A stretch of 64,000 bases of DNA from Myxococcus stipitatus (GTDB lineage: Bacteria; Myxococcota; Myxococcia; Myxococcales; Myxococcaceae). Shown piece by piece: positions 1 through 64,000 of this stretch; the first letter of the stretch is position 1; the number at the start of each line of letters is the position of its first letter. Below the pieces are notes generated by a model. It did no database searches and was not told the origin of the DNA. It saw nothing but the letters and a program-made list of their open reading frames with translations. The stretch is from contig NZ_CP147913.1 in the NCBI RefSeq assembly GCF_037414475.1, positions 9,744,501 to 9,808,500 on the forward strand, in the 5' to 3' direction. Made by a program: the position numbers and the translations under genes.

Positions 1-1262
1 GGTGTGACGACGAGGCCCGGCATGGCCGTGTTGAGGAAGACTGGCGGGTTGCCGGTCACCTGGTTGACCAGGACAGCACCGTTCCACGCGTAGAAAGCCT
101 CACAGCCGTCGGCGTCACTCGGGTCCTGCGTCATGTACTGCTGCACCTCGCTGGAGGAGAGCGCTCGGGACCAGAGCCCCGCGGCCTGGAGGTGCCCCTG
201 GAAGTCATAGACCGCCCCGCCGTCGACCTGCGAGGTGGACTGCGCGCCGAACAGCCAGACGGGCTGAGACAACGTCGGCTGGACCACGCCTGGAACCTCG
301 AGGTCGAGCTCTCCGTCCAGATAGATCATGAGCGTGGCGCCGTCATAGGTGGCAGCCAGATGATGCCACGCGCCAGGGGGCATCTTCAGGATGTGTCCCC
401 AGCCCCGCTTCCCATTCGCGACGTATCCAGAGCACGTGAGGTCGTACCCCGTCTCATCCCACTGCAAACCCAGGGTGAAACCTTCGCCGGTGACGCTGTC
501 CAGACAGGAGAACAACGTGTGTGTATCCGCCTGATAGGGCGACGGCGCGTCGAGGTAGAACCATGCATGCACGCTGAAAGGGCCACCATTCGCGCACATC
601 GTGAGGTGGTCCCGCGGTGAGGGCAGCGTCGCCGAATTCACCAGCCGCAACGAGGGGGCCAGCATCACCACCTGCGCGCCATTCAATAGACTGGCGGGGC
701 CCAGGTTGTTCCCGGAGACGTCCGTATCGGAGCCATCGCTGAAGCTATAACAGGCGACGAGCGTCGGGCCGGACGGAGGCACGTCCCACACCGGCTTGAG
801 TTCGTCCCCCGACTTCGAAGTGGACCAGAAAGCCATGTTGTAGAACTGCGCGTCGCAGCTCATGCCGAAGACAAACGGCGACGTGCTACGGGAGATGTTG
901 GACTGGCTCCCGGTGATGAGCGTCGTGCCATCCACATACACCGTGTAGGTCCCGAGGCTGGTTCCGCCCGTCTCGAAGTTGATCAGGACGTACTGCCATT
1001 CGTCGGGCCGCAGCTCGAGCTCCGAGACCTGGCGCGACGACATGCCCGGGAGGCTGAATGTCAGTTGCAGGCCGTGCAACCCCAGGTACCAGCTCGTACC
1101 GGATGCCAACAGCTTGCCGTCATAAATGGGCGCGCGCGGCCGCAACCAGAAGCCGATGGAGTAGGACGAACTTCCGCTCAGGTCGAGCGGGCACTGCCCA
1201 CCGAACTGGACGTACTGGCCATAGCGGACATCGGCTGCGCCATACTGGTACATGGGTCTCAT
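1..1262 (-). CDS. LamG/concanavalin A-like domain protein (3' end outside window)
   Basis: The reverse strand is open from an ATG at 1262 to the window edge, and the 3' end is missing. The translation has two jelly-roll-like LamG modules: one near residues 15-150 (containing SYSIGFWLRP and VYVDGTTLI) and a second near 210-370 (containing FSVHAWFYLD, AWHHLAATYDG and IYLDGELD). LamG domains bind glycans or proteins outside the cell. An in-frame TGA lies four codons upstream of the ATG, so the frame cannot extend further. No signal peptide or clear ribosome-binding site is visible, which is odd for a LamG protein and may mean the 5' end was lost. The domain call is firm; substrate and role are unknown. 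Confidence 0.75.
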   Translation of the reverse strand, partial: MRPMYQYGAADVRYGQYVQFGGQCPLDLSGSSSYSIGFWLRPRAPIYDGKLLASGTSWYLGLHGLQLTFSLPGMSSRQVSELELRPDEWQYVLINFETGGTSLGTYTVYVDGTTLITGSQSNISRSTSPFVFGMSCDAQFYNMAFWSTSKSGDELKPVWDVPPSGPTLVACYSFSDGSDTDVSGNNLGPASLLNGAQVVMLAPSLRLVNSATLPSPRDHLTMCANGGPFSVHAWFYLDAPSPYQADTHTLFSCLDSVTGEGFTLGLQWDETGYDLTCSGYVANGKRGWGHILKMPPGAWHHLAATYDGATLMIYLDGELDLEVPGVVQPTLSQPVWLFGAQSTSQVDGGAVYDFQGHLQAAGLWSRALSSSEVQQYMTQDPSDADGCEAFYAWNGAVLVNQVTGNPPVFLNTAMPGLVVT

Positions 1263-1829
1263 GATGTGGGCTCACATTCGCGAAGGAGGCCCGTGCCCAT
1301 CGGAGGTGACGGGCGTCGGGAGCGCTGCCACGCGAAGCAAGAGGCGAGCCATCGACTGCGCCCCTCTTGTCTCTCATTGAGCCACACCTCGGGTGCGTTC
1401 CGATATCACGCAACCGAGTCAGCCTGGAACGCGCTCACGGCCAGATGACATGTCGGTGATTGGCTTCACGTCACGGTTTCGCCAATGAATGACCCGTGGG
1501 GCTGAAAAGTCCCAGGGCCCGAGCCAATACCAACCGGGAGATCTGGGCCTCCCATGAGGCCGGAGGCGTTCGTCGCGGAGTAGTGGGCCGTGGCGTACAG
1601 GTTGGGAAGATACTCGAGCGCGACTTGTGTTCGCGCGCCCTTGAATGGAGGTGCGTGGGTCAGAACTCATTGACCAGATGTCAAATCTGGTCGCCAGGTC
1701 GGCGCAACGGCCCCTTCGAGGCGATGGCCGGTGGCGGAAACCTGGGGGGGCGGAGGTAAGGGCTCGCCTGCTCCCCCACTCGAATGGGCACGCGGCGTGG
1801 GCGTGGCTTCGTAACTGACTCCCCGAGGG
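1263..1829. other. Intergenic region without a convincing gene
   Basis: About 570 bases separate the LamG gene start from the HEAT-repeat gene end, both on the minus strand. Short ORFs here have no recognisable protein character. The only structure seen is a perfect hairpin at 1672-1692. The promoter of the LamG gene would be expected near 1263-1330, but no confident motif was found. Confidence 0.5.
1672..1692. repeat. Perfect inverted repeat (8-bp arms, 5-nt loop)
   Basis: GACCAGAT at 1672-1679 and ATCTGGTC at 1685-1692 are exact reverse complements around the loop GTCAA. No T-run follows on either strand, so a canonical terminator is not supported. It could be an operator or an RNA hairpin downstream of the HEAT-repeat gene, whose stop is at 1830. 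Confidence 0.45.
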
Positions 1830-2897
1830 TCACTTCCTGGCCTGACGGAGGAGCGCCCGGGCGGCATCACCGACGTGTCCTTGCACCTCGCGAGCAACCG
1901 CCTCCAGCATGTCCCTGATGCGCGCGAGCGTGGCGGCTTCCAATCCCTCCAGCATGCTCAAGACCATGTCCGTCTCCGCTGGGGTCTCTCGCGACGTGAG
2001 CCGCTGGAACAGGAAGGCCGCGGCCTCCTGGGGAGGTGCTCCCACTCGAAGCAGGGACACGGCGGCGCAGACGGCGACGTCCAGGCTCTCATCCTGGAGA
2101 TGCCTGCGCAGGGTGGCCACCGTGGTCAGCGACGACAAGCGCCCCAGTCCCAGCAGGCAGATGGCCTCCAGGCGAATGGGCGCCTGAGGGTCCTCGGCCA
2201 TTCGGGACAGAACGCCATCCATCGAGGTCAGGTCGAGCGCCGGAGTGTCCTCGCGGCGCCACTCCTCCAGCACGCTGCGAAGCGACGTCAATGCCAGGTA
2301 TTGCCGCGCCCCTTCGGCTCGAGCCACCTGGTCGAACAACGCGGGCAGCGCGACCTCTGGCTCCATGGGGGCGAGTGACCCCAGCGACTCCAACGCCGCT
2401 CCCGCCACGGGCTCCACGTCGTCGAGCAAGGGGAGCAAGCGAGGTAGCAACGACACCGCCCCCTTACCCACGCGCCCCACGGCCCCCGCGGCGACCTTCC
2501 GCACCGACGCCTGCCCGTGGCCGAGGGCCTCCTCGAGCACACGCAGCGGCAGCGACGCCGCGCGATAGAGGTTCGCGACGAGCAGCGCCGCATCATCCAC
2601 CGCGGGCGCATCCACATGCAGGCGCGACACCCCAGTCAGCACCGCGGCCAGCGCGGGCTCCGCACTCTTCACGGGCGGCGGCCACCACGAGAGTTGGAGC
2701 AACTGGAGGATGGGCCCCTGGCTCGTCGACCCCTCCCGGACCAGCTCCTTGAGCAGCGCTTCCGCCGCCCGCTCTCGCGTCGCGCCGTCGTCCGCACAGA
2801 GAGACTCCCCCAGCACTTCGAGCGCCTGGGCGGCTCTCTTCGCATCCGAGTTGGACAGGAACGACACCCACTCATCCAGGGAACGGCTCCGGCTCAC
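1830..2897 (-). CDS. HEAT-repeat protein
   Basis: This 355-residue protein is built almost entirely of alpha-helical HEAT-like units. Recurrent patterns include ASVRKVAAGAVGRVG, APIRLEAICLLGLGRL and ESLDVAVCAAVSLLRVG, each an A/V-rich helix pair about 35-40 residues long. Such solenoids are protein-protein scaffolds, and no catalytic motif is visible. The frame is open further upstream, but a GTG at 2897 preceded by a GAGGGG ribosome-binding site about six bases away fits best and avoids overlap with the AraC gene ending at 3010. No signal peptide is present, so it is probably cytoplasmic. It lies downstream of the AraC gene on the same strand, after a gap of about 110 bases. Partner unknown. 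Confidence 0.75.
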   Translation of the reverse strand: MSRSRSLDEWVSFLSNSDAKRAAQALEVLGESLCADDGATRERAAEALLKELVREGSTSQGPILQLLQLSWWPPPVKSAEPALAAVLTGVSRLHVDAPAVDDAALLVANLYRAASLPLRVLEEALGHGQASVRKVAAGAVGRVGKGAVSLLPRLLPLLDDVEPVAGAALESLGSLAPMEPEVALPALFDQVARAEGARQYLALTSLRSVLEEWRREDTPALDLTSMDGVLSRMAEDPQAPIRLEAICLLGLGRLSSLTTVATLRRHLQDESLDVAVCAAVSLLRVGAPPQEAAAFLFQRLTSRETPAETDMVLSMLEGLEAATLARIRDMLEAVAREVQGHVGDAARALLRQARK

Positions 2898-3009
2898 CCA
2901 CACCCCTCGCGCAGAATCATGAGGACCCAAGGTAACCCAGCCGCGCTCCCGCGCCCTCACTTCCTCGCGATGCTCCACGAATCCGCCAGGGGCTCGTAAG
3001 GCGCTCCGC

Positions 3010-3891
3010 TCACCCTCGGGCCCTTGCACGATAGGCACGCGGCGACACTCCAAACGCTCGCGTGAAGCTCGTCGTGAAGTGGGACAGATCACCGAAGCCC
3101 ACCTCCAGGGCGACATCCGTGACCCGTGCTCGTGTCAGACGCAGTGATGCCGCCGCCATGCGCAACCTCGTCGCGATGACGTACTGCCGAGGGGTCTGTC
3201 CCGTCATCGCCCTGAACACGCGCAGGAAATGAAAGGCCGTGAGTCCGGCGACACTCGCCAGGGTCTCCAGGGCGCAATCCTCCGCGGCATGGGCCTCGAT
3301 GTAGCGCAGCACCTGGGCGACCCGGCGAGCCTGATTGTCCGAGGCGACCGCCGTCCCCTCTTCCTCCGCGCGCCCCAGTGTCAGGGCCGCATCCAGCACG
3401 GCAAGCGCCGCCTCTTCCGTCTCATCGTGCTCCAGGGCCCGCTGAGCCAGCATGACGGCCTGCGCCGATTCAGCCGACGCGGGAACACAGACCCGCTCGA
3501 ACACGGGTGTTCCGCGCACGCGGAGCCCCAGCGCGCGCAGCCCGTCCTCCAGGAGCGCATCGGAACACTCGAAGACGACGGAGCGGTCCCCTCCCTCATC
3601 GACATGCCGATATTCATAGGGCGCCCCCGGATTGCCCAAGAGCAACGCGCCGGGCCCCACCAGCGCTTCTCCCGCACGCGAGCGGACGTGAAAGACCCCG
3701 GACAGGACGACACTGACACTCACTCGAGCATACTGGCCACCAAACACCGGGCTGTGAACACCGGCATGGCAGACGCAATCACTCGCATCGAACGACGAGG
3801 ACTCACTCAGCACGTGATAGCCGGGAGCGCGCCTGGGGAATGACTCTCGCAACGACGGCTCCGGAGCAACATTCCCCAAGTTTCGCCTCAT
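3010..3891 (-). CDS. AraC-family transcriptional regulator
   Basis: A 293-residue regulator. The N-terminal half (about residues 25-165) is a cupin-like ligand-sensing region. The C-terminal third (about 195-290) carries the two helix-turn-helix motifs of the AraC family, with LASVAGLTAFHFLRVFRAMTG as the first and VTDVALEVGFGDLSHFTTSFTRAFG as the second, followed by the usual SPRAYR ending. It would bind DNA as an activator whose activity depends on a small molecule. It is divergent from the PD40 lipoprotein gene at 3947, with only about 55 bases between them, so that gene is a plausible target. The effector is unknown. Confidence 0.88.
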   Translation of the reverse strand: MRRNLGNVAPEPSLRESFPRRAPGYHVLSESSSFDASDCVCHAGVHSPVFGGQYARVSVSVVLSGVFHVRSRAGEALVGPGALLLGNPGAPYEYRHVDEGGDRSVVFECSDALLEDGLRALGLRVRGTPVFERVCVPASAESAQAVMLAQRALEHDETEEAALAVLDAALTLGRAEEEGTAVASDNQARRVAQVLRYIEAHAAEDCALETLASVAGLTAFHFLRVFRAMTGQTPRQYVIATRLRMAAASLRLTRARVTDVALEVGFGDLSHFTTSFTRAFGVSPRAYRARARG

Positions 3892-3946
3892 GCGGCGATG
3901 CTACCCCTGACCTTCGTGGGACTGAATCATCATCCAGGAGGGACAC

Positions 3947-4939
3947 GTGATGCCGGGGATGGGGTCGATGCGATGCATGCTCATGATGGTGGGCCTCGGG
4001 GCGCTGGGATGTGGTGCACACTCGGGAGCAGAGAGTCGCCCGGCGCTGAAGCCTCGCGCCGCTTGCACACCAGAACTCTACGGCGCCGGACTCTTCACCA
4101 CGGGAGCCTGGGACTTCTTCATGGCCTTCTCTCCCGACCAGCAACGCGTGCTATTCGGCCGGGCCGACGACAGCTTCGAGCGCTACACCCTGCTCGAGAC
4201 ACGGTGGATCCGCGATGGACACTGGTCCGCGCCCACGCGTCCTCGGTTCGCGACGGACTGGAGCAACGCGGATCCCCACGTGTCTCCGGACGGGCGCACG
4301 GTGTACTTCATCTCCAATCAGCCACAGCCGGGTGAGCCGGGCCCTCGCGCATCCTACGACATCTGGGCCGCGTCCCTGGGGGCGGGTGGAGAATGGGGGG
4401 ATGCGAAGCGGCTCCCCGCCCCCGTCAATGACCCGAGCCGCGACGAGTGGTCTCCCGCCATCGCCGCCAACGGCAATCTCTACTTCGGGGGTGAGCGCGA
4501 AGGGACGCTCGGCGGCAGCGACCTGTGGGTCTCCCGCTGGGTCGACGGTGCCTACCAACCGCCGGAGAACCTGGGCGCGGCCATCAACTCCACGGCCCAC
4601 GAGCTCGAGCCTTGGATTGCGCCCGATGAGCGCTATCTCATCTTCAGTGCACTGCGCCGGCAGGATGGACTCGGCGGCTATGACTTGTTCATCAGCCGCA
4701 AGGTGAACGGCACATGGGAGCCCGCGCGGCGGCTCTGTGACGGCATCAACACCCGCGCCAGTGAGTACAACCACAGCGTGTCACCGGACGGGAAGTGGCT
4801 CTACTTCAGCAGCACCCGGACGTTCACCGGCGACGTGGGTGAGCGCTTCGACGTGCCCCGCGATGACCACTCCCTCACGGGCATCGGCAGTGGCACCGGT
4901 GACATGTATCGAATCCCCATGAACGAACTCGGCCTGTGA
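3947..4939 (+). CDS. PD40/TolB-like beta-propeller lipoprotein
   Basis: This protein of about 330 residues begins with a lipoprotein signal (LMMVGLGALGC), so it should be secreted and lipid-anchored. Five PD40-type blades are visible, each with an xSPDxxxxxF-like core: AFSPDQQRVLF, HVSPDGRTVYF, AIAANGNLYFG, WIAPDERYLIF and SVSPDGKWLYF. This resembles the propeller of TolB and of many envelope-associated proteins; no enzymatic domain is fused to it. An AGGAGG motif precedes a GTG at 3947 and an in-frame ATG at 3950; either could be the start. The divergent AraC gene may control it. Function beyond a binding propeller cannot be stated. Confidence 0.8.
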   Translation: MMPGMGSMRCMLMMVGLGALGCGAHSGAESRPALKPRAACTPELYGAGLFTTGAWDFFMAFSPDQQRVLFGRADDSFERYTLLETRWIRDGHWSAPTRPRFATDWSNADPHVSPDGRTVYFISNQPQPGEPGPRASYDIWAASLGAGGEWGDAKRLPAPVNDPSRDEWSPAIAANGNLYFGGEREGTLGGSDLWVSRWVDGAYQPPENLGAAINSTAHELEPWIAPDERYLIFSALRRQDGLGGYDLFISRKVNGTWEPARRLCDGINTRASEYNHSVSPDGKWLYFSSTRTFTGDVGERFDVPRDDHSLTGIGSGTGDMYRIPMNELGL

Positions 4940-4983
4940 GCGCGACAACAAGCGCCTGGCCATCGTCACATTCGACTCGAGCC

Positions 4984-5778
4984 TCACTTGCGGCGCAGGT
5001 CGCGTGTGCCGCAGTCCGCCAGATGGAACGTCCCCTGGCGGCTCATCCGGGAGACGAGGCGAGTGCCGACGTGCGCAGCGAAATCCGAAGTCGCCCCCTC
5101 GCGCCGCTGCACCGAGAGGTTCGTGGTGTACGCAGTCACCATGCCGGGCTTGTCCCGCGTCTCTATCAACTCCTCGAGGAGTTCCCGGTGGCGCGGGCCC
5201 AGTTCCTCCCCCGACAACCCACCAATGTCGTCCAGCACCAGGACGCGCACCTGTAGCGCCCGCTGGAGAAGCCGCGCGTCCTCCGCCCCGGGGTCGACTG
5301 CGCGCCGCAGCTGCGACCAGCCGACATAGAGCCCCGCGGACGCGTCCCACTCGGGCAGTTGCTGGCCAGCGCGCGTCACGTAGCGCACCGCGAAGCGGAA
5401 GAGGTGGCACGCCCCCACGGTCTTCCCCACCCCGGCGCCACCGGACAACAGCAGCGTGCGCAGCCCCTCTTGCGACACGTGCCGCGCGGCGCGGAGTGCG
5501 GCGGTCTCGAGCACCTTGTCGCTGGAGAATGCCTCCACGGCCTCCGCCGGGGCATGGCACAGCTGCAAGTGCCGCGGCCACGCGGCGGCATGGGCGGCTT
5601 CGTATCGAGCTCGCTCCGCCGCCTCGGCCTGCCTCTGCGCCACCTCCCGCTGCTTCCAGTTGGCCTCGAGTTCGGCCAGCCCCGCCGCCGGCTTTTCACG
5701 GGCCTGCGTCATCGCCTTGCGCAACAGGTCCGCCAGTCGTTGGGGCGCGGGCGCTGCCTTGCTGTCGTCTCCGCTCAT
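4984..5778 (-). CDS. DnaC/IstB-like AAA+ ATPase
   Basis: A 264-residue P-loop ATPase. The Walker A motif is GGAGVGKT near residue 114, Walker B is VLVLDDIGG, and a sensor-1-like TAYTTNLS follows, the layout of DnaC helicase loaders and IstB transposition helpers. The N-terminal 90 residues are rich in charged residues and alanine (a likely coiled coil), where a partner-binding region would sit. No IstA transposase or replication initiator is next to it. An upstream small ORF overlaps its ATG by four bases (ATGA), suggesting translational coupling. It may be a remnant of a phage or mobile-element replication module, or a domesticated ATPase; the sequence does not decide. Confidence 0.75.
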   Translation of the reverse strand: MSGDDSKAAPAPQRLADLLRKAMTQAREKPAAGLAELEANWKQREVAQRQAEAAERARYEAAHAAAWPRHLQLCHAPAEAVEAFSSDKVLETAALRAARHVSQEGLRTLLLSGGAGVGKTVGACHLFRFAVRYVTRAGQQLPEWDASAGLYVGWSQLRRAVDPGAEDARLLQRALQVRVLVLDDIGGLSGEELGPRHRELLEELIETRDKPGMVTAYTTNLSVQRREGATSDFAAHVGTRLVSRMSRQGTFHLADCGTRDLRRK

Positions 5779-5894
5779 GGACCGTCCACCACCCCTTCCT
5801 GGTCATCGCGGGCATCAGGCGGCCAGCCCGTCACGCGCGGAAGTGGCTTCCTCGCCCCCTTCTCATCGAGGTCGGGGGAGGTCGTCACGAACAC
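5775..5894 (-). CDS. Small ORF coupled to the DnaC/IstB-like gene
   Basis: A 39-codon frame begins at GTG 5894 (VFVTTSPDLDEKGARK...) and ends in a TGA that overlaps the ATG of the ATPase gene by four bases. It is proline-, aspartate- and glycine-rich with no recognised domain. The frame stays open upstream to a TGA about 40 codons earlier, so a longer form is possible, or this may be the tail of a decayed upstream gene. The ATGA overlap is the main support; there is no strong ribosome-binding site. Confidence 0.35.
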   Translation of the reverse strand: MFVTTSPDLDEKGARKPLPRVTGWPPDARDDQEGVVDGP

Positions 5895-6107
5895 GGCTTC
5901 TAGCAGGCCGCGACGCCCATGGCCGCAGCAGCGCGGTGTCTCGCTCCCCCCACCACCAGCGAGGAAATGGCTCCGGCGCCACTCTCCTCATGCCCAGGAG
6001 AGAGCCTGTCCCGTGTGCTCGTTCAACGCTCGCGCTCATTCCGTGTAACCGCTGAGCGCAGCCCCGCGTACCCAGGTCATTCAACTCCCACACTGGAGTC
6101 CCTTAAA

Positions 6108-6725
6108 ATGACCACCCTGCAGACCATCCAGCGCCGCGACACCCTCGGCACGTTCGCACAGAAGTACAACCTGTCAGTGCAGGCCTTGGCGAAGGCCAAC
6201 AACCTCAAGGACCCCAACCTCATCATCGCGGGCAAGTCCTTGCGCATCCCCGATGGCTTCGATGACAAGCCCTTCCGCGCGGGCGCGGCCAGCACGAGCG
6301 AGTCGAAGACAGCCTCCCGCACCGAGGCGCGAGCGGCGGCTGGGAGCGGCCCCAAGCCGGGCAAGGGATGGGGTGGCTCGGAGGGCATGGCGGACGCGGC
6401 CAAGAAGATCGCCAAGCAGATGGGCATCCCTGTCACGAGTCAGAAGCGCAACGCCCAGCAGACCGCGAACGTCAACTCCACCAAGAACTCCGACCACTAC
6501 ACGGGCAACAAGAACGCCTTCGCCGTGGACTTCGGTGTCTCGGGCAAGAAGGGCGACAAGCTGGCCAAGGCCATCGCGAAGAAGTACGGCATCCCGGCGC
6601 GCAACATCGGGACCTTCAACAAGCACACCGTCGAAATCGACGGGAAGAAGTACGCGCTCCAGCTGCTCTGGAAGGTCTCTGGCCACTACGACCACGTCCA
6701 CCTGGGAATCCGCCGCGTGAGCTGA
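6108..6725 (+). CDS. LysM-domain protein with M15-like peptidase C-terminus
   Basis: A 205-residue protein. Residues about 5-47 form a LysM peptidoglycan-binding module (DTLGTFAQKYNLSVQALAKAN ending in LIIAGKSLRIP). After a charged linker, the C-terminal part has SDHYTGNKNAFAVDFG and GHYDHVHLGI, matching the H...D...HxH zinc ligands of M15-type D,D-peptidases, although the spacing between the first His and Asp is longer than in VanY. It is probably a cell-wall hydrolase. No signal peptide is visible, so it may need lysis or a dedicated route for export, as phage-type endolysins do. The start at 6108 is preceded by GGAG. It is divergent from the DnaC-like gene. Confidence 0.72.
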   Translation: MTTLQTIQRRDTLGTFAQKYNLSVQALAKANNLKDPNLIIAGKSLRIPDGFDDKPFRAGAASTSESKTASRTEARAAAGSGPKPGKGWGGSEGMADAAKKIAKQMGIPVTSQKRNAQQTANVNSTKNSDHYTGNKNAFAVDFGVSGKKGDKLAKAIAKKYGIPARNIGTFNKHTVEIDGKKYALQLLWKVSGHYDHVHLGIRRVS

Positions 6726-6796
6726 ACCCGAGCCCTCGGCACCAGCCCACGGACAATCCTGATGCAGCCAGGGAGCCGCGCTATCAGATCCATTGC

Positions 6797-6919
6797 ATGA
6801 ACCTGATCGACAAACTGGCAGGGAGAGAGACCAAGGGGAACGAGAACATCTCCATTGTCGCCGAGAAGATTCTCCCCGAAGAGGTGCTCGGCCGGCCGCG
6901 GCGCGACACCTGTGACTGA
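6797..6919 (+). pseudogene. Short ORF, possible N-terminal remnant
   Basis: An ATG at 6797 opens 40 codons (MNLIDKLAGRETKGNENISI then VAEKILPEEVLGRP...) ending in TGA. The amphipathic start reads like the beginning of a helical solenoid protein rather than random sequence, but the frame stops almost at once. A truncated gene start is the likeliest explanation; a genuine micro-protein is possible. No ribosome-binding site is evident. Confidence 0.25.
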
Positions 6920-6986
6920 CGTAGGTCGTGCCCCACATGAGGTGTGGACTGCCCCGTACGAGAGGCAGACACTCGGTTCCTGCCCA

Positions 6987-7304
6987 TCACCATCCGACGG
7001 CTCGAAACGAGACCACACGCAATTCTGGGTAGACCTGCAGGTCACCCACGGGAAGAGCCTGCCCCTCCGCAATCAGGAAACGCGCACCGAGCTGGCGGAT
7101 CTCCGTCTCCAAGTCGTCCAAGAAAGACAGCATCTGTCCGTTCACCACATCTTCAAACTGATTGAAGAGCGACACGATGCTCGGTGCAGTGCCGCGGAGG
7201 TCGATCTCGCCCGACCAGAGCCCACCCTCCGCCGACACACGAACCTCACCAATGAGGTGGCCTTGAGCATCGACCAACCTCCCCTCCAGCCTGGAACCAG
7301 ACAT
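6987..7304 (-). CDS. Small hypothetical protein
   Basis: A 105-residue acidic protein (start MSGSRLEGRLVDAQGHLIGE) with alternating strand-like segments in the first 45 residues and an amphipathic helix near 45-72 (VSLFNQFEDVVNGQMLSFLDDLETEIRQL split by a short turn). No family is recognised and there are no membrane segments. It lies 50 bases downstream of the AraC gene on the same strand and is probably cotranscribed. The frame continues upstream through the AraC gene, but only this ATG, with a GAGG motif nearby, gives a sensible protein. Confidence 0.6.
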   Translation of the reverse strand: MSGSRLEGRLVDAQGHLIGEVRVSAEGGLWSGEIDLRGTAPSIVSLFNQFEDVVNGQMLSFLDDLETEIRQLGARFLIAEGQALPVGDLQVYPELRVVSFRAVGW

Positions 7305-7354
7305 CGCTGAGTGCCTCAGTCGGGTGCGCTGCTCCCTCATCCCGGCCCACGTCC

Positions 7355-8323
7355 TCACGCCCGCGCGGGTGACGACGTCGAGCCGTCCTTGCGCACCGCG
7401 CCCGGGGACACCCCCATGAAGCGCTTGAAGGCACGGCTGAAGGCCGCCTCGGACTGATAGCCCATCCTCGCCGCGAGCTCCCCCAGTCCGGGGCGCTCCT
7501 CCTTCAACGAGTCGTGCGCGACGTACATCCTCCAGCGCGCCAGGTAGTGCATGGGCCCCTCGCCCACCAGCTTCGTGAAGCGCGCGGAGAACGCAGAACG
7601 AGACATGGCGACCCGCGACGCCAGCAAGGCCACCGTCCAGGCCCGCGTCGGCTCGCGGTGGATGAGCCCCAGCGCCCGCCCCACCTCTGGATCTCGCATC
7701 GCTCCCAACCACCCCGTCCGCGCGCTCGAGTCCTGCTCCATCCACTCGCGCAGGGCCTGCACCACCAGCACGTCCGCGAGCCGCGTAATCACCGTCTCGC
7801 CCCCGGGTCGCAGCTCCTTCGCCTCCGCCGCCATGAAGCGCAACGTGCTCTGGAGCCAATCCATCCGCGGTGAGTCCGACGGGTCCACGCGAATGAGGCT
7901 CGGCAGCAACGTGACCAGATGCCGCGCCGCCGGATGGTCCAGGCGCACCGCTCCACAGATGAGCGTCGTGGGCGCGCCGCCGCCCCCGTGCCGCAGCACC
8001 GAGTAGCAAGAGCTCTCGGACGTCTCGACAATCTCCTCGAGCGGCACCGTCGGCCCTCCCCGCTCGTTCGTCAGCCGATGCCCCTCGCCATGCGGCATGA
8101 GCGCGAACGTCCCCGGCTCGAGCAACTGGTCCTCCGCCCCCGCGACCTCGAGCCAGCACCGGCCCGACACCACGACGTGGAACATCATGCTGCCCTTCAT
8201 CGCCGGAAGCGCCACACCCCACGGCGCGGTCACCTCCGAGCGGCAATAGAACATCCCGCTCATCCGCAGGAAGTGCAGCGCCTCACCCAGGGAATCCAGC
8301 GGCGGAATCAACCGGTCAATCAT
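7355..8323 (-). CDS. AraC-family regulator with cupin sensor domain
   Basis: A 322-residue regulator. The N-terminal half (residues about 10-190) looks like the cupin-type ligand-binding domain common in regulators of short-chain oxidoreductases (MFHVVVSGRCWLEVAG, LEPGTFALMPHGEGHRL). The C-terminal 100 residues are the AraC double helix-turn-helix (WTVALLASRVAMSRSAFSAR and LGELAARMGYQSEAAFSRAF, then SPGAVRK). It is divergent from the NmrA-type reductase and DUF1772 genes about 157 bases away, a common arrangement in which the regulator controls the pair. Start chosen at ATG 8323 (MIDRLIPPLD), which fits the family better than the upstream in-frame ATG at 8353. Confidence 0.88.
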   Translation of the reverse strand: MIDRLIPPLDSLGEALHFLRMSGMFYCRSEVTAPWGVALPAMKGSMMFHVVVSGRCWLEVAGAEDQLLEPGTFALMPHGEGHRLTNERGGPTVPLEEIVETSESSCYSVLRHGGGGAPTTLICGAVRLDHPAARHLVTLLPSLIRVDPSDSPRMDWLQSTLRFMAAEAKELRPGGETVITRLADVLVVQALREWMEQDSSARTGWLGAMRDPEVGRALGLIHREPTRAWTVALLASRVAMSRSAFSARFTKLVGEGPMHYLARWRMYVAHDSLKEERPGLGELAARMGYQSEAAFSRAFKRFMGVSPGAVRKDGSTSSPARA

Positions 8324-8480
8324 GCTCGCGAGTATCCCCACCCCGCCACCCATCGTCCAGGCACCTTGGACGAATGAGCATGAATCAGCGACTCCGCATC
8401 ATTGAGAGTCCTGTCGCCAGCCCCGATATTGGACTCCAGGCAATTCAATGCCGCGGGGCCACGGGCCCCATGGAGGACAC

Positions 8481-9368
8481 ATGTTGACGGTGATGGGTGC
8501 GACCGGAAATACGGGCAAGAAGGTGGTGGAGATGCTGCTCGCCGCAGGCCAGCCGGTGCGTGCACTGGGGCGCTCGGAGCAGCGGCTCGGCGAGCTCGCG
8601 GCGCGCGGCGCGGAGGTCCTCGCGGGAGACCCGAGCGATGCCGCGTTCCTGACCCGCGCCTTTCATGGCTCCAGCGCGGTCTACGTCATGCTCCCCGAGG
8701 ACCGTGAATCGCCCGACTACCACCAGGACCAGCGGCGCAAGGGCGAGGCCATCGTCCAGGCAATCCGCGAGTCCCGCGTGCGGCACGTCGTCGCGCTGAG
8801 CAGCCTGGGCGCGGACCAACCCGAGGGGACGGGCCTGCTCCTCACGCTGCGAGCCCAAGAGGAACGCCTGAAGACGCTCCGCGACACGAACATCCTGCTG
8901 CTGCGTCCCGCCTCCTTCTTCGAGAACTTCCTGAACGCGCTGCCGCTCATCCAGCACCAGGGCATCAACGCGGACTCCGTCGATCCAGACCTCTCCGTTC
9001 CAGTGATTGCGTCACGGGACATCGCGGCCGTCGCCGCGAGCGCGCTCCAGCGCCGGGACTGGAATAGCGTCGTCGTCCGCGAATTGCTCGGGCAGCGGGA
9101 CTTGAGCTACCGCGAGGCCACCCGGATTCTCGGGGCGAGGCTGGGCCGGCCCGGGCTCGACTACGTCCAGCTTCCGCCGGGGGAGATGCACCAGGCCCTC
9201 GTGCAGGCAGGAATGTCCGAGACCTTCGCCGGGCTCTATGTCCAGATGACGCAGGCCTTCAACGAAGGCCGGGTCCAACCTCGCGCGGGCAGGACGGCCG
9301 ACAACACCACGCCCACGCGCTTCGAGGACTTCGTGGCCGAGCTGCCGCTCGACTCCGCGGGTCACTGA
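8481..9368 (+). CDS. NmrA-like NAD(P)-binding oxidoreductase (atypical SDR)
   Basis: A 295-residue Rossmann protein of the NmrA/atypical short-chain dehydrogenase type. The GxxGxxG nucleotide-binding loop is at the N-terminus (MGATGNTGKK). A negatively charged region and HVVALSSLGAD follow, as in NmrA-type quinone reductases. Such proteins either reduce quinones or flavin-like substrates or sense NAD(P) redox state; the substrate cannot be read from the sequence. GGAGG sits six bases before the ATG at 8481. It is followed 13 bases later by the DUF1772 gene and is divergent from the AraC gene, suggesting an inducible two-gene operon. Confidence 0.85.
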   Translation: MLTVMGATGNTGKKVVEMLLAAGQPVRALGRSEQRLGELAARGAEVLAGDPSDAAFLTRAFHGSSAVYVMLPEDRESPDYHQDQRRKGEAIVQAIRESRVRHVVALSSLGADQPEGTGLLLTLRAQEERLKTLRDTNILLLRPASFFENFLNALPLIQHQGINADSVDPDLSVPVIASRDIAAVAASALQRRDWNSVVVRELLGQRDLSYREATRILGARLGRPGLDYVQLPPGEMHQALVQAGMSETFAGLYVQMTQAFNEGRVQPRAGRTADNTTPTRFEDFVAELPLDSAGH

Positions 9369-9381
9369 CGAGGACAGACAT

Positions 9382-9861
9382 ATGCTCGACACAGTGCTTC
9401 CCTTCCTGACGTGGGCCGCGGCCATCGGCTGCGGGTTGACGGCGGGCGTGTTCTTCGCCTTCTCGACCTTCGTGATGAAGGGCCTGGCGCGCCTGCCCTC
9501 GGCCCAAGGCATCACCGCCATGCAGGCCATCAACGTCGCCGCGGTGTCGGGCCTGTTCCTGGTGGTGTTCATGGCCACCGCGCTGGTCTGCGCGGGACTG
9601 GCCGTGTCCTCGGGATGGACTTGGGGCACGGAGGCCACGCGCTGGCGGCTCCTCGGCTGCGCGGCCTATCTGCTTGGTGGCTTCGTCGTGACGGCGGCCT
9701 TCAACGTCCCGCGCAACAACGCCCTGGCCGCGCTCCAGCCCGACAGCGCCAGCGCCGCGCTCGAGTGGGCGCGCTACCTGTCGGAGTGGACGGCCTGGAA
9801 CCACGTGCGCACCGTCGCGTGCCTGGCGGCGGCGGTGCTCTTGGTCCGCTCGCTGCGCTGA
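9382..9861 (+). CDS. DUF1772 (anthrone oxygenase-like) membrane protein
   Basis: A 159-residue protein with four predicted membrane helices (about residues 8-30, 48-75, 88-108 and 140-157). The pattern of a GVFFAFSTFVMKGL N-terminus, a central NVPRNNALA motif and a late W-x-x-WNHVRT is typical of DUF1772, the family that includes fungal anthrone oxygenase-like proteins. In bacteria these genes often lie next to NmrA-type reductases, as here. The activity in bacteria is not established. It is probably cotranscribed with the upstream reductase. Confidence 0.85.
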   Translation: MLDTVLPFLTWAAAIGCGLTAGVFFAFSTFVMKGLARLPSAQGITAMQAINVAAVSGLFLVVFMATALVCAGLAVSSGWTWGTEATRWRLLGCAAYLLGGFVVTAAFNVPRNNALAALQPDSASAALEWARYLSEWTAWNHVRTVACLAAAVLLVRSLR

Positions 9862-9914
9862 GCCCTCGCGGAGACACGGTTGCCCGCGCCGCGGACTCCT
9901 GTTATGCGGCACGG

Positions 9915-10130
9915 CAGTTGAGGGGAGTAGTTCCCACCGTCAGCGATGACGGTGGAGGGATGCTCGACACACTGGTCCTTCCGTGCCGGAAGGACCCGGG
10001 CACCCACCTCGGAAGAGGCGAACGAGACCTCCGGTCAGGCACGCAACCCCGCGTCTGTACGCGGGGCCGCGCCTTGCCGGGGATTCTCGGTGGGCGCCGT
10101 CCTCTCCCCCACCCACCTCGGCAAGGCTTC
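9915..10130 (+). promoter_or_regulatory. yybP-ykoY (Mn2+) riboswitch with expression platform
   Basis: The leader contains the conserved blocks of the yybP-ykoY manganese riboswitch: GGGGAGTAG at 9922-9930, GGCGAACGAGACC around 10017-10029, and GCCTTGCCG at 10071-10079. Perfect stems separate them: a 9-bp hairpin CCACCGTCA/TGACGGTGG, a 10-bp hairpin GGTCCTTCCG/CGGAAGGACC, and an 8-bp hairpin CCCCGCGT/ACGCGGGG. Downstream, CGGCAAGGC at 10119-10127 is an exact complement of the conserved GCCTTGCCG, giving a simple alternative pairing just ahead of the AAGGAG ribosome-binding site. The gene that follows is of the GDT1/TMEM165 type, a known partner of this riboswitch. Confidence 0.9.
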
Positions 10131-10152
10131 TCGCAGCAAGGAGCCGTTGTCG

Positions 10153-10569
10153 ATGGAATCAATCCTCAGCAGTTTCGCCCTCGTCGCCGCCAGTGAGATG
10201 GGCGACAAGACGCAACTCCTCGCGTTCAGCCTCGCCACGCGTTTCCGGAAGCCATGGCACGTCATGGCCGGCATCCTGATCGCCACGCTCGCCAACCATG
10301 CGCTCGCCTCCACCGTGGGCGTCTGGGTGGCCGGGCACGTCCCGGAGCGGTGGATGGCGGGCATCCTCGCCGTGACGTTCATCGCCTTCGGATTCTGGAC
10401 GCTCAAGCCCGATACCCTCGAGGAAGAACAGAAGCCGGCCCGCTACGGCGCGCTCGTGACGACCGCGGTCCTCTTCTTCCTCGCGGAGATGGGAGACAAG
10501 ACACAGCTGGCCACCGTGGCGCTGGCCGCGCGCTTTCAATGGAAGGCGCTCGCGCCGGGAGCAGCGTGA
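10153..10569 (+). CDS. GDT1/TMEM165 family (UPF0016) cation exporter, C-terminally shortened
   Basis: A 138-residue membrane protein with both signature motifs of the GDT1/TMEM165 family: SEMGDKT near residue 15 in the first repeat and AEMGDKT near 113 in the second. The family exports Mn2+ or Ca2+ across membranes. Members are usually about 190 residues with two more helices after the second motif. Here the frame ends soon after it (ALAARFQWKALAPGAA), and the convergent amidase gene begins ten bases later, so the last helices are gone. AAGGAG precedes ATG 10153. Expression is likely under the manganese riboswitch just upstream. The protein may be non-functional or need a partner subunit. Confidence 0.85.
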   Translation: MESILSSFALVAASEMGDKTQLLAFSLATRFRKPWHVMAGILIATLANHALASTVGVWVAGHVPERWMAGILAVTFIAFGFWTLKPDTLEEEQKPARYGALVTTAVLFFLAEMGDKTQLATVALAARFQWKALAPGAA

Positions 10570-10578
10570 GCACCTGAC

Positions 10579-12315
10579 TCAGTCGACCTTCGCGACGCGG
10601 CGGCGGTCGCCCAGGAACTCCTCCACACCGTGGGCGATCGCCTTCGCCACGTCCGTCTGATACGCGCTCGAGGCCAGCCGCTTCTCCTCTTCCGGATGGG
10701 AGAGGAAAGCGGTCTCCACGAGGATGGCCGGCATCTTCACGCCCAGGAGCACGTAGAACAGCGCCTCCTTGTGGCCCAGGCCCTTGATGTCCGAGTACTT
10801 CGTCGACAGCTCCGTCACCAGGCTGCGCTGCACCTGGTTCGCCAGCCGGGAGGACTCCTCCGTGTTCGCCTTCGTCGCCAGGTCCGCGAGAATGAACTGG
10901 AGGTCGCTGATGCCCTTCTCCGACGTCGCGTTCTCCCGCGCGGCCAGGCGGATGGAGTAGCGGTCCGCGGACGTGTTGAGCGTGTACGTCTCGATGCCGC
11001 GCAGCTTCCGGCTCGTCGCCGCGTTGCAGTGGACGGAGATGAACAAGTCCCCGCGCTCCGCGTTCGCGAACTTCGCGCGGTCCTCCAGGCGGATGAAGCG
11101 ATCATCCTCACGCGTCAGCACCACATCCAGGCCCCGCTCACGCAGCTCCTCCGCCAGCTTGAGCGAGATGGAGAGCGCCACTTCCTTCTCCCGCGTCCCC
11201 TCCTTGCCGATGGCGCCCGTGTCGTGACCGCCGTGCCCCGGGTCGATGACCACGCGCCGGACCTTGAGACCCAGCTGCTCCGCCAGCGTCAGCTCCGCGC
11301 GGCGCGACTGCTTCGCCACCGCCTTGAGCCGCGCCTGCGCCACCTCGTCATCCACCGGGCGGGTGACGGGCTTCGGCGGCTCGGACGCGGCGGGGGGCTC
11401 CGCGTTCTTGCGCGCGACGGCCGCGACCTGGACTGGCTCGGGCTCCGCGCGCGAGGGAGCCACCTTCACCTCGGCCAGGGCCTTCGGCTCGGCGGCGGCG
11501 GGCGCCTTCGACGGCTCCGTCTTCGACTCGCGCTCCTTCGACGCCATCGCCGCGGCGACGGCCTCATCCAACCCCTTGCCCTCACCCGACGACGCGCCAT
11601 TCACCGGCGCGTTCGGGTCCAGCCGAGGAATCATGGGAGACGGCTCGCGGGCCAGCTTCTCGATGGCGCCCACCAGCGCGGAGGCGGGCTTCTCCGGGGG
11701 CGGCTCGGCACGGGCCACCGCGGTGCCCTTCTCCTCCTGCGCGGCCGGCGACTTCACCGGCGCCGCGGGCTTGCGGGACGGCGTGGGCGCGGGCGGTGCC
11801 CCCTTGGGCGCGGGGAGCGAGGCCAGGAGCGCCTTCATCTCCTTCACCTGGTCGCCCTTGGTGTTGACGCTCAGCGTGTCGGAGAGCACGCGGCGCGCGT
11901 CCTCGGGACGATCCAACCGGTGGACATGGATGCGGGCGAGCGCCAGCGCGGCGTCATCCGCCAGCCGGTGCTTCGGGTAGTCGGTGCGCAGCTTCTCGTA
12001 GTCGGCGATGGCCGCCTTCAGGTCCTCCTCGACGAAGGAGATGCGGCTGAGCTCCTGGAGCAGCTCGCCCGCGGTGAAGAGCGCATCCGGCGCGCGATCA
12101 GACTTGGGGTGGCCCTTCGCCACCGCCTGGAATTTGTGCACGACGTTGAGCCAGTGGTGGCGCAGCTTGCGCCGGGCCGCGTCGTCCTTGAGCGTGTAGT
12201 ACGCGCGGCGCGCCCCCTGGTAGGCCACCTCCGCCTCGTCCTGCTTCGCGGCTCCCACCGTGCCCGGGACGAGCAACAGCAGCATGGGCAGCGCGAGCAA
12301 AAGGCGTGGGCACAT
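10579..12315 (-). CDS. N-acetylmuramoyl-L-alanine amidase (Amidase_3) with N-terminal TPR-like region
   Basis: A 578-residue secreted amidase. A signal peptide (about residues 1-20, LLLALPMLLLLVPGTVGA) is followed by a helical tetratricopeptide-like region (about 25-150, as in envelope helper proteins), a long Pro/Ala/Lys-rich linker (about 160-340) and a C-terminal Amidase_3 domain (about 360-570). The zinc and catalytic residues are present: His in DPGHGG, Glu in GTREKEV, His in SVHCNA and Glu in VETAFLS. It cleaves the bond between muramic acid and the stem peptide, probably during cell separation. GGAGG lies five bases from ATG 12315. It is last in the minus-strand run with mutS, the vWD-like and DUF3592 genes. 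Confidence 0.92.
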   Translation of the reverse strand: MCPRLLLALPMLLLLVPGTVGAAKQDEAEVAYQGARRAYYTLKDDAARRKLRHHWLNVVHKFQAVAKGHPKSDRAPDALFTAGELLQELSRISFVEEDLKAAIADYEKLRTDYPKHRLADDAALALARIHVHRLDRPEDARRVLSDTLSVNTKGDQVKEMKALLASLPAPKGAPPAPTPSRKPAAPVKSPAAQEEKGTAVARAEPPPEKPASALVGAIEKLAREPSPMIPRLDPNAPVNGASSGEGKGLDEAVAAAMASKERESKTEPSKAPAAAEPKALAEVKVAPSRAEPEPVQVAAVARKNAEPPAASEPPKPVTRPVDDEVAQARLKAVAKQSRRAELTLAEQLGLKVRRVVIDPGHGGHDTGAIGKEGTREKEVALSISLKLAEELRERGLDVVLTREDDRFIRLEDRAKFANAERGDLFISVHCNAATSRKLRGIETYTLNTSADRYSIRLAARENATSEKGISDLQFILADLATKANTEESSRLANQVQRSLVTELSTKYSDIKGLGHKEALFYVLLGVKMPAILVETAFLSHPEEEKRLASSAYQTDVAKAIAHGVEEFLGDRRRVAKVD

Positions 12316-12347
12316 GGAGGACCTCCGGCGTAACTGGGAGCTACAGG

Positions 12348-12360
12348 CGTGTGTCACACG
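12348..12360. repeat. 13-bp palindrome upstream of the amidase gene
   Basis: CGTGTG-T-CACACG is a perfect 6-1-6 palindrome centred about 40 bases upstream of the amidase start. It could be a regulator-binding site; no matching second copy was noticed nearby. Confidence 0.3.
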
Positions 12361-12403
12361 GCCCCACGTCACCAGCAAATTTTCCGCCCGTCCCCCTCTG
12401 GAC

Positions 12404-13168
12404 TCAGCGCAGCCACCCCAGCACGGCGGCGAGGTCCTGGTCGATGACTCGCGCCCAGCCGGGCTCCCGGGGAACCACCGCCGCGAGCACCTTCGCGCCA
12501 TTGCGCACCGGCGCGCGTCCCGGGCGCACCCGAGCGCGGACCTCCATCTTGACGTCCTGCCGGAAGTAGTGCGCGGGGAAGGCCACCTCGCCCTTGGACT
12601 CCGGCAGCGGCCCATCCGGCGTCAGCCACACCAGCGCGCCCAGGCGCAGCGGCTCCACCTCGGAGCGCACCAACCGCCGGGCCTCCCGAGTGAACAGGGC
12701 CACCGCCACCAGGGCCCCCACGACGAGCCCCCAGGGCATCCACCCCATCCGCGACGCTCGCGTGCGAGCGAAGCCCGCCTCGCGAGGCCGGTCCGGCGCC
12801 GCCGGGTCCACCAGCAGCTTCACCGCCGCGCCTCGCCCCAGCCCCTCCGCGTACTCCGCGAAGGTCCGCACCCCCGACACGGAGTGCTCCACGTCCTGGA
12901 AGGTGTAGAGCACCTCGAGCGTGCCCTCCGCTCCATCCCGGGCATGGGGCGGAGGAAGGCGCGTGGCGACCACCACGCCATCGACCTCTTCGGCGCGGGC
13001 CGCGAAACCATGCTCCTCGACGAAGAAGCGCCCCGCCCAGGTGGCCGCGGCGCCCAGCAGCGCCATGAAGAGCAGGCCCAGGACAGCGTCTCGCGCGAGA
13101 CGCCCCATCGCGCCAGGGACCTGCGTCAGTCGCACCTTCCGGGGTGCATGCGGAATGGCCAGTTGCAT
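12404..13168 (-). CDS. DUF3592 membrane protein
   Basis: A 254-residue protein with a membrane helix near residues 27-45 and a second near 142-160, framing a soluble beta-rich domain (GTLEVLYTFQDVEHSVSGVRTF, GAAVKLLVDPAAPDRPREAG). The pattern of conversion to a propagated 'YxF' strand and a 'V-x-x-DPAxPxxA' turn is characteristic of DUF3592. The C-terminal cytoplasmic part (about 165-254) is unusual in length. Function unknown. It lies 55 bases downstream of the vWD-like gene and 88 bases upstream of the amidase gene on the same strand. Confidence 0.7.
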   Translation of the reverse strand: MQLAIPHAPRKVRLTQVPGAMGRLARDAVLGLLFMALLGAAATWAGRFFVEEHGFAARAEEVDGVVVATRLPPPHARDGAEGTLEVLYTFQDVEHSVSGVRTFAEYAEGLGRGAAVKLLVDPAAPDRPREAGFARTRASRMGWMPWGLVVGALVAVALFTREARRLVRSEVEPLRLGALVWLTPDGPLPESKGEVAFPAHYFRQDVKMEVRARVRPGRAPVRNGAKVLAAVVPREPGWARVIDQDLAAVLGWLR

Positions 13169-13223
13169 ACGGCCATCAGCCTACACGCGCGCCAGACATC
13201 CGCCAGCCGGCCTCACGCGGGTG

Positions 13224-13895
13224 TCACTCGCCTCGCGCGCGCTTCTGCGCTTCCCCCAGTTGGTGGAAGAGGTTGCTGTCCCGGGACGTGACTTCGTCGG
13301 AGACCCGCCAGCGGCGGGCGTACATGCCGACGTCCTTCTCGATGCGAGTGCCCGTCCAGACGAGCCCCTTGGCGGGAGGATTCGTGTACGGCCCACACAG
13401 GCCCATCGTCGAGCGGAAGTTCCCCTTCGCCGCCAGGGTGATGCGCAGGGACAGCGGGTCCATCGGCTTCGAGGGGCGCTCCACGGTGATGACGTCCTGG
13501 TCGGGCGTCCGGATGATGACCAGGGCCTTGGTCACCGTCACCTGGATCTCCCCGTCCTCACAATCGAGCTTCGAGCCGTACTGGAGGCCGTTGCCATCGA
13601 CGGAGATGAGGCACGCCGACTCGCGATGCTTGAAGACCACCGCCTCGAGAATCGGCGAGCCCGCTCCCGTCGACATGCCCACCCGCATCTGCACCCAGCT
13701 CATCCCGCGAGACAGCGTGTAGATGCCCGTGGGCTCGACGTTGAAGGGGTGGCCCGCCAGCGTGGTGACACGCACGTCGGGCGCCACCGTGCACGTCGCC
13801 TCGGGTGTCGCGGGGGTGAGCTCCGGACGCTGCGCGAGCGCGACCGACGAGACACCCCACAAGAGCACCGCGAACCATCTCCAAGCTGTCTTCAC
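13224..13895 (-). CDS. Secreted protein with von Willebrand factor D-like domain
   Basis: A 223-residue protein with a clear signal peptide (MKTAWRWFAVLLWGVSSVALAQ). The mature part looks like a single vWD-type domain: an early Cys-x-V...PDVRVTTLAGHPFNV (the usual start region with D-x-x-x-x-T-x-x-G), a central DGNGLQYGSKLDCEDG, and STMGLCGPYTNPPAKG matching the GLCGxxxG signature. vWD domains mediate extracellular protein association. The family match is by motif and not exhaustive. It sits 52 bases downstream of mutS; co-location with a repair gene appears incidental. Confidence 0.65.
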   Translation of the reverse strand: MKTAWRWFAVLLWGVSSVALAQRPELTPATPEATCTVAPDVRVTTLAGHPFNVEPTGIYTLSRGMSWVQMRVGMSTGAGSPILEAVVFKHRESACLISVDGNGLQYGSKLDCEDGEIQVTVTKALVIIRTPDQDVITVERPSKPMDPLSLRITLAAKGNFRSTMGLCGPYTNPPAKGLVWTGTRIEKDVGMYARRWRVSDEVTSRDSNLFHQLGEAQKRARGE

Positions 13896-13947
13896 TGGCC
13901 CCCCATCGAAGTGAGGCCAGGATTCTCAGGGGTGCGTCACGAAGACG

Positions 13948-16731
13948 TCAACCCTGTGTCGGGTCCAGCTCACGCTGGAGCCGGGCCAACAGGTTCAACG
14001 CATCCAGCGGCGTCAGGTTGTTGATGGCCGCGGACTTCAACGACTCCAAGGCCTTCAGATGGGACGCGGGCAGCGCGGGCGCGGCCGGCGCCACCGGCGT
14101 GGGGTCTCCGAACAGCCCCAACTGCCCTGGGGCCGATGTCCGCTTCGGCGTCTGCCGCACCGCCACCCGAGGACGGCCCGCGTCGTCCAGTTCCCCTGAC
14201 TCCAAGTTCTGGAGCAGCTCGCGCGCGCGGCCCACGACCTCCGAGGGCAAGCCCGCGAGCTTCGCCACCTCGATGCCGTAGGAGCGGCTGGCGCCACCGG
14301 GAATCAGCTTGCGCAGGAAGATGACCTTGCCACCCTGCTCCTTGACGGCGATGCACAGGTTCTTCACCCGGGTCCGCTCGCGCGCCAGGTCCACCAGCTC
14401 ATGATAGTGCGTGGCGAACAGCGTGCGTGCGCTCACGTGGTCGTGCAGGTGCTCCGCCACCGCCCACGCGATGGAGAGGCCGTCGAAGGTCGACGTGCCG
14501 CGGCCAATCTCATCCAGGATGATGAGGCTCTTGCGCGTGGCGTGGTGGAGGATGTGGCTGGTCTCGGTCATCTCCACCATGAAGGTGGACTGACCACGCG
14601 CCAGGTTGTCCGCCGCGCCCACGCGCGTGAAGATGCGATCACACAACCCGATGCGCGCCGACTTCGCGGGGACGAACGAGCCTGCCTGCGCCATCAGCGC
14701 CGTGAGCGCCACCTGCCGCATCACCGTGCTCTTGCCCGCCATGTTCGGACCGGTGATGACGAGCAACTGCGCGTCCTCCGGGTCCATGCGCACGTCGTTG
14801 GGGACGAAGGACTCGCCCGCGCTCAACATCCGCTCCACCACCGGGTGCCGGCCGGCGGTGATGCTCAGCACCTCGGAGTCGTCCACCTCCGGCCGCGTGT
14901 AGCCGTACTCGGAGGCACACCGCGCGAAGGACAACAGCGCGTCCGCCGCAGCCACCGCTTCGGCCGCGGAGCGGATGCGCGGCGCCGCCGCCGCCACCTT
15001 CGCACGAAGGTCCTCGAAGAGCTGGAGTTCCAGCGCGCACCGACGCTCCTCCGCCGTGAGGACCTGCTCCTCGTGCTCCTTCAGCTCCTGCGTGACGAAG
15101 CGCTCCGCGCCCACCGTGGTCTGCTTGCGGATGTAGTCCGCTGGCACCAGGTGGAGGTTCGACTTCGTCACCTCAAGGTAGTAGCCGAAGACCTTGTTGT
15201 AGCGGATCTTCAACGAGCCGATGCCGGTGCGCTCGCGCTCGCGCTGTTCAATCTTCAGCAGCACGTCCTTGCCGGACGTGGACAGCTCCACGAGCCTGTC
15301 CAGCTCCTCGTGGTAGCCCTGGCGGATGAGGCCGCCCTCCTTGAGCGTGACGGGAGGCTCGTCCACCACGGCGCGCGCCAGCAGGTCCGCCAGCTCCGGC
15401 AGCGCCGTCAGCGGGCCCGACAGCGACTGGAGCAGCGACGTCTGGCACCGGGCCAGCGCGGCCCCCAGGCGAGGGAGCTGCGACAGCGACACGCCCAGCG
15501 CGCGCAGGTCCCGCGCGTTGCCCGCGCCGAGCGACAGCCGGCCCGTCAACCGCTCGAGGTCCGCGACCTCCTTGAGGATGCCGCTCAGCTCCTCGCGCCA
15601 GACGCTGCGCGCGGACAACTCCTCCACCGCGTCCAGCCGCTCATGAATCTCCGGCAAGGACCCCAGCGGAGAAGCGAGCCAGCGCGCGAGCTTGCGCGCG
15701 CCCATGCTCGTCACCGTCCGGTCCAACACCCCCAGGAGCGAACCCTTGCGCCCGCCATCCCGCTGGGAGCGCAGCACCTCCAGGTTGGAGCGGGAGGACT
15801 CGTCCATCAGCAGACTGCCCGAGCGCGCCTGCCGGCTGAGCCGGTCGATGTGGGCCGCGGGCGTCTTCTGCGTGTCCTTCAGGTACCGCAGCGCCGCGCC
15901 GGCCGCGCCCGTGGCCATGGGCGCGTCATCCAGACCGAAGGCGGACAGCGACTGCACGGCGAAGTGCGAGCGCAGGAAGACCGCCGCGCGCGCCGGGTCG
16001 AACGAAGCGGCCTCGCTCTCCGCGATGGACGGCACGCGCGACAGCCGGGCGCACAGCTGCGCGACCTCCGGAGCGTTGCGCTGTCCCGCGGCGACGAGAA
16101 TCTCGCGAGGTTCCACGCGCGAGAGCGACTCCGCCAGCTCCGCCGCGCTCGACGCCTCCACCGCGAGGAACTCGCCCGTGGACGCCTCCAGCAGCGCGCC
16201 GCCCCAGCCGCGCTCGCTCCAACAGACCGCGGCCAGGAAGTTGCTGTCGCGAGGCTCCAGGACCTCCTCGTCCAGCACCATGCCCGGGGTGATGACCCGC
16301 GTCACCTCGCGCCGGACGATGCCGGGGCCACTGCCGGCCTCCTCCACCTGTTCGCAGATGGCGACCTTGAGCCCCTCCGAGATGAGGCGCGCGATGTAGC
16401 GGCGCGACGAGTGGTAGGGGATGCCGCACATCGGCACCTTGTCGGCGCCCTTGGCCCTGGCGGTGAGGGTGATCTGGAGGATCTCCGAGGCCTTCACCGC
16501 GTCCTCGAAGAACATCTCGTAGAAGTCCCCGAGCCGGAAGAAGAGCACCGTGTCCGGGTGCGACGCCTTCACCTCGAGGTACTGGCGCATCATGGGCGTC
16601 AGCGAGGCAATCTCCCTCGCGCCGGCCCCGTCGCTCGCCTTCTCCCCTTCCGAGCCGACGTCGGGCGTCGGGTCCACGGGAAGCTCCACCCCTGCTGCCT
16701 TGGCTGCCTTCGTCTGCTGCGTCACGGCCAT
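13948..16731 (-). CDS. mutS: DNA mismatch repair protein MutS
   Basis: A 927-residue MutS1-type protein. The mismatch-reading Phe-x-Glu motif is in GDFYEMF near residue 70. The connector, lever and clamp regions follow, then the ABC-type ATPase with Walker A GPNMAGKST, Walker B IILDEIGRGTS and the family motif FATHYHELVDL. It recognises mispairs and recruits MutL to start strand-specific repair. The C-terminal helix-turn-helix/dimerisation tail is present (LDALNLLARLQREL). ATG 16731 (MAVTQQTKAA) with GGGCGAGG before it is preferred over the upstream ATG at 16779. It is divergent from nhaA. Length is slightly above the usual 850-880 because of N-terminal and linker extensions. Confidence 0.97.
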   Translation of the reverse strand: MAVTQQTKAAKAAGVELPVDPTPDVGSEGEKASDGAGAREIASLTPMMRQYLEVKASHPDTVLFFRLGDFYEMFFEDAVKASEILQITLTARAKGADKVPMCGIPYHSSRRYIARLISEGLKVAICEQVEEAGSGPGIVRREVTRVITPGMVLDEEVLEPRDSNFLAAVCWSERGWGGALLEASTGEFLAVEASSAAELAESLSRVEPREILVAAGQRNAPEVAQLCARLSRVPSIAESEAASFDPARAAVFLRSHFAVQSLSAFGLDDAPMATGAAGAALRYLKDTQKTPAAHIDRLSRQARSGSLLMDESSRSNLEVLRSQRDGGRKGSLLGVLDRTVTSMGARKLARWLASPLGSLPEIHERLDAVEELSARSVWREELSGILKEVADLERLTGRLSLGAGNARDLRALGVSLSQLPRLGAALARCQTSLLQSLSGPLTALPELADLLARAVVDEPPVTLKEGGLIRQGYHEELDRLVELSTSGKDVLLKIEQRERERTGIGSLKIRYNKVFGYYLEVTKSNLHLVPADYIRKQTTVGAERFVTQELKEHEEQVLTAEERRCALELQLFEDLRAKVAAAAPRIRSAAEAVAAADALLSFARCASEYGYTRPEVDDSEVLSITAGRHPVVERMLSAGESFVPNDVRMDPEDAQLLVITGPNMAGKSTVMRQVALTALMAQAGSFVPAKSARIGLCDRIFTRVGAADNLARGQSTFMVEMTETSHILHHATRKSLIILDEIGRGTSTFDGLSIAWAVAEHLHDHVSARTLFATHYHELVDLARERTRVKNLCIAVKEQGGKVIFLRKLIPGGASRSYGIEVAKLAGLPSEVVGRARELLQNLESGELDDAGRPRVAVRQTPKRTSAPGQLGLFGDPTPVAPAAPALPASHLKALESLKSAAINNLTPLDALNLLARLQRELDPTQG

Positions 16732-16882
16732 CCTCGCCCTTCTCTCATGCCCCCACCCGTGGATCAACGAACGCCTCACCCTACCCGCCGCGTTTCCCTA
16801 TCACCCGGGGCCGACATTTCGACAGGCCGCGGGCCGAAAACGGGTGCATGCCCCCACGGGTGCATGTCATGGGATTGAGGTC

Positions 16883-18238
16883 ATGGAGACACCAACGACC
16901 TCGAACACTCCCCGGCCACGACCCCCGGCGCCTGTTCCCGCGCTCTTCCGGGTCGCCATCGCACCGCTCCAAGCCTTCTTCCGCCTCCAGGCGAGCAGCG
17001 GCATCCTGCTGGCCCTCTGCGCCGTGTTGGCCATGGCCTGGGCCAACTCACCGTGGGCCCCGTCGTATGCCCACCTCTTTGGTGCCCGCCTGGACCTCGG
17101 CGTGGCGGGCACCCAGGTGTCGTTCACTTTCCAGCAGCTCATCAACGACGGCCTGATGACGCTGTTCTTCTTCCTGGTGGGGATGGAGGTCAAGCGGGAG
17201 CTGAGCTCGGGTGAGCTGCGCACGTTGTCCCGAGCGATGCTGCCGCTCATCGCCGCGCTGGGAGGCATGGTGGTGCCCGCGGCGCTCTACGCGGCCATCA
17301 ACGCGGGGACACCCGCCATGGCGGGTTGGGCCATCCCCATGGCCACGGACATCGCGTTCGCCATCGGTTGTCTCACGCTGGTCAAGGCGCGCGTGGGCCA
17401 CGGGCTGGTCGTCTTCCTCACGGCGCTGGCCATCTTCGACGACATCGGAGGCATCCTGGTCATCGCCATGTTCTATGGCACGGGCCTGCACGTGGAGTGG
17501 CTCCTGGCCGCCGCGGCGGTCGTGGCTTTGCTCGTGGCGTTCAACCGCTTCTACGTGCGCAATGGCGTCTGGTGGCTGCTGGCGGGTGTGGCGCTCTGGT
17601 ACACGATGCACCACGGGGGCATCCACGCGACGCTCGCGGGCGTGGTGGTGGGCCTGTGCATCCCCGCGCGCCCCACGCGTCCGGGCCGGGAGGTGATGGA
17701 GGAGCTGTCCGGTTACGTCCAGGGCAGCATCGCGAAGGCCGAGGACGAGTCGATGCGGAGCGCGCAGTTGCTCTACATCGAGGAGAGGCTGGAGGAGCTG
17801 GAGCCGCCGCTCAACCGCTTCGAGCACATGCTGCACGGGTGGGTGGCGTACGGCATCGTTCCGCTGTTCGCGCTGGCGAACTCGGGCATCTCGCTGGAGG
17901 GGATGGGCTGGGGAGATTTGCTCGCGCCGTTGCCCTTGGGAATCATCGTGGGCCTCTTCGTGGGCAAGCAGGTGGGCATCTTCGCCTTCACGGTGGGGGC
18001 GCTGAAGGCGGGGGTCTCCGAGATGCCGGCGGGAGGCAACCTGGTGCGGCTGCATGGCGTGTCCGTGGTGGCGGGCATCGGCTTCACGGTGGCGCTGTTC
18101 GTCGCGGGCCTGGCCTTCGCGGGGCAGCCGGAGCTGCTGACCGAGGCGAAGCTGGGCATCCTGGTGGGGTCGCTGTTGTCGGCGGTGGTGGGCTATAGCG
18201 TGCTGCGGTTCGTGGCGAAGCCGGTGACACCGGCGTAA
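16883..18238 (+). CDS. nhaA: Na+/H+ antiporter NhaA
   Basis: A 451-residue NhaA antiporter with about twelve membrane helices. Family landmarks are MATDIAFAIG and AIFDDIGGILVIA, the latter holding the two adjacent aspartates that bind Na+ and H+. It extrudes sodium in exchange for protons and helps pH and salt tolerance. A soluble insert near residues 275-325 (SGYVQGSIAKAEDESMRSAQ and following) is typical of the longer actinobacterial and myxobacterial forms. The start at ATG 16883 with GAGG upstream leaves a proline-rich N-terminal tail. It is divergent from mutS and followed 29 bases later by the ABC1 kinase gene. Confidence 0.95.
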   Translation: METPTTSNTPRPRPPAPVPALFRVAIAPLQAFFRLQASSGILLALCAVLAMAWANSPWAPSYAHLFGARLDLGVAGTQVSFTFQQLINDGLMTLFFFLVGMEVKRELSSGELRTLSRAMLPLIAALGGMVVPAALYAAINAGTPAMAGWAIPMATDIAFAIGCLTLVKARVGHGLVVFLTALAIFDDIGGILVIAMFYGTGLHVEWLLAAAAVVALLVAFNRFYVRNGVWWLLAGVALWYTMHHGGIHATLAGVVVGLCIPARPTRPGREVMEELSGYVQGSIAKAEDESMRSAQLLYIEERLEELEPPLNRFEHMLHGWVAYGIVPLFALANSGISLEGMGWGDLLAPLPLGIIVGLFVGKQVGIFAFTVGALKAGVSEMPAGGNLVRLHGVSVVAGIGFTVALFVAGLAFAGQPELLTEAKLGILVGSLLSAVVGYSVLRFVAKPVTPA

Positions 18239-18267
18239 CGTCTCGCGCCGAGGAGACAGATTCCCGC

Positions 18268-19959
18268 GTGATTCTCCAGGACCTCAATCGTGTGCGGCAG
18301 ATCACCGTCATCGCGGCCCGCCATGGCTTTGGCGAGGTCCTGGAGCGCGCGGGCCTCTGGCGCATCCTGGGGCGCAAGGAGAAGGTGGAGGTGTCGCCGG
18401 AGGCGCAGCGTGCGTCCACGGCGCGCCGCTTCCGGATGCTCCTGAACGACCTGGGGCCCACGTTCGTGAAGCTGGGCCAGGTGTTGTCCACGCGGGCGGA
18501 CCTGTTGCCCGCGGAGTTCATCGACGAGCTGTCGTTGCTCCAGGACAACGTGGACCCCATCCCGTTGGAGCAGGTGCACGCGCAGATTCGCGAGTCGCTG
18601 GGCAAGGACGCGAAGGAGTTGTTCAAGCAGATCGACGAGGTGCCGCTGGCCGCGGCCTCCATCGCCCAGGTGCACCGCGCGGTGACGCTGGAGGGTGACG
18701 AGGTGGTGGTGAAGGTGCAGCGGCCAGGCATCGCCGCGAACATCGACTCGGACCTCGCGGTGTTGCGCAACCTGGCGCGGCTGCTGGAGGCGGTGGTCGA
18801 GGAGACGGGCATCTACACGCCCACGGGCATCGTCGACGAGTTCGACCGGGCGATTCACGAGGAGTTGGACTTCGTCAACGAGGCGACCAACGTCCGGGCG
18901 TTCCTGGAGAACCACCGGGAGCGGCCCTACCTCAAGATTCCGAAGGTGTACTCGGCGCTGTCCAGCCGGACGGTGCTGACGTTGGAGTTCATCCGCGGGG
19001 TGAAGATCAACCAGGCGGAGCTGTCGGACGAGGACCGGAAGACGATTGCGCAGCACATCCTGGAGGCGAGCTTCCGGCAGCTCTTCGACGACGGGTTGTT
19101 CCATGGGGACCCGCACCCCGGAAACCTGTTGTTGTTGGAGGGTAACCGGCTGGCGCTGCTGGACTTCGGCATCGTCGGGCGGCTGTCGCGGCCGATGCAG
19201 GAGACGCTGGTGATGTTGTGCCTGGCAGTGGCGCTGAAGGACAGCGACTCGGTGGCGCGCATCCTCTACCGGGTAGGCGTGCCGGACGCGCGGGCGAACC
19301 TGGTGGGGTTCCGCAACGACATCGAGGGAATTCTCGGGCAGCACCTGCCGACGACGTTGGGACAGGTGGATACACGTTCGTTGCTGCGGGACTTGTTGGA
19401 CCTGGCGGTGAAGTACCGCATCCGGATTCCGAAGGAGTACGCGATTCTGAGTCGGGCCTCGGTGTCGACCGAGGGGATGCTGCGCAGCCTGTATCCGGAG
19501 ATGAACATCATCGAGGTGGTGCTGCCCTACGCGAAGGAGTTGCTCGCGGGGCGGTATGACCCGATGCAGTTGCAGGGCGGGCTGATGCGCACGCTCTTGC
19601 GGCTCCAGTCGATGGCGGCGGACCTGCCGACGCAGCTGTCGCAGATCCTGCTCGACATGGAGTCGGGCAAGTTCACCGTGACGGTGCGGGCGGACCAGTT
19701 CGAGAAGCTGAACGAGAACCTGCGCAGCGCGGCGGTGATTGCGTTCATGGGGCTGTGCGCGTGTGGGTTCATCGTGGGCGCGTTCATCTCGTTCGCGCCC
19801 AAGCCGTGGATGTACGGGAACATTCCGGTGCTGGGCGCCGTGGGAATCGCGCTGGCGGCGGGCCTGTTTGGCGCGGCCATCACCTGGTACCTCTTCGGCG
19901 GACGCGGACTTGGCAAGGTGCGGCTGAGCCGGTTCTTGAAGGCGCCGAAGCGCAAGTAG
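18268..19959 (+). CDS. ABC1/UbiB-family atypical kinase
   Basis: A 563-residue ABC1/ADCK/UbiB protein. The family-specific KLGQ motif is at residues 68-71 (VKLGQVLSTRADLLP), the alanine-rich nucleotide loop (AAASIAQVH) comes near 130, and the catalytic region FHGDPHPGN and LLDFGIVGRL lies near 280-300. Two membrane helices close the protein (about 495-550), as in UbiB-like ubiquinone-biosynthesis helpers. These proteins are ATPases supporting quinone/isoprenoid lipid metabolism, at the inner membrane. The start is GTG 18268 with GAGGAG about 17 bases upstream, so a slightly different start is possible. It is in line with nhaA and a glutathione peroxidase gene. Confidence 0.9.
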   Translation: MILQDLNRVRQITVIAARHGFGEVLERAGLWRILGRKEKVEVSPEAQRASTARRFRMLLNDLGPTFVKLGQVLSTRADLLPAEFIDELSLLQDNVDPIPLEQVHAQIRESLGKDAKELFKQIDEVPLAAASIAQVHRAVTLEGDEVVVKVQRPGIAANIDSDLAVLRNLARLLEAVVEETGIYTPTGIVDEFDRAIHEELDFVNEATNVRAFLENHRERPYLKIPKVYSALSSRTVLTLEFIRGVKINQAELSDEDRKTIAQHILEASFRQLFDDGLFHGDPHPGNLLLLEGNRLALLDFGIVGRLSRPMQETLVMLCLAVALKDSDSVARILYRVGVPDARANLVGFRNDIEGILGQHLPTTLGQVDTRSLLRDLLDLAVKYRIRIPKEYAILSRASVSTEGMLRSLYPEMNIIEVVLPYAKELLAGRYDPMQLQGGLMRTLLRLQSMAADLPTQLSQILLDMESGKFTVTVRADQFEKLNENLRSAAVIAFMGLCACGFIVGAFISFAPKPWMYGNIPVLGAVGIALAAGLFGAAITWYLFGGRGLGKVRLSRFLKAPKRK

Positions 19960-19982
19960 TCCCCCTCGAAAGCGAGACAGAC

Positions 19983-20531
19983 ATGAGCAACGTCTACGAC
20001 ATTCCCCTGAAGGCCATCGACGGCGCGCCTGTGACGCTGGGCAAGTTCAAGGGCAAGGTGCTGCTGGTCGTCAACGTGGCCTCCAAGTGTGGCCTGACGC
20101 CGCAGTACGCGGGGCTCGAGAAGCTCTTCGAGCAGAAGAACGCCCAGGGCCTCGAGGTCCTCGGCTTCCCGGCCAACAACTTCCTGGGCCAGGAGCCCGG
20201 CACCGAGGCCGAGATTCAGCAGTTCTGCGACCTCAACTACGCCGTGAAGTTCCCCCTCTTCTCGAAGATCTCCGTCGTGGGCGAGGACAAGCACCCGCTC
20301 TACCAGCAACTCACCGCCGCCGTCCCCAACGCCACCGGCGAAGGCTCCATGCGCGCGCGCCTCAAGGGCTTCGGCATCGAGGCCAACCCGGTTCCCGAAG
20401 TGCAATGGAACTTCGAGAAGTTCCTCATCGGCCGCGATGGCCGCGTCGCCGCCCGCTTCGCCCCCGATGTGACGGCGGAAGACCCTCGGCTCGTCCAGGC
20501 CATCGACGCCGAACTGGCGAAGTCCGCGTAG
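19983..20531 (+). CDS. Glutathione peroxidase family protein
   Basis: A 182-residue thioredoxin-fold peroxidase. The peroxidatic cysteine is Cys36 in NVASKCGLTPQY; the partner Gln/Asn/Trp residues appear in GFPANNFLGQE and VQWNFEKFLIG. Bacterial members with Cys instead of selenocysteine usually use thioredoxin as reductant to remove lipid and alkyl hydroperoxides. It has no signal peptide, so it is cytoplasmic. It lies 23 bases after the UbiB-type gene; quinone-related redox and peroxide defence may be coregulated. Convergent with the DUF2267 gene. Confidence 0.93.
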   Translation: MSNVYDIPLKAIDGAPVTLGKFKGKVLLVVNVASKCGLTPQYAGLEKLFEQKNAQGLEVLGFPANNFLGQEPGTEAEIQQFCDLNYAVKFPLFSKISVVGEDKHPLYQQLTAAVPNATGEGSMRARLKGFGIEANPVPEVQWNFEKFLIGRDGRVAARFAPDVTAEDPRLVQAIDAELAKSA

Positions 20532-20571
20532 GCATCCCCACGCGGACCTCACCCTGGCCGGTCCGTCTCAG

Positions 20572-21030
20572 TCAGACCGGCCTGCGGAAACTGTCCGCCA
20601 GGTCCGCCGGAAGCTGCGAGGCCACCGCGGCCACCTCGTCCTCGGGAATCCTGTCCCGCACCGCGGTGAAGACCACCGTCATCACCCGGAACGCCTGGTC
20701 CACCGGAATCTTCAGGTGGTCCGCCACATCCCCGATGAACTCGTCGCGGTGCATGCGGCGCGCATGCGACGGGCCTCGGAGGATGGTGCACTCGCCGACG
20801 ATTTCGCCGATGTCGCGGCCCAACGCGCGCATCAGCTTCACGTCTTCTCCATCCGACAAGCGCCGCGCCAACGTGCACAGCACCGCGTGCGCCGCGTCCC
20901 GCGCCTCCAGCTTGTTGACCAGCACCTCCCGGCTGTTGCCGATTTCGTCCAGGAACCCTTGAAGGTCCAGGGACTCATCGCGCTCCTTCACGGGGGTGAT
21001 GTTGGGAGGAAGCTCCGTCTCCTGCGCCAT
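20572..21030 (-). CDS. DUF2267 domain protein
   Basis: A 152-residue, mostly helical protein. The tandem helical pattern with LGRDIGEIVGECTILRGPS and HLKIPVDQAFRVMTVVFTAVRDRI, followed by DEVAAVASQLPADLADSFRRP, is the hallmark of DUF2267 ('VAxQLPxxLxxxF'). Function unestablished; such proteins are often stress-associated. ATG 21030 is preceded by AAGGAGA, which selects it over the upstream ATG. Confidence 0.85.
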   Translation of the reverse strand: MAQETELPPNITPVKERDESLDLQGFLDEIGNSREVLVNKLEARDAAHAVLCTLARRLSDGEDVKLMRALGRDIGEIVGECTILRGPSHARRMHRDEFIGDVADHLKIPVDQAFRVMTVVFTAVRDRIPEDEVAAVASQLPADLADSFRRPV

Positions 21031-21218
21031 GGGGTGTCTCCTTGCTCGCCGTGGACGCGAGGCCCATTCGCGGCCTGCACCACACGGTGGCCACGCCATC
21101 CACGCGCTTCAGCAAGAGGACACTGCCCCCGTCTCCACTTCGCTCCCCATCAAGCCGTCAATCCGCTCGGCCGGCCCCCTGCCCTCTCTCCTCGACACGA
21201 GAGAGGGCACGTCGAACC

Positions 21219-24200
21219 TCAGCCGTGCGCCGCTGGACGAGGCTCCTCGCCCCCTTCACGCGCGGGCTGCACGGGGCCGCCTGCCTCGTCGTCCGGGCGC
21301 TTGCCCCGCCAGTTGGCCAGCCGCGTCTTCATCCGGTCCGCCACCACGTAGAAGGCCGGAACGACCACCAGGCTCAACACCGTGGACACGGAGAGCCCAC
21401 CCAGCACCGCGATGGACATGGGCGCACGCGTCTCGCTGCCCGCGCCCAAAGCCAGCGCCGCGGGCACCGCCGCCATCATCGTCGCCGTGGACGTCATCAA
21501 GATGGGCCGCAACCGCACCGGACCCGCGCGAGCCATCGCCTCCACCGCGTTCAACCCCAGCTCCCGCTGCTGGAGCGCGTAGTCCACCAGGATGATGGAG
21601 TTCTTCTTCACGATGCCCATCAACAGCAACAAGCCAATCATGCTGAAGATGTTCAGCGTGCTGCCTGTCCCCAGGAGCGCGAACGCCGCCCCCGCGACCG
21701 ACAACGGCAGAATCGTGAGCACCGTCACGGGATGCAGGAACGAGTTGAACTGCGCGCCCAGCACCATGTACGCGACGCCAATCCCCAGGAAGAGCGCGAA
21801 GAACAAGCTGCTCATCGAGTCCCGGAACGCCACACTCGCGCCACCGGGAACCACGCGCACTCCACCCGGAAGGTCCTTCGCCAGGCGCTCCACCGTCGCC
21901 AGCGCGTCCTCCTGATTCGAGCCCGGCGCCACGTTGGCGAAGATGCTGATGGCGCGCTCTCTGTCGCGTCGGGTGATGGCCTGCAACGCGGGCCGCTCCT
22001 CCTGCTCCACCAACGTCGACAACGGCACCAGCGCGCCGCTCGCCGTGCGCACCTTCAGCAGCGCCAGGTCCTCCGGACGCGAGCGCTGGCCCGCCATCAA
22101 GCGCAGGCGCACGTCGATGCGGCGGCCTCCCGTGCTGTACTTGCCCACCCGCACGCCACCCACCAGCGCGTTGATGGTCGTCGCCACCGCCTGCATCGGA
22201 ACACCCAGGTCCGCCGCGCGCGCGCGGTCCGGCATGATGCGCAGCTCGGGCATGCCCACCTGGTAGTCGGTGTCCACGTCCACCACCTTGCCGCTCGCCT
22301 GCACCTTCTCGCGCATCTCCTGGCTCGACTTCACCAGCTCATCCCAGTCCGAGCCGCGGACGCTGAACTCCACCGGGAAGCCGCGCTGCGACGAGAAGCC
22401 CTGCTGCGACAGGTCTTGCACCACCGCGCGCAGGCCCGGGTAGCTGTTGAGCTCCTTGCGCAGCACCTGCTGGAACTCGGCCTGCGGCATGCGCTCGTCG
22501 GGCGGCTTCAACGTCAACATCATGAAGCCTCCGTTCGCGCCGCCCGCGCCCACCAGCGCGAAGACACTCAGCACCTCGGGGCGCGACGCGGCGAAGGCCT
22601 CGGCGCGCTGCATGAGCTGGTTGGTCTCCTCGATGCTGCTGCCCACCGCCGTCTGCATGCGGACCATCAACCGGCTCTGGTCCTGCGACGGAACGAACTC
22701 GCCCGGGAGCGCGCGGAACGCGAACACGCTGGCCGCCAGGATGACCACCGCCCCCGCCAGCACCCGCCAGGGACGCTTCAGCGCCCAGCCCAGGGCGCGG
22801 CCGTATGTGTGCTCCAGCTTCGTGAAGGCCTGGTCCACCCACACGCCCAGCTTGCTGCGGCCCTCTCGAGAGGTCTTCAGGAGCTGCGCGCACCGCGCTG
22901 GCGCCAGGGTGATGGCCTCCACGTACGAGAGCAGCACGGCCACGCACAACGTGACGCCGAACTGAAGGAAGAACTTGCCGATGATGCCCTTCATGAACAC
23001 CACGGGCAGGAAGATGGCGATGACGGCCATCGTCGCGGCCAGCGCGGCGAAGGTGATCTCCGCCGTGCCCTCGCGCGCGGCGCGCACCCGGTCCTTCCCC
23101 TCCTCCGCGTGCCGGAAGATGTTCTCCAGCACCATGATGGCGTCGTCCACCACGATGCCCACCGCCAACGCCAATCCCAACAGCGTGAAGGTGTTGAGCG
23201 TGAAGCCCAGGAAGTAGATGACGGCCACCGTCCCCAGCAGCGACATGGGGATGGCCAACACCACGTTCATCGTGCTCGACAGCGAGCCCAGGAACAGCCA
23301 GCACACGAACGCGGTGAGGATGCACGCCAGGAGCAGCTCGAACTCGATTTCGTGCACGCTCTCCTCGATGAACTGCGTCGAGTCGAACCGCACCGCCACG
23401 TCCATTCCCTCCGGCGCGTCCTTCTGGATGCGGGCCAGCTCCGCGCGAATCCCCTTCGCCACCGACACCGCGTTGGCGCCGCGCTGCTTCTTGATGCCCA
23501 GGCCCTGCGCCGGCGTGCCGTTGACGCGCGCCATGCGCCGTACGTCCTCGAAGCCATCCTCCACCAGCGCCACGTCGTGCAGGTACACCGGCTGACCGCC
23601 CTGCTCGCGCAGGACGATCTTGCGCAGCGTCTCCAGGTCCAACGCCTCACCCAGCACACGCACGTTGACTTCCCGGCCCGCCGTCTCGATGCGTCCCGCC
23701 GGCAGCTCCACGTGCTCCCGCTGGAGCGCGGAGGTGATGTCCGTCACCGTGAGGCCCAGCGCGTCCAGCTTGTTCGAGTCCACCCAGATGCGGATGTTGC
23801 GCTCCAACGAGCCGCCCATCTGCACCTCGCCCACGCCCGGCACCGTCTGGAGCTTCTCCTTCACGCGGTAGCGCGCGAAGTCACTCACCACCTGCTGAGA
23901 GAACGGCCCGGACACGCCCACCTGGATGATGGGGTTGTCCTCGGGGTTCGTCTTCGTGACGATGGGCGGGTCGATGTCCTCGGGGAGCTGGCGCTGGGCC
24001 TGGCTCACCTTGGCCTGGACGTCCTGCAGCGCCGCGTCCACGTTGCGCGACAGGTCCAGCTCCACCGTGATGTTCGCGGAGCCCTGGCGCGCGGTGGAGA
24101 TGATGCTGGTGACCCCCTCCACCTGCGTCACCGCCTCCTCGATGGGCTCAATGACGTCGCTCTCGACCGATTCCGGGTTGGCGCCCTCCCACGACACGCT

Positions 24201-24341
24201 GATGTTGATGGTCGGGAAGTCGACGTCCGGGAACTGGCTGACGCCAATGCGGTCCGCCGCCACCAGTCCGAAGACGATGGTGGCGGCCATGATCATCCAC
24301 GCGAGGACCGGCTTCTTGATGCACGCCTCGGTCAGACTCAT
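21219..24341 (-). CDS. RND efflux pump, inner-membrane transporter (HAE1/AcrB-like)
   Basis: A 1040-residue RND transporter with twelve membrane helices and two large periplasmic loops. The N-terminus (LTEACIKKPVLAWMIM) and FPDVDFPTINISVSWEGANPESVE are classic for the hydrophobe/amphiphile efflux family. The proton-relay aspartate pair is in LALAVGIVVDDAIMVLEN in the fourth helix. It would export drugs, detergents, lipids or metabolites using the proton gradient, in complex with the adaptor and outer-membrane factor encoded just upstream. Its ATG overlaps the adaptor stop by four bases, indicating translational coupling. The substrate cannot be inferred. Confidence 0.95.
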   Translation of the reverse strand: MSLTEACIKKPVLAWMIMAATIVFGLVAADRIGVSQFPDVDFPTINISVSWEGANPESVESDVIEPIEEAVTQVEGVTSIISTARQGSANITVELDLSRNVDAALQDVQAKVSQAQRQLPEDIDPPIVTKTNPEDNPIIQVGVSGPFSQQVVSDFARYRVKEKLQTVPGVGEVQMGGSLERNIRIWVDSNKLDALGLTVTDITSALQREHVELPAGRIETAGREVNVRVLGEALDLETLRKIVLREQGGQPVYLHDVALVEDGFEDVRRMARVNGTPAQGLGIKKQRGANAVSVAKGIRAELARIQKDAPEGMDVAVRFDSTQFIEESVHEIEFELLLACILTAFVCWLFLGSLSSTMNVVLAIPMSLLGTVAVIYFLGFTLNTFTLLGLALAVGIVVDDAIMVLENIFRHAEEGKDRVRAAREGTAEITFAALAATMAVIAIFLPVVFMKGIIGKFFLQFGVTLCVAVLLSYVEAITLAPARCAQLLKTSREGRSKLGVWVDQAFTKLEHTYGRALGWALKRPWRVLAGAVVILAASVFAFRALPGEFVPSQDQSRLMVRMQTAVGSSIEETNQLMQRAEAFAASRPEVLSVFALVGAGGANGGFMMLTLKPPDERMPQAEFQQVLRKELNSYPGLRAVVQDLSQQGFSSQRGFPVEFSVRGSDWDELVKSSQEMREKVQASGKVVDVDTDYQVGMPELRIMPDRARAADLGVPMQAVATTINALVGGVRVGKYSTGGRRIDVRLRLMAGQRSRPEDLALLKVRTASGALVPLSTLVEQEERPALQAITRRDRERAISIFANVAPGSNQEDALATVERLAKDLPGGVRVVPGGASVAFRDSMSSLFFALFLGIGVAYMVLGAQFNSFLHPVTVLTILPLSVAGAAFALLGTGSTLNIFSMIGLLLLMGIVKKNSIILVDYALQQRELGLNAVEAMARAGPVRLRPILMTSTATMMAAVPAALALGAGSETRAPMSIAVLGGLSVSTVLSLVVVPAFYVVADRMKTRLANWRGKRPDDEAGGPVQPAREGGEEPRPAAHG

Positions 24342-25555
24342 CGCCGCGCACCTCCTCCTCCGGCGCCGTCGCCCATGATCGGCTCACCCGTCAACGCGGG
24401 CTTCTTCTCCGCGGCCACGCGCACCGTGACGCCGTCGCGGAGGGCCTCGCCGCCCCGCACCACCAGCACCTCGCCGGGCTTGAGCCCCTCGCGGACCTCC
24501 ACCCGTCCATCCGACGTGCGCATGCCCAGCTCCAGGATGCGCTCACGCGCCTTGTCGCCCTCCACCACGAACGCCAGGAAGCCACGCTCGCTGGCCCGCA
24601 CCGCCGTCTGCGGCACCACCGGGCTGCCTCCGCGCGTCTCCACCGGCACCGCCACCGAGGCGAACGCTCCCGGCCGCAGCTTCTTCGCGTCCTCTCCGGA
24701 GACCTCGGCCGTCACGGGGACCATGCGGTTGGTCTCGTCCGCGGCCTCCGCCACGTGGGTGATCTTCGCCATGTACGATCCACCCTCCGAGCGCACCGAG
24801 AACCGCGCGGGCAGGCCCGGCTTGATGCGCGCCACATCCGCCTCCGGCACGGTGAAGCGCAGGAGCAACGGGTCCTTGCGCAGCAGCGTCGCCAGCACCA
24901 CGCCGGCCTGGACGTACTGCCCCGTCTGCACCGTGCGCGTCTGGAGCACACCGTCCATGGGGGCTCGCACGTACGCGTCGCGCTGGTTGAGCTGGGCCTG
25001 GTCCAACGCCGCCCGCGCCGAGGCCACCTCCGCCTCCGCCGTGAGCGCTCGCGTCTGGAACGACTCGAGCTGCTCCGCCGGCAGGAGACCGGGACTGGCC
25101 TGGTTGACGGCGGCGCGGCGATCCGCGCCGGACTTCGCCTCCTCGAGCGCGGCACGCGCACGGGCCAGCGAGGCCTCGGCCGCGCGCACGGCGATGGCGT
25201 AGCGGGCGGGCTCAATCTCCGCGAGCACCTCGCCCTTCTTCACCGACTGCCCTTCCATGAAGAGCACGCGCTCCACGGCGCCGGGCACGCGGGCGGTGAT
25301 CTGCACCCGCTCGAAGGCCTCGACGGAGCCCACCGCGTTCACCACGAACTCGACGTCGCGGGCCTCGACGGGGGCGACCTCGACGGGGAACTGGAGGGGC
25401 CCTCGGCCACCCGAGCCGCCACCTGGACGGCCGCCGCCCTTCGCGCCGGCGGAAGGCGCCGCGCCCTTCGGGGACTCCTCGTCCTTCTTGCATGCCCCCA
25501 TGGCCAGCAGCGCCACGGCCAGCGTCAGCGTTCCTGCGCGTCGCATCACCTTCAC
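24338..25555 (-). CDS. RND efflux periplasmic adaptor (membrane fusion protein)
   Basis: A 405-residue adaptor with a lipoprotein signal (AVALLAMGAC) anchoring it to the inner membrane. A glycine-rich stretch (about 35-52) is followed by the barrel-sandwich lipoyl halves (VNAVGSVEAFERVQITARVPG and DAYVRAPMDGVLQTRTVQ), a coiled-coil hairpin between them (about 105-175), then the beta-barrel and membrane-proximal domains. It links pump to outer-membrane channel. It overlaps the upstream outer-membrane factor gene and the downstream pump gene by four bases each, so the three are one coupled operon. Confidence 0.93.
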   Translation of the reverse strand: MKVMRRAGTLTLAVALLAMGACKKDEESPKGAAPSAGAKGGGRPGGGSGGRGPLQFPVEVAPVEARDVEFVVNAVGSVEAFERVQITARVPGAVERVLFMEGQSVKKGEVLAEIEPARYAIAVRAAEASLARARAALEEAKSGADRRAAVNQASPGLLPAEQLESFQTRALTAEAEVASARAALDQAQLNQRDAYVRAPMDGVLQTRTVQTGQYVQAGVVLATLLRKDPLLLRFTVPEADVARIKPGLPARFSVRSEGGSYMAKITHVAEAADETNRMVPVTAEVSGEDAKKLRPGAFASVAVPVETRGGSPVVPQTAVRASERGFLAFVVEGDKARERILELGMRTSDGRVEVREGLKPGEVLVVRGGEALRDGVTVRVAAEKKPALTGEPIMGDGAGGGGARR

Positions 25556-26982
25556 GGTTCCTTCCCCAAAGGATCGAGTCCGACTGCCGCCCGCAGCCCC
25601 AACAGGGCCACGCCCAGCGCATAGCGGCTGCGCGCCAGGGCCACCTCCGCCTCGAACTGCTGCAACGAGGCGTCCGCCACCGTCAACGCCGTGGCCAACC
25701 CCTGGCGGTAGAGAATGCCTTGCTCATCCGCGTTCTGCCGGGCGGCACGCGTCGCCACCTCGCTCTGCGTCAGCGCCGCCTGCGCATTCTCCAATGCCAC
25801 CCGGGCCCGCTGGATGTCCACGTCCACGCGGCGCGTGCTCGCCTGCTGCTCCAGCGCCGCGGCGCGGGTCAGGGCCACGCGCTCACGTCGCTCCGCGTAG
25901 CGCTCGCCACCGTCGAAGAGGTTCCACGTGAGGTCCGCCGACAGGAAGCCATCTCCGGTGCGTCCCGTCAGGCCACCCTCGTTGGTGAGCCGGTACGTCG
26001 CGGCCACACCGAGCGACGGCAGCAGCCGGGCCAGCGGCTCCAGCGCGTTGGCCGCGAGCGACTCCACGCGCAGCTTCGACGCCAGGATGTCTGGCCGGCG
26101 CTCCACGGCTCCGGGAATGAGCGCATCATGCGAAGTCAGCGGACGGGCCGCGTCGGTGAGCAAGGCCTGCGGCGCGGCGAGCCCTCCCTCGACCGGCTCG
26201 ACCAGGAGATAGCCCAGCTCCAGGCGGCTCGTCTCCGCCAGGTTCCGAGCGCTCGTGAGCGCGACCTCCGCGGTGGCCACTTCGACTTCCGCGCGCGTCA
26301 CGTCATTGGTGCTGGCGAGGCCCCCCTTCGCTCGGGCCGCGGCATCCGCGTGTGATTGCCGGGCGAAGGCGAGGCGCTGCTCCGCGGCCTGGAAGACCTG
26401 CTGCTCCTGGAGCGTGATGAGGAACGCGTTGGCGGCCTCGAAGGCCACCTGGCGGCGCGCTTCCACGGCCTCGAATCCCGCGGCCTCTCCCTCCAGCCTC
26501 GCCGCGCGGTAGAGCGGGAAGCCGCGCGCGTCGAAGAGCGTGACGCGCGCGACGAAGTTGGCGCCGAAGGCGTTGTAGCGCTGGAGCACCACCGTCTGTC
26601 CGCCGACCTCGCGCGTCGATTGGTTGGAGCGGCGCATGTACGTGCCCGTCGCCGTCAGCTCCGGGAAGAAGAACGCACGCGCGCGCGCCACGCGGGCCGC
26701 CGCGGCCTGGGCGCGCTGCTGGGCCGCGAGCGCGGACTCATTGCGCTCCGCGGCCAGGGACACCGCTTGCTCCAACGACAGCGTCGCGCCATGGACGGCC
26801 TCGACCGGTGCGGAATCCGCAGCGCCCCGTGCGGAATTCGCAGCCCCGGCTGCGGAATCCGCAGCATCACGTGAAGGCGTGGCGGCCACGGGGGCATCGC
26901 TCGATGCCGCCTGGGACTCGGACGCGGACAAGGCCATCCAGGCACACAGGGGCATGACGAGGGCGTTTCGGACGGTGGACAT
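25552..26982 (-). CDS. TolC-family outer-membrane efflux protein
   Basis: A 476-residue outer-membrane factor: signal peptide (about 1-25), a low-complexity alanine/serine-rich segment, then two OEP repeats of coiled-coil and strand (LSLEQAVSLAAERNESALAA near 70 and LTSHDALIPGAVERRPDILA near 275). It forms the trimeric exit duct of the tripartite pump. The segment at residues 39-59 is an imperfect threefold heptad repeat (AADSA, AANSA, AADSA units) encoded at 26806-26868, just after signal cleavage. First gene of the operon. It is divergent from the MopE-type lipoprotein gene. Confidence 0.92.
   Translation of the reverse strand: MSTVRNALVMPLCAWMALSASESQAASSDAPVAATPSRDAADSAAGAANSARGAADSAPVEAVHGATLSLEQAVSLAAERNESALAAQQRAQAAAARVARARAFFFPELTATGTYMRRSNQSTREVGGQTVVLQRYNAFGANFVARVTLFDARGFPLYRAARLEGEAAGFEAVEARRQVAFEAANAFLITLQEQQVFQAAEQRLAFARQSHADAAARAKGGLASTNDVTRAEVEVATAEVALTSARNLAETSRLELGYLLVEPVEGGLAAPQALLTDAARPLTSHDALIPGAVERRPDILASKLRVESLAANALEPLARLLPSLGVAATYRLTNEGGLTGRTGDGFLSADLTWNLFDGGERYAERRERVALTRAAALEQQASTRRVDVDIQRARVALENAQAALTQSEVATRAARQNADEQGILYRQGLATALTVADASLQQFEAEVALARSRYALGVALLGLRAAVGLDPLGKEP
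26806..26868 (-). repeat. Threefold 21-nt degenerate tandem repeat inside the TolC-like gene
   Basis: The units GCGGAATCCGCAG, GCGGAATTCGCAG and GCGGAATCCGCAG recur in near-regular phase and encode seven-residue units (core AA-D/N-SA). Each contains a near-palindrome around GCGGAAT. The in-frame unit length allows copy-number change without frameshift. Confidence 0.6.
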
Positions 26983-27181
26983 GTGCGGGGTCAGGTGAGG
27001 CTCGGACCAGGGGGAGATGAAGTGTCACGTGCTGGAATCCGACGAGCGGATGGACACCCTCGGCGGCGGGGCTCCTGGACGATGTCCAGCACGGAGGTCT
27101 ATGGGGAGTGTTCGGGATGTCCTGGGTTCTCGTCGGTACGTCACGACAGCGGGCGCCGCAGCCCTGGGGAATGCACGAGCG

Positions 27182-29155
27182 ATGCGTTTATTCCATGGGA
27201 GTGTAGTGCTGCTGACAGTTCTCTTTGGGGGCTGCAAGAGGGAGACCAGCACGCCGGGCGAGGTCCGGGTCTTCATCTCGTACTCGAGCTTCCGGCCGAA
27301 GTGCCTGACGCTCTCCGTGGAGGACACCCGGGACGTCTCGAACAGAGGGTTTACCGAGGTGAAGGTCGCGCCCGACGCGCGCCAGACCGACACGCTCACG
27401 GGCACCCTCCTGGAGCACAAGGGATGGAGTCGGGATCTACGGCTGATGGCCGAAGCCCGCGAGGGTTCGTGCGCCGGGCCCGTCATCGCGCGACAGGCTG
27501 GAGACCTTCGCTTCCCGACCGAGGGCACCACGGACATCACGCTGGAACTGCGCGCGGTGGACCAGGATGACGATGGCTACTTCGCGATGAAGGGGGCCTT
27601 GCCGGGCACGGACTGCGATGACAGCCGCGCGGATGTCCACCCGGGGGCCGTCGAGCGCTGCGACGACATCGACAACAACTGCGTCGCGGGAACGAGCGAT
27701 GAGCCCGAGCAGGCTCCGGTTTGGGTTGATGCGGATGGCGACACGTACGGTGACGCCAGGCAAGCACCGACCCAAGGGTGCGGAGCACCTTCTTCAGGTG
27801 CCGCACTGAGAGGGGGCGACTGCGACGACACGAACAGCGCCATTCATCCCGGGCAGGCGGAGCTCACCTGCGATGGCAAGGACGACAACTGCAACGGCAT
27901 CCCGGACGATGCCCCGTTCAACATCGGCGGCACTTGTGAAACGGCGCAGCGCTGCTCGGGCCTCATGGCTTGCAGCGGCACCACCGCATCCGAATGCATC
28001 AGCACCGAGGTGCCCGTTCCCTACTACGTGGACGACGACGGAGATGGGAACGCCGGGCTGATGGTCGGCAATGCATGCCAGGCTCCTGAAGCAGGTGCGA
28101 CGCGTGAACTCACCGACTGCGATGAGGGAACGACGCTGGCATCGCGCGCCATCGGCAGGACCGAGGTTTGTGACCGGCTGGACAACGACTGCAATGGCGC
28201 TACCGACGATGGGCTCGCGGGGTGCGCCACGGTGCCGTGGCGCCAAGACACGCCAACGGTTTCTGGGACCCCTCGCTTCGACGCGGTCGCTACCTACGCG
28301 AAGCGGCGCGGCTGGCTCGCGGGCGAAGCCAAGGTGGTTCACGTCAACGACACCGCCTTCACGACCACCGCGAACTGCGACAGCGGTGCGGACTGGAAAT
28401 CGGCCTGGGCAGCCAGCCAGGGGCGCGTGTTCCTGGGCTCCAATAATGGCCAGTTTGGAACCTTGATCCCTGGCGGCGAAGGAAGCCCCTGTGAGCTGCG
28501 AGCGAGCGGCTTCACCGCATCCATCAATGGACTGACGGGCTTCGAGGAAGCCAACGGCAACATCATCCTGTACGCCGTCACCAGCCAGGGCCGGATTCTC
28601 CGCTGGAGGTACGTCCCCGGCGCGCCGAGCCAAGAGGCCCCTGTCGAAGTCACCCAAGTGGCAGCCAACCTACGTGCCATCCATGGGGTGAGCCCTGAGA
28701 CAATGATCGCGGTGGGCGCGGAGAATGTGGGTTCGCAGCAACGGCCCGTGGCCTTTCACGCTCCAGCGACGGGCACGACATGGAACCGTGAAGAGCTGGG
28801 CGTCCCCAACGCAACGGGGTTCCTGCATGGAGTCCGAGTGCTGACACCTCGACTGGCCTATGTCGCGGGCGACGACGGGCTATTGCTTGAGAAGGCTCGC
28901 GACAGCTGGACTCAGAAGCAGGCCCTGACGCTTCCCGGCGGCAGCCGCCCGACCATCCGGTCCCTCGCGGCATTTGGTCGCACAGCCATCTACGCTGTGT
29001 CCTCGGGCACCAACGACATCTACTTCTTCAACGGCGCCGCATGGAGCAGCGTCGCCACGCCGTCACAGACGCTCACCGCCCTGGGAGGCTCGGGCCCAGG
29101 TGATGTCTGGGCCGTTGGTCACACCAGCACTCTTCTTCGCTGGACACCGCCGTGA
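27182..29155 (+). CDS. MopE-type metal-binding-motif lipoprotein, copy 1
   Basis: A 657-residue lipoprotein; the lipobox is LLTVLFGGC with Cys18. Residues about 20-120 form a beta-rich domain. About 125-360 carries repeated calcium/metal-binding motifs of the MopE type, visible as DxDxDGY...DCDD...HPGAxExCDxxDNNC in three copies (one includes DDNCNGIPDDAPF), rich in Cys pairs. The rest (about 370-657) looks like a beta-propeller with repeating 'WAASQGRVFLGS', 'ILYAVTSQGRILRW' and 'GPGDVWAVGHTSTLLRW' blades. Probably surface-exposed and binding metal or a partner. No enzyme motif. ATG 27182 chosen for the signal peptide. Paralog of the next gene. Confidence 0.82.
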   Translation: MRLFHGSVVLLTVLFGGCKRETSTPGEVRVFISYSSFRPKCLTLSVEDTRDVSNRGFTEVKVAPDARQTDTLTGTLLEHKGWSRDLRLMAEAREGSCAGPVIARQAGDLRFPTEGTTDITLELRAVDQDDDGYFAMKGALPGTDCDDSRADVHPGAVERCDDIDNNCVAGTSDEPEQAPVWVDADGDTYGDARQAPTQGCGAPSSGAALRGGDCDDTNSAIHPGQAELTCDGKDDNCNGIPDDAPFNIGGTCETAQRCSGLMACSGTTASECISTEVPVPYYVDDDGDGNAGLMVGNACQAPEAGATRELTDCDEGTTLASRAIGRTEVCDRLDNDCNGATDDGLAGCATVPWRQDTPTVSGTPRFDAVATYAKRRGWLAGEAKVVHVNDTAFTTTANCDSGADWKSAWAASQGRVFLGSNNGQFGTLIPGGEGSPCELRASGFTASINGLTGFEEANGNIILYAVTSQGRILRWRYVPGAPSQEAPVEVTQVAANLRAIHGVSPETMIAVGAENVGSQQRPVAFHAPATGTTWNREELGVPNATGFLHGVRVLTPRLAYVAGDDGLLLEKARDSWTQKQALTLPGGSRPTIRSLAAFGRTAIYAVSSGTNDIYFFNGAAWSSVATPSQTLTALGGSGPGDVWAVGHTSTLLRWTPP

Positions 29156-29642
29156 TGCCGAGCTCACTCGCGCGACTCGTCACTCCGTCTCGTCGTCACG
29201 CCACTTGACCGCGAGCGCCGACACGTTTCACTCCACCGGCTGGCTCCCCGCCCGCTCGTCGAGAAAGGTCCTTCGCCCCTAGTCATCAGTGGCCGAGCGC
29301 CCTCGGCCCGTGCGGAGTCCACGGCGCGGTCTGTCCCGATAGCGGCTACGGGTGCTGCGCTCTGCCCCCCGGTCTTTGATGCGGAACTGGCCCTCAAGGC
29401 CCCCAGGGGTGCCACGAATCCGTTTCTCCCAGTGAACAGTGAGCCGGTGCGGGGTCAGATGAAACTCGGGCCAGAGGGACCCGAAGTGTCACTTGCCGGG
29501 CCCGACGACCGAAAGGACACCCCTGGCCCCCGGGCTTCTGGACGATGACCAGTAGGGCGGTCTATGGGGGTATTTGGGACCCTTGGGTTTTCGTCGGGAC
29601 GTGACGACAGCAGGCGCGGCGGCGCCGGGGAATGCACGAGCG
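29156..29642. other. Intergenic spacer within the tandem duplication
   Basis: No credible gene is seen. The first 290 bases are unique. From about 29448 onward the sequence repeats the leader of copy one in diverged form, so the promoter and 5' untranslated region of the lipoprotein gene appear to have been duplicated with it. Confidence 0.55.
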
Positions 29643-31613
29643 ATGCGTCTATTCCATGTGAGTGTGTTGCTGCTGACAGTTCCCCTCTGGGGCTGCAAGC
29701 GTGAGTCCAATTCCACCGAAGGCGTCCTCCGGGTCTTCATCTCGTATTCGACCTTCCGGATGAAGTGCATGAAGCTCATCGTGGAGGATCCGCAGGATCC
29801 CTCGCGCCGGGCCGCGGTCGACGTGACAGGGACCCAGGACGAATCGAGCGGCACGCGCACGGGCATCATCCTGGAACAGAAGGGATGGGGCCGGAACCTG
29901 CGCGTGACGGCGGAAGCCTACGAAGCCTCGTGCGATGGCCGTGTCATCGCGCGCCAGGTCGAGGAGGCGCGGTTCCCAGAGAAGGACGTCACGGACCTCA
30001 CGCTGGACCTGCGCGCCGAGGACCTCGACAACGATGGCTACGTCGCGATGAAGGGGGCACTCCCGGGTACGGACTGCGACGACACGCGCGCCGACATCCA
30101 CCCCGGAGCGACCGAGCTTTGCGACGGCGTCGACAACAACTGCGTCGCGGGCGAGAGCGACGTGGACGGCAACGTTGCCTATTGGGTCGATGCGGATGGC
30201 GACTCCTATGGTGACGCCAAGACTGCGCCGAAGTTTGCTTGTGGCGCGCCCCCAGGTGCCGCACTGAGAGGGGGCGACTGCGACGACACGAACAGCGCCA
30301 TTCATCCCGGGCAGGCGGAGCTCACCTGCGATGGCAAGGACGACAACTGCAACGGCATCCCGGACGATGCCCCGTTCAACGTGGGCGGCACCTGTGAAAC
30401 GGCGCAGCGCTGCTCGGGACTCCTGGCGTGCAGCGGCACCACCGCATCCGAGTGCATCAGCACCGAGGTGCCCGTGCCCTACTACGTGGACGAAGATGGA
30501 GATGGGAACGCCGGGCTGGTGGTCGGCATTGCCTGCCAGCCCCCCGAAGCAGGTGCGACACGTGAACTCACTGACTGCGATGAGGGGACTGCGCTGGCAT
30601 CGCGCGCCGTCGGAAGGGTCGAGGTTTGTGACCGGCTGGACAACGACTGCAATGGCGCCACCGACGACGGACTCGCGACATGCGCTTCGGTGCAGTGGCG
30701 GCAAGACACGCCAACGGTTTCTGGGCCCCCTCGATTCGACGCGGTTGCCACCTACGCGAAGCGGCGCGGCTGGCTCGCGGGCCAAGAAAAGGTGGTACAC
30801 GTCAATGACGCTGCTTTCACGGTTGCCACGAACTGTGACGGTGGTGGGGACTGGAAATCGGCCTGGGCCGCCAGCCAGGGGCGCGTGTTCCTGGGCTCCG
30901 GCAATGGCCAGTTTGGAACCCTGGTCCCAGGCGGAGAAGGCAATCCCTGCGAGCTGCGAGCGAGCGGCTTCGCCGCATCCATCAATGGACTGACAGGCTT
31001 CGAGGAAGCCAACGGCGACATCATCCTGTACGCCGTCACCAGTCAGGGCCGGATTCTCCGCTGGAGGTATGTCCCCGGTGCGCCGAACCAAGAGGCCCCC
31101 GTCGAAGTCACCCAAGTAGCGGCCAACCTTCGCGCCATCCATGGCGTGAGCCCTGAGACCTTGCTCGCGGTGGGCGCGGAGAATGTGGGCTCGCAGCAAC
31201 GGCCTGTGGCCTTTCACGCTCCGGCGACGGGCACGACATGGATTCGCGAAGAACTGGGCGTCCCCAACGCCACGGGGTTCCTGAATGGAGTCCGAGTCCT
31301 GACGCCTCGACTGGCCTATGTCGTGGGCGAAGACGGACTGTTGCTGGAGAAGGCCCGCGACACCTGGACTCAGAAGCTGCGCCTGACGCTTCCCAACGGG
31401 AGCCGCCCGACCCTCCGCAGCCTCGCGGCATTTGGTCGCACGGCCATCTACGCTGTGTCCTCGGGTACCAACGACATCCACTTCTTCAACGGCACCTCAT
31501 GGAGCACCGTCACCACACCGCCCCAGACAATCAACGCCCTAGGAGGCTCGGGCCCTGGTGATGTCTGGGCCGCTGGTCACAGCGCAACTCTTCTTCGCTG
31601 GACGCCGCCGTGA
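29643..31613 (+). CDS. MopE-type metal-binding-motif lipoprotein, copy 2
   Basis: A 656-residue paralog of the preceding gene with the same plan: lipobox VLLLTVPLWGC with Cys18, beta-rich N-terminus, three MopE-type DxDxDGY...DCDD...CDGxDNNC motifs, then a propeller-like C-terminal half. Differences cluster in the first 200 residues (for example VVLLTVLFGG against VLLLTVPLWG, and several substitutions in the first metal motif), whereas the second motif and the propeller are nearly identical. It ends 18 bases before the first gene of the MCE transporter operon. Both copies lack frameshifts, so both are probably expressed. Confidence 0.82.
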   Translation: MRLFHVSVLLLTVPLWGCKRESNSTEGVLRVFISYSTFRMKCMKLIVEDPQDPSRRAAVDVTGTQDESSGTRTGIILEQKGWGRNLRVTAEAYEASCDGRVIARQVEEARFPEKDVTDLTLDLRAEDLDNDGYVAMKGALPGTDCDDTRADIHPGATELCDGVDNNCVAGESDVDGNVAYWVDADGDSYGDAKTAPKFACGAPPGAALRGGDCDDTNSAIHPGQAELTCDGKDDNCNGIPDDAPFNVGGTCETAQRCSGLLACSGTTASECISTEVPVPYYVDEDGDGNAGLVVGIACQPPEAGATRELTDCDEGTALASRAVGRVEVCDRLDNDCNGATDDGLATCASVQWRQDTPTVSGPPRFDAVATYAKRRGWLAGQEKVVHVNDAAFTVATNCDGGGDWKSAWAASQGRVFLGSGNGQFGTLVPGGEGNPCELRASGFAASINGLTGFEEANGDIILYAVTSQGRILRWRYVPGAPNQEAPVEVTQVAANLRAIHGVSPETLLAVGAENVGSQQRPVAFHAPATGTTWIREELGVPNATGFLNGVRVLTPRLAYVVGEDGLLLEKARDTWTQKLRLTLPNGSRPTLRSLAAFGRTAIYAVSSGTNDIHFFNGTSWSTVTTPPQTINALGGSGPGDVWAAGHSATLLRWTPP

Positions 31614-31631
31614 ACCGCTAAGCTCGACTCC

Positions 31632-32330
31632 ATGGACCTTCGCGCGAACGCCCTGACGGTGAGGCATGGTGCGCGAACGGTCCTCTCGGATTTGAGCTGT
31701 GAGCTCCCGCCCGGAACGCAGGCGCTCCTGCTCGGGCGGTCCGGCGCGGGGAAGACGACCCTGCTGAAGTCACTGGCGGGGCTCGTCACTCCATCCCGAG
31801 GCCATGTGACCTGGGACGGACAGGACGCGGCGCACCTGTCCTCCGCGGATCGGCGCGCGCGGCAAGCGGCGTTCGGGATGGTCTTCCAGACCGACGCGCT
31901 GTTCGACTCGCTCACGGTCCGCCAGAACGTCCTGTTCCCACTGACCCGCCGCCACGTCCCCACCGCCGAGGCGGAGGCACGCGCGGATGAAGTGCTCCGC
32001 GCGGTCGGACTGGAAGCCGCCGCGGACACCCTTCCGGAACGGCTGTCCGGAGGAATGAAGAAACGCGCGGGCATCGCACGAGCCCTGGCGGCGAAACCCT
32101 CCGTGCTGCTCGCCGATGACCCTTTCGCGGGGCTCGACCCGGGAACAGCCCGGCAGGTCGCTCGCGTGCTGCTCGACGTTTCCCGAGGTGGCACGCTGAT
32201 CGTCGCCGCTCCCGAGGCACCGCTGGATCTCCCCCTCCCCCGCTGGCTCTATCTGCGCGGCGGACAGCTCATCCACGACGGCCCTCCCGCCCCCGCGCTG
32301 GAGCACGAACGTGACGAGGCGCTCGCATGA
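31632..32330 (+). CDS. MlaF-like ABC ATPase, subunit A (degenerate catalytic site)
   Basis: A 232-residue ABC ATPase of the MCE/Mla lipid-transport type. Walker A is GRSGAGKT (35-42), the Q-loop glutamine is Gln86, and the signature LSGG is intact (138-141, LSGGMKKR). But the Walker B/catalytic pair reads ADDP (161-164), with Asp163 where Glu is expected, and the switch histidine is replaced (LIVAAPE, Ala193). It therefore probably cannot hydrolyse ATP in its own site yet can supply an intact signature to a partner. The fourth gene of the operon encodes that partner. Its stop overlaps the permease start by four bases. Confidence 0.88.
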   Translation: MDLRANALTVRHGARTVLSDLSCELPPGTQALLLGRSGAGKTTLLKSLAGLVTPSRGHVTWDGQDAAHLSSADRRARQAAFGMVFQTDALFDSLTVRQNVLFPLTRRHVPTAEAEARADEVLRAVGLEAAADTLPERLSGGMKKRAGIARALAAKPSVLLADDPFAGLDPGTARQVARVLLDVSRGGTLIVAAPEAPLDLPLPRWLYLRGGQLIHDGPPAPALEHERDEALA

Positions 32331-33133
32331 CCTCGTCCCCGCGCACGGCGAACCCGGAGCTGAACGCGATACGCAGCGTGGGAAGCCTGGGCCTCGACGC
32401 GGTCCGAGGCACCGGCGCACTCGCGCTCGTCGCGGCGCGCACGGTCCTGGGCCTTCCTCGCCTGGAGCGGCGCGAGCTGACTCGCGCGCTGGTGCAGTTC
32501 GGCTACGACTCCCTCCCCCTCGCCATGGCCACGGCGGCGCTCGCGGGCGTCATCGTCGTGCTGCAATCGGGCCTCTACATCCAGCGCTTCGGCGCGCGAG
32601 CATTCCTCGGATGGGCCTCGGGCTACGGAGTGCTGTGGGAGTTCGGCCCCCTGCTGCTCGGGCTCATCATGTCCGCGCGCATCGGCGCCAGAAACGCGGC
32701 GGAGCTCGCCACCATGCAGGTGGGCGGACAGATCGAGGGCCTGCGCGGAATCGGCCTGGACCCCTTCGCCATCCTCGTGGCGCCGCGAGTGGTGGCCATG
32801 GAACTGAGCATGCTCGCGATGAGCACGTTCACGTTCCTGGTCGCCATCCTCTTCGAGTCCGTGGCCGCCCTCTTCACGCTCGACCTCCCCCTGCGGACCT
32901 TCTTCGGAACGTTCTCACACATGCTCAGCCCGCTGGACATCGCGGGAGGCGTGGTGAAGACGGGGGTCTTCGGCCTCGCCATCTCACTGGTGTCCACGGC
33001 GGTGGGCCTCTCCGCGAGAGGTGGCGCCCAAGCCGTGGGCCGAGCGGCCGCGAGCGCCGTGGTCCAAAGCTGCGCCGCCATCTTCGTCCTCGACTTCCTG
33101 CTCACGCTCCTGCTCGCGGGGTGGATGGCATGA
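32327..33133 (+). CDS. MlaE-family permease, subunit A
   Basis: A 268-residue membrane protein of the MlaE family with about five to six helices. The family core is clear: ATAALAGVIVVLQSG, EFGPLLLGLIMSARIGARNAAELATMQVGGQIEGL (split in two conserved stretches) and LVAPRVVAMELSM. In MCE systems it forms the inner-membrane channel that delivers lipid to or from the MCE ring. The start overlaps the upstream ATPase gene and its stop overlaps the second permease gene, each by four bases. Confidence 0.92.
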   Translation: MTSSPRTANPELNAIRSVGSLGLDAVRGTGALALVAARTVLGLPRLERRELTRALVQFGYDSLPLAMATAALAGVIVVLQSGLYIQRFGARAFLGWASGYGVLWEFGPLLLGLIMSARIGARNAAELATMQVGGQIEGLRGIGLDPFAILVAPRVVAMELSMLAMSTFTFLVAILFESVAALFTLDLPLRTFFGTFSHMLSPLDIAGGVVKTGVFGLAISLVSTAVGLSARGGAQAVGRAAASAVVQSCAAIFVLDFLLTLLLAGWMA

Positions 33134-33876
33134 ACCGGGTGCTCTCGTTCTTCGGAGCCCCCGTTGTCTTCCTGGTGCGCACGGCACGAGCCGGAGCTCG
33201 CGAGGGCATCTCGTGGCGAGAGTCCATGGTGCAGCTCCATGAACTCGGAGGTCGCAGCGTGTGGCTGGTGATGTCCGGCATGGCGTTCTTCGGCGCCGTG
33301 CTCGTCACCATCGCCAACAGTCAGGCGCGCCGCTTCGTCGGCAACGTCGCGGTGCTCGGCCCGGCCTACTTCGAGCTCCTGGTCCGAGAGCTGGGCCCCG
33401 TGGTCTCCGCGCTGCTCACCGCCTCCCGAGCCGGCGCCGGCCACGCCGCCGAGCTCTCCACCATGAGCGTGAACGAACAGGTGGAAGCGCTCGAGATGTC
33501 CGCGGGAGACCCGTACTCGGACCTGGTGGCACCACGCATCGTCGCGGGGGTCTTGGGAGTGCCGCTGCTCAGCACGCTCGGGACCGTGGCGGCGACGCTG
33601 GCCGCGGTGGCCGTCGCTGGCGTCGTCTTCGGCGTGGATGGGCGAGCCTTCATGGATCCTCGCTATGTCGATGGCTGGGACCTGCTGGTGGCCGCACTCA
33701 AGGCCGGAGCGTGCGGGCTCTACATTCCCCTCGCCGCGGCGGTCGCTGGATTGAGGGCCCGAGGTGGCGCGGAGGCCGTCGGCGCGGCGACCACCGAGGG
33801 CGTGGTGACCGCGAGCCTGGGGTGCCTGTTGATCGACTTCGCCGTCTCCCTCGCCTTCCATCTCCTGCGCTTGTGA
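33130..33876 (+). CDS. MlaE-family permease, subunit B
   Basis: A 248-residue second MlaE-type permease, clearly different from the first: the conserved EFGP-like segment reads ELGPVVSALLTASRAGAGHAAEL, followed by STMSVNEQVEALEM and LVAPRIVAGVLGVP. The usual MlaE protein is a homodimer; here two distinct genes are adjacent and coupled, so a heterodimeric channel is likely. ATG 33130 overlaps the previous stop (ATGA), and its own stop overlaps the GTG of the second ATPase. Confidence 0.92.
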   Translation: MNRVLSFFGAPVVFLVRTARAGAREGISWRESMVQLHELGGRSVWLVMSGMAFFGAVLVTIANSQARRFVGNVAVLGPAYFELLVRELGPVVSALLTASRAGAGHAAELSTMSVNEQVEALEMSAGDPYSDLVAPRIVAGVLGVPLLSTLGTVAATLAAVAVAGVVFGVDGRAFMDPRYVDGWDLLVAALKAGACGLYIPLAAAVAGLRARGGAEAVGAATTEGVVTASLGCLLIDFAVSLAFHLLRL

Positions 33877-34631
33877 ACACGAACAACCCCACCGCCCCGA
33901 GAGAGGACACGCTCCGGTTCACGGACGTGCGCGTCGCGTTCGAACAAGGGCGAAGCGTGCTCGACGGCGTAACCGCGGAGGTGTCCACGCGAGAGTTGAC
34001 GTTCATCGCGGGAGCGAGTGGCTCGGGCAAGAGCGTGCTGTGCCGGATGGCCGTGGGCCTGTTGCGCCCGGACGCAGGAAGCGTGGAGCTGTGGGGCGAA
34101 CGGGTGGACACCCAACCCGAGCGAGAGCTGGTGCGACTGCGGCGTCGAGCCCCCTATCTGGTGCAGGGCCCCGCCCTGCTCGACTGGCGCACGCTACGGG
34201 AGAACGTGCGGCTCGCGGACCCGAGCGCTTCCAATGACGCCGTGGAGTCCGCGCTCAATCAAGTGGGGCTCCTCGAGTGGGCGGACCGATTGCCGCCCGA
34301 GCTGGGCCCTGGTGCCAAGAAGCGCGCGGCCATCGCGCGGGCCCTGGTGTTGAAGCCGCGCTATCTGCTCCTGGACGAGCCCACCACGGGGCTCGACCGG
34401 CGCGCGGCCTCGCAGGTGGAAGCGGTCCTCTCGTCCCTGAAGTCACGAGGGTTGGGGGGACTGGTGGTGACACATGACTACCGCCAGCTCCGTGGACTGG
34501 CGGACCGAGTCCTGGTGGTGGCCCGGGGACGCTGTGCCTATCTGGGTCCCCCCGAAGGTTTCCTGGAGTCCTCCGCGCCGGAGCTGCGGGTGCTGACGGC
34601 GCCGTTCATGGAGGGTGCGACGGATGGATGA
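33873..34631 (+). CDS. MlaF-like ABC ATPase, subunit B (degenerate signature)
   Basis: A 252-residue ABC ATPase. Walker A is GASGSGKS (47-54), the Q-loop glutamine is Gln98, Walker B with the catalytic Glu is LLLDEP (Asp168, Glu169), and the switch histidine is His201 (VVTHD). The signature, however, is degenerate: LGPGAKKR (144-151) instead of LSGGMKKR. Its defects are the complement of those in the first ATPase of the operon. Paired as a heterodimer, this protein would contribute the Walker motifs and the other the LSGG of a single competent ATP site. GTG 33873 overlaps the permease stop. Confidence 0.88.
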   Translation: MNTNNPTAPREDTLRFTDVRVAFEQGRSVLDGVTAEVSTRELTFIAGASGSGKSVLCRMAVGLLRPDAGSVELWGERVDTQPERELVRLRRRAPYLVQGPALLDWRTLRENVRLADPSASNDAVESALNQVGLLEWADRLPPELGPGAKKRAAIARALVLKPRYLLLDEPTTGLDRRAASQVEAVLSSLKSRGLGGLVVTHDYRQLRGLADRVLVVARGRCAYLGPPEGFLESSAPELRVLTAPFMEGATDG

Positions 34632-35634
34632 GCGACGGTTGGAATTGAAGGTGGGCGCCCTGGTGCTGGCCGCGGTGGTGGGCGTGCTGGTGTTGCTGTG
34701 GCTGATGGGAGAGCTGACGTTGGGCTCGACCTCGCTGCTCGCCGTGGACTTCGGGCACACGGGCAACGTGGTCGAGGGTGCGCCGGTGAAGCTCGCCGGC
34801 GTGCAGGTGGGGCGGGTCCAGGCCATCAAGCTGATGCCAGAGCGGAGGGACGCGCGCGGCAAGCCACTGCCCGTGCGCATGGAGCTGGCCGTGGAGCCCG
34901 CGTCGTTGGAGGCGCTGCGAGCGGATGCTCGGGTGACGGTGGCGACCGTGGGGCTCCTGGGCGAGCCGTATCTGGAGCTCAATCCCGGAACACAAGCAGC
35001 CCCGCTACCAGCGGGCGAAGCCCTGCGCGGCGTCGACGCTCCGCGCCTGGACGTGCTCGCGGAGAAGCTCTCCGGCTTCGTGGAGACCATCTCCGCGATG
35101 CTGGAGAAGGACCCGGAGGCGGTGACAGACCTGGTCTCCAACGTGTCTCGGCTGACGCGGACGCTGGATGAGGTGCTCACGGAGAACAAGGGAGATGTGA
35201 AGGTGCTGGCCTCGGAGCTGGCCGCGGCATCGAAGGACTTGAGACAGCTCGCGCAGCTCGCTCGTGAAGCCATGCAACCGGGTGGCAAGGCCGCGAAGCT
35301 GCTCGATGACGCGGCGGCGACGGCGGCCGTCCTGCGAAACGATCTCCCGGGGCTGACGAAGTCCGCGGGGACCACGTTGAATGGCCTGGCGGCCGTCACC
35401 GGCTCACTGACACCCGAGGATGGTCAGCGCGTCAAGCTGGCCCTGGAGAAGCTCACGGCGGCGGCCGGGCAGCTGGATATCATCGCCACCCGGGCGGAAC
35501 GCGTGATGGCGCGACTGGAGGCCGGAGAAGGCACGGCCGGCGCGGTCCTTCAGGACCCCACGCTCTACAACGAGCTGCGCACGCTGGTGACAGACCTGCG
35601 CAAGCATCCCTGGAAGATCCTCTGGAAGGACTGA
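34624..35634 (+). CDS. MCE (MlaD-like) lipid-binding protein
   Basis: A 336-residue protein with one N-terminal membrane helix (about 9-32, LVLAAVVGVLVLLWLMG), an MCE domain right after it (about 38-120: VDFGHTGNVVEGAPVKLAGVQVGRV and LLGEPYLELNPG) and a long helical tail (about 145-320) of the kind that forms a tunnel or anchors the hexamer. It receives lipids in the periplasm and passes them through the permease. Only one MCE gene accompanies two permeases and two ATPases. ATG 34624 with GGAGGG about 12 bases upstream overlaps the previous gene by eight bases. Confidence 0.92.
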   Translation: MDERRLELKVGALVLAAVVGVLVLLWLMGELTLGSTSLLAVDFGHTGNVVEGAPVKLAGVQVGRVQAIKLMPERRDARGKPLPVRMELAVEPASLEALRADARVTVATVGLLGEPYLELNPGTQAAPLPAGEALRGVDAPRLDVLAEKLSGFVETISAMLEKDPEAVTDLVSNVSRLTRTLDEVLTENKGDVKVLASELAAASKDLRQLAQLAREAMQPGGKAAKLLDDAAATAAVLRNDLPGLTKSAGTTLNGLAAVTGSLTPEDGQRVKLALEKLTAAAGQLDIIATRAERVMARLEAGEGTAGAVLQDPTLYNELRTLVTDLRKHPWKILWKD

Positions 35635-35659
35635 TGACGACTGTGTTTCACTTTGAGTC

Positions 35660-36472
35660 ATGTCATCACAGTCCCACCCTTCTGACTGGCCCAAGTGGGC
35701 CCAATCCATTCCATCGGAGTCTGGTGAGTACGTGCTCGAGACGGGCGGCACGCATGTGATGGCGTACTACTTCACGCTCCTGTTCTCGCTCGCATGCGGC
35801 CCCACCTACGTGGGCCCCCTGTTGGTCATCTGGTTCTTCTGGGGTCGCTCCGGCAGGTTCCTGCTCACCAGCCACCGGCTCATCTGGAATCCGCACATCG
35901 GGAAGAAGGTCTTCATTCCCCGTGAGGAGTTGCGGGACCTGAAGATTCACATCGGGACGCGGCTGAAGACGGTGAAGTTGCGCGGCGCCCGGAAGCTCAC
36001 GATGCCCTTCCAGTGGTGCTACAAGGAGCTCTGGGGTGGATTGCTCCTGCTTCAACGTTGGCAGCCACCCGCCGCGACGGCGTCGAACCCCGCCTTCGAC
36101 ATCTACCCAGGGGAGCTGGTATCGGGCGCGCGCTACCAGAGTGGTTCGGTGGCCGTGCTGGGAAGCACCGCTCACTTCCTCCCCGAGGAGCCCATGGCGA
36201 ACGTGGCCGCGCAGGCAGGCGCGGCGATGGCCGGCCTCGTGTTGGGCGTCACGTACCGCACGCATCGGGCGCAACTGCCGATCTTCCAAGCGCTCCGCCT
36301 GGTGGCGCGCGCCCGCCCCTTCCAGTCCGAGCTCGAGACCTTGCAGCGAATCGTGGGGGGCGAGACGTTGCAGGGCCCTCCCACCAAGAAGAGCGCCGCC
36401 GGCAAGGGCAGCACCCGCATGACCTATGTGCTGGGTGAACGACAGATTTCCTTCACGGTTTCGGAGGGCTGA
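35660..36472 (+). CDS. Membrane protein of unknown function (bacterial PH-like region)
   Basis: A 270-residue protein. Two hydrophobic segments lie near residues 34-60 (AYYFTLLFSLACGPTYVGPL then LVIWFFW). RFLLTSHRLIWNPHIGKKVF followed by IPREELRDLKIHIG looks like the first strands of a bacterial PH-type domain ('LTxxRLIxxxG...IPxxxIxxI'). The remainder contains an Ala/Gly-rich possible helix near 190-207. No family is certain. It starts 26 bases after the MCE gene and could be cotranscribed. Convergent with the glycosidase-like gene. Confidence 0.6.
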   Translation: MSSQSHPSDWPKWAQSIPSESGEYVLETGGTHVMAYYFTLLFSLACGPTYVGPLLVIWFFWGRSGRFLLTSHRLIWNPHIGKKVFIPREELRDLKIHIGTRLKTVKLRGARKLTMPFQWCYKELWGGLLLLQRWQPPAATASNPAFDIYPGELVSGARYQSGSVAVLGSTAHFLPEEPMANVAAQAGAAMAGLVLGVTYRTHRAQLPIFQALRLVARARPFQSELETLQRIVGGETLQGPPTKKSAAGKGSTRMTYVLGERQISFTVSEG

Positions 36473-36495
36473 GGCCCGCCAGGGCCCCCAGCACG

Positions 36496-37620
36496 TCACG
36501 GACCGTTGGTATCCCGGTCACGCAGCACGGCATACGCGGAGCGGATGCGCCCCGCGGTGTCATACGGTAGCGGGCTCCCATCCCAGGGCTCTGGCGCGAT
36601 GACGCCTCGGTCCTGGGTCGCGCAGCGGTCCGCCGTCGAGCACGGGTTCGAGTAGTTGTAGTAGTAGATGCGAGTGATTCGGGGGCTCAGGTTGGGCAGC
36701 CGCAGGATGAACTTCGTCGTGTCGCGCTGAGACGCGTCTCCAAACACCTGCCCGCTCGCGTTGCGGTAGAAGGCCCCGACTTCCGTCAGCCAGATGTGCC
36801 CGACGTCCCACGTGGTGTCGAGGCCCTGGAGCCAACTCAAGAACGTCCGCGTCGTACAGCTCGTATCCCCGGGAACGCAGTGCGCGCCGCTCGCCTGGTA
36901 GCGATTGGCGTCATGGTGCGGATGGATGCTCCACAGCTTGGGCCGGTGGCCTCGGAGGAAGACGCGGTAGCGGTCCCAGTACGGGTCATTCGGCGTGGCA
37001 TCGAACTCGCCCGCCGCCACCGTGCATGCCGGGCAGAGGCTCACCACCAGCCGGTAGTAGAACGCGGCGCGCAGAGGTCCACATTGGTTCAGGTCCTCGC
37101 TGGCACAGGTGGGCTGGTCCAAGGGAACGCCACTCTGCAGGACGGAGTCTGGAAAGTTCGGCTCGTTCCAGGCCCCCACCAAGGTGATGGCGGGGTACGT
37201 CGTGTGGAACGCCTCGAAGGCCGCGCGGTACTCCACGTCCGTGGGCGCCAGGTACTTTCCATTGGCCGCCTTGTGCAGGTCGCTTGGCCCGAGGGTGACG
37301 TAGGGCTCCACCGACTTCGCCGCCGCCGACTGCAACCACGCCTCGAACTTCTGCCGCCGAGCGTCGGTGGAGGGGCGTTGCGCCACGTCATAGGGCACGA
37401 CAACACGCGCCCGCGTCACGTTGAGCCCGTCCCACGCAGGGTGCGTGAAGGTATCCGGGTCGGAATCCGAGATGCCCAACGCGAAGCTCACCAACGAGCC
37501 CCCAGACTCCCCCACTCCGTCGGGAGACGCCCCGTCGAGCGAGCCACTTCCACAGCCCACGACACTCGCGACCACGAGCGCCATCCACGGACGACTCCTA
37601 CAGCGCGAAGAGAGGATCAT
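36496..37620 (-). CDS. Clan-A glycoside-hydrolase-like lipoprotein
   Basis: A 374-residue secreted protein. The signal ends in a lipobox (LVVASVVGC, Cys23). The mature part is a TIM-barrel-type glycosidase: VGAWNEPNFP places the acid/base Glu153 at the end of strand four, and HIWLTEVGAF places the nucleophile Glu280 at the end of strand seven, the spacing of clan GH-A (families such as GH39 or GH5). SIHPHHDANR between them fits a barrel strand. The exact family and substrate are unclear. ATG 37620 gives the best lipoprotein signal; the frame is open further upstream. Confidence 0.7.
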   Translation of the reverse strand: MILSSRCRSRPWMALVVASVVGCGSGSLDGASPDGVGESGGSLVSFALGISDSDPDTFTHPAWDGLNVTRARVVVPYDVAQRPSTDARRQKFEAWLQSAAAKSVEPYVTLGPSDLHKAANGKYLAPTDVEYRAAFEAFHTTYPAITLVGAWNEPNFPDSVLQSGVPLDQPTCASEDLNQCGPLRAAFYYRLVVSLCPACTVAAGEFDATPNDPYWDRYRVFLRGHRPKLWSIHPHHDANRYQASGAHCVPGDTSCTTRTFLSWLQGLDTTWDVGHIWLTEVGAFYRNASGQVFGDASQRDTTKFILRLPNLSPRITRIYYYNYSNPCSTADRCATQDRGVIAPEPWDGSPLPYDTAGRIRSAYAVLRDRDTNGP

Positions 37621-37861
37621 GGATAACGAGAATACCAGGCACCCGCCCATCAATGACATATTAATTGCCAGAGGCAACCAGTTGCATCCCCCCCGCCGCT
37701 CCGCCCGCCAGGGGTGGCAGGGCGGCGCCTCCCGTGGAGGGCGCGGCGGGCGATACTCCTGGGGTTCGCGACGGGACCGGGCATAATGGGATGCACGGCT
37801 GATCGCCTGAGCCGCGGGTCGGTGAAGGTGAGAGGCCGGTTGTCCGGGAAGCGCACACGCC

Positions 37862-40612
37862 ATGTTCCGTCGTCTCGTGGTCGTCTTCGATGCCGGCTCG
37901 GAGTCCGAGCAGGTGCTTCACTGGGTCCAACGGCTGACCGCCGTCCCCGAGGCCGTCTATCTGTACGGGCTGGTGCCGGAGCGCAGTGAGCTGGAGGCCC
38001 CTCCTCCCACCAGCCTCACCGTCTTGGACCACCTCCGCCATGCCCTGCATGACTGGGATGCGGGCATCCAGGTGAGCGGCGCGCTGGAGACACATCTCGA
38101 GACCGGCGACCTCGTCCGCGTGGCGACGAAGCACGGCGCGGAGCTGGTTGTCTTCGGCCCGAACCTCGATACGTCGCCGAGAGCCAGGGTGAGCGCCATG
38201 CTCATGCTCTGTCTCCGAGAGCATCTCCCCGTGCTCTCCATTGGCAGAGCGGCCACTCCCTCCGCCCCCTCTCGCACCGCGGTGGCTGTCGCGCCGGATG
38301 GGCGAGGACTTGGCGCTGTGGCCACGTTCCTCTCCCGCTGCGCGGTGCGCTCCGAGCTCATCGCGCTCACCTCCGAGTTGGAGCCCGAGCAGGTCGCGCA
38401 CCTCCAGGCCCTGGGACGGGCACTGGGCATCGAGCAGCTGCTCCACGTCGAAGCCCTCACCGAGAATCCCGCCAACAGCCGCGCCGAGGCCTTCGACGTC
38501 GCGGCGCTGCGCTCGGGCGCGGACCTCCTGCTCGTTCCCGCCGATGCGCTCGCCGACGTGGAGGCGCTGATGCTCGGCCTGTTCGGCGCCAAGGCACTCC
38601 AAGAGGCGCGAGTCCCCATCCTGATGCTGCCTCGCGCGCAGGCCACCTCCGCGATGTTCGAGGACCACTACGCGGTCTCCGACTCCCTCACGGCCCCGGG
38701 TCTTGCCCCACGCTTCGCCGTCGAACGCGTGGGCTTCATGTCGAGCGTCTCCGTGCCCGAACCCGGAGACCTGACGGTCTTCGAGGGCGGAAGCACCTTG
38801 GGCCAAGGCAGGCACCAAGGCGGCACCGCCGTCCTCGAATCCTCCTGGCTCACCCACGCGCAGGGACAACACGCCCTCGCGTTCGCCTTCGCCGGCGTCG
38901 ATGCCCCCAGGGACCTGACGCCCTGCTATGTGCTGGCCCCAGAGAAGCCCGTGCTCCTCGTGGACAGCCTGGTGGACGACGAGACACTCGACGCGGTCCA
39001 GGCCCTGGCCTCCGAGCGCTACCACCTGGTCTTCGTGAGGCTGCGCGACAGCGATTCTCTCGACGAGCAACGGGTCCGCCTGCGGGAGCGGCTGCCCGAG
39101 GTCCCCTGGCCGCTTCTCCTCGACGCCAGCGCCTGGCTCGATGACGCACGCGCGGACGACGTCCCCCGACAGGTCGACGGCCAGCGGCTCCTCCGCGTGG
39201 CGACCCGCCTCGCCGCCGGACACATCCCCATCGCCGCCGTCCTCACGCGGGATGCCTACAAGCCCGTCCATCCGCACGTTCGCACACTGAGCCCCGAGGA
39301 GTGTGTGGCCCTCTCCCGGACGACGCCCTTGGAGCCGCTGCCCATTCCGCATGAGGTGGGAGCCTGTGCACGAGCACTGGTGCTCGCCGGGAGCGGCCCC
39401 CGGCTGGAAGGCCATGACATCGACTTCGAGCTCGACAACCGGCTCGCCCGAAAGTCCCTCCTGGCCGCCATCGACTCGGCGCGGAGCACCATCCATTGGC
39501 AGTGCTACATCGTCGAGGACGACCCCATCACCGCGCGCATCACCGAGGCGCTGAAGCGTGCCGCCGCGCGAGGCGTGCGCGTGCGCTTCCTCGCGGATGC
39601 GCTCTACAGCGGTCATGACTCCTTCGGCTCCCTCAACCCCGCGCTCGTCTCCCTGTCACAGACGCCCTCGGTCGAGGTACGTGCCATCGCGCCGCTCGTG
39701 GGGGTCCCGAGCCTCTCCGAGCTCAAGCAACGCAATCACCGCAAGCTCACCGTCATCGACTCCGCCCAGGCCTTCGTCTCGGGGCGCAACCTCGGCGCGC
39801 CCTACTACACGGGCTTCGACGAAGTGGCGCTGAAGCACGACACGCCCTACCGGGACATCCCCTGGCTCGACTGCGGCGCGAAGCTGAAGGGCCCTCTCGT
39901 GGGTGACCTCGAGCGTGCGTTCCTCACCGAATGGACCCGCGCCGGAGGCGAGCCGTACGCGGTCTCCGTGCCTCCTCCAGCGGGAGCGATGGCGGCCAGG
40001 CTGGTCCTCCACGAAGGACTCCGTGACACACACACGCTCGACACCCAGCTCGCGCTCATCCGGCATGCGCGCTCGCGGCTCGTGCTGGTGAACACCTTCC
40101 CGCTGCTGCTCGAGCTCCAGAACGCGCTCATCGCCGCCGTGCGCCGAGGCGTGCGCGTGGAGATTCTCTTTGGCAGCGTCCGCCCTCACCACGGCGCGGC
40201 GCGGACGTACTTCCCCGGTGGAGCCTTGCGCGAAGTGGCGGACCACTACGTGCGCAGCCGGCTGGATGCGGTCATCGAAGCGGGCGCCATCGCCTACGAG
40301 CTGGCGCTTCCCATCTTGCCCACCTGGGAGGCGGCGCTGGAGCAGCTCTCTCCCCATGTCCACGCGAAGATTCTCGTCTGCGACACCACGGCGGTCGCGG
40401 TCGGCAGCGCGAACCTGGACGTCACGGCCGCCTATTGGGAGAGCGAGGCCCTGCTCCTCGTCGAGGACTCCCCGTTCGCGGAGCGGATGCTCGGGGCCCT
40501 GGAGCCACTCTTCGCCACCTCGCGCCGCATCGACCGCGAGGACTCACGCTGGCGCGATGAAGTCGAGCAACGTGCGTGGGTGGGCCGCAACTGGCCCTCA
40601 CTCGTCGGCTGA
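37862..40612 (+). CDS. Universal stress (UspA-like) – phospholipase D fusion protein
   Basis: A 916-residue fusion. Residues about 1-250 hold two UspA-like alpha/beta repeats (LVVVFDAGSESEQVLHWVQR, GDLVRVATKHGAELVVFGPN; then ALRSGADLLLVPADAL). A middle region (about 270-490) has no recognised domain. The last 400 residues are a cardiolipin-synthase/phospholipase D module with both HKD motifs: His626-x-Lys628-x4-Asp633 (NHRKLTVID) and His834-x-Lys836-x4-Asp841 (VHAKILVCD), plus GSANLD. It probably moves or hydrolyses phosphodiester headgroups, but some HKD proteins are nucleases. No signal peptide or membrane segment is visible. It is 12 bases upstream of the Dbr1-like gene. Confidence 0.85.
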   Translation: MFRRLVVVFDAGSESEQVLHWVQRLTAVPEAVYLYGLVPERSELEAPPPTSLTVLDHLRHALHDWDAGIQVSGALETHLETGDLVRVATKHGAELVVFGPNLDTSPRARVSAMLMLCLREHLPVLSIGRAATPSAPSRTAVAVAPDGRGLGAVATFLSRCAVRSELIALTSELEPEQVAHLQALGRALGIEQLLHVEALTENPANSRAEAFDVAALRSGADLLLVPADALADVEALMLGLFGAKALQEARVPILMLPRAQATSAMFEDHYAVSDSLTAPGLAPRFAVERVGFMSSVSVPEPGDLTVFEGGSTLGQGRHQGGTAVLESSWLTHAQGQHALAFAFAGVDAPRDLTPCYVLAPEKPVLLVDSLVDDETLDAVQALASERYHLVFVRLRDSDSLDEQRVRLRERLPEVPWPLLLDASAWLDDARADDVPRQVDGQRLLRVATRLAAGHIPIAAVLTRDAYKPVHPHVRTLSPEECVALSRTTPLEPLPIPHEVGACARALVLAGSGPRLEGHDIDFELDNRLARKSLLAAIDSARSTIHWQCYIVEDDPITARITEALKRAAARGVRVRFLADALYSGHDSFGSLNPALVSLSQTPSVEVRAIAPLVGVPSLSELKQRNHRKLTVIDSAQAFVSGRNLGAPYYTGFDEVALKHDTPYRDIPWLDCGAKLKGPLVGDLERAFLTEWTRAGGEPYAVSVPPPAGAMAARLVLHEGLRDTHTLDTQLALIRHARSRLVLVNTFPLLLELQNALIAAVRRGVRVEILFGSVRPHHGAARTYFPGGALREVADHYVRSRLDAVIEAGAIAYELALPILPTWEAALEQLSPHVHAKILVCDTTAVAVGSANLDVTAAYWESEALLLVEDSPFAERMLGALEPLFATSRRIDREDSRWRDEVEQRAWVGRNWPSLVG

Positions 40613-40624
40613 GCTCCGTCCACC

Positions 40625-41473
40625 ATGGCCTCCTCTTCCGAGAGCTTCTGCTTTGCCGCCGTGGGCGACGTGCATGGACGGATGAACCGGATGGTGTCCT
40701 TCCTCCAGTCCTGGTCGAAGCGCGCGCGCCGCGACCTGGCCTTCGTCCTCCAGGTGGGAGACTTCGAGCCCCACCGCGACGAAGCAGACCTCGCGACCAT
40801 GTCCGCCCCGGCCCGTCACAAACACCTGGGCGACTTCGCGGACTACCACCAGAAGCGGCGTCACTTCCCCTGGCCCGTCTACTTCATCGGCGGCAATCAC
40901 GAGCCTCACGGCTACCTGGACACCCACCCCCGAGGCTTCCAGCTCACCGAGAACTGCCACTACCTGGGGCGAGTGGGTGTCATCGACCTGCGTGGACTGT
41001 GTGTCATGGGCGTCTCCGGCATCCACGACGAGGCCAGCTTCCAGAAGCCCCATCCACCGCTGTCGCTCCTGGGCACTATCTCCAACAAGGCCTTCACGTA
41101 CTTCCATGAAGAGGACATCGAGCGCGCCATGTCCTTCGGCCGCGCGGACGTGCTGGTCGTCCACGACTGGCCCTCCGGCATCATCGCGGATGAGGACCGC
41201 GAGGTCCTCGCCCAGCAACGCCGCAGCCCCGACGCGGATGCCGTGGGCAACGAGTACGCACGGCTCCTGGCCGAGGCGCTCCACCCCAAGCTCGTCCTCT
41301 GTGGCCACCTGCACAAGAGCTACCGAGGAGCCCTCATCCATGCCTCCGGCGCCGACTCCCAGGTGTGCTGCCTCGCCAGCGTCGAGCAGGGCCCCGAGGC
41401 CTTCGCGGTCTTCCAGGTCTCACCTCTCGGGATTCAGGAGATCACCCACCTGGGCACCCAGGAATCGCCCTGA
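40625..41473 (+). CDS. Dbr1-like metallophosphoesterase
   Basis: A 282-residue calcineurin-type phosphoesterase with metal ligands Asp15-x-His17 (AVGDVHGRM), Asp46 (QVGDFEP), Asn91-His92 (FIGGNHEP), His180 (VVHDWPSG) and His228-x-His230 (GHLHKS). Beyond this generic set, several stretches match the eukaryotic RNA lariat debranching enzyme Dbr1: QVGDFEPHRDEADLATM, FIGGNHEPHGYL, NCHYLGRVGVI...VMGVSGI, and VHDWPSGI. Dbr1 has Cys where this protein has Asp15, so it keeps the ordinary two-metal site. A role in cutting 2'-5' branched or other RNA is plausible but inferred. It is flanked by a Usp-PLD fusion and a DEAD-box helicase on the same strand. Confidence 0.8.
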   Translation: MASSSESFCFAAVGDVHGRMNRMVSFLQSWSKRARRDLAFVLQVGDFEPHRDEADLATMSAPARHKHLGDFADYHQKRRHFPWPVYFIGGNHEPHGYLDTHPRGFQLTENCHYLGRVGVIDLRGLCVMGVSGIHDEASFQKPHPPLSLLGTISNKAFTYFHEEDIERAMSFGRADVLVVHDWPSGIIADEDREVLAQQRRSPDADAVGNEYARLLAEALHPKLVLCGHLHKSYRGALIHASGADSQVCCLASVEQGPEAFAVFQVSPLGIQEITHLGTQESP

Positions 41474-41516
41474 ACGCCTGGGGGGCGGACAGCCTCCGAC
41501 GTGTGGGAGGCGATAG

Positions 41517-43292
41517 ATGTGGGACAAAAGCGCGATTCTTCGAGCCACGCGGGTGGAACCCGGTGGTACAAGCCCCGCCGTGACTTCCGCACCGCCGTCT
41601 GCCCCCCCCGACGCCACCTTTGAATCCCTGGGACTCAAGCCCCAGCTCGTGGAGGCGCTCACGTCCCTCGGTTACGAGGAACCCACGCCCATTCAGCACG
41701 CGTCCCTCCCGCCCCTGCTCGCCGGGAAGGACCTGCTGGGTATCGCCGCCACCGGAACCGGCAAGACGGCCGCCTTCGCGCTCCCGCTCCTCCACCACCT
41801 GGTTCCAGGTGAGGCCGGGCCGCACACCACCTCCGCCCTGGTGTTGGTCCCCACGCGCGAGCTGGCCATGCAGGTCTCCGAGGCCATCCACCGCTACGGC
41901 CAGAAGCTGGGCGCCACCGTCCTCCCGCTCTACGGCGGCCAGGTCATCGGCCAGCAGCTTCGTGTCCTCAAGCGCGGCGTGGACGTCGTCGTCGCCACCC
42001 CGGGCCGCGCGCTGGACCACCTGCGCCGGGGCACGCTCCAGTTGGACAACGTGCAGACCGTCGTGCTCGACGAGGCCGACGAGATGCTCGACATGGGCTT
42101 CGCCGACGACCTCGAGGCCATCCTCTCCGAGACGCCCGAGGACCGGCAGACCGCCCTCTTCTCCGCGACCCTGCCCCCGCGCATCGCGAGCATCGCGGAG
42201 CGCCACCTGCGGCAGCCCGTGCGCGTGCGCATCGCCAAGGAGAAGGTGGAGCCCGGGGAGCTGCCGCGCATCCGGCAGACCGCCTACGTCGTTCCGCGTT
42301 CGTTCAAGATCGCCGCGCTGGGCCGGCTGCTCGACGTGGAGTCCCCCACCGCCGCCATCATCTTCTGCCGCACGCGCACGGAGGTGGATGACCTCACCGT
42401 CTCCCTCAACGGCCGAGGCTGGCGCGCCCACGCGCTCCACGGCGGCATGACGCAGGAGCAGCGAGACCGCGTCATCAAACAGCTCAAGTCCCACGGCACC
42501 GACCTGCTCGTCGCCACCGACGTGGCCGCGCGAGGCCTGGACATCCCCCGGCTCTCCCACGTGGTGAACTTCGACGTGCCCAACGCCCCGGAGGCGTATG
42601 TGCACCGCATCGGCCGCACCGGCCGCGCGGGCCGCGAGGGCGTGGCCATCACCCTGGTGGAGCCTCGCGAGCACCGGCTGCTGCGCAACATCGAGAAGGT
42701 GACGGGGCAGCGCATCCAGGTCGCCACCATCCCCACCGTGGCGGACCTCCGCGCCAAGCGGCAGGAGCTGCTGCGCGCCACCTTGCGCGAGGTGCTCGTC
42801 GGCGGCGGGCTGGATGCCTACCGGAGCGTCGTGGAGGACCTGGCCGGAGAGTTCGAGGCGCTCGACATCGCCGCCGCGGCCGTGAAGCTGCTCCAGGATG
42901 CCCAGGACGAGGGCCGCACCAAGGAGGAGGAAGAGATTCCCGCCGTCGCGCCTCTCCAGGAGCGCAAGGAGCGTCCGGGCCGCCCTGGGGGTCCTGGGGG
43001 CAAGCCGGGCCGCCCCGAGCGTGGAGGCCCCCGCCGTCCGCCGCAGGGCTCATGGGACACCACGCGCCTCTGGATTGGCGCGGGCCGGCAGGCCGGCATG
43101 CGTCCCGCGGATCTGGTGGGCGCCATCGCCGGAGAAGCCGGACTGGACTCCTCGCGCATCGGCGCCATCCAGATCACGGATGGCTTCTCTCTGGTGGAGG
43201 TCCCCGAGCCCGACGCCAACCGCGTCATCGCCGCGTTGAAGGCGGCGACGATTCGCGGCCGCAAGGTCCTCGTCCGCAAGGACCGGGGCTGA
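41517..43292 (+). CDS. DEAD-box RNA helicase with DbpA-like RNA-binding domain
   Basis: A 591-residue helicase. Motifs in order: Q motif EEPTPIQHA (55-63), Walker A ATGTGKT (78-84), VLVPTRELA, TPGRALD, LDEADEMLDMGF (DEAD box), FSATLP, FCRTRTEVD, ATDVAARGLDIP and HRIGRTGRAG. An acidic helix and an Arg/Gly/Pro-rich linker (about 470-515) lead to a C-terminal DbpA-type RNA-recognition domain (about 515-591, LWIGAGRQAGMRPADLVGAI). It remodels RNA, as in ribosome assembly or cold adaptation. GGGAGG lies 7-8 bases from ATG 41517. It starts 43 bases after the Dbr1-like gene. Confidence 0.95.
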   Translation: MWDKSAILRATRVEPGGTSPAVTSAPPSAPPDATFESLGLKPQLVEALTSLGYEEPTPIQHASLPPLLAGKDLLGIAATGTGKTAAFALPLLHHLVPGEAGPHTTSALVLVPTRELAMQVSEAIHRYGQKLGATVLPLYGGQVIGQQLRVLKRGVDVVVATPGRALDHLRRGTLQLDNVQTVVLDEADEMLDMGFADDLEAILSETPEDRQTALFSATLPPRIASIAERHLRQPVRVRIAKEKVEPGELPRIRQTAYVVPRSFKIAALGRLLDVESPTAAIIFCRTRTEVDDLTVSLNGRGWRAHALHGGMTQEQRDRVIKQLKSHGTDLLVATDVAARGLDIPRLSHVVNFDVPNAPEAYVHRIGRTGRAGREGVAITLVEPREHRLLRNIEKVTGQRIQVATIPTVADLRAKRQELLRATLREVLVGGGLDAYRSVVEDLAGEFEALDIAAAAVKLLQDAQDEGRTKEEEEIPAVAPLQERKERPGRPGGPGGKPGRPERGGPRRPPQGSWDTTRLWIGAGRQAGMRPADLVGAIAGEAGLDSSRIGAIQITDGFSLVEVPEPDANRVIAALKAATIRGRKVLVRKDRG

Positions 43293-43301
43293 AAGGCTCG
43301 C

Positions 43302-43982
43302 TCAGGGCTCCGCCCATTGGCGGAGCAGGTTGTGGTAGACGCCCGTCAACATGACCAGGGAGGGGCTCTTGGGCACCTCCCTGTTGAGCTGCATGATGGC
43401 GGTGTCCATGTCGAACAGCAGCGCGCGCTTGGACACGTCCCGCACCATGCTCTGAATCCAGAAGAACGAAGCCAGCCTCGCGCCCCGAGTCACCGGCGTC
43501 ACGTGGTGCAGGCTGGTCGACGGGTAGATGATGAGGTCCCCCGCGGGCAGCTTCACCGAATGGTGCCCGTAGGTGTCCTCCACCACCAGCTCTCCCCCGT
43601 CGTAGCTGTCCGGCTCCGAGAGGAAGAGCGTGGCCGACACGTCGGTGCGCACGCGCTGCGCCGTCCCCGGAATGGGCCGGATGGCGCCGTCCACGTGTGA
43701 GCCGAAGTGCATGCTCGTGTCGTAGCGGTTGAACAGAGGCGGGAAGACACGCTGAGGCAACACGGCGGAGATGAAGAGCGGACTTCGCTCCAGCCCCATC
43801 AGCACCAGCTCTCCCAACTCCCGCGCGGCCGCGCTTCCTTCCGGGAGCTGGAGGTTCTGCTTCACCTGCGCAGACTGGTGGCCGGCCGTGACTCGGCCGT
43901 CCGTCCAGTCCGCCTTCTCCATCACCGCGCGGCAGCGGGCCACCTCGGCCGCGGTCAGGACGTTTGGAATGTGCAACATCAT
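43302..43982 (-). CDS. PKHD-type Fe(II)/2-oxoglutarate hydroxylase (PiuC-like)
   Basis: A 226-residue dioxygenase. The iron ligands are His and Asp in FGSHVDGAI and a distal His in [13 protein letters not shown], whose Arg would bind 2-oxoglutarate. The prolyl-4-hydroxylase-like core with [10 protein letters not shown] and [11 protein letters not shown] matches the PiuC/PKHD family. The family is typically encoded next to TonB-dependent siderophore receptors, as here, and is iron-regulated. It begins 15 bases after the receptor stop and is convergent with the helicase gene. The natural substrate of the family is not settled. Confidence 0.92.
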
Positions 43983-43997
43983 GACCGCGAACCTCTC

Positions 43998-46298
43998 TCA
44001 GTCGAAGCGGTAGCGAGCCGTCAGCAGGCCCGACACGCCCTCGGCGGGAACGGCGTGACCGGCGTAGTACTGGTCGTAGTACAGCGTGTCGGTGAGGTTG
44101 TAGACGTTGAGCTGGACCAGCGCCTTGCCGAACGCGTAGCTCGCGAAGGCGTCGAAGCGCCAGAAGTTCGGCACGTAGTTCGTCGCCGCCGCGGCCGAGG
44201 TCGGGTTGTTGACGCTCGTCACATCCTGATAGACGGCGCCGCCGCCCAACGTGAAGTCCTTCAGCGGAGAGTAGGTCGTCCACAGCGAGATGCTGTGGCG
44301 AGGCGTGTTGGGCAGCCGCTGGCCGACCATGTACGGCGTCGTGTGCTCGACGATGGCGGAGTCCATCAGCGTGTAGTTGGCGAGCACCTTCCATCGCTCG
44401 ACGATGGTGCCGGACAGGCCGACGTTGAAGCCCTGCACGCGCTGCTCACCGGCGAGCACCTGCGGCGGGCCCTCCGGGTTGGTGTTGGGCACGCGCGCAT
44501 CCGTCTTGTTGATGCGGAACACGGCCGCGGTGACACCCAGCCGCTCCTCGAGCAGGTCCGCCTTCGCGCCCGCCTCGATGATGGTGTTCTTCTCCGGCTC
44601 CAGGCTCACGGTGTCCGCGGCCAGCGTGCCCAGCTCGGCGGACGGGCTCGCGGAGGTGCCGTACATGCCGTAGACGCTCACCTTCTCCACCGGGTGAACG
44701 ACGACGCCCGCGCGCCAGTTGAGGAGGTGGTCGCTGCTCTGCAAGCGGGACTTCGCGCCCGTCGCGGCCGTGGAGACGTAGTCGGTGTTGAACACGTCCC
44801 AGCGCAGCGAGCCCAACAGCTCCACGTAGGGGCCCAGTTCGATCTGGTCCGCGACGTAGAGGCCCAGCGTCCGCTGCACGCTCACGCTTGAGCTGGAGAA
44901 CACCGGTGACACCGCGGACAGGTCCGGGTTCGCGTCCGGGTCGAACAGGTCCGCCGGGAGGTTGGGCCCCGTCGGCAGGCCCACCGCGTTGAGGTTGAAA
45001 CGGCCCTGGCTGCGCTTCTCCCACGTCAGCTCGACGCCCGCGTTCGCGCTGTGCTTGAGGAAGCCCGTCTTCAGCTCACCGCCCACCGCGGCCTGGTTGG
45101 CGAGGTAGGAGTTGTCCGTCTCCGTCTGGAAGCGCTGACGGCCGATGGTCGTCGGCGTACCAGCGGGCGTGAGACCGCGCGGCGCGGTGGGGCTGGCGAA
45201 GCGGTCCACCCGACCGAAGCGCAGCGTGTTGGTGAACTGGAGCGAATCGCCCAGCCCCTGGGTGACGCGGGCCGTGGCGACGTGCGCGTCCACGCGCTCC
45301 TTGTCGGACTTCACGCCGTAGAAGTTCCCACGCGGCACGTCGAGCGACTCGGTGACGGGGCTGCCGTTGAAGTACGGCATGCCGTAGTCGGGCACGCCGT
45401 CTTCGCGCTGGAACATGTAGTCCATCTCCAGCGTGGTGTGTTCCGCCAGCTTGTAGCGAAGCGACGGCGCCACACCCACGCGGTTGTCCTTCACCACGTC
45501 GCGGCCCGCCGTCGAGGACAGCTGGCCCATGAGGTTCAGGCGGAGCTGGAGGTCGTCCGACAGCACCTGGTTGATGTCCGCGTCCACGCGGCCGGTAGGC
45601 GCGGTGCCACCGCTGATCATCACCTCCTGGAAGGACGTGCGCTTGGGCTTCTTCGTCACCAGGTTGATGGCGCCGCCCGCGGAGCCACGCCCGAAGAGCA
45701 CGGAGGACGGACCGAAGTACGCCTCCACGCCCTCCAGGTTGAACGTGTCACGCGTGAACCAGCCCAGATCACGGGCGCCATCGCGAGACACGTCGTTCTG
45801 CGCGGAGAAGCCACGCAGCATGAACGAGTCACCCTGGCGGACACCTTCGCCAGCGCTCATGGTGATGCCGGAGACGTTGCGCAGGGCGTCTCGCACCGTC
45901 GTCGCCCGCTGCTCCTCCATCACCGCCTCGGGAACCACCGTCACCGATTGCGGCGTATTCACCAGCGCCTTCTGGACCTTGGGCAGCGAGCTCTCACGGA
46001 CCTGATAGCCCTCCGTCTCGCCCTGCACCTCCACGGTGGGCAGCACGAAGTGCCCTTCCGTGCCCTGCTGCGACTCCGTCGGCGCGGACTCCTGCGTGGC
46101 AGGAGCAGCGGCCGGGGCCTCCACCGGAGCCTCGGCGCGAGGCGTCTCCGCCACGGGCTCCTGCGCCACCGCGCCACCCGCCGCCAACGCGGACACCAAC
46201 CCCACCGCCGGCCCCCACGGCTTCAGCGCCGCACGAACCCCACCCACATGCCCCACGCTCGACCGGATGCCCGCGCTACGCGACTTGCTGAACGACAT
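43998..46298 (-). CDS. TonB-dependent siderophore receptor
   Basis: A 766-residue outer-membrane receptor. A long signal peptide (about 1-48) ends before AQEPVAET. After an acidic/Ala-rich linker comes the plug (NTPQSVTVVPEAVMEEQRAT, VRDALRNVSGITMSAGEGV, DSFMLRGFS), the arrangement of siderophore-type receptors (FhuA/FiuA class), followed by a 22-strand barrel ending in LLTARYRFD. It imports ferric siderophores with energy from TonB. ATG 46298 with GGAG six bases upstream is better than the in-frame start at 46310. A weak Fur-box-like site lies at 46360-46373. The PiuC-like gene follows. Confidence 0.94.
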   Translation of the reverse strand: MSFSKSRSAGIRSSVGHVGGVRAALKPWGPAVGLVSALAAGGAVAQEPVAETPRAEAPVEAPAAAPATQESAPTESQQGTEGHFVLPTVEVQGETEGYQVRESSLPKVQKALVNTPQSVTVVPEAVMEEQRATTVRDALRNVSGITMSAGEGVRQGDSFMLRGFSAQNDVSRDGARDLGWFTRDTFNLEGVEAYFGPSSVLFGRGSAGGAINLVTKKPKRTSFQEVMISGGTAPTGRVDADINQVLSDDLQLRLNLMGQLSSTAGRDVVKDNRVGVAPSLRYKLAEHTTLEMDYMFQREDGVPDYGMPYFNGSPVTESLDVPRGNFYGVKSDKERVDAHVATARVTQGLGDSLQFTNTLRFGRVDRFASPTAPRGLTPAGTPTTIGRQRFQTETDNSYLANQAAVGGELKTGFLKHSANAGVELTWEKRSQGRFNLNAVGLPTGPNLPADLFDPDANPDLSAVSPVFSSSSVSVQRTLGLYVADQIELGPYVELLGSLRWDVFNTDYVSTAATGAKSRLQSSDHLLNWRAGVVVHPVEKVSVYGMYGTSASPSAELGTLAADTVSLEPEKNTIIEAGAKADLLEERLGVTAAVFRINKTDARVPNTNPEGPPQVLAGEQRVQGFNVGLSGTIVERWKVLANYTLMDSAIVEHTTPYMVGQRLPNTPRHSISLWTTYSPLKDFTLGGGAVYQDVTSVNNPTSAAAATNYVPNFWRFDAFASYAFGKALVQLNVYNLTDTLYYDQYYAGHAVPAEGVSGLLTARYRFD

Positions 46299-46359
46299 GG
46301 ACTTCTCCACTCCCGGCCGCGCTCGTGGCGCCGGGCGCTCATATGCAGCTGTGAACGAC

Positions 46360-46373
46360 GATTATTAGAATCA
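46360..46373. promoter_or_regulatory. Weak Fur-box-like site upstream of the siderophore receptor
   Basis: GATTATTAGAATCA lies in an AT-rich patch about 62 bases upstream of the receptor start. Compared on the minus strand with the 7-1-7 Fur consensus TGATAAT-A-ATTATCA, it matches about five of seven positions in each half. Position and context fit iron regulation. Confidence 0.35.
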
Positions 46374-46427
46374 GTGAAGTGACGCCCGGAGGCGTCGCGG
46401 GAACCTCGCCCGCCCGTGGGACGCGTC

Positions 46428-47699
46428 CTAGGCGGGGGTCTCCGATTCGCCCGTGTGCGAGGGCTCCTCGGCGCGCTGGCGCCTCGGGAAGAAGCGTCGC
46501 CATGAGAGGGCGAAGCCGGTCCAGACCAGGAAGGCCCCCGCGAGCGAGGCAATGGCGGCAAGGAGCTGCCCTGGCCAGCCCAGCGCCTCACCCGTGTGGA
46601 GGAAGCGCAGCCACGAGCGCGCTTGGCGTCCCGAGTTCAGGTCCGCGTAGCCCTCGCGCTTCGCGACCTGCCCGGTGAAAGGATCCACGGAGACCTGCGT
46701 GGCGGCGAACAGCGGCCAGCCATCCTTCTCCTTCACGCTGAACGAAACGGCGTCGACCTTCGCGGGGCCCGGAGTCTCTTGCGTGTCGGGTGCGCCGCCG
46801 CGCGACTCGCCTCCGCCCCTCGAGCCGGCCTGTTCACCCGGCTTGCCCTGCCCGCCCTTGGGCGGCGCCGGAATCCGGTAGGTGATGCTCGCCCAGGTGG
46901 GGACCTGCTCCTGGACAGTGGACAGCATCGCGCTCACCGTCTTGCGCTCGGCCCCGGTCTCCGGCGCGGGGACCTTGACGCCTCCACCGCCCTGCGCGGG
47001 CACCTCGTTGCCCGTCACCGTGTAGACCAGGTCACTCGCCCACTTGTACGAGATGACCATTCCGGACGCGGTGAGGACCACGAGCACGGGCATCATCCAG
47101 AAGCCCATCACGTTGTGCCAGTTGAAGTCGCGCGCCTTGCCCTTCAACCCGCCGCGGAACCACACCACCGACCGCACGGCCTTGCGCGACCAGTTGCGCG
47201 GCCACCACAGGTAGAGCCCCGACAGCGCCAGGAACAGGAAGCCCGCGTTGGCGCCCCCCGTGATGGCCTTGCCCACCGCGCGGTTGTCGCCTCCGGTCGC
47301 GAGCCACCGGTGCCACTCTTCCATCAGGTGAAAGAACGCACGCCACCCCTGTGAGCCGCTGTCGCGCACCTCGCCCGAGTAGGGGTTCACGTAGAGCACC
47401 GCCGTGCGCCCCAGCGCGACCTGCGCGGACGCCGTCTCGGACGGATACACCGTGATGCCCGACACCTGGGCCTCCGGCCGGGCCTCGCGCACCTTCGCCA
47501 TCAGCTCCTCGACGGACAGCCGCCGCGCGTCCGCGCCCGGAGCGGACACGGTGCGCGCCTCGGACTCCGCCCACGCGATGACCTGCGGCTGGAATGCCAG
47601 CGCCACCCCCGTCACCGACATGACAGCGACGACGATGCCCGTGACGACGCCCACGGCCAGGTGAATCCAGAAGAGTGTCTTGCGGAACGGAAGAACCAT
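46428..47699 (-). CDS. PepSY-associated transmembrane protein (iron-regulated membrane protein)
   Basis: A 423-residue inner-membrane protein with four main helices: about 10-35 (HLAVGVVTGIVVAVMSVTGVAL), near 155 (FLFLALSGLYLWW), near 190 (PVLVVLTASGMVISY) and near 385 (AIASLAGAFLVWTGFAL). Between them are PepSY-type periplasmic segments with AWAESEART and YADLNSGRQARSWLRFLHTGEALGWPG (split across the conserved HTGExxG motif). The family accompanies TonB-dependent siderophore uptake and may act in siderophore reduction or iron release. It starts eight bases after tonB on the same strand. ATG 47699 selected for the first helix. Confidence 0.88.
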   Translation of the reverse strand: MVLPFRKTLFWIHLAVGVVTGIVVAVMSVTGVALAFQPQVIAWAESEARTVSAPGADARRLSVEELMAKVREARPEAQVSGITVYPSETASAQVALGRTAVLYVNPYSGEVRDSGSQGWRAFFHLMEEWHRWLATGGDNRAVGKAITGGANAGFLFLALSGLYLWWPRNWSRKAVRSVVWFRGGLKGKARDFNWHNVMGFWMMPVLVVLTASGMVISYKWASDLVYTVTGNEVPAQGGGGVKVPAPETGAERKTVSAMLSTVQEQVPTWASITYRIPAPPKGGQGKPGEQAGSRGGGESRGGAPDTQETPGPAKVDAVSFSVKEKDGWPLFAATQVSVDPFTGQVAKREGYADLNSGRQARSWLRFLHTGEALGWPGQLLAAIASLAGAFLVWTGFALSWRRFFPRRQRAEEPSHTGESETPA

Positions 47700-47707
47700 G
47701 GCCCTGG

Positions 47708-48601
47708 TCACTTCAAGGTGAACTGAACGGGAAGCTCGAGGATGACGCGCACGGGCTTGCCCTGGCGTCCGATGGCCGGCGTGAAGCGCCACCGGTTGAC
47801 GGCCTCGATGGCGGCGGCGTCGAGCGAGGGGATGGAGCGCAGCACCCGCGTGTGCTCGGCCTCCACCTCGCCATCCGTGCCGACGATGATGCGAACCAGC
47901 ACGAGCCCCTGGATGCCTTCGGTCCGGGCACGGCGCGGATAGTCGGGCCTGGGCTGCTTCAGCACGGATGGCGGACGCAGCACCTGTCCCAGCCCCACCG
48001 CATCACCCAGCACACCCGTGGCACCGACGATGCCGCCCTGGGTCCCGCCCACCACGCCTCCCGCGACACCACCCACCACGGCGGGCGCCGGACCCGAATC
48101 GACCGGCGCGGCCGCGACGGCATCGGAGGGGCTCGGCGTGTCATGAGTCGCCGGCGGAATCTCCTCCACCATCTTTTCAACCGGGGGCTCGATAACCTCC
48201 GGCTTCGGCTGGGGTTGAGCAGGTGTCACCGGCACCAACGCCCGCGGCTCCACCACGGGGCGCGCCACGCGGGGACGGGCCGCACGAGACGAACGCTCCA
48301 CCGGTGATGACTGGGTCGAACCCGAAGACGCGGCGGGAGGCGGCGGTGCGAAGGCAAGCAGCACCAGCTCCGGCTCTTCCGGCGCCGGTGCGCGCTCCTG
48401 GGCCCGCGCGGGCATCGCCAGCCCCGCGACAACGACGCCCGCATGGAGCACCACCGCCGTCACCAGCGCCCAGCCCCAACGCACCCAGAGTCCCTCCCGC
48501 TCCGCGGCCTCGCCCATGCGGAAGAGCCGCGCGGACGGAACCACCCGCGGCTCAGCGGGTCGCTCACTCTCCAGCACCGGAAGGTCGAAATTGAGAATCA
48601 T
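47708..48601 (-). CDS. tonB: TonB energy-transducer protein
   Basis: A TonB of about 297 residues: cytoplasmic N-terminus, one membrane helix (about 42-63, WALVTAVVLHAGVVVAGLAM), a proline/valine-rich periplasmic stretch with an unusually glycine-rich block (PAVVGGVAGGVVGGTQGGIV), and the C-terminal TonB domain (YPRRARTEGIQGLVLVRIIV...VNRWRFTPAIGRQGKPV). It relays proton-motive force to outer-membrane receptors such as the one encoded downstream. The start is uncertain: GTG 48613, ATG 48601 or ATG 48517; a perfect Fur box (48592-48606) overlaps the first two, which could favour the last. Confidence 0.88.
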   Translation of the reverse strand: MILNFDLPVLESERPAEPRVVPSARLFRMGEAAEREGLWVRWGWALVTAVVLHAGVVVAGLAMPARAQERAPAPEEPELVLLAFAPPPPAASSGSTQSSPVERSSRAARPRVARPVVEPRALVPVTPAQPQPKPEVIEPPVEKMVEEIPPATHDTPSPSDAVAAAPVDSGPAPAVVGGVAGGVVGGTQGGIVGATGVLGDAVGLGQVLRPPSVLKQPRPDYPRRARTEGIQGLVLVRIIVGTDGEVEAEHTRVLRSIPSLDAAAIEAVNRWRFTPAIGRQGKPVRVILELPVQFTLK

Positions 48602-48606
48602 TCTCA
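48592..48606. promoter_or_regulatory. Fur box over the tonB translation start
   Basis: TGAGAAT-C-ATTCTCA is a perfect 7-1-7 inverted repeat and a good match to the Fur-binding consensus. It overlaps the ATG at 48601 and precedes the tonB–PepSY gene pair, as expected for iron repression. Confidence 0.8.
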
Positions 48607-48702
48607 CTTTCACGCACCATCAGGAGTACGCTGTTCCCCCAGGGCCGTCAACGCACGCAGCGAACAACGGCGCATTTGTTTCATCAGAGCGGCAAATACA
48701 CG

Positions 48703-48713
48703 CACTTTAAGTG
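48703..48713. repeat. Short palindrome upstream of tonB
   Basis: CACTT-T-AAGTG is a perfect 5-1-5 inverted repeat in an AT-rich patch between the Nudix gene stop and the tonB start. It may belong to the tonB promoter region. Confidence 0.25.
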
Positions 48714-48736
48714 AATTTCTCCAGCGACTCCGAGCG

Positions 48737-49225
48737 TCATAGCCGCGTGTAGTTCCAGCTCAGCGCGCGCCCACCGGAATACGGCATCACCCCGTGGAAC
48801 ACGCGGGGGTCCTCATCGAAGACGAGCGGCAGGAAGTGCCTGTCCCCGTCCCACATGGGCAGCCGGGGCAAGTCCGTCAGGGGCACCCAGGACAACGTGC
48901 CCTCGGGGTTGCGCTCGAGGGGAGTCCCCTCGAAGGCATCGATACGGAACACGAAGCCGAGCCAGTCCTCGCCGTGTTTTCCAAAGCCCGGCCAGGAGAG
49001 TGTGCCGCGCAGCACCATGCGCGTGCACTCGATGCCAGCCTCCTCACGAATCTCGCGGCGCATGCAGGCCGCGACGTCCTCGTCGCGCTCCATCTTCCCG
49101 CCCAACCCGTTGTACTTGCCCAGGTGCGCGTCGTCCGGCCTCGCGTCGCGGTGGATGAGCAGCACGCGTTGCCTGTCCTCAGACATGACGTAGCCGAGGG
49201 TGCCGATGATGGGGGAATAGGGCAT
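48737..49225 (-). CDS. Nudix hydrolase (MutT-like)
   Basis: A 162-residue Nudix protein. The Nudix box is complete at residues 43-65: Gly43-x5-Glu49-x7-Arg57-Glu58-x2-Glu61-Glu62-x-Gly64. HLGKYNGLGGKME before it and SWPGFGKHGEDWLGFVFR after it resemble the 8-oxo-dGTP/8-oxo-GTP diphosphatases of the MTH1-like group. Its likely role is removal of oxidised nucleotides; other NDP-x substrates are possible. AGAGGAG directly precedes ATG 49225, which decides this start against the longer upstream frame. Confidence 0.9.
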   Translation of the reverse strand: MPYSPIIGTLGYVMSEDRQRVLLIHRDARPDDAHLGKYNGLGGKMERDEDVAACMRREIREEAGIECTRMVLRGTLSWPGFGKHGEDWLGFVFRIDAFEGTPLERNPEGTLSWVPLTDLPRLPMWDGDRHFLPLVFDEDPRVFHGVMPYSGGRALSWNYTRL

Positions 49226-49514
49226 GTGCTCCTCTTGAAGCCGGGCGCCGAGAGCGCGCGGCGCCGCTTCATAGCGGATTCCCCGAGGCCACCGAGCCCC
49301 TCCAGCGTGGGCCCCCATGGCCCCCCGTCCCTCCCCGGCGGGCCGTGTGGCCGCCCAGACGTGGACATTCGTCGGCTTCGCGACAGAAGGCACCCGACCC
49401 TCCAGGCCCACCCTCCCCACGCCCGACCCCGCCTTTACGCGGGTCGACGCGCCGCGTTAGCCTGTAGACACACAGCGATGACCTCTCGCGTCACGCGAGG
49501 GAAAGGGGAAGTTG

Positions 49515-54071
<4,557 letters not shown>

Positions 54072-54074
54072 ACC

Positions 54075-55535
54075 ATGGGCAAGCCCACCGGATTCACGGA
54101 GTGGTCACGTGTCCCCGCCCACAAGCGGGAGAAGAACGAGCGGCTGGGAGACTTCCGCGAGTTCACCCTGCCCCTGGCCCCCGACGAGGCGAAACGGCAG
54201 GCGGGGCGCTGCATGGACTGTGGGGTCCCCTTCTGCCACCAGGGTTGTCCTTTGGGGAACCTCATCCCCGACTTCAACGAAGCCGTGTTCCGGGGACGCT
54301 GGCGCGAGGCCTACGACATCCTCTCCCGCACCAACACCTTCCCGGAGATGACGGGCCGGCTGTGTCCCGCGCCGTGTGAAGCCGCCTGCGTGCTGGCCAT
54401 CGACCGCGACGCGGTGACCATCGAACAGATGGAGAAGGAGATCTCCGACCGGGCCTTCGCGGAGGGCTGGGTGAAGCCTCGGCCTCCCTCGCGCCGCACG
54501 GGCTTCACCGTGGGCGTGGTGGGCTCCGGTCCCGCGGGCCTCGCGGCCGCGGCCCAGCTCAACTCGGCGGGGCACGGCGTCACCGTGTATGAGCGCGACT
54601 CGAGGGCTGGGGGCCTGCTGCGCCTGGGCATCCCCGACTTCAAGCTGGAGAAGTCCGTGGTGGATCGCCGCCTCGCGCTGATGGAGGCGGAGGGCGTGGT
54701 GTTCCGCACCGGCGTGGACGTGGGCGGCGCCGTGAGCTTCCGCGAGCTGCGCGGCCGGCATGATGCGCTGCTGCTGGCCATGGGGGCTCGGCGCGCCCGC
54801 GAGCTGGACGTCCCCGGACGCGAGCTGTCCGGCGTCGTGCAGGCGATGGAGTACCTGGAGCACCAGAACCGGCTCGTCGCGGGTCTCGGGGAGAAGCAGC
54901 CGCACCTGGACGCCGCGGGCAAACGCGTGGTCATCCTCGGCGGCGGTGACACGGGCTCGGACTGCCTGGGCACGGCGCTCCGGCAGGGCGCGAAGAGCGT
55001 GCATCAAATCGAGCTCTTCCCCGCGCCTCCGAGTCTGCGCGCTTCGGACAACCCGTGGCCCCGGTGGCCCCTCATCTTCCGCACGTCGTCGAGCCAGGAG
55101 GAAGGTGGCGAGCGCGCCTTCGCGCTGATGACGAAGCACCTGACGGGGACGAACGGCAAGCTGGAGAAGCTGCACGCGGTGAAGGTGGAGGTGCATCGCT
55201 CGGTGGGCGGTGGACCCAGACTGGCGGAGGTCCCTGGCTCCGAGACGACGCTCGAGGTGGACCTGCTGGTGCTCGCCATGGGCTTCACCGGACCGGAGAC
55301 CTCCGGGCTGGTGGACGACCTGGGCGTGGCCCTGTCGCCGCGAGGCACGGTGCAGGTGGACGCGCGCTTCGCCACGTCGGCGGACGGGGTCTACTGCGCG
55401 GGCGACGCCAGCCGCGGCGCGAGCCTCATCGTCTGGGCCCTCTCCGATGGACGCGAGGCGGCGCGGTCCATCGACGCCTATCTGTCCGGAGGTGTGTCCG
55501 TCCTGTCCACGCGCGGAGCGGACAGCCCATTCTGA
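54075..55535 (+). CDS. gltD: Glutamate synthase small subunit
   Basis: A 486-residue NADPH-oxidising subunit. The N-terminal region holds two cysteine clusters for 4Fe-4S centres (CMDCGVPFCHQGCP and CPAPCEAAC). FAD binds at VGSGPAGLAAAAQL and NADPH at VILGGGDTGSDCLG; the final GxxGD motif is YCAGDASRGASL. Electrons from NADPH pass through it to the large subunit. It lies immediately downstream of gltB; the two form a standard operon. Confidence 0.96.
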   Translation: MGKPTGFTEWSRVPAHKREKNERLGDFREFTLPLAPDEAKRQAGRCMDCGVPFCHQGCPLGNLIPDFNEAVFRGRWREAYDILSRTNTFPEMTGRLCPAPCEAACVLAIDRDAVTIEQMEKEISDRAFAEGWVKPRPPSRRTGFTVGVVGSGPAGLAAAAQLNSAGHGVTVYERDSRAGGLLRLGIPDFKLEKSVVDRRLALMEAEGVVFRTGVDVGGAVSFRELRGRHDALLLAMGARRARELDVPGRELSGVVQAMEYLEHQNRLVAGLGEKQPHLDAAGKRVVILGGGDTGSDCLGTALRQGAKSVHQIELFPAPPSLRASDNPWPRWPLIFRTSSSQEEGGERAFALMTKHLTGTNGKLEKLHAVKVEVHRSVGGGPRLAEVPGSETTLEVDLLVLAMGFTGPETSGLVDDLGVALSPRGTVQVDARFATSADGVYCAGDASRGASLIVWALSDGREAARSIDAYLSGGVSVLSTRGADSPF

Positions 55536-55547
55536 ACGAGGGCGGGT

Positions 55548-56159
55548 TCAATCCTCGAACGTCTGAAGCTTCAAACCCTCCGCGACGAGTTCGGCCACCG
55601 AGACACGGTGGTCGAGCTTGTCGGGTGGGCACCCCCAAAGCGCGACGATGGCCCGGTCCAGCTTCCGTGTGACTTCCCTCGCGGACCACGCATGGTCGAG
55701 CAAGGCATTGGCGGCCTCATCGACCAGGGGAAACAACTCCTCCGCGACCCCACGATTTCGCACCGAGAGCTGGAAGGGATGGCCTTCCAATGCTCCCGAG
55801 GCCATGTCGGGAAGCGCCAACACCATGCTTCGCATGTACCAGGCTCGCCCCAGGGCCTCCCTCCAACCTGGAACGTCGACGACCCCCAACGCCTTGAGCA
55901 ACGCAACACTCGAGCGCTCCTCCTCCACGGCCTTCCGCTGAGGCAAATCCTTCAACCCGAAGCGGCTGAACAGGGCCAGCGTCAGCGAGCGATACCAACC
56001 TTCGAGGTGCTCACAGTGTCCCTCTCGCATCCACGCCACGGCCGCGCAGAGGGTGACCAGGTCCGCAGGCCCGAGATGATCCGTCCTTGACAGGTCGTAG
56101 TACTTTCGCGGCGAGAATGGCCGCGGGTGGTACGACCTCAGCTCGGTGAACGTGGTCAT
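55548..56159 (-). CDS. Hypothetical protein
   Basis: A 203-residue cytoplasmic-looking protein, helical and acidic in its C-terminal half. Features: YHPRPFSPRKYYDLSRTDHL near the N-terminus, an alternating helix pattern through 60-130 (EEERSSVALLKALGV), and WSAREVTRKLDRAIVALWG near the end. No signal peptide, membrane segment or known motif. It lies 9 bases upstream of the convention-opposite gltD stop and downstream of the beta-barrel protein gene on the same strand, with which it may be cotranscribed (nine-base gap at 56160-56168). Confidence 0.7.
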   Translation of the reverse strand: MTTFTELRSYHPRPFSPRKYYDLSRTDHLGPADLVTLCAAVAWMREGHCEHLEGWYRSLTLALFSRFGLKDLPQRKAVEEERSSVALLKALGVVDVPGWREALGRAWYMRSMVLALPDMASGALEGHPFQLSVRNRGVAEELFPLVDEAANALLDHAWSAREVTRKLDRAIVALWGCPPDKLDHRVSVAELVAEGLKLQTFED

Positions 56160-56168
56160 TCGCTCCTC

Positions 56169-56801
56169 TCAGAACCGGAAGGTCGCCCCTGCTTTCACGT
56201 GGGGCTGGACGTTCCGTTCGAACTCAGTGGTTGTCTCGGTCTTGCACGAGAAGAAGTAGCAATCACTCACCGTTGTCTCGGTCGTCGACGTCATGCTGCC
56301 TTCGATTCCCGCGCCCAGCGACAGGACCCAACCCTCGGAGATGGGTTGAGCGTAGCCAAACAGCCCGCTGAGCGCGAAGCGATGCCCATCCTTCGTGTCT
56401 CCATCGTTGAAGATCATGAAGTTTCCCTGGAGCGACACGTACATGCCGTCGTGGATCTGCTCGCCGAAGAAGTAACGGCTGCCCGCGTGAGCTCCGATGG
56501 ACCTCGGGAACTCCCCCTTCCCCGTCGCGAACGTCGGCCCCACGAAGATGGTGAAGGCGCCGTCGACACGCCGCTCCAGGTCGAAGTCGATCACCGGAGA
56601 CTCCGAGAGGGCCGACTCCGCTGAGTAGGGCCCCCCCGCGACGCCCAAGGACAACGCGGCCCGGTAGGACGGGGGCCGGGGCGCTGGAGCGGAACCCGTG
56701 ACCGGCGAAGAATCCTGGGGCGCGACGTCCTGAGCAACGGCCAGGGTCGACGTGAAGAGCGAGCCCGCGGCGGTGACGACTCGAATGGCGTTCAGGTTCA
56801 T
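56169..56801 (-). CDS. Outer-membrane beta-barrel-like protein
   Basis: A 210-residue protein with a signal peptide (cleavage after TLAVAQ). A short Pro/Ser linker leads to a barrel with alternating strands (AALSLGVAGGPYSAES, GAFTIFVGPTFATGKGEF, YVSLQGNFMIFND, RFALSGLFGYAQPISEGWVL, NVQPHVKAGATFRF). It ends in Phe, the usual outer-membrane barrel signature. A Cys pair (SDCYFFSCKT) sits in a late loop. Function unknown; a small OmpA/OmpX-size porin or structural protein is likely. Confidence 0.75.
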   Translation of the reverse strand: MNLNAIRVVTAAGSLFTSTLAVAQDVAPQDSSPVTGSAPAPRPPSYRAALSLGVAGGPYSAESALSESPVIDFDLERRVDGAFTIFVGPTFATGKGEFPRSIGAHAGSRYFFGEQIHDGMYVSLQGNFMIFNDGDTKDGHRFALSGLFGYAQPISEGWVLSLGAGIEGSMTSTTETTVSDCYFFSCKTETTTEFERNVQPHVKAGATFRF

Positions 56802-56871
56802 GGGACATCCCGCAGAGCAACCCGCATGCCTGACGTAAGTGTTGGAAAGACGGTCGGCGCGGCGCGACTTC

Positions 56872-56889
56872 TGTGCAGGTCACTGCACA
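56872..56889. promoter_or_regulatory. Perfect inverted repeat in a divergent promoter region
   Basis: TGTGCAG (56872-56878) and CTGCACA (56883-56889) are exact reverse complements around GTCA. A further half-site CTGCACA occurs at 56927-56933. The element lies between the beta-barrel gene (minus) and the ELWxxDGT-repeat gene (plus) and fits a dimeric regulator-binding site. Confidence 0.5.
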
Positions 56890-57048
56890 CGTGCGAAACG
56901 CCTCTCGCCCTGAAGCGGTAGCGCGACTGCACACTGCTCGGGACACCGTCGGTTTCTCATCATCCCGTCACCCTCTCAGGAGGATTCCCAACGGTGGCGA
57001 CAAGGCCACTTTTGGCGCCCGAACGCGCGCGGCGTCGCGCGAACAACG

Positions 57049-59871
57049 GTGCCACTCATGAACCTGCCCCTCGTGCCCTGGACGCTGTGCCTGACCCTCA
57101 TGGTCTCAGCGCTCTGCTGTGGCGGCGAAGGGAACTCCGAGACTCCAGGCACGAAGCTCGGCGGCGCCGAAGACCCGAGGGCGTCGCCCTACCTCATCGA
57201 CGACATCGCGGGAGGACGGTTGAGCGCGGGCCCTCATTCACTCACCGACGTGGGCGGATTGCTCTACTTCGCCGCCACGGACCGGACCCGAGGCACCGAG
57301 CTCTTCAAGAGCGATGGCTCGACCGACGGCACGCGCCTCGTCCAGGACGTGCGGCCGGGGCCCCTCGGCTCGGAGCCTCGCGAACTCACGGCACTGGGCA
57401 ACACCCTGTTCTTCGTCGCGAATGACGGAGTCCACGGCGAGGAACTGTGGCGAAGCGAGGGCAAGGCCTCCAACACGCGACTCGTCCTCGACCTGCGCCC
57501 CGGCCGCATGGGCTCCTCCCCCGAGAGCCTCACGGTGCTGGGGCAACACCTCTTCTTCATCGCGAACGACGGCAAGACCGGGGCGGAGCTGTGGCGGACG
57601 GACGGCACCCGCGAAGGCACCACCCAGGTGAAGGACCTCGCCCCGGGTCCTCCAGGGGCCCCCCCCTCCCACCTCACCATCGCGAACGGCCTGCTGTACT
57701 TCTTCGTGGACCGGACCCTGTGGCGCAGCGATGGCACCCCCGAAGGGACCCGCGCCATTCTGGAGGTGGACGCCCCACCGGGCCTCACCGTCCGTCCCCG
57801 CTCACTCACCGCCGCGGACACACGGCTCTACTTCCTCATGAGCCAGGAGCCCAAGGACGACTCCACCGAAGCCCTCTCCACACTCGCGCTATGGACCAGC
57901 GACGGCAGCGCGCACGGCACGGTGAAGCTCCTGGACCTCGCGCATCCAGAGCACGCGGGGCCTCCACGGGTCCGCGCGGCGGGGCCCCTGCTGTTCTTCG
58001 TCACACAGGCTCCTGGTCACGGAGACGAACTGTGGCGCAGCGACGGCACCACGGCGGGCACACTCATGGTGCGCGACATCGCCCGAGGCCCCTTGAGCTC
58101 CAACCCCCGCGAGCTCACCGCGATGGATGGACACCTCTACTTCTCCGCATGGACGGCCGAGCACGGAGACGAGCTGTGGCGCAGCGACGGCACACCCGAC
58201 GGCACCGTGCTCGTCAAGGACATCGTCCCAGGCCCGGAAGGCTCCGCCCTCGCCTTCCTGAGAGAGACCCACGGTCAGCTCTACTTCTCCGCCCGCGAGC
58301 CCGGCACGGGCCACGAACCCTGGCGCAGCAATGGCGCCGCGCGAGGCACCTCACGCATCGAGGACCTCGCGCCCGGTGCTTTCTCCTCCAGCGCTCGCGG
58401 CTTCACGGTCAGCGGCCGGAGGGTCTTCTTCACCGCGAACGTGCGCGCCGCGGGCGCCGAGCTGTGGGCCCGCGACGTGGGCTACGACTTCCGCGTCGCC
58501 ACGAAGCGCCTGCCGTGGAGCGCGGATGAACACGAAGCCCCACCGACGAGCGCGCATCCCGCCCGGCTCGTCCAGGACATCTTCCCGGGCCCTGGTGGAA
58601 CACCGCCCAGCGCGTGGACCTCGCAAGGCCGCACGCTCTACTTCGACGCGGATGACGGCAGCGTCGGGCAGGAGCTCTGGAGAACCCAAGGCACTCCCGA
58701 GAGCACGTGGCTCCTCAAGGACGTGCGTCCAGGCCCCGGCTCCTCGGCCCCCTCCGACTTCTTCGTCCTGGGTCGCTGGGTCCTCTTCTTCGCCGACGAC
58801 GGCATCCACGGCCGCGAGCTCTGGCGCACGGATGGCACTCGCGAGGGCACCCTCCTCGTGAAGGACCTCCGCCCTGGCATCGCGAGTGGTCAGGGCTCAG
58901 GAAGCCCCGTGGTGGTGGAAGGCATCGCGTTCTTCAACGCGAGAGATGCACTGCATGGCGAGGAACTCTGGCGCACGGACGGCACGCCCGAGGGCACCTG
59001 GCTCGTCGCGGACCTCGCTCCCGGCGCCGAGGACAGCTCACCTCGCTACCTCACCGCCATGGGCTCGCGTGTCTTCTTCATCGCGAACTTTCCGCGCCGA
59101 GGCTGGGAGCTCGGCGTCAGCGACGGCACGGCCGCTGGGACTCGCTGCGTGAAGGACATCCTCCCCGGGCCCCAAGGCGCGTTCCCCACCACCCTCACCG
59201 CGCTGGGCTCACGCCTCTTCTTCACCGCGAACGACGGCGTCCATGGCGAAGAGCCCTGGGTCAGCGACGGGAGCGACTCCGGCACGCGGCTCCTGCGCGA
59301 TATCTGGCCCGGCCCGACGGGCTCCTATGCGAGCACCTTCACGGCCGTGGGCGGACACGTCTTCTTCGCGGCCACGGACCCGGCCGCGGGACGAGAGCCC
59401 TGGCTGAGCGACGGCTCCTCCGCCGGCACCTCTCGCGTGTCGGATGTGAATCCCGGCCCGGAGGGCTCCTATCCCCTGTGGTTCAGCGCCTTGGGCACCA
59501 GCGTCCTCTTCAGCGCCGATGACGGCACACACGGCGTCGAGCTGTGGCGGGCCAGCGCCACGCCCGCCAGCGCCACACGGGTCAAGGACCTCTGGCCCGG
59601 CAGGAGTAGCTCCGAGCCCCGGTGGATGACCTCCGTGGGCTCGCGGGTTCTCTTCCACGCGGACAACGGAACCCAGGGTCCAGAGCTCTGGGAGACCTCG
59701 GGGACGGAGGCCAGTACCCGGCTGAGGCAGGAGCTTGCCCCTGGCGGAGTGGGAGCGGCGCCCTACTTCTTCACCGTCGCCGACACCCAGGTGTTCTTCC
59801 TCGCGGACGACGGGGCCCAGGGCATCGAGTGGTGGGTGCTGACCCGCCCCGACGAGACCGCTCGGGAATAA
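57049..59871 (+). CDS. ELWxxDGTxxGT-repeat lipoprotein
   Basis: A 940-residue secreted protein with a lipobox (MVSALCC near residue 24). Almost the whole mature sequence is a tandem array of 45-50-residue units with the pattern LxxxGxxLFFxANDGxHGxELWxxDGTxxGTxxVKDxxPGxxxS, about 18 copies including imperfect ones. Such arrays form propellers or solenoids and are common in myxobacterial surface proteins. The start is GTG 57049 or, more likely, ATG 57058. No catalytic residues are evident. The unit pattern is conserved but codons differ between units, so the array is old. Confidence 0.88.
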   Translation: MPLMNLPLVPWTLCLTLMVSALCCGGEGNSETPGTKLGGAEDPRASPYLIDDIAGGRLSAGPHSLTDVGGLLYFAATDRTRGTELFKSDGSTDGTRLVQDVRPGPLGSEPRELTALGNTLFFVANDGVHGEELWRSEGKASNTRLVLDLRPGRMGSSPESLTVLGQHLFFIANDGKTGAELWRTDGTREGTTQVKDLAPGPPGAPPSHLTIANGLLYFFVDRTLWRSDGTPEGTRAILEVDAPPGLTVRPRSLTAADTRLYFLMSQEPKDDSTEALSTLALWTSDGSAHGTVKLLDLAHPEHAGPPRVRAAGPLLFFVTQAPGHGDELWRSDGTTAGTLMVRDIARGPLSSNPRELTAMDGHLYFSAWTAEHGDELWRSDGTPDGTVLVKDIVPGPEGSALAFLRETHGQLYFSAREPGTGHEPWRSNGAARGTSRIEDLAPGAFSSSARGFTVSGRRVFFTANVRAAGAELWARDVGYDFRVATKRLPWSADEHEAPPTSAHPARLVQDIFPGPGGTPPSAWTSQGRTLYFDADDGSVGQELWRTQGTPESTWLLKDVRPGPGSSAPSDFFVLGRWVLFFADDGIHGRELWRTDGTREGTLLVKDLRPGIASGQGSGSPVVVEGIAFFNARDALHGEELWRTDGTPEGTWLVADLAPGAEDSSPRYLTAMGSRVFFIANFPRRGWELGVSDGTAAGTRCVKDILPGPQGAFPTTLTALGSRLFFTANDGVHGEEPWVSDGSDSGTRLLRDIWPGPTGSYASTFTAVGGHVFFAATDPAAGREPWLSDGSSAGTSRVSDVNPGPEGSYPLWFSALGTSVLFSADDGTHGVELWRASATPASATRVKDLWPGRSSSEPRWMTSVGSRVLFHADNGTQGPELWETSGTEASTRLRQELAPGGVGAAPYFFTVADTQVFFLADDGAQGIEWWVLTRPDETARE

Positions 59872-59938
59872 TGCTTTCTTTCAACCGTTAGAGAGGGATT
59901 GGCCTTATTCTCATTCTTTTTTCCCGGAGACGTCCGAC

Positions 59939-60355
59939 ATGACCAGCGAGCAGTCCCTCATCGTGACTGAGACCGACCTGGAGCGTCTGCGCCAGGTCAT
60001 CGACCACCATGGAGGGGGCCGATTGGCCGAGCTCGCGGACATGCTTGACTCCGAGCTGTCCCGGGCGAAGGTCGTTCGCTCGGAGACAGTTCCCCCCAGC
60101 GTGGTGACGATGAACAGCACCGTGCTCTTCGAGGATGAGCAGACGGGTGAGCAGCGTCAGGTCACGCTCGTCTACCCGCGCGACGCCAACAGCGACGATG
60201 GCCGCATCTCCGTGCTGGCTCCCATCGGCAGCGCCCTGATTGGCCTGTCCGTAGGCCAGTCCATCGCCTGGCCGCTGCCGGGCGGACGCACCAAGCGGCT
60301 GCGCATCGTCGCGGTGCCCTATCAGCCCGAGGCCGCGGGCCAGTTCCACCTCTGA
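59939..60355 (+). CDS. rnk: Nucleoside diphosphate kinase regulator Rnk
   Basis: A 138-residue protein with the Rnk layout: an N-terminal helical hairpin (residues about 1-50, DLERLRQVIDHHGGGRLAEL) and a GreA/GreB-type C-terminal domain (about 55-135) with VTMNSTVLFEDEQTGEQ, VTLVYPRDAN and ISVLAPIGSALIGLSVGQSI. Rnk proteins bind RNA polymerase and affect nucleotide pools; they lack the acidic tip of Gre factors. GGAG precedes ATG 59939 by about 10 bases, within an AT-rich promoter region. Confidence 0.92.
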   Translation: MTSEQSLIVTETDLERLRQVIDHHGGGRLAELADMLDSELSRAKVVRSETVPPSVVTMNSTVLFEDEQTGEQRQVTLVYPRDANSDDGRISVLAPIGSALIGLSVGQSIAWPLPGGRTKRLRIVAVPYQPEAAGQFHL

Positions 60356-60422
60356 ATCACCCTCGAGGTCGAAGCGGCGCTCGTCCCTGCTTCCCAGGGG
60401 CGGGCGCCTTTTCGCGTCCGCG

Positions 60423-61187
60423 TCAGCGCAGGCCCACGCGCTTGGCCAGCTCCTGCGCCAGGGCGCGAAGCTCCTCCACGCCGGGCGCCGTGGGGCTCGT
60501 GTCGAAAACGACCTCGTAGCCCAGGCCGGCCTGGTTGATGGACTCCGAGCGGGGAATGCGCGCGCGCAGCACCGGCACCGTGGAGTCCTTCAACGCCTCC
60601 TCCATCGCCTCGTTCGTCGCCGTGGTGCGCCGGTCCCACAGGTTCACCACGGCCACCAGCGCGCCGCCCTGCTGCTCACGCACGTCGCGCCAGGCCGCCT
60701 CGATTTCCCCCAGCCCCTGGAGCGCGAAGGCCCCCGTGGGCACGGGCGCGACGACCAGGTCCGAATGGCCCAGCACCGCCTCCGTATAGGCCCCGATGCT
60801 CGGCGGCGTGTCCGCGAGGATGACGTCTGGCGTCCAGCTCAAGGTCTTCAACGCCCGAGGTATGGCCTGAAGCCGGTGGCCCCACTGGAAGAGCTCCCGC
60901 TCCATCGCCGCCATGCGAGGCGCCGCCGGCGCGATGAACAGGTTGGGCCGCTTGGGCGACACCACCACCACGTCATCCATCTTGTACTTCGGCCGAGGCC
61001 CCAGCGCCTCCGCGACACACGGCCCCTCGCGGCTCTCCAGCCCCAGCACGAGCGACGCATGGGCCTGCGGGTCCAGGTCCAGCAGCAGCACCCGCTTCCC
61101 CGCGTCCGCCAACGCCGACGCCACGTGCGCGCAGAGCGTCGTCTTCCCCACGCCTCCCTTGATGGTGCAGAACGCAATCAACGCCAT
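60423..61187 (-). CDS. Orphan ParA/MinD-type ATPase
   Basis: A 254-residue ParA-family ATPase. Walker A is the deviant KGGVGKTT (10-17), the A' motif is LLLDLDPQAHAS, and Walker B appears as VILADTPPSIG. No ParB or centromere-like repeats lie next to it, so it is an orphan member that may position a protein cargo rather than DNA. It is convergent with rnk and divergent from the metallo-beta-lactamase-fold gene. Confidence 0.88.
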   Translation of the reverse strand: MALIAFCTIKGGVGKTTLCAHVASALADAGKRVLLLDLDPQAHASLVLGLESREGPCVAEALGPRPKYKMDDVVVVSPKRPNLFIAPAAPRMAAMERELFQWGHRLQAIPRALKTLSWTPDVILADTPPSIGAYTEAVLGHSDLVVAPVPTGAFALQGLGEIEAAWRDVREQQGGALVAVVNLWDRRTTATNEAMEEALKDSTVPVLRARIPRSESINQAGLGYEVVFDTSPTAPGVEELRALAQELAKRVGLR

Positions 61188-61380
61188 GGGCCCGTCCTAC
61201 ACCGGATTCCCCACGCCGGCGACCACGCCCACACGCCCTCTCGCACCCGCGCGGCACGCCGGATTCCCGCCCATTCGGGACGCACCGGAATGGTTCGGAC
61301 GCACCATCCAGGGGCGATCCAGATTGGCGCACCCGCCCCTGCCGTCAGACCTCTCGTCAACAATTCCAAGCACTTGGGCA

Positions 61381-61396
61381 TGGCATTCCCCGTGCT
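61381..61396 (+). promoter_or_regulatory. Possible sigma-54-type promoter
   Basis: TGGCATTCCCCGTGCT has GG and GC separated by ten bases, the -24/-12 spacing of sigma-54 promoters, though GTGC replaces the usual TTGC. It is 59 bases upstream of the metallo-beta-lactamase-fold gene, whose downstream neighbour encodes a sigma-54 activator. Confidence 0.35.
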
Positions 61397-61454
61397 CAAG
61401 CAGGCGGCATCGGGGCGTCCCAGGGATGCCCTCCACCTTTCGAGGAGGCTCGTC

Positions 61455-62288
61455 ATGGAAGTCCGGTACTACGGCGTTCGGGGAAGCATCGCGGTGTCGG
61501 GCTCGCGCATCGGTGGGAACACGGCGTGCGTGGAGGTGACGAGCCAGGGCCACCGGTTGATCTTCGACGCCGGCACGGGCATCCGCGCGCTGGGCGAGGC
61601 GATGATGCGCGAGGCGACCCCGCACAAGGTCGCGATGTTCTTCTCGCACCTGCACTGGGACCACGTTCAAGGCTTCCCCTTCTTCACGCCCGCGTACCTG
61701 CCCACCTCGGAGCTGAAGCTGTACGGCCCGGGGGCCAACGGCGCGCAGGGGCTCCAGACGGAGCTGGCGGCGCAGATGCAGCCGCCGCACTTCCCCGTGC
61801 CGCTGAGCATCATGCGCTCGCGCATGGACTTCCTGTCGGCGCTGCATGGCCAGACGGTGGAGGTGGGCCCGTTCAGGGTGACGCCCATCGACGTGCCGCA
61901 CCCGCAGGGGTGCCTGGCGTACCGCGTGGAGGCGGATGGTCACTCGTTCATCTACGCCACGGACGTGGAGCTGCGGTTGGAGGACATCTCGCCCGAGGTC
62001 GCGCGCCTGTTCGAGGGCGCGGACGTGCTGTGCCTGGATGCGCAGTACACGCCGGAGGAGTACGACGGCCGCCGGGGCATCCCGAAGAAAGGCTGGGGCC
62101 ACTCGACGATGATGGACGCGGCGGGCGTGGCGAAGTCCGTGGGCGCGCGCCGTCTGTGCCTGTTCCACCATGACCCGGCGCACTCGGACGAGGTGCTCGA
62201 GGACATGGCCGAGCAGGCCCGCTCCATCTTCCCCGTGTGTGAGCCGGCGCGCGAGGGCCAGCGGCTGCTGCTGGGCCGCGCGGCCTGA
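61455..62288 (+). CDS. Metallo-beta-lactamase-fold hydrolase
   Basis: A 277-residue protein with the HxHxDH metal site (SHLHWDHVQGF near residue 60), the downstream Asp (YATDVELRLEDI) and a late His (CLFHHDPAH). The GIRALGEAMM and DGHSFIYATDVE pattern matches the RNase Z/PqqB-like branch of the fold used in phosphodiester or cyclic nucleotide hydrolysis, but no finer assignment is justified. GAGGAGG precedes ATG 61455. It ends three bases before the sigma-54 activator frame begins. Confidence 0.87.
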   Translation: MEVRYYGVRGSIAVSGSRIGGNTACVEVTSQGHRLIFDAGTGIRALGEAMMREATPHKVAMFFSHLHWDHVQGFPFFTPAYLPTSELKLYGPGANGAQGLQTELAAQMQPPHFPVPLSIMRSRMDFLSALHGQTVEVGPFRVTPIDVPHPQGCLAYRVEADGHSFIYATDVELRLEDISPEVARLFEGADVLCLDAQYTPEEYDGRRGIPKKGWGHSTMMDAAGVAKSVGARRLCLFHHDPAHSDEVLEDMAEQARSIFPVCEPAREGQRLLLGRAA

Positions 62289-62360
62289 GAGGTGGGCCGG
62301 ACGATGCCAGGTGAATGCTATGGTGACGCTTCGGCCTTCATTCTTCCGCCCCTGCCCACC

Positions 62361-63884
<1,524 letters not shown>

Positions 63885-64000
63885 CGCGCTCCGTCGGCCG
63901 GCCCCCTCGAGGACAGCCGGGCCACCCGGGAATTCTCCCCTGAAACGGACAAGGCGTGCCTCCCGGAACAACCTGGAGCATGCTGGGGCGGCACAAACAT
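63885..64000. other. Terminal intergenic segment
   Basis: The last 116 bases follow the activator stop. No gene is supported; the window ends in an AT-richer GGCACAAACAT that could be the beginning of a promoter element, but it is cut by the edge. Confidence 0.3.

Follow-up and report, generated by a model that had tools for sequence, protein, structure and literature searches.

The five-gene operon at 31632-35634 of the DNA analysed here, a stretch of 64,000 nt from Myxococcus stipitatus (GCF_037414475.1, NZ_CP147913.1, 9,744,501-9,808,500, forward strand; hereafter the window, within which all gene coordinates are counted), very probably encodes a heteromeric type VIII (MlaFE/Mce-like) ABC transporter, in which two different ATPases, A and B, would pair as a heterodimer whose ATP sites differ, one being consensus and the other degenerate. 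Such an asymmetric pair of nucleotide-binding domains (NBDs) would be new for an MCE transporter, as the described relatives use two identical ATPases, and no published description of one in an MCE system was found in a search that had preprints and most subscription journals outside its reach. Judging from the sequences compared, the asymmetric two-ATPase design is old and conserved over two phyla, Myxococcota and Bdellovibrionota.

Reading of the open reading frames (ORFs) in the window places five genes on the same strand, in the order ATPase A, permease A (PA), permease B (PB), ATPase B and MCE protein, with successive overlaps of 4, 4, 4 and 8 bp, which bears out the preliminary description of five genes with overlapping stops and starts:

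31632..32330, + strand: ATPase A, MlaF/MceG-type NBD, 232 aa (Pfam ABC_tran, motif alignment, AF2 pLDDT 92.6)
32327..33133, + strand: permease A (paralogue PA), MlaE family, 268 aa (PF02405, 8.6e-53)
33130..33876, + strand: permease B (paralogue PB), MlaE family, 248 aa (PF02405, 7e-45)
33873..34631, + strand: ATPase B, GTG start, 252 aa (Pfam ABC_tran, motif alignment, AF2 pLDDT 93.4)
34624..35634, + strand: MCE protein, 336 aa (PF02470, 1.4e-14)

The Pfam assignments along the operon run ABC_tran, MlaE, MlaE, ABC_tran and MlaD, and the operon is of the MCE/Mla (type VIII) class of ABC transporters, with MlaE-family permeases, MlaF/MceG-like NBDs and an MCE-domain protein all present. The PDB sequence matches of PA and PB are exclusively MlaE and YrbE chains. 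The AF2 models of both ATPases are confident ABC NBD folds. In Foldseek searches with them, the best PDB folds are MceG of Mce1 (8fed) and MlaF of E. coli (6xgz/6xgy) for ATPase A, and MlaF (6xgy) and MceG (8fed) for ATPase B, both ATPases reaching TM values of 0.84-0.90 against MlaF structures; MlaF also ranks first among single-domain chains in profile searches with A and B. The MCE protein has a hydrophobic segment at its N-terminus, a single MlaD/MCE domain (39-122) and a long C-terminal part, and scores under the cut-off against both TIGR00996 and TIGR04430.

The two ATPases carry different lesions. ATPase A has Walker A (GRSGAGKT, 35), Q86, the signature LSGGM (138) and the D-loop GLDP (167), but its Walker B reads ADDP (161-164), with Asp163 where the catalytic Glu is expected, and the switch His is absent. 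This loss had been assigned to Ala193 in the preliminary description; the His is indeed lost, but alignment to E. coli MlaF (VVVSHDV vs IVAAPEA) puts Pro194 in that position, and Ala193 precedes it. ATPase B has Walker A (GASGSGKS, 47), Q98, DEP with Glu169, the D-loop GLDR and His201, and in place of LSGG its signature reads LGPG (144-147; LGPGA). The motif calls first made for A (LSGG, ADDP, no switch His) and B (Glu169, His201, LGPGA) are thus as claimed. An NBD dimer encloses each ATP between the Walker A/B motifs of one NBD and the signature contributed by its partner. The earlier proposal that the complementary losses yield one complete and one broken site is supported on this arrangement, since every lesion lies in one composite site and the other is always complete.

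The generality of this partition was assessed in loci gathered through permease homology, blind to ATPase motifs, from 195 Myxococcota genomes searched by permease, 80 loci of the GTDB contig collection found with a 7-sequence permease alignment, and, from the phylum to which locus L227 (Bdellovibrio sp.; Bdellovibrionota) belongs, 192 genomes. Each ATPase was scored, by alignment with E. coli MlaF, for its Walker A, Q-loop, signature, Walker B, D-loop and H-loop. Both ATPases adjoin the permease pair in 113 loci (94 from the Myxococcota set and 19 from the Bdellovibrionota set), and in 112 of them A has LSGG and has lost Glu, His or both, while B has lost the signature and has kept Glu; the question raised at the outset, whether the two motif losses always co-occur, is answered in the affirmative for these 112 loci of both phyla. 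The switch His is present in B throughout, with the exception of two B sequences truncated by contig ends, and Walker A, Q-loop and D-loop are retained in nearly all A and B. In L075, the only exception to the partition, A is complete (LSGG, DEP, GHE) and the signature of B, VGPG, is still broken, so that homologues with both ATPases complete, which would have spoken against the asymmetry, were not found among the 113 loci. Single-permease control loci, representing canonical MCE systems, have complete motifs in all 36 scorable cases, two of which, L001 and L002, come from the genome of the window.

The residues lost differ between loci and yet always sit in one and the same composite site. 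In the nearest relatives of the window, DDP with loss of His prevails in A; in many GTDB-contig loci, A has SSD with Glu retained, or DDP with His retained; and the signature of B appears as LGPG, VGPG, LGDG, LSDG, ISYG, LSFG and other variants. The five-gene order of the window is only one of several arrangements, and the order in Bdellovibrionota is different. Natural A-B, A-permease and B-permease fusions, which would fix the pairing of subunits, were sought and none was found.

The sequence of A is under constraint: its dN/dS is 0.07-0.15 against eight relatives, similar to that of the neighbouring genes, which indicates purifying selection on a maintained protein and, together with the identical partition of lesions across the two-ATPase loci, implies that the pattern in the window is more than chance. 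The phylogeny points to the same continuity. In a tree of 111 MCE-type ATPases only, computed without the columns of the signature, the Walker B Glu and the H-loop, the A sequences of Myxococcota and Bdellovibrionota fall into one clade (99/93) and their B sequences into a second (100/97). In the permease tree, PA groups with the first Bdellovibrionota permease, d1 (99/93), PB groups with the second, d2 (99/96), and canonical MlaE is separate (100/81). The A/B and PA/PB trees therefore split in parallel, which would make the four-subunit heteromer older than the split of the lineages, or else the product of early transfer between phyla; the ATPase tree, read as unrooted, may fit a single duplication as well as early inter-phylum transfer. 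Among 59 A sequences, at least nine changes between Glu and non-Glu and at least four between His and non-His were counted, both residues being retained in only one sequence, and the switch His is replaced by S, N, P, A, T or G. These data bear on a neutral explanation, in which A would merely have degenerated after duplication with no functional asymmetry. Long branches, which mark A as faster-evolving than B in parts of the ATPase tree, and the differences between lineages in the residues lost are both in line with such decay; nevertheless, it would be expected to hit all motifs at random, whereas the signature of A and the Glu of B are never lost, the pattern is retained in two phyla, and the dN/dS of A is low. 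Repeated replacement of particular residues, alongside strict retention of a signature that acts in trans, is hard to square with neutral decay, which is considered highly improbable.

In several loci, the arrangement is PA-PB-B-MCE, without A. Six genomes with such loci (G187, G189, G190, G193, G194 and G010) encode an A-type ATPase at another site, with LSGG or ISGG as signature, DEP or DDP in Walker B, and SND, SNE or STD at the switch. In Sorangium cellulosum So0157-2 and a Polyangium, A is likewise unlinked (LSGG, DEP, SSD). The three small genomes G158-160 encode A as well as B at a distance from the permeases, and here, as in all scorable unlinked A/B pairs, the lesions are still complementary. 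The separation of A from B in several genomes could mean that they serve separate transporters, or that they form homodimers alternating on the same permeases. Neither homodimer, however, would have a complete site, and the complementary lesions, found in the unlinked pairs as in the linked loci, together with the parallel split of the A/B and PA/PB trees, also speak against both versions, to which hardly any probability is attached.

A related explanation takes B as the sole working ATPase, in a B-B homodimer that tolerates its signature variant, with A as a regulatory or scaffolding pseudo-ATPase outside the NBD sandwich. In its favour, A is sometimes distant from the permeases and beside an ABC1/UbiB kinase, as a regulator might be, and the draft genome G191, rated 100% complete, has a B-containing locus and gave no recognisable match when searched for A, which makes it a real exception. 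On the other hand, A is under purifying selection and in essentially every locus retains LSGG, Walker A and D-loop, and B has always lost its signature, a loss not expected to be tolerated if both subunits were B. In particular, the signature matters only in trans, yet it is strictly kept in A while Glu and His are lost, which argues that A faces B. The homodimer of B is accordingly regarded as unlikely, if somewhat less so than the two preceding explanations, and the A/B heterodimer is preferred. The suggestion that loci with B alone reflect functional homodimers was rejected, as A was found in all such genomes examined with the exception of G191. The genes upstream of PA in L068 and L070 were considered as very divergent A and also rejected, being pyrroline-5-carboxylate reductase by eye; the true A and B of these genomes are located elsewhere.

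The genome of the window, one contig of 10.3 Mb, has MlaE at four places, corresponding to the PA/PB pair and two single-permease systems. The ATPases of the latter are complete (LSGGM/DEP/SHD in L001 and LSGGM/DEP/THD in L002), so this genome carries its own symmetric controls, and its three MCE genes are distributed one to each system. Matches to the MlaC family occur at two places, neither linked to the operon, and a search for MlaA, in this one genome, gave no match.

In the proposed A/B transporter, PA and PB would form the membrane heterodimer and A and B a head-to-tail NBD heterodimer, and the MCE protein would assemble, probably as a homohexamer, into a periplasmic ring; since the operon has a single MCE gene, a homohexameric MCE ring on a heteromeric ABC core is the expected stoichiometry. 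Site 2, composed of the Walker A/B motifs and switch His of B and the LSGG of A, is complete and would hydrolyse ATP. Site 1, where the Walker A of A, with Asp for Glu and no His, meets the LGPG of B, is predicted to bind ATP with little or no hydrolysis. Deviant signatures and Glu-to-Asp replacements can leave some ATPase activity, and a 'dead' site 1 is for this reason a prediction. The cycle would be asymmetric, with one ATP per turnover, and, by analogy with TM287/288 and BmrCD, the nucleotide at site 1 may hold the NBDs together. A phospholipid or another membrane lipid would be the most likely cargo, moved between the inner membrane and the MCE conduit. What the data establish directly is the sequences, the partition of the motifs, its conservation and its phylogeny; heterodimer assembly, stoichiometry, cycle and cargo are inferred from them.

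This proposed organization differs from that of the described MCE systems. The operon shares with MlaFEDB of E. coli, A. baumannii and P. aeruginosa the presence of MlaE permeases, MlaF-like NBDs and an MlaD/MCE protein in one operon, but it has two paralogues each of permease and ATPase instead of one MlaE and one MlaF. In MlaFEDB, both MlaE and MlaF are homodimers (PMC7367683, PMC10094684), in agreement with the premise of the preliminary description that known Mla systems use homodimers of the two. Compared with the Mla system sensu stricto (MlaFEDB-C-A), the operon contains neither MlaB nor MlaC, the MlaC matches are unlinked, and MlaA was not found in the genome. The actinobacterial Mce1 transporter combines a YrbE1A/YrbE1B permease heterodimer with an MCE tunnel, a MceG homodimer and six different MCE chains (PMC9882608). 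Both systems have two different MlaE-type permeases, which does not imply orthology of PA/PB with YrbEA/B, but where Mce1 has one shared MceG and six MCE proteins, the operon has a single MCE gene and a pair of ATPases whose lesions are complementary. The paired permeases, earlier taken as a further pointer to a heteromer, show a PA/PB split parallel to that of A/B; given actinobacterial YrbEA/B, the pair alone is not new.

A functional analogy may lie with heterodimeric exporters. The degenerate site of TM287/288 and BmrCD shows tight nucleotide binding and little hydrolysis, and it maintains contact between the NBDs; in TM287/288 it is defined by the same three lesions as site 1 of the operon (PMC4046567, PMC5216877). 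These exporters and the A/B pair share one complete composite site and the same division of lesions: one NBD has Asp for Glu and a non-canonical switch motif, and its partner has a deviant signature. The exporters have the type IV fold and fused TMD-NBD halves, whereas the operon has MlaE-type permeases, separate NBD genes and an MCE partner. The A/B system is thus proposed to work like the heterodimeric exporters without being a member of them. The asymmetry arises here in a transporter fold unrelated to that of type IV exporters, and MCE transporters should not be presumed to be symmetric engines. Because symmetric relatives often share the genome, and because different catalytic residues have repeatedly been replaced in one subunit, the role of a degenerate site becomes comparatively testable in this family, which also offers a lead to the passage of lipids across the envelopes of myxobacteria and Bdellovibrionota.

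A candidate partner is encoded by one further gene of the window, located 11.7 kb upstream of A in the same orientation:

18268..19959, + strand: ABC1/UbiB-type atypical kinase, 563 aa, associated gene (PF03109 family)

Of the 91 A genes for which 1.2 kb or more of upstream sequence was available, 20 are preceded on the same strand, at a distance of no more than 1.5 kb, by a PF03109 gene, and all 20 belong to the Myxococcota set from the genome search; none was found upstream of the 45 GTDB-contig A genes or of the 6 Bdellovibrionota A genes with enough flank. Seven of the 11 unlinked A genes are among those with an upstream PF03109 gene, so the ABC1/UbiB gene follows A and not the permeases. 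UbiB/Coq8-type proteins have roles in coenzyme-Q and lipid handling, which makes a functional link between kinase and transporter plausible. The broadest reading, to which about an even chance is given, is that of an ancient MCE branch of two phyla, with an obligatory NBD asymmetry that evolved independently of type IV exporters and with A associated with an ABC1/UbiB kinase, that is, an undescribed kinase-associated lipid pump spending one ATP per cycle; in this kinase-associated form, the ABC1/UbiB-type kinase may act on the transporter or with it. Three full-length members of the ABC1/UbiB family are encoded in the genome of the window, and among 11 further relatives, 6 have a homologue of the kinase within ~20 kb upstream.

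The complementary lesions of the two paralogous ATPases, A (signature LSGG kept) and B (signature lost, catalytic Glu kept), are also found in relatives with other gene arrangements. In the Bdellovibrionota loci L293-L311 and L227, the gene order is A, B, two permeases and the MCE gene, unlike that of the window; the ATPases are complementary as in the window, with a B lesion, [IL]S[YF]G, that differs from the window's. In the small genomes G158-G160 (loci L068-L070, L096, L099, L101, L122, L124 and L126), the permease pair, A and B occupy three separate places, and the lesions of A and B are complementary despite this separation, the B signature being [LMA]S[AS]GD. Some relatives have a split operon: in L036-L038, L042 and L062, at least one inserted gene separates the permease gene PA from PB, or PB from B.

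Two departures from the pairing were identified. In L075 (genome G164), and there only among linked pairs, A is complete (LSGG, DEP, GHE) as against a broken B signature, VGPG, which makes this locus a useful natural test case. In G191 (L088; also L102 and L114), a B-type ATPase with LGPG adjoins the permease pair, and a recognisable A was not found in this genome, which is rated 100% complete.

L169 (CAMDBH010000072.1), a record titled 'MAG: Klebsiella pneumoniae' and probably a mislabelled bin, also has a permease that is close to PB of the Myxococcota.

Regarding the surrounding genes, the following features were located in the window:

18268-19959, ABC1/UbiB-type atypical kinase gene
27206-29155 and 29664-31613, a tandem pair of 649-aa paralogues whose putative copper-binding motifs are of the MopE type (PF11617)
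35660-36472, 270-aa ORF after the MCE gene, same strand, with no Pfam match
37862-40612, protein that combines in a single chain a phospholipase-D-like domain with a weak match to universal stress proteins

An ABC1/UbiB-type gene repeatedly lies directly upstream of A (L049, L055, L062, L063, L067, L071, L074, L096, L099, L100, L101, L103 and L111), including where A is apart from the permeases. The second 649-aa paralogue ends 18 bp short of A, and genes similar to these MopE-type paralogues occur near the operon in several relatives.
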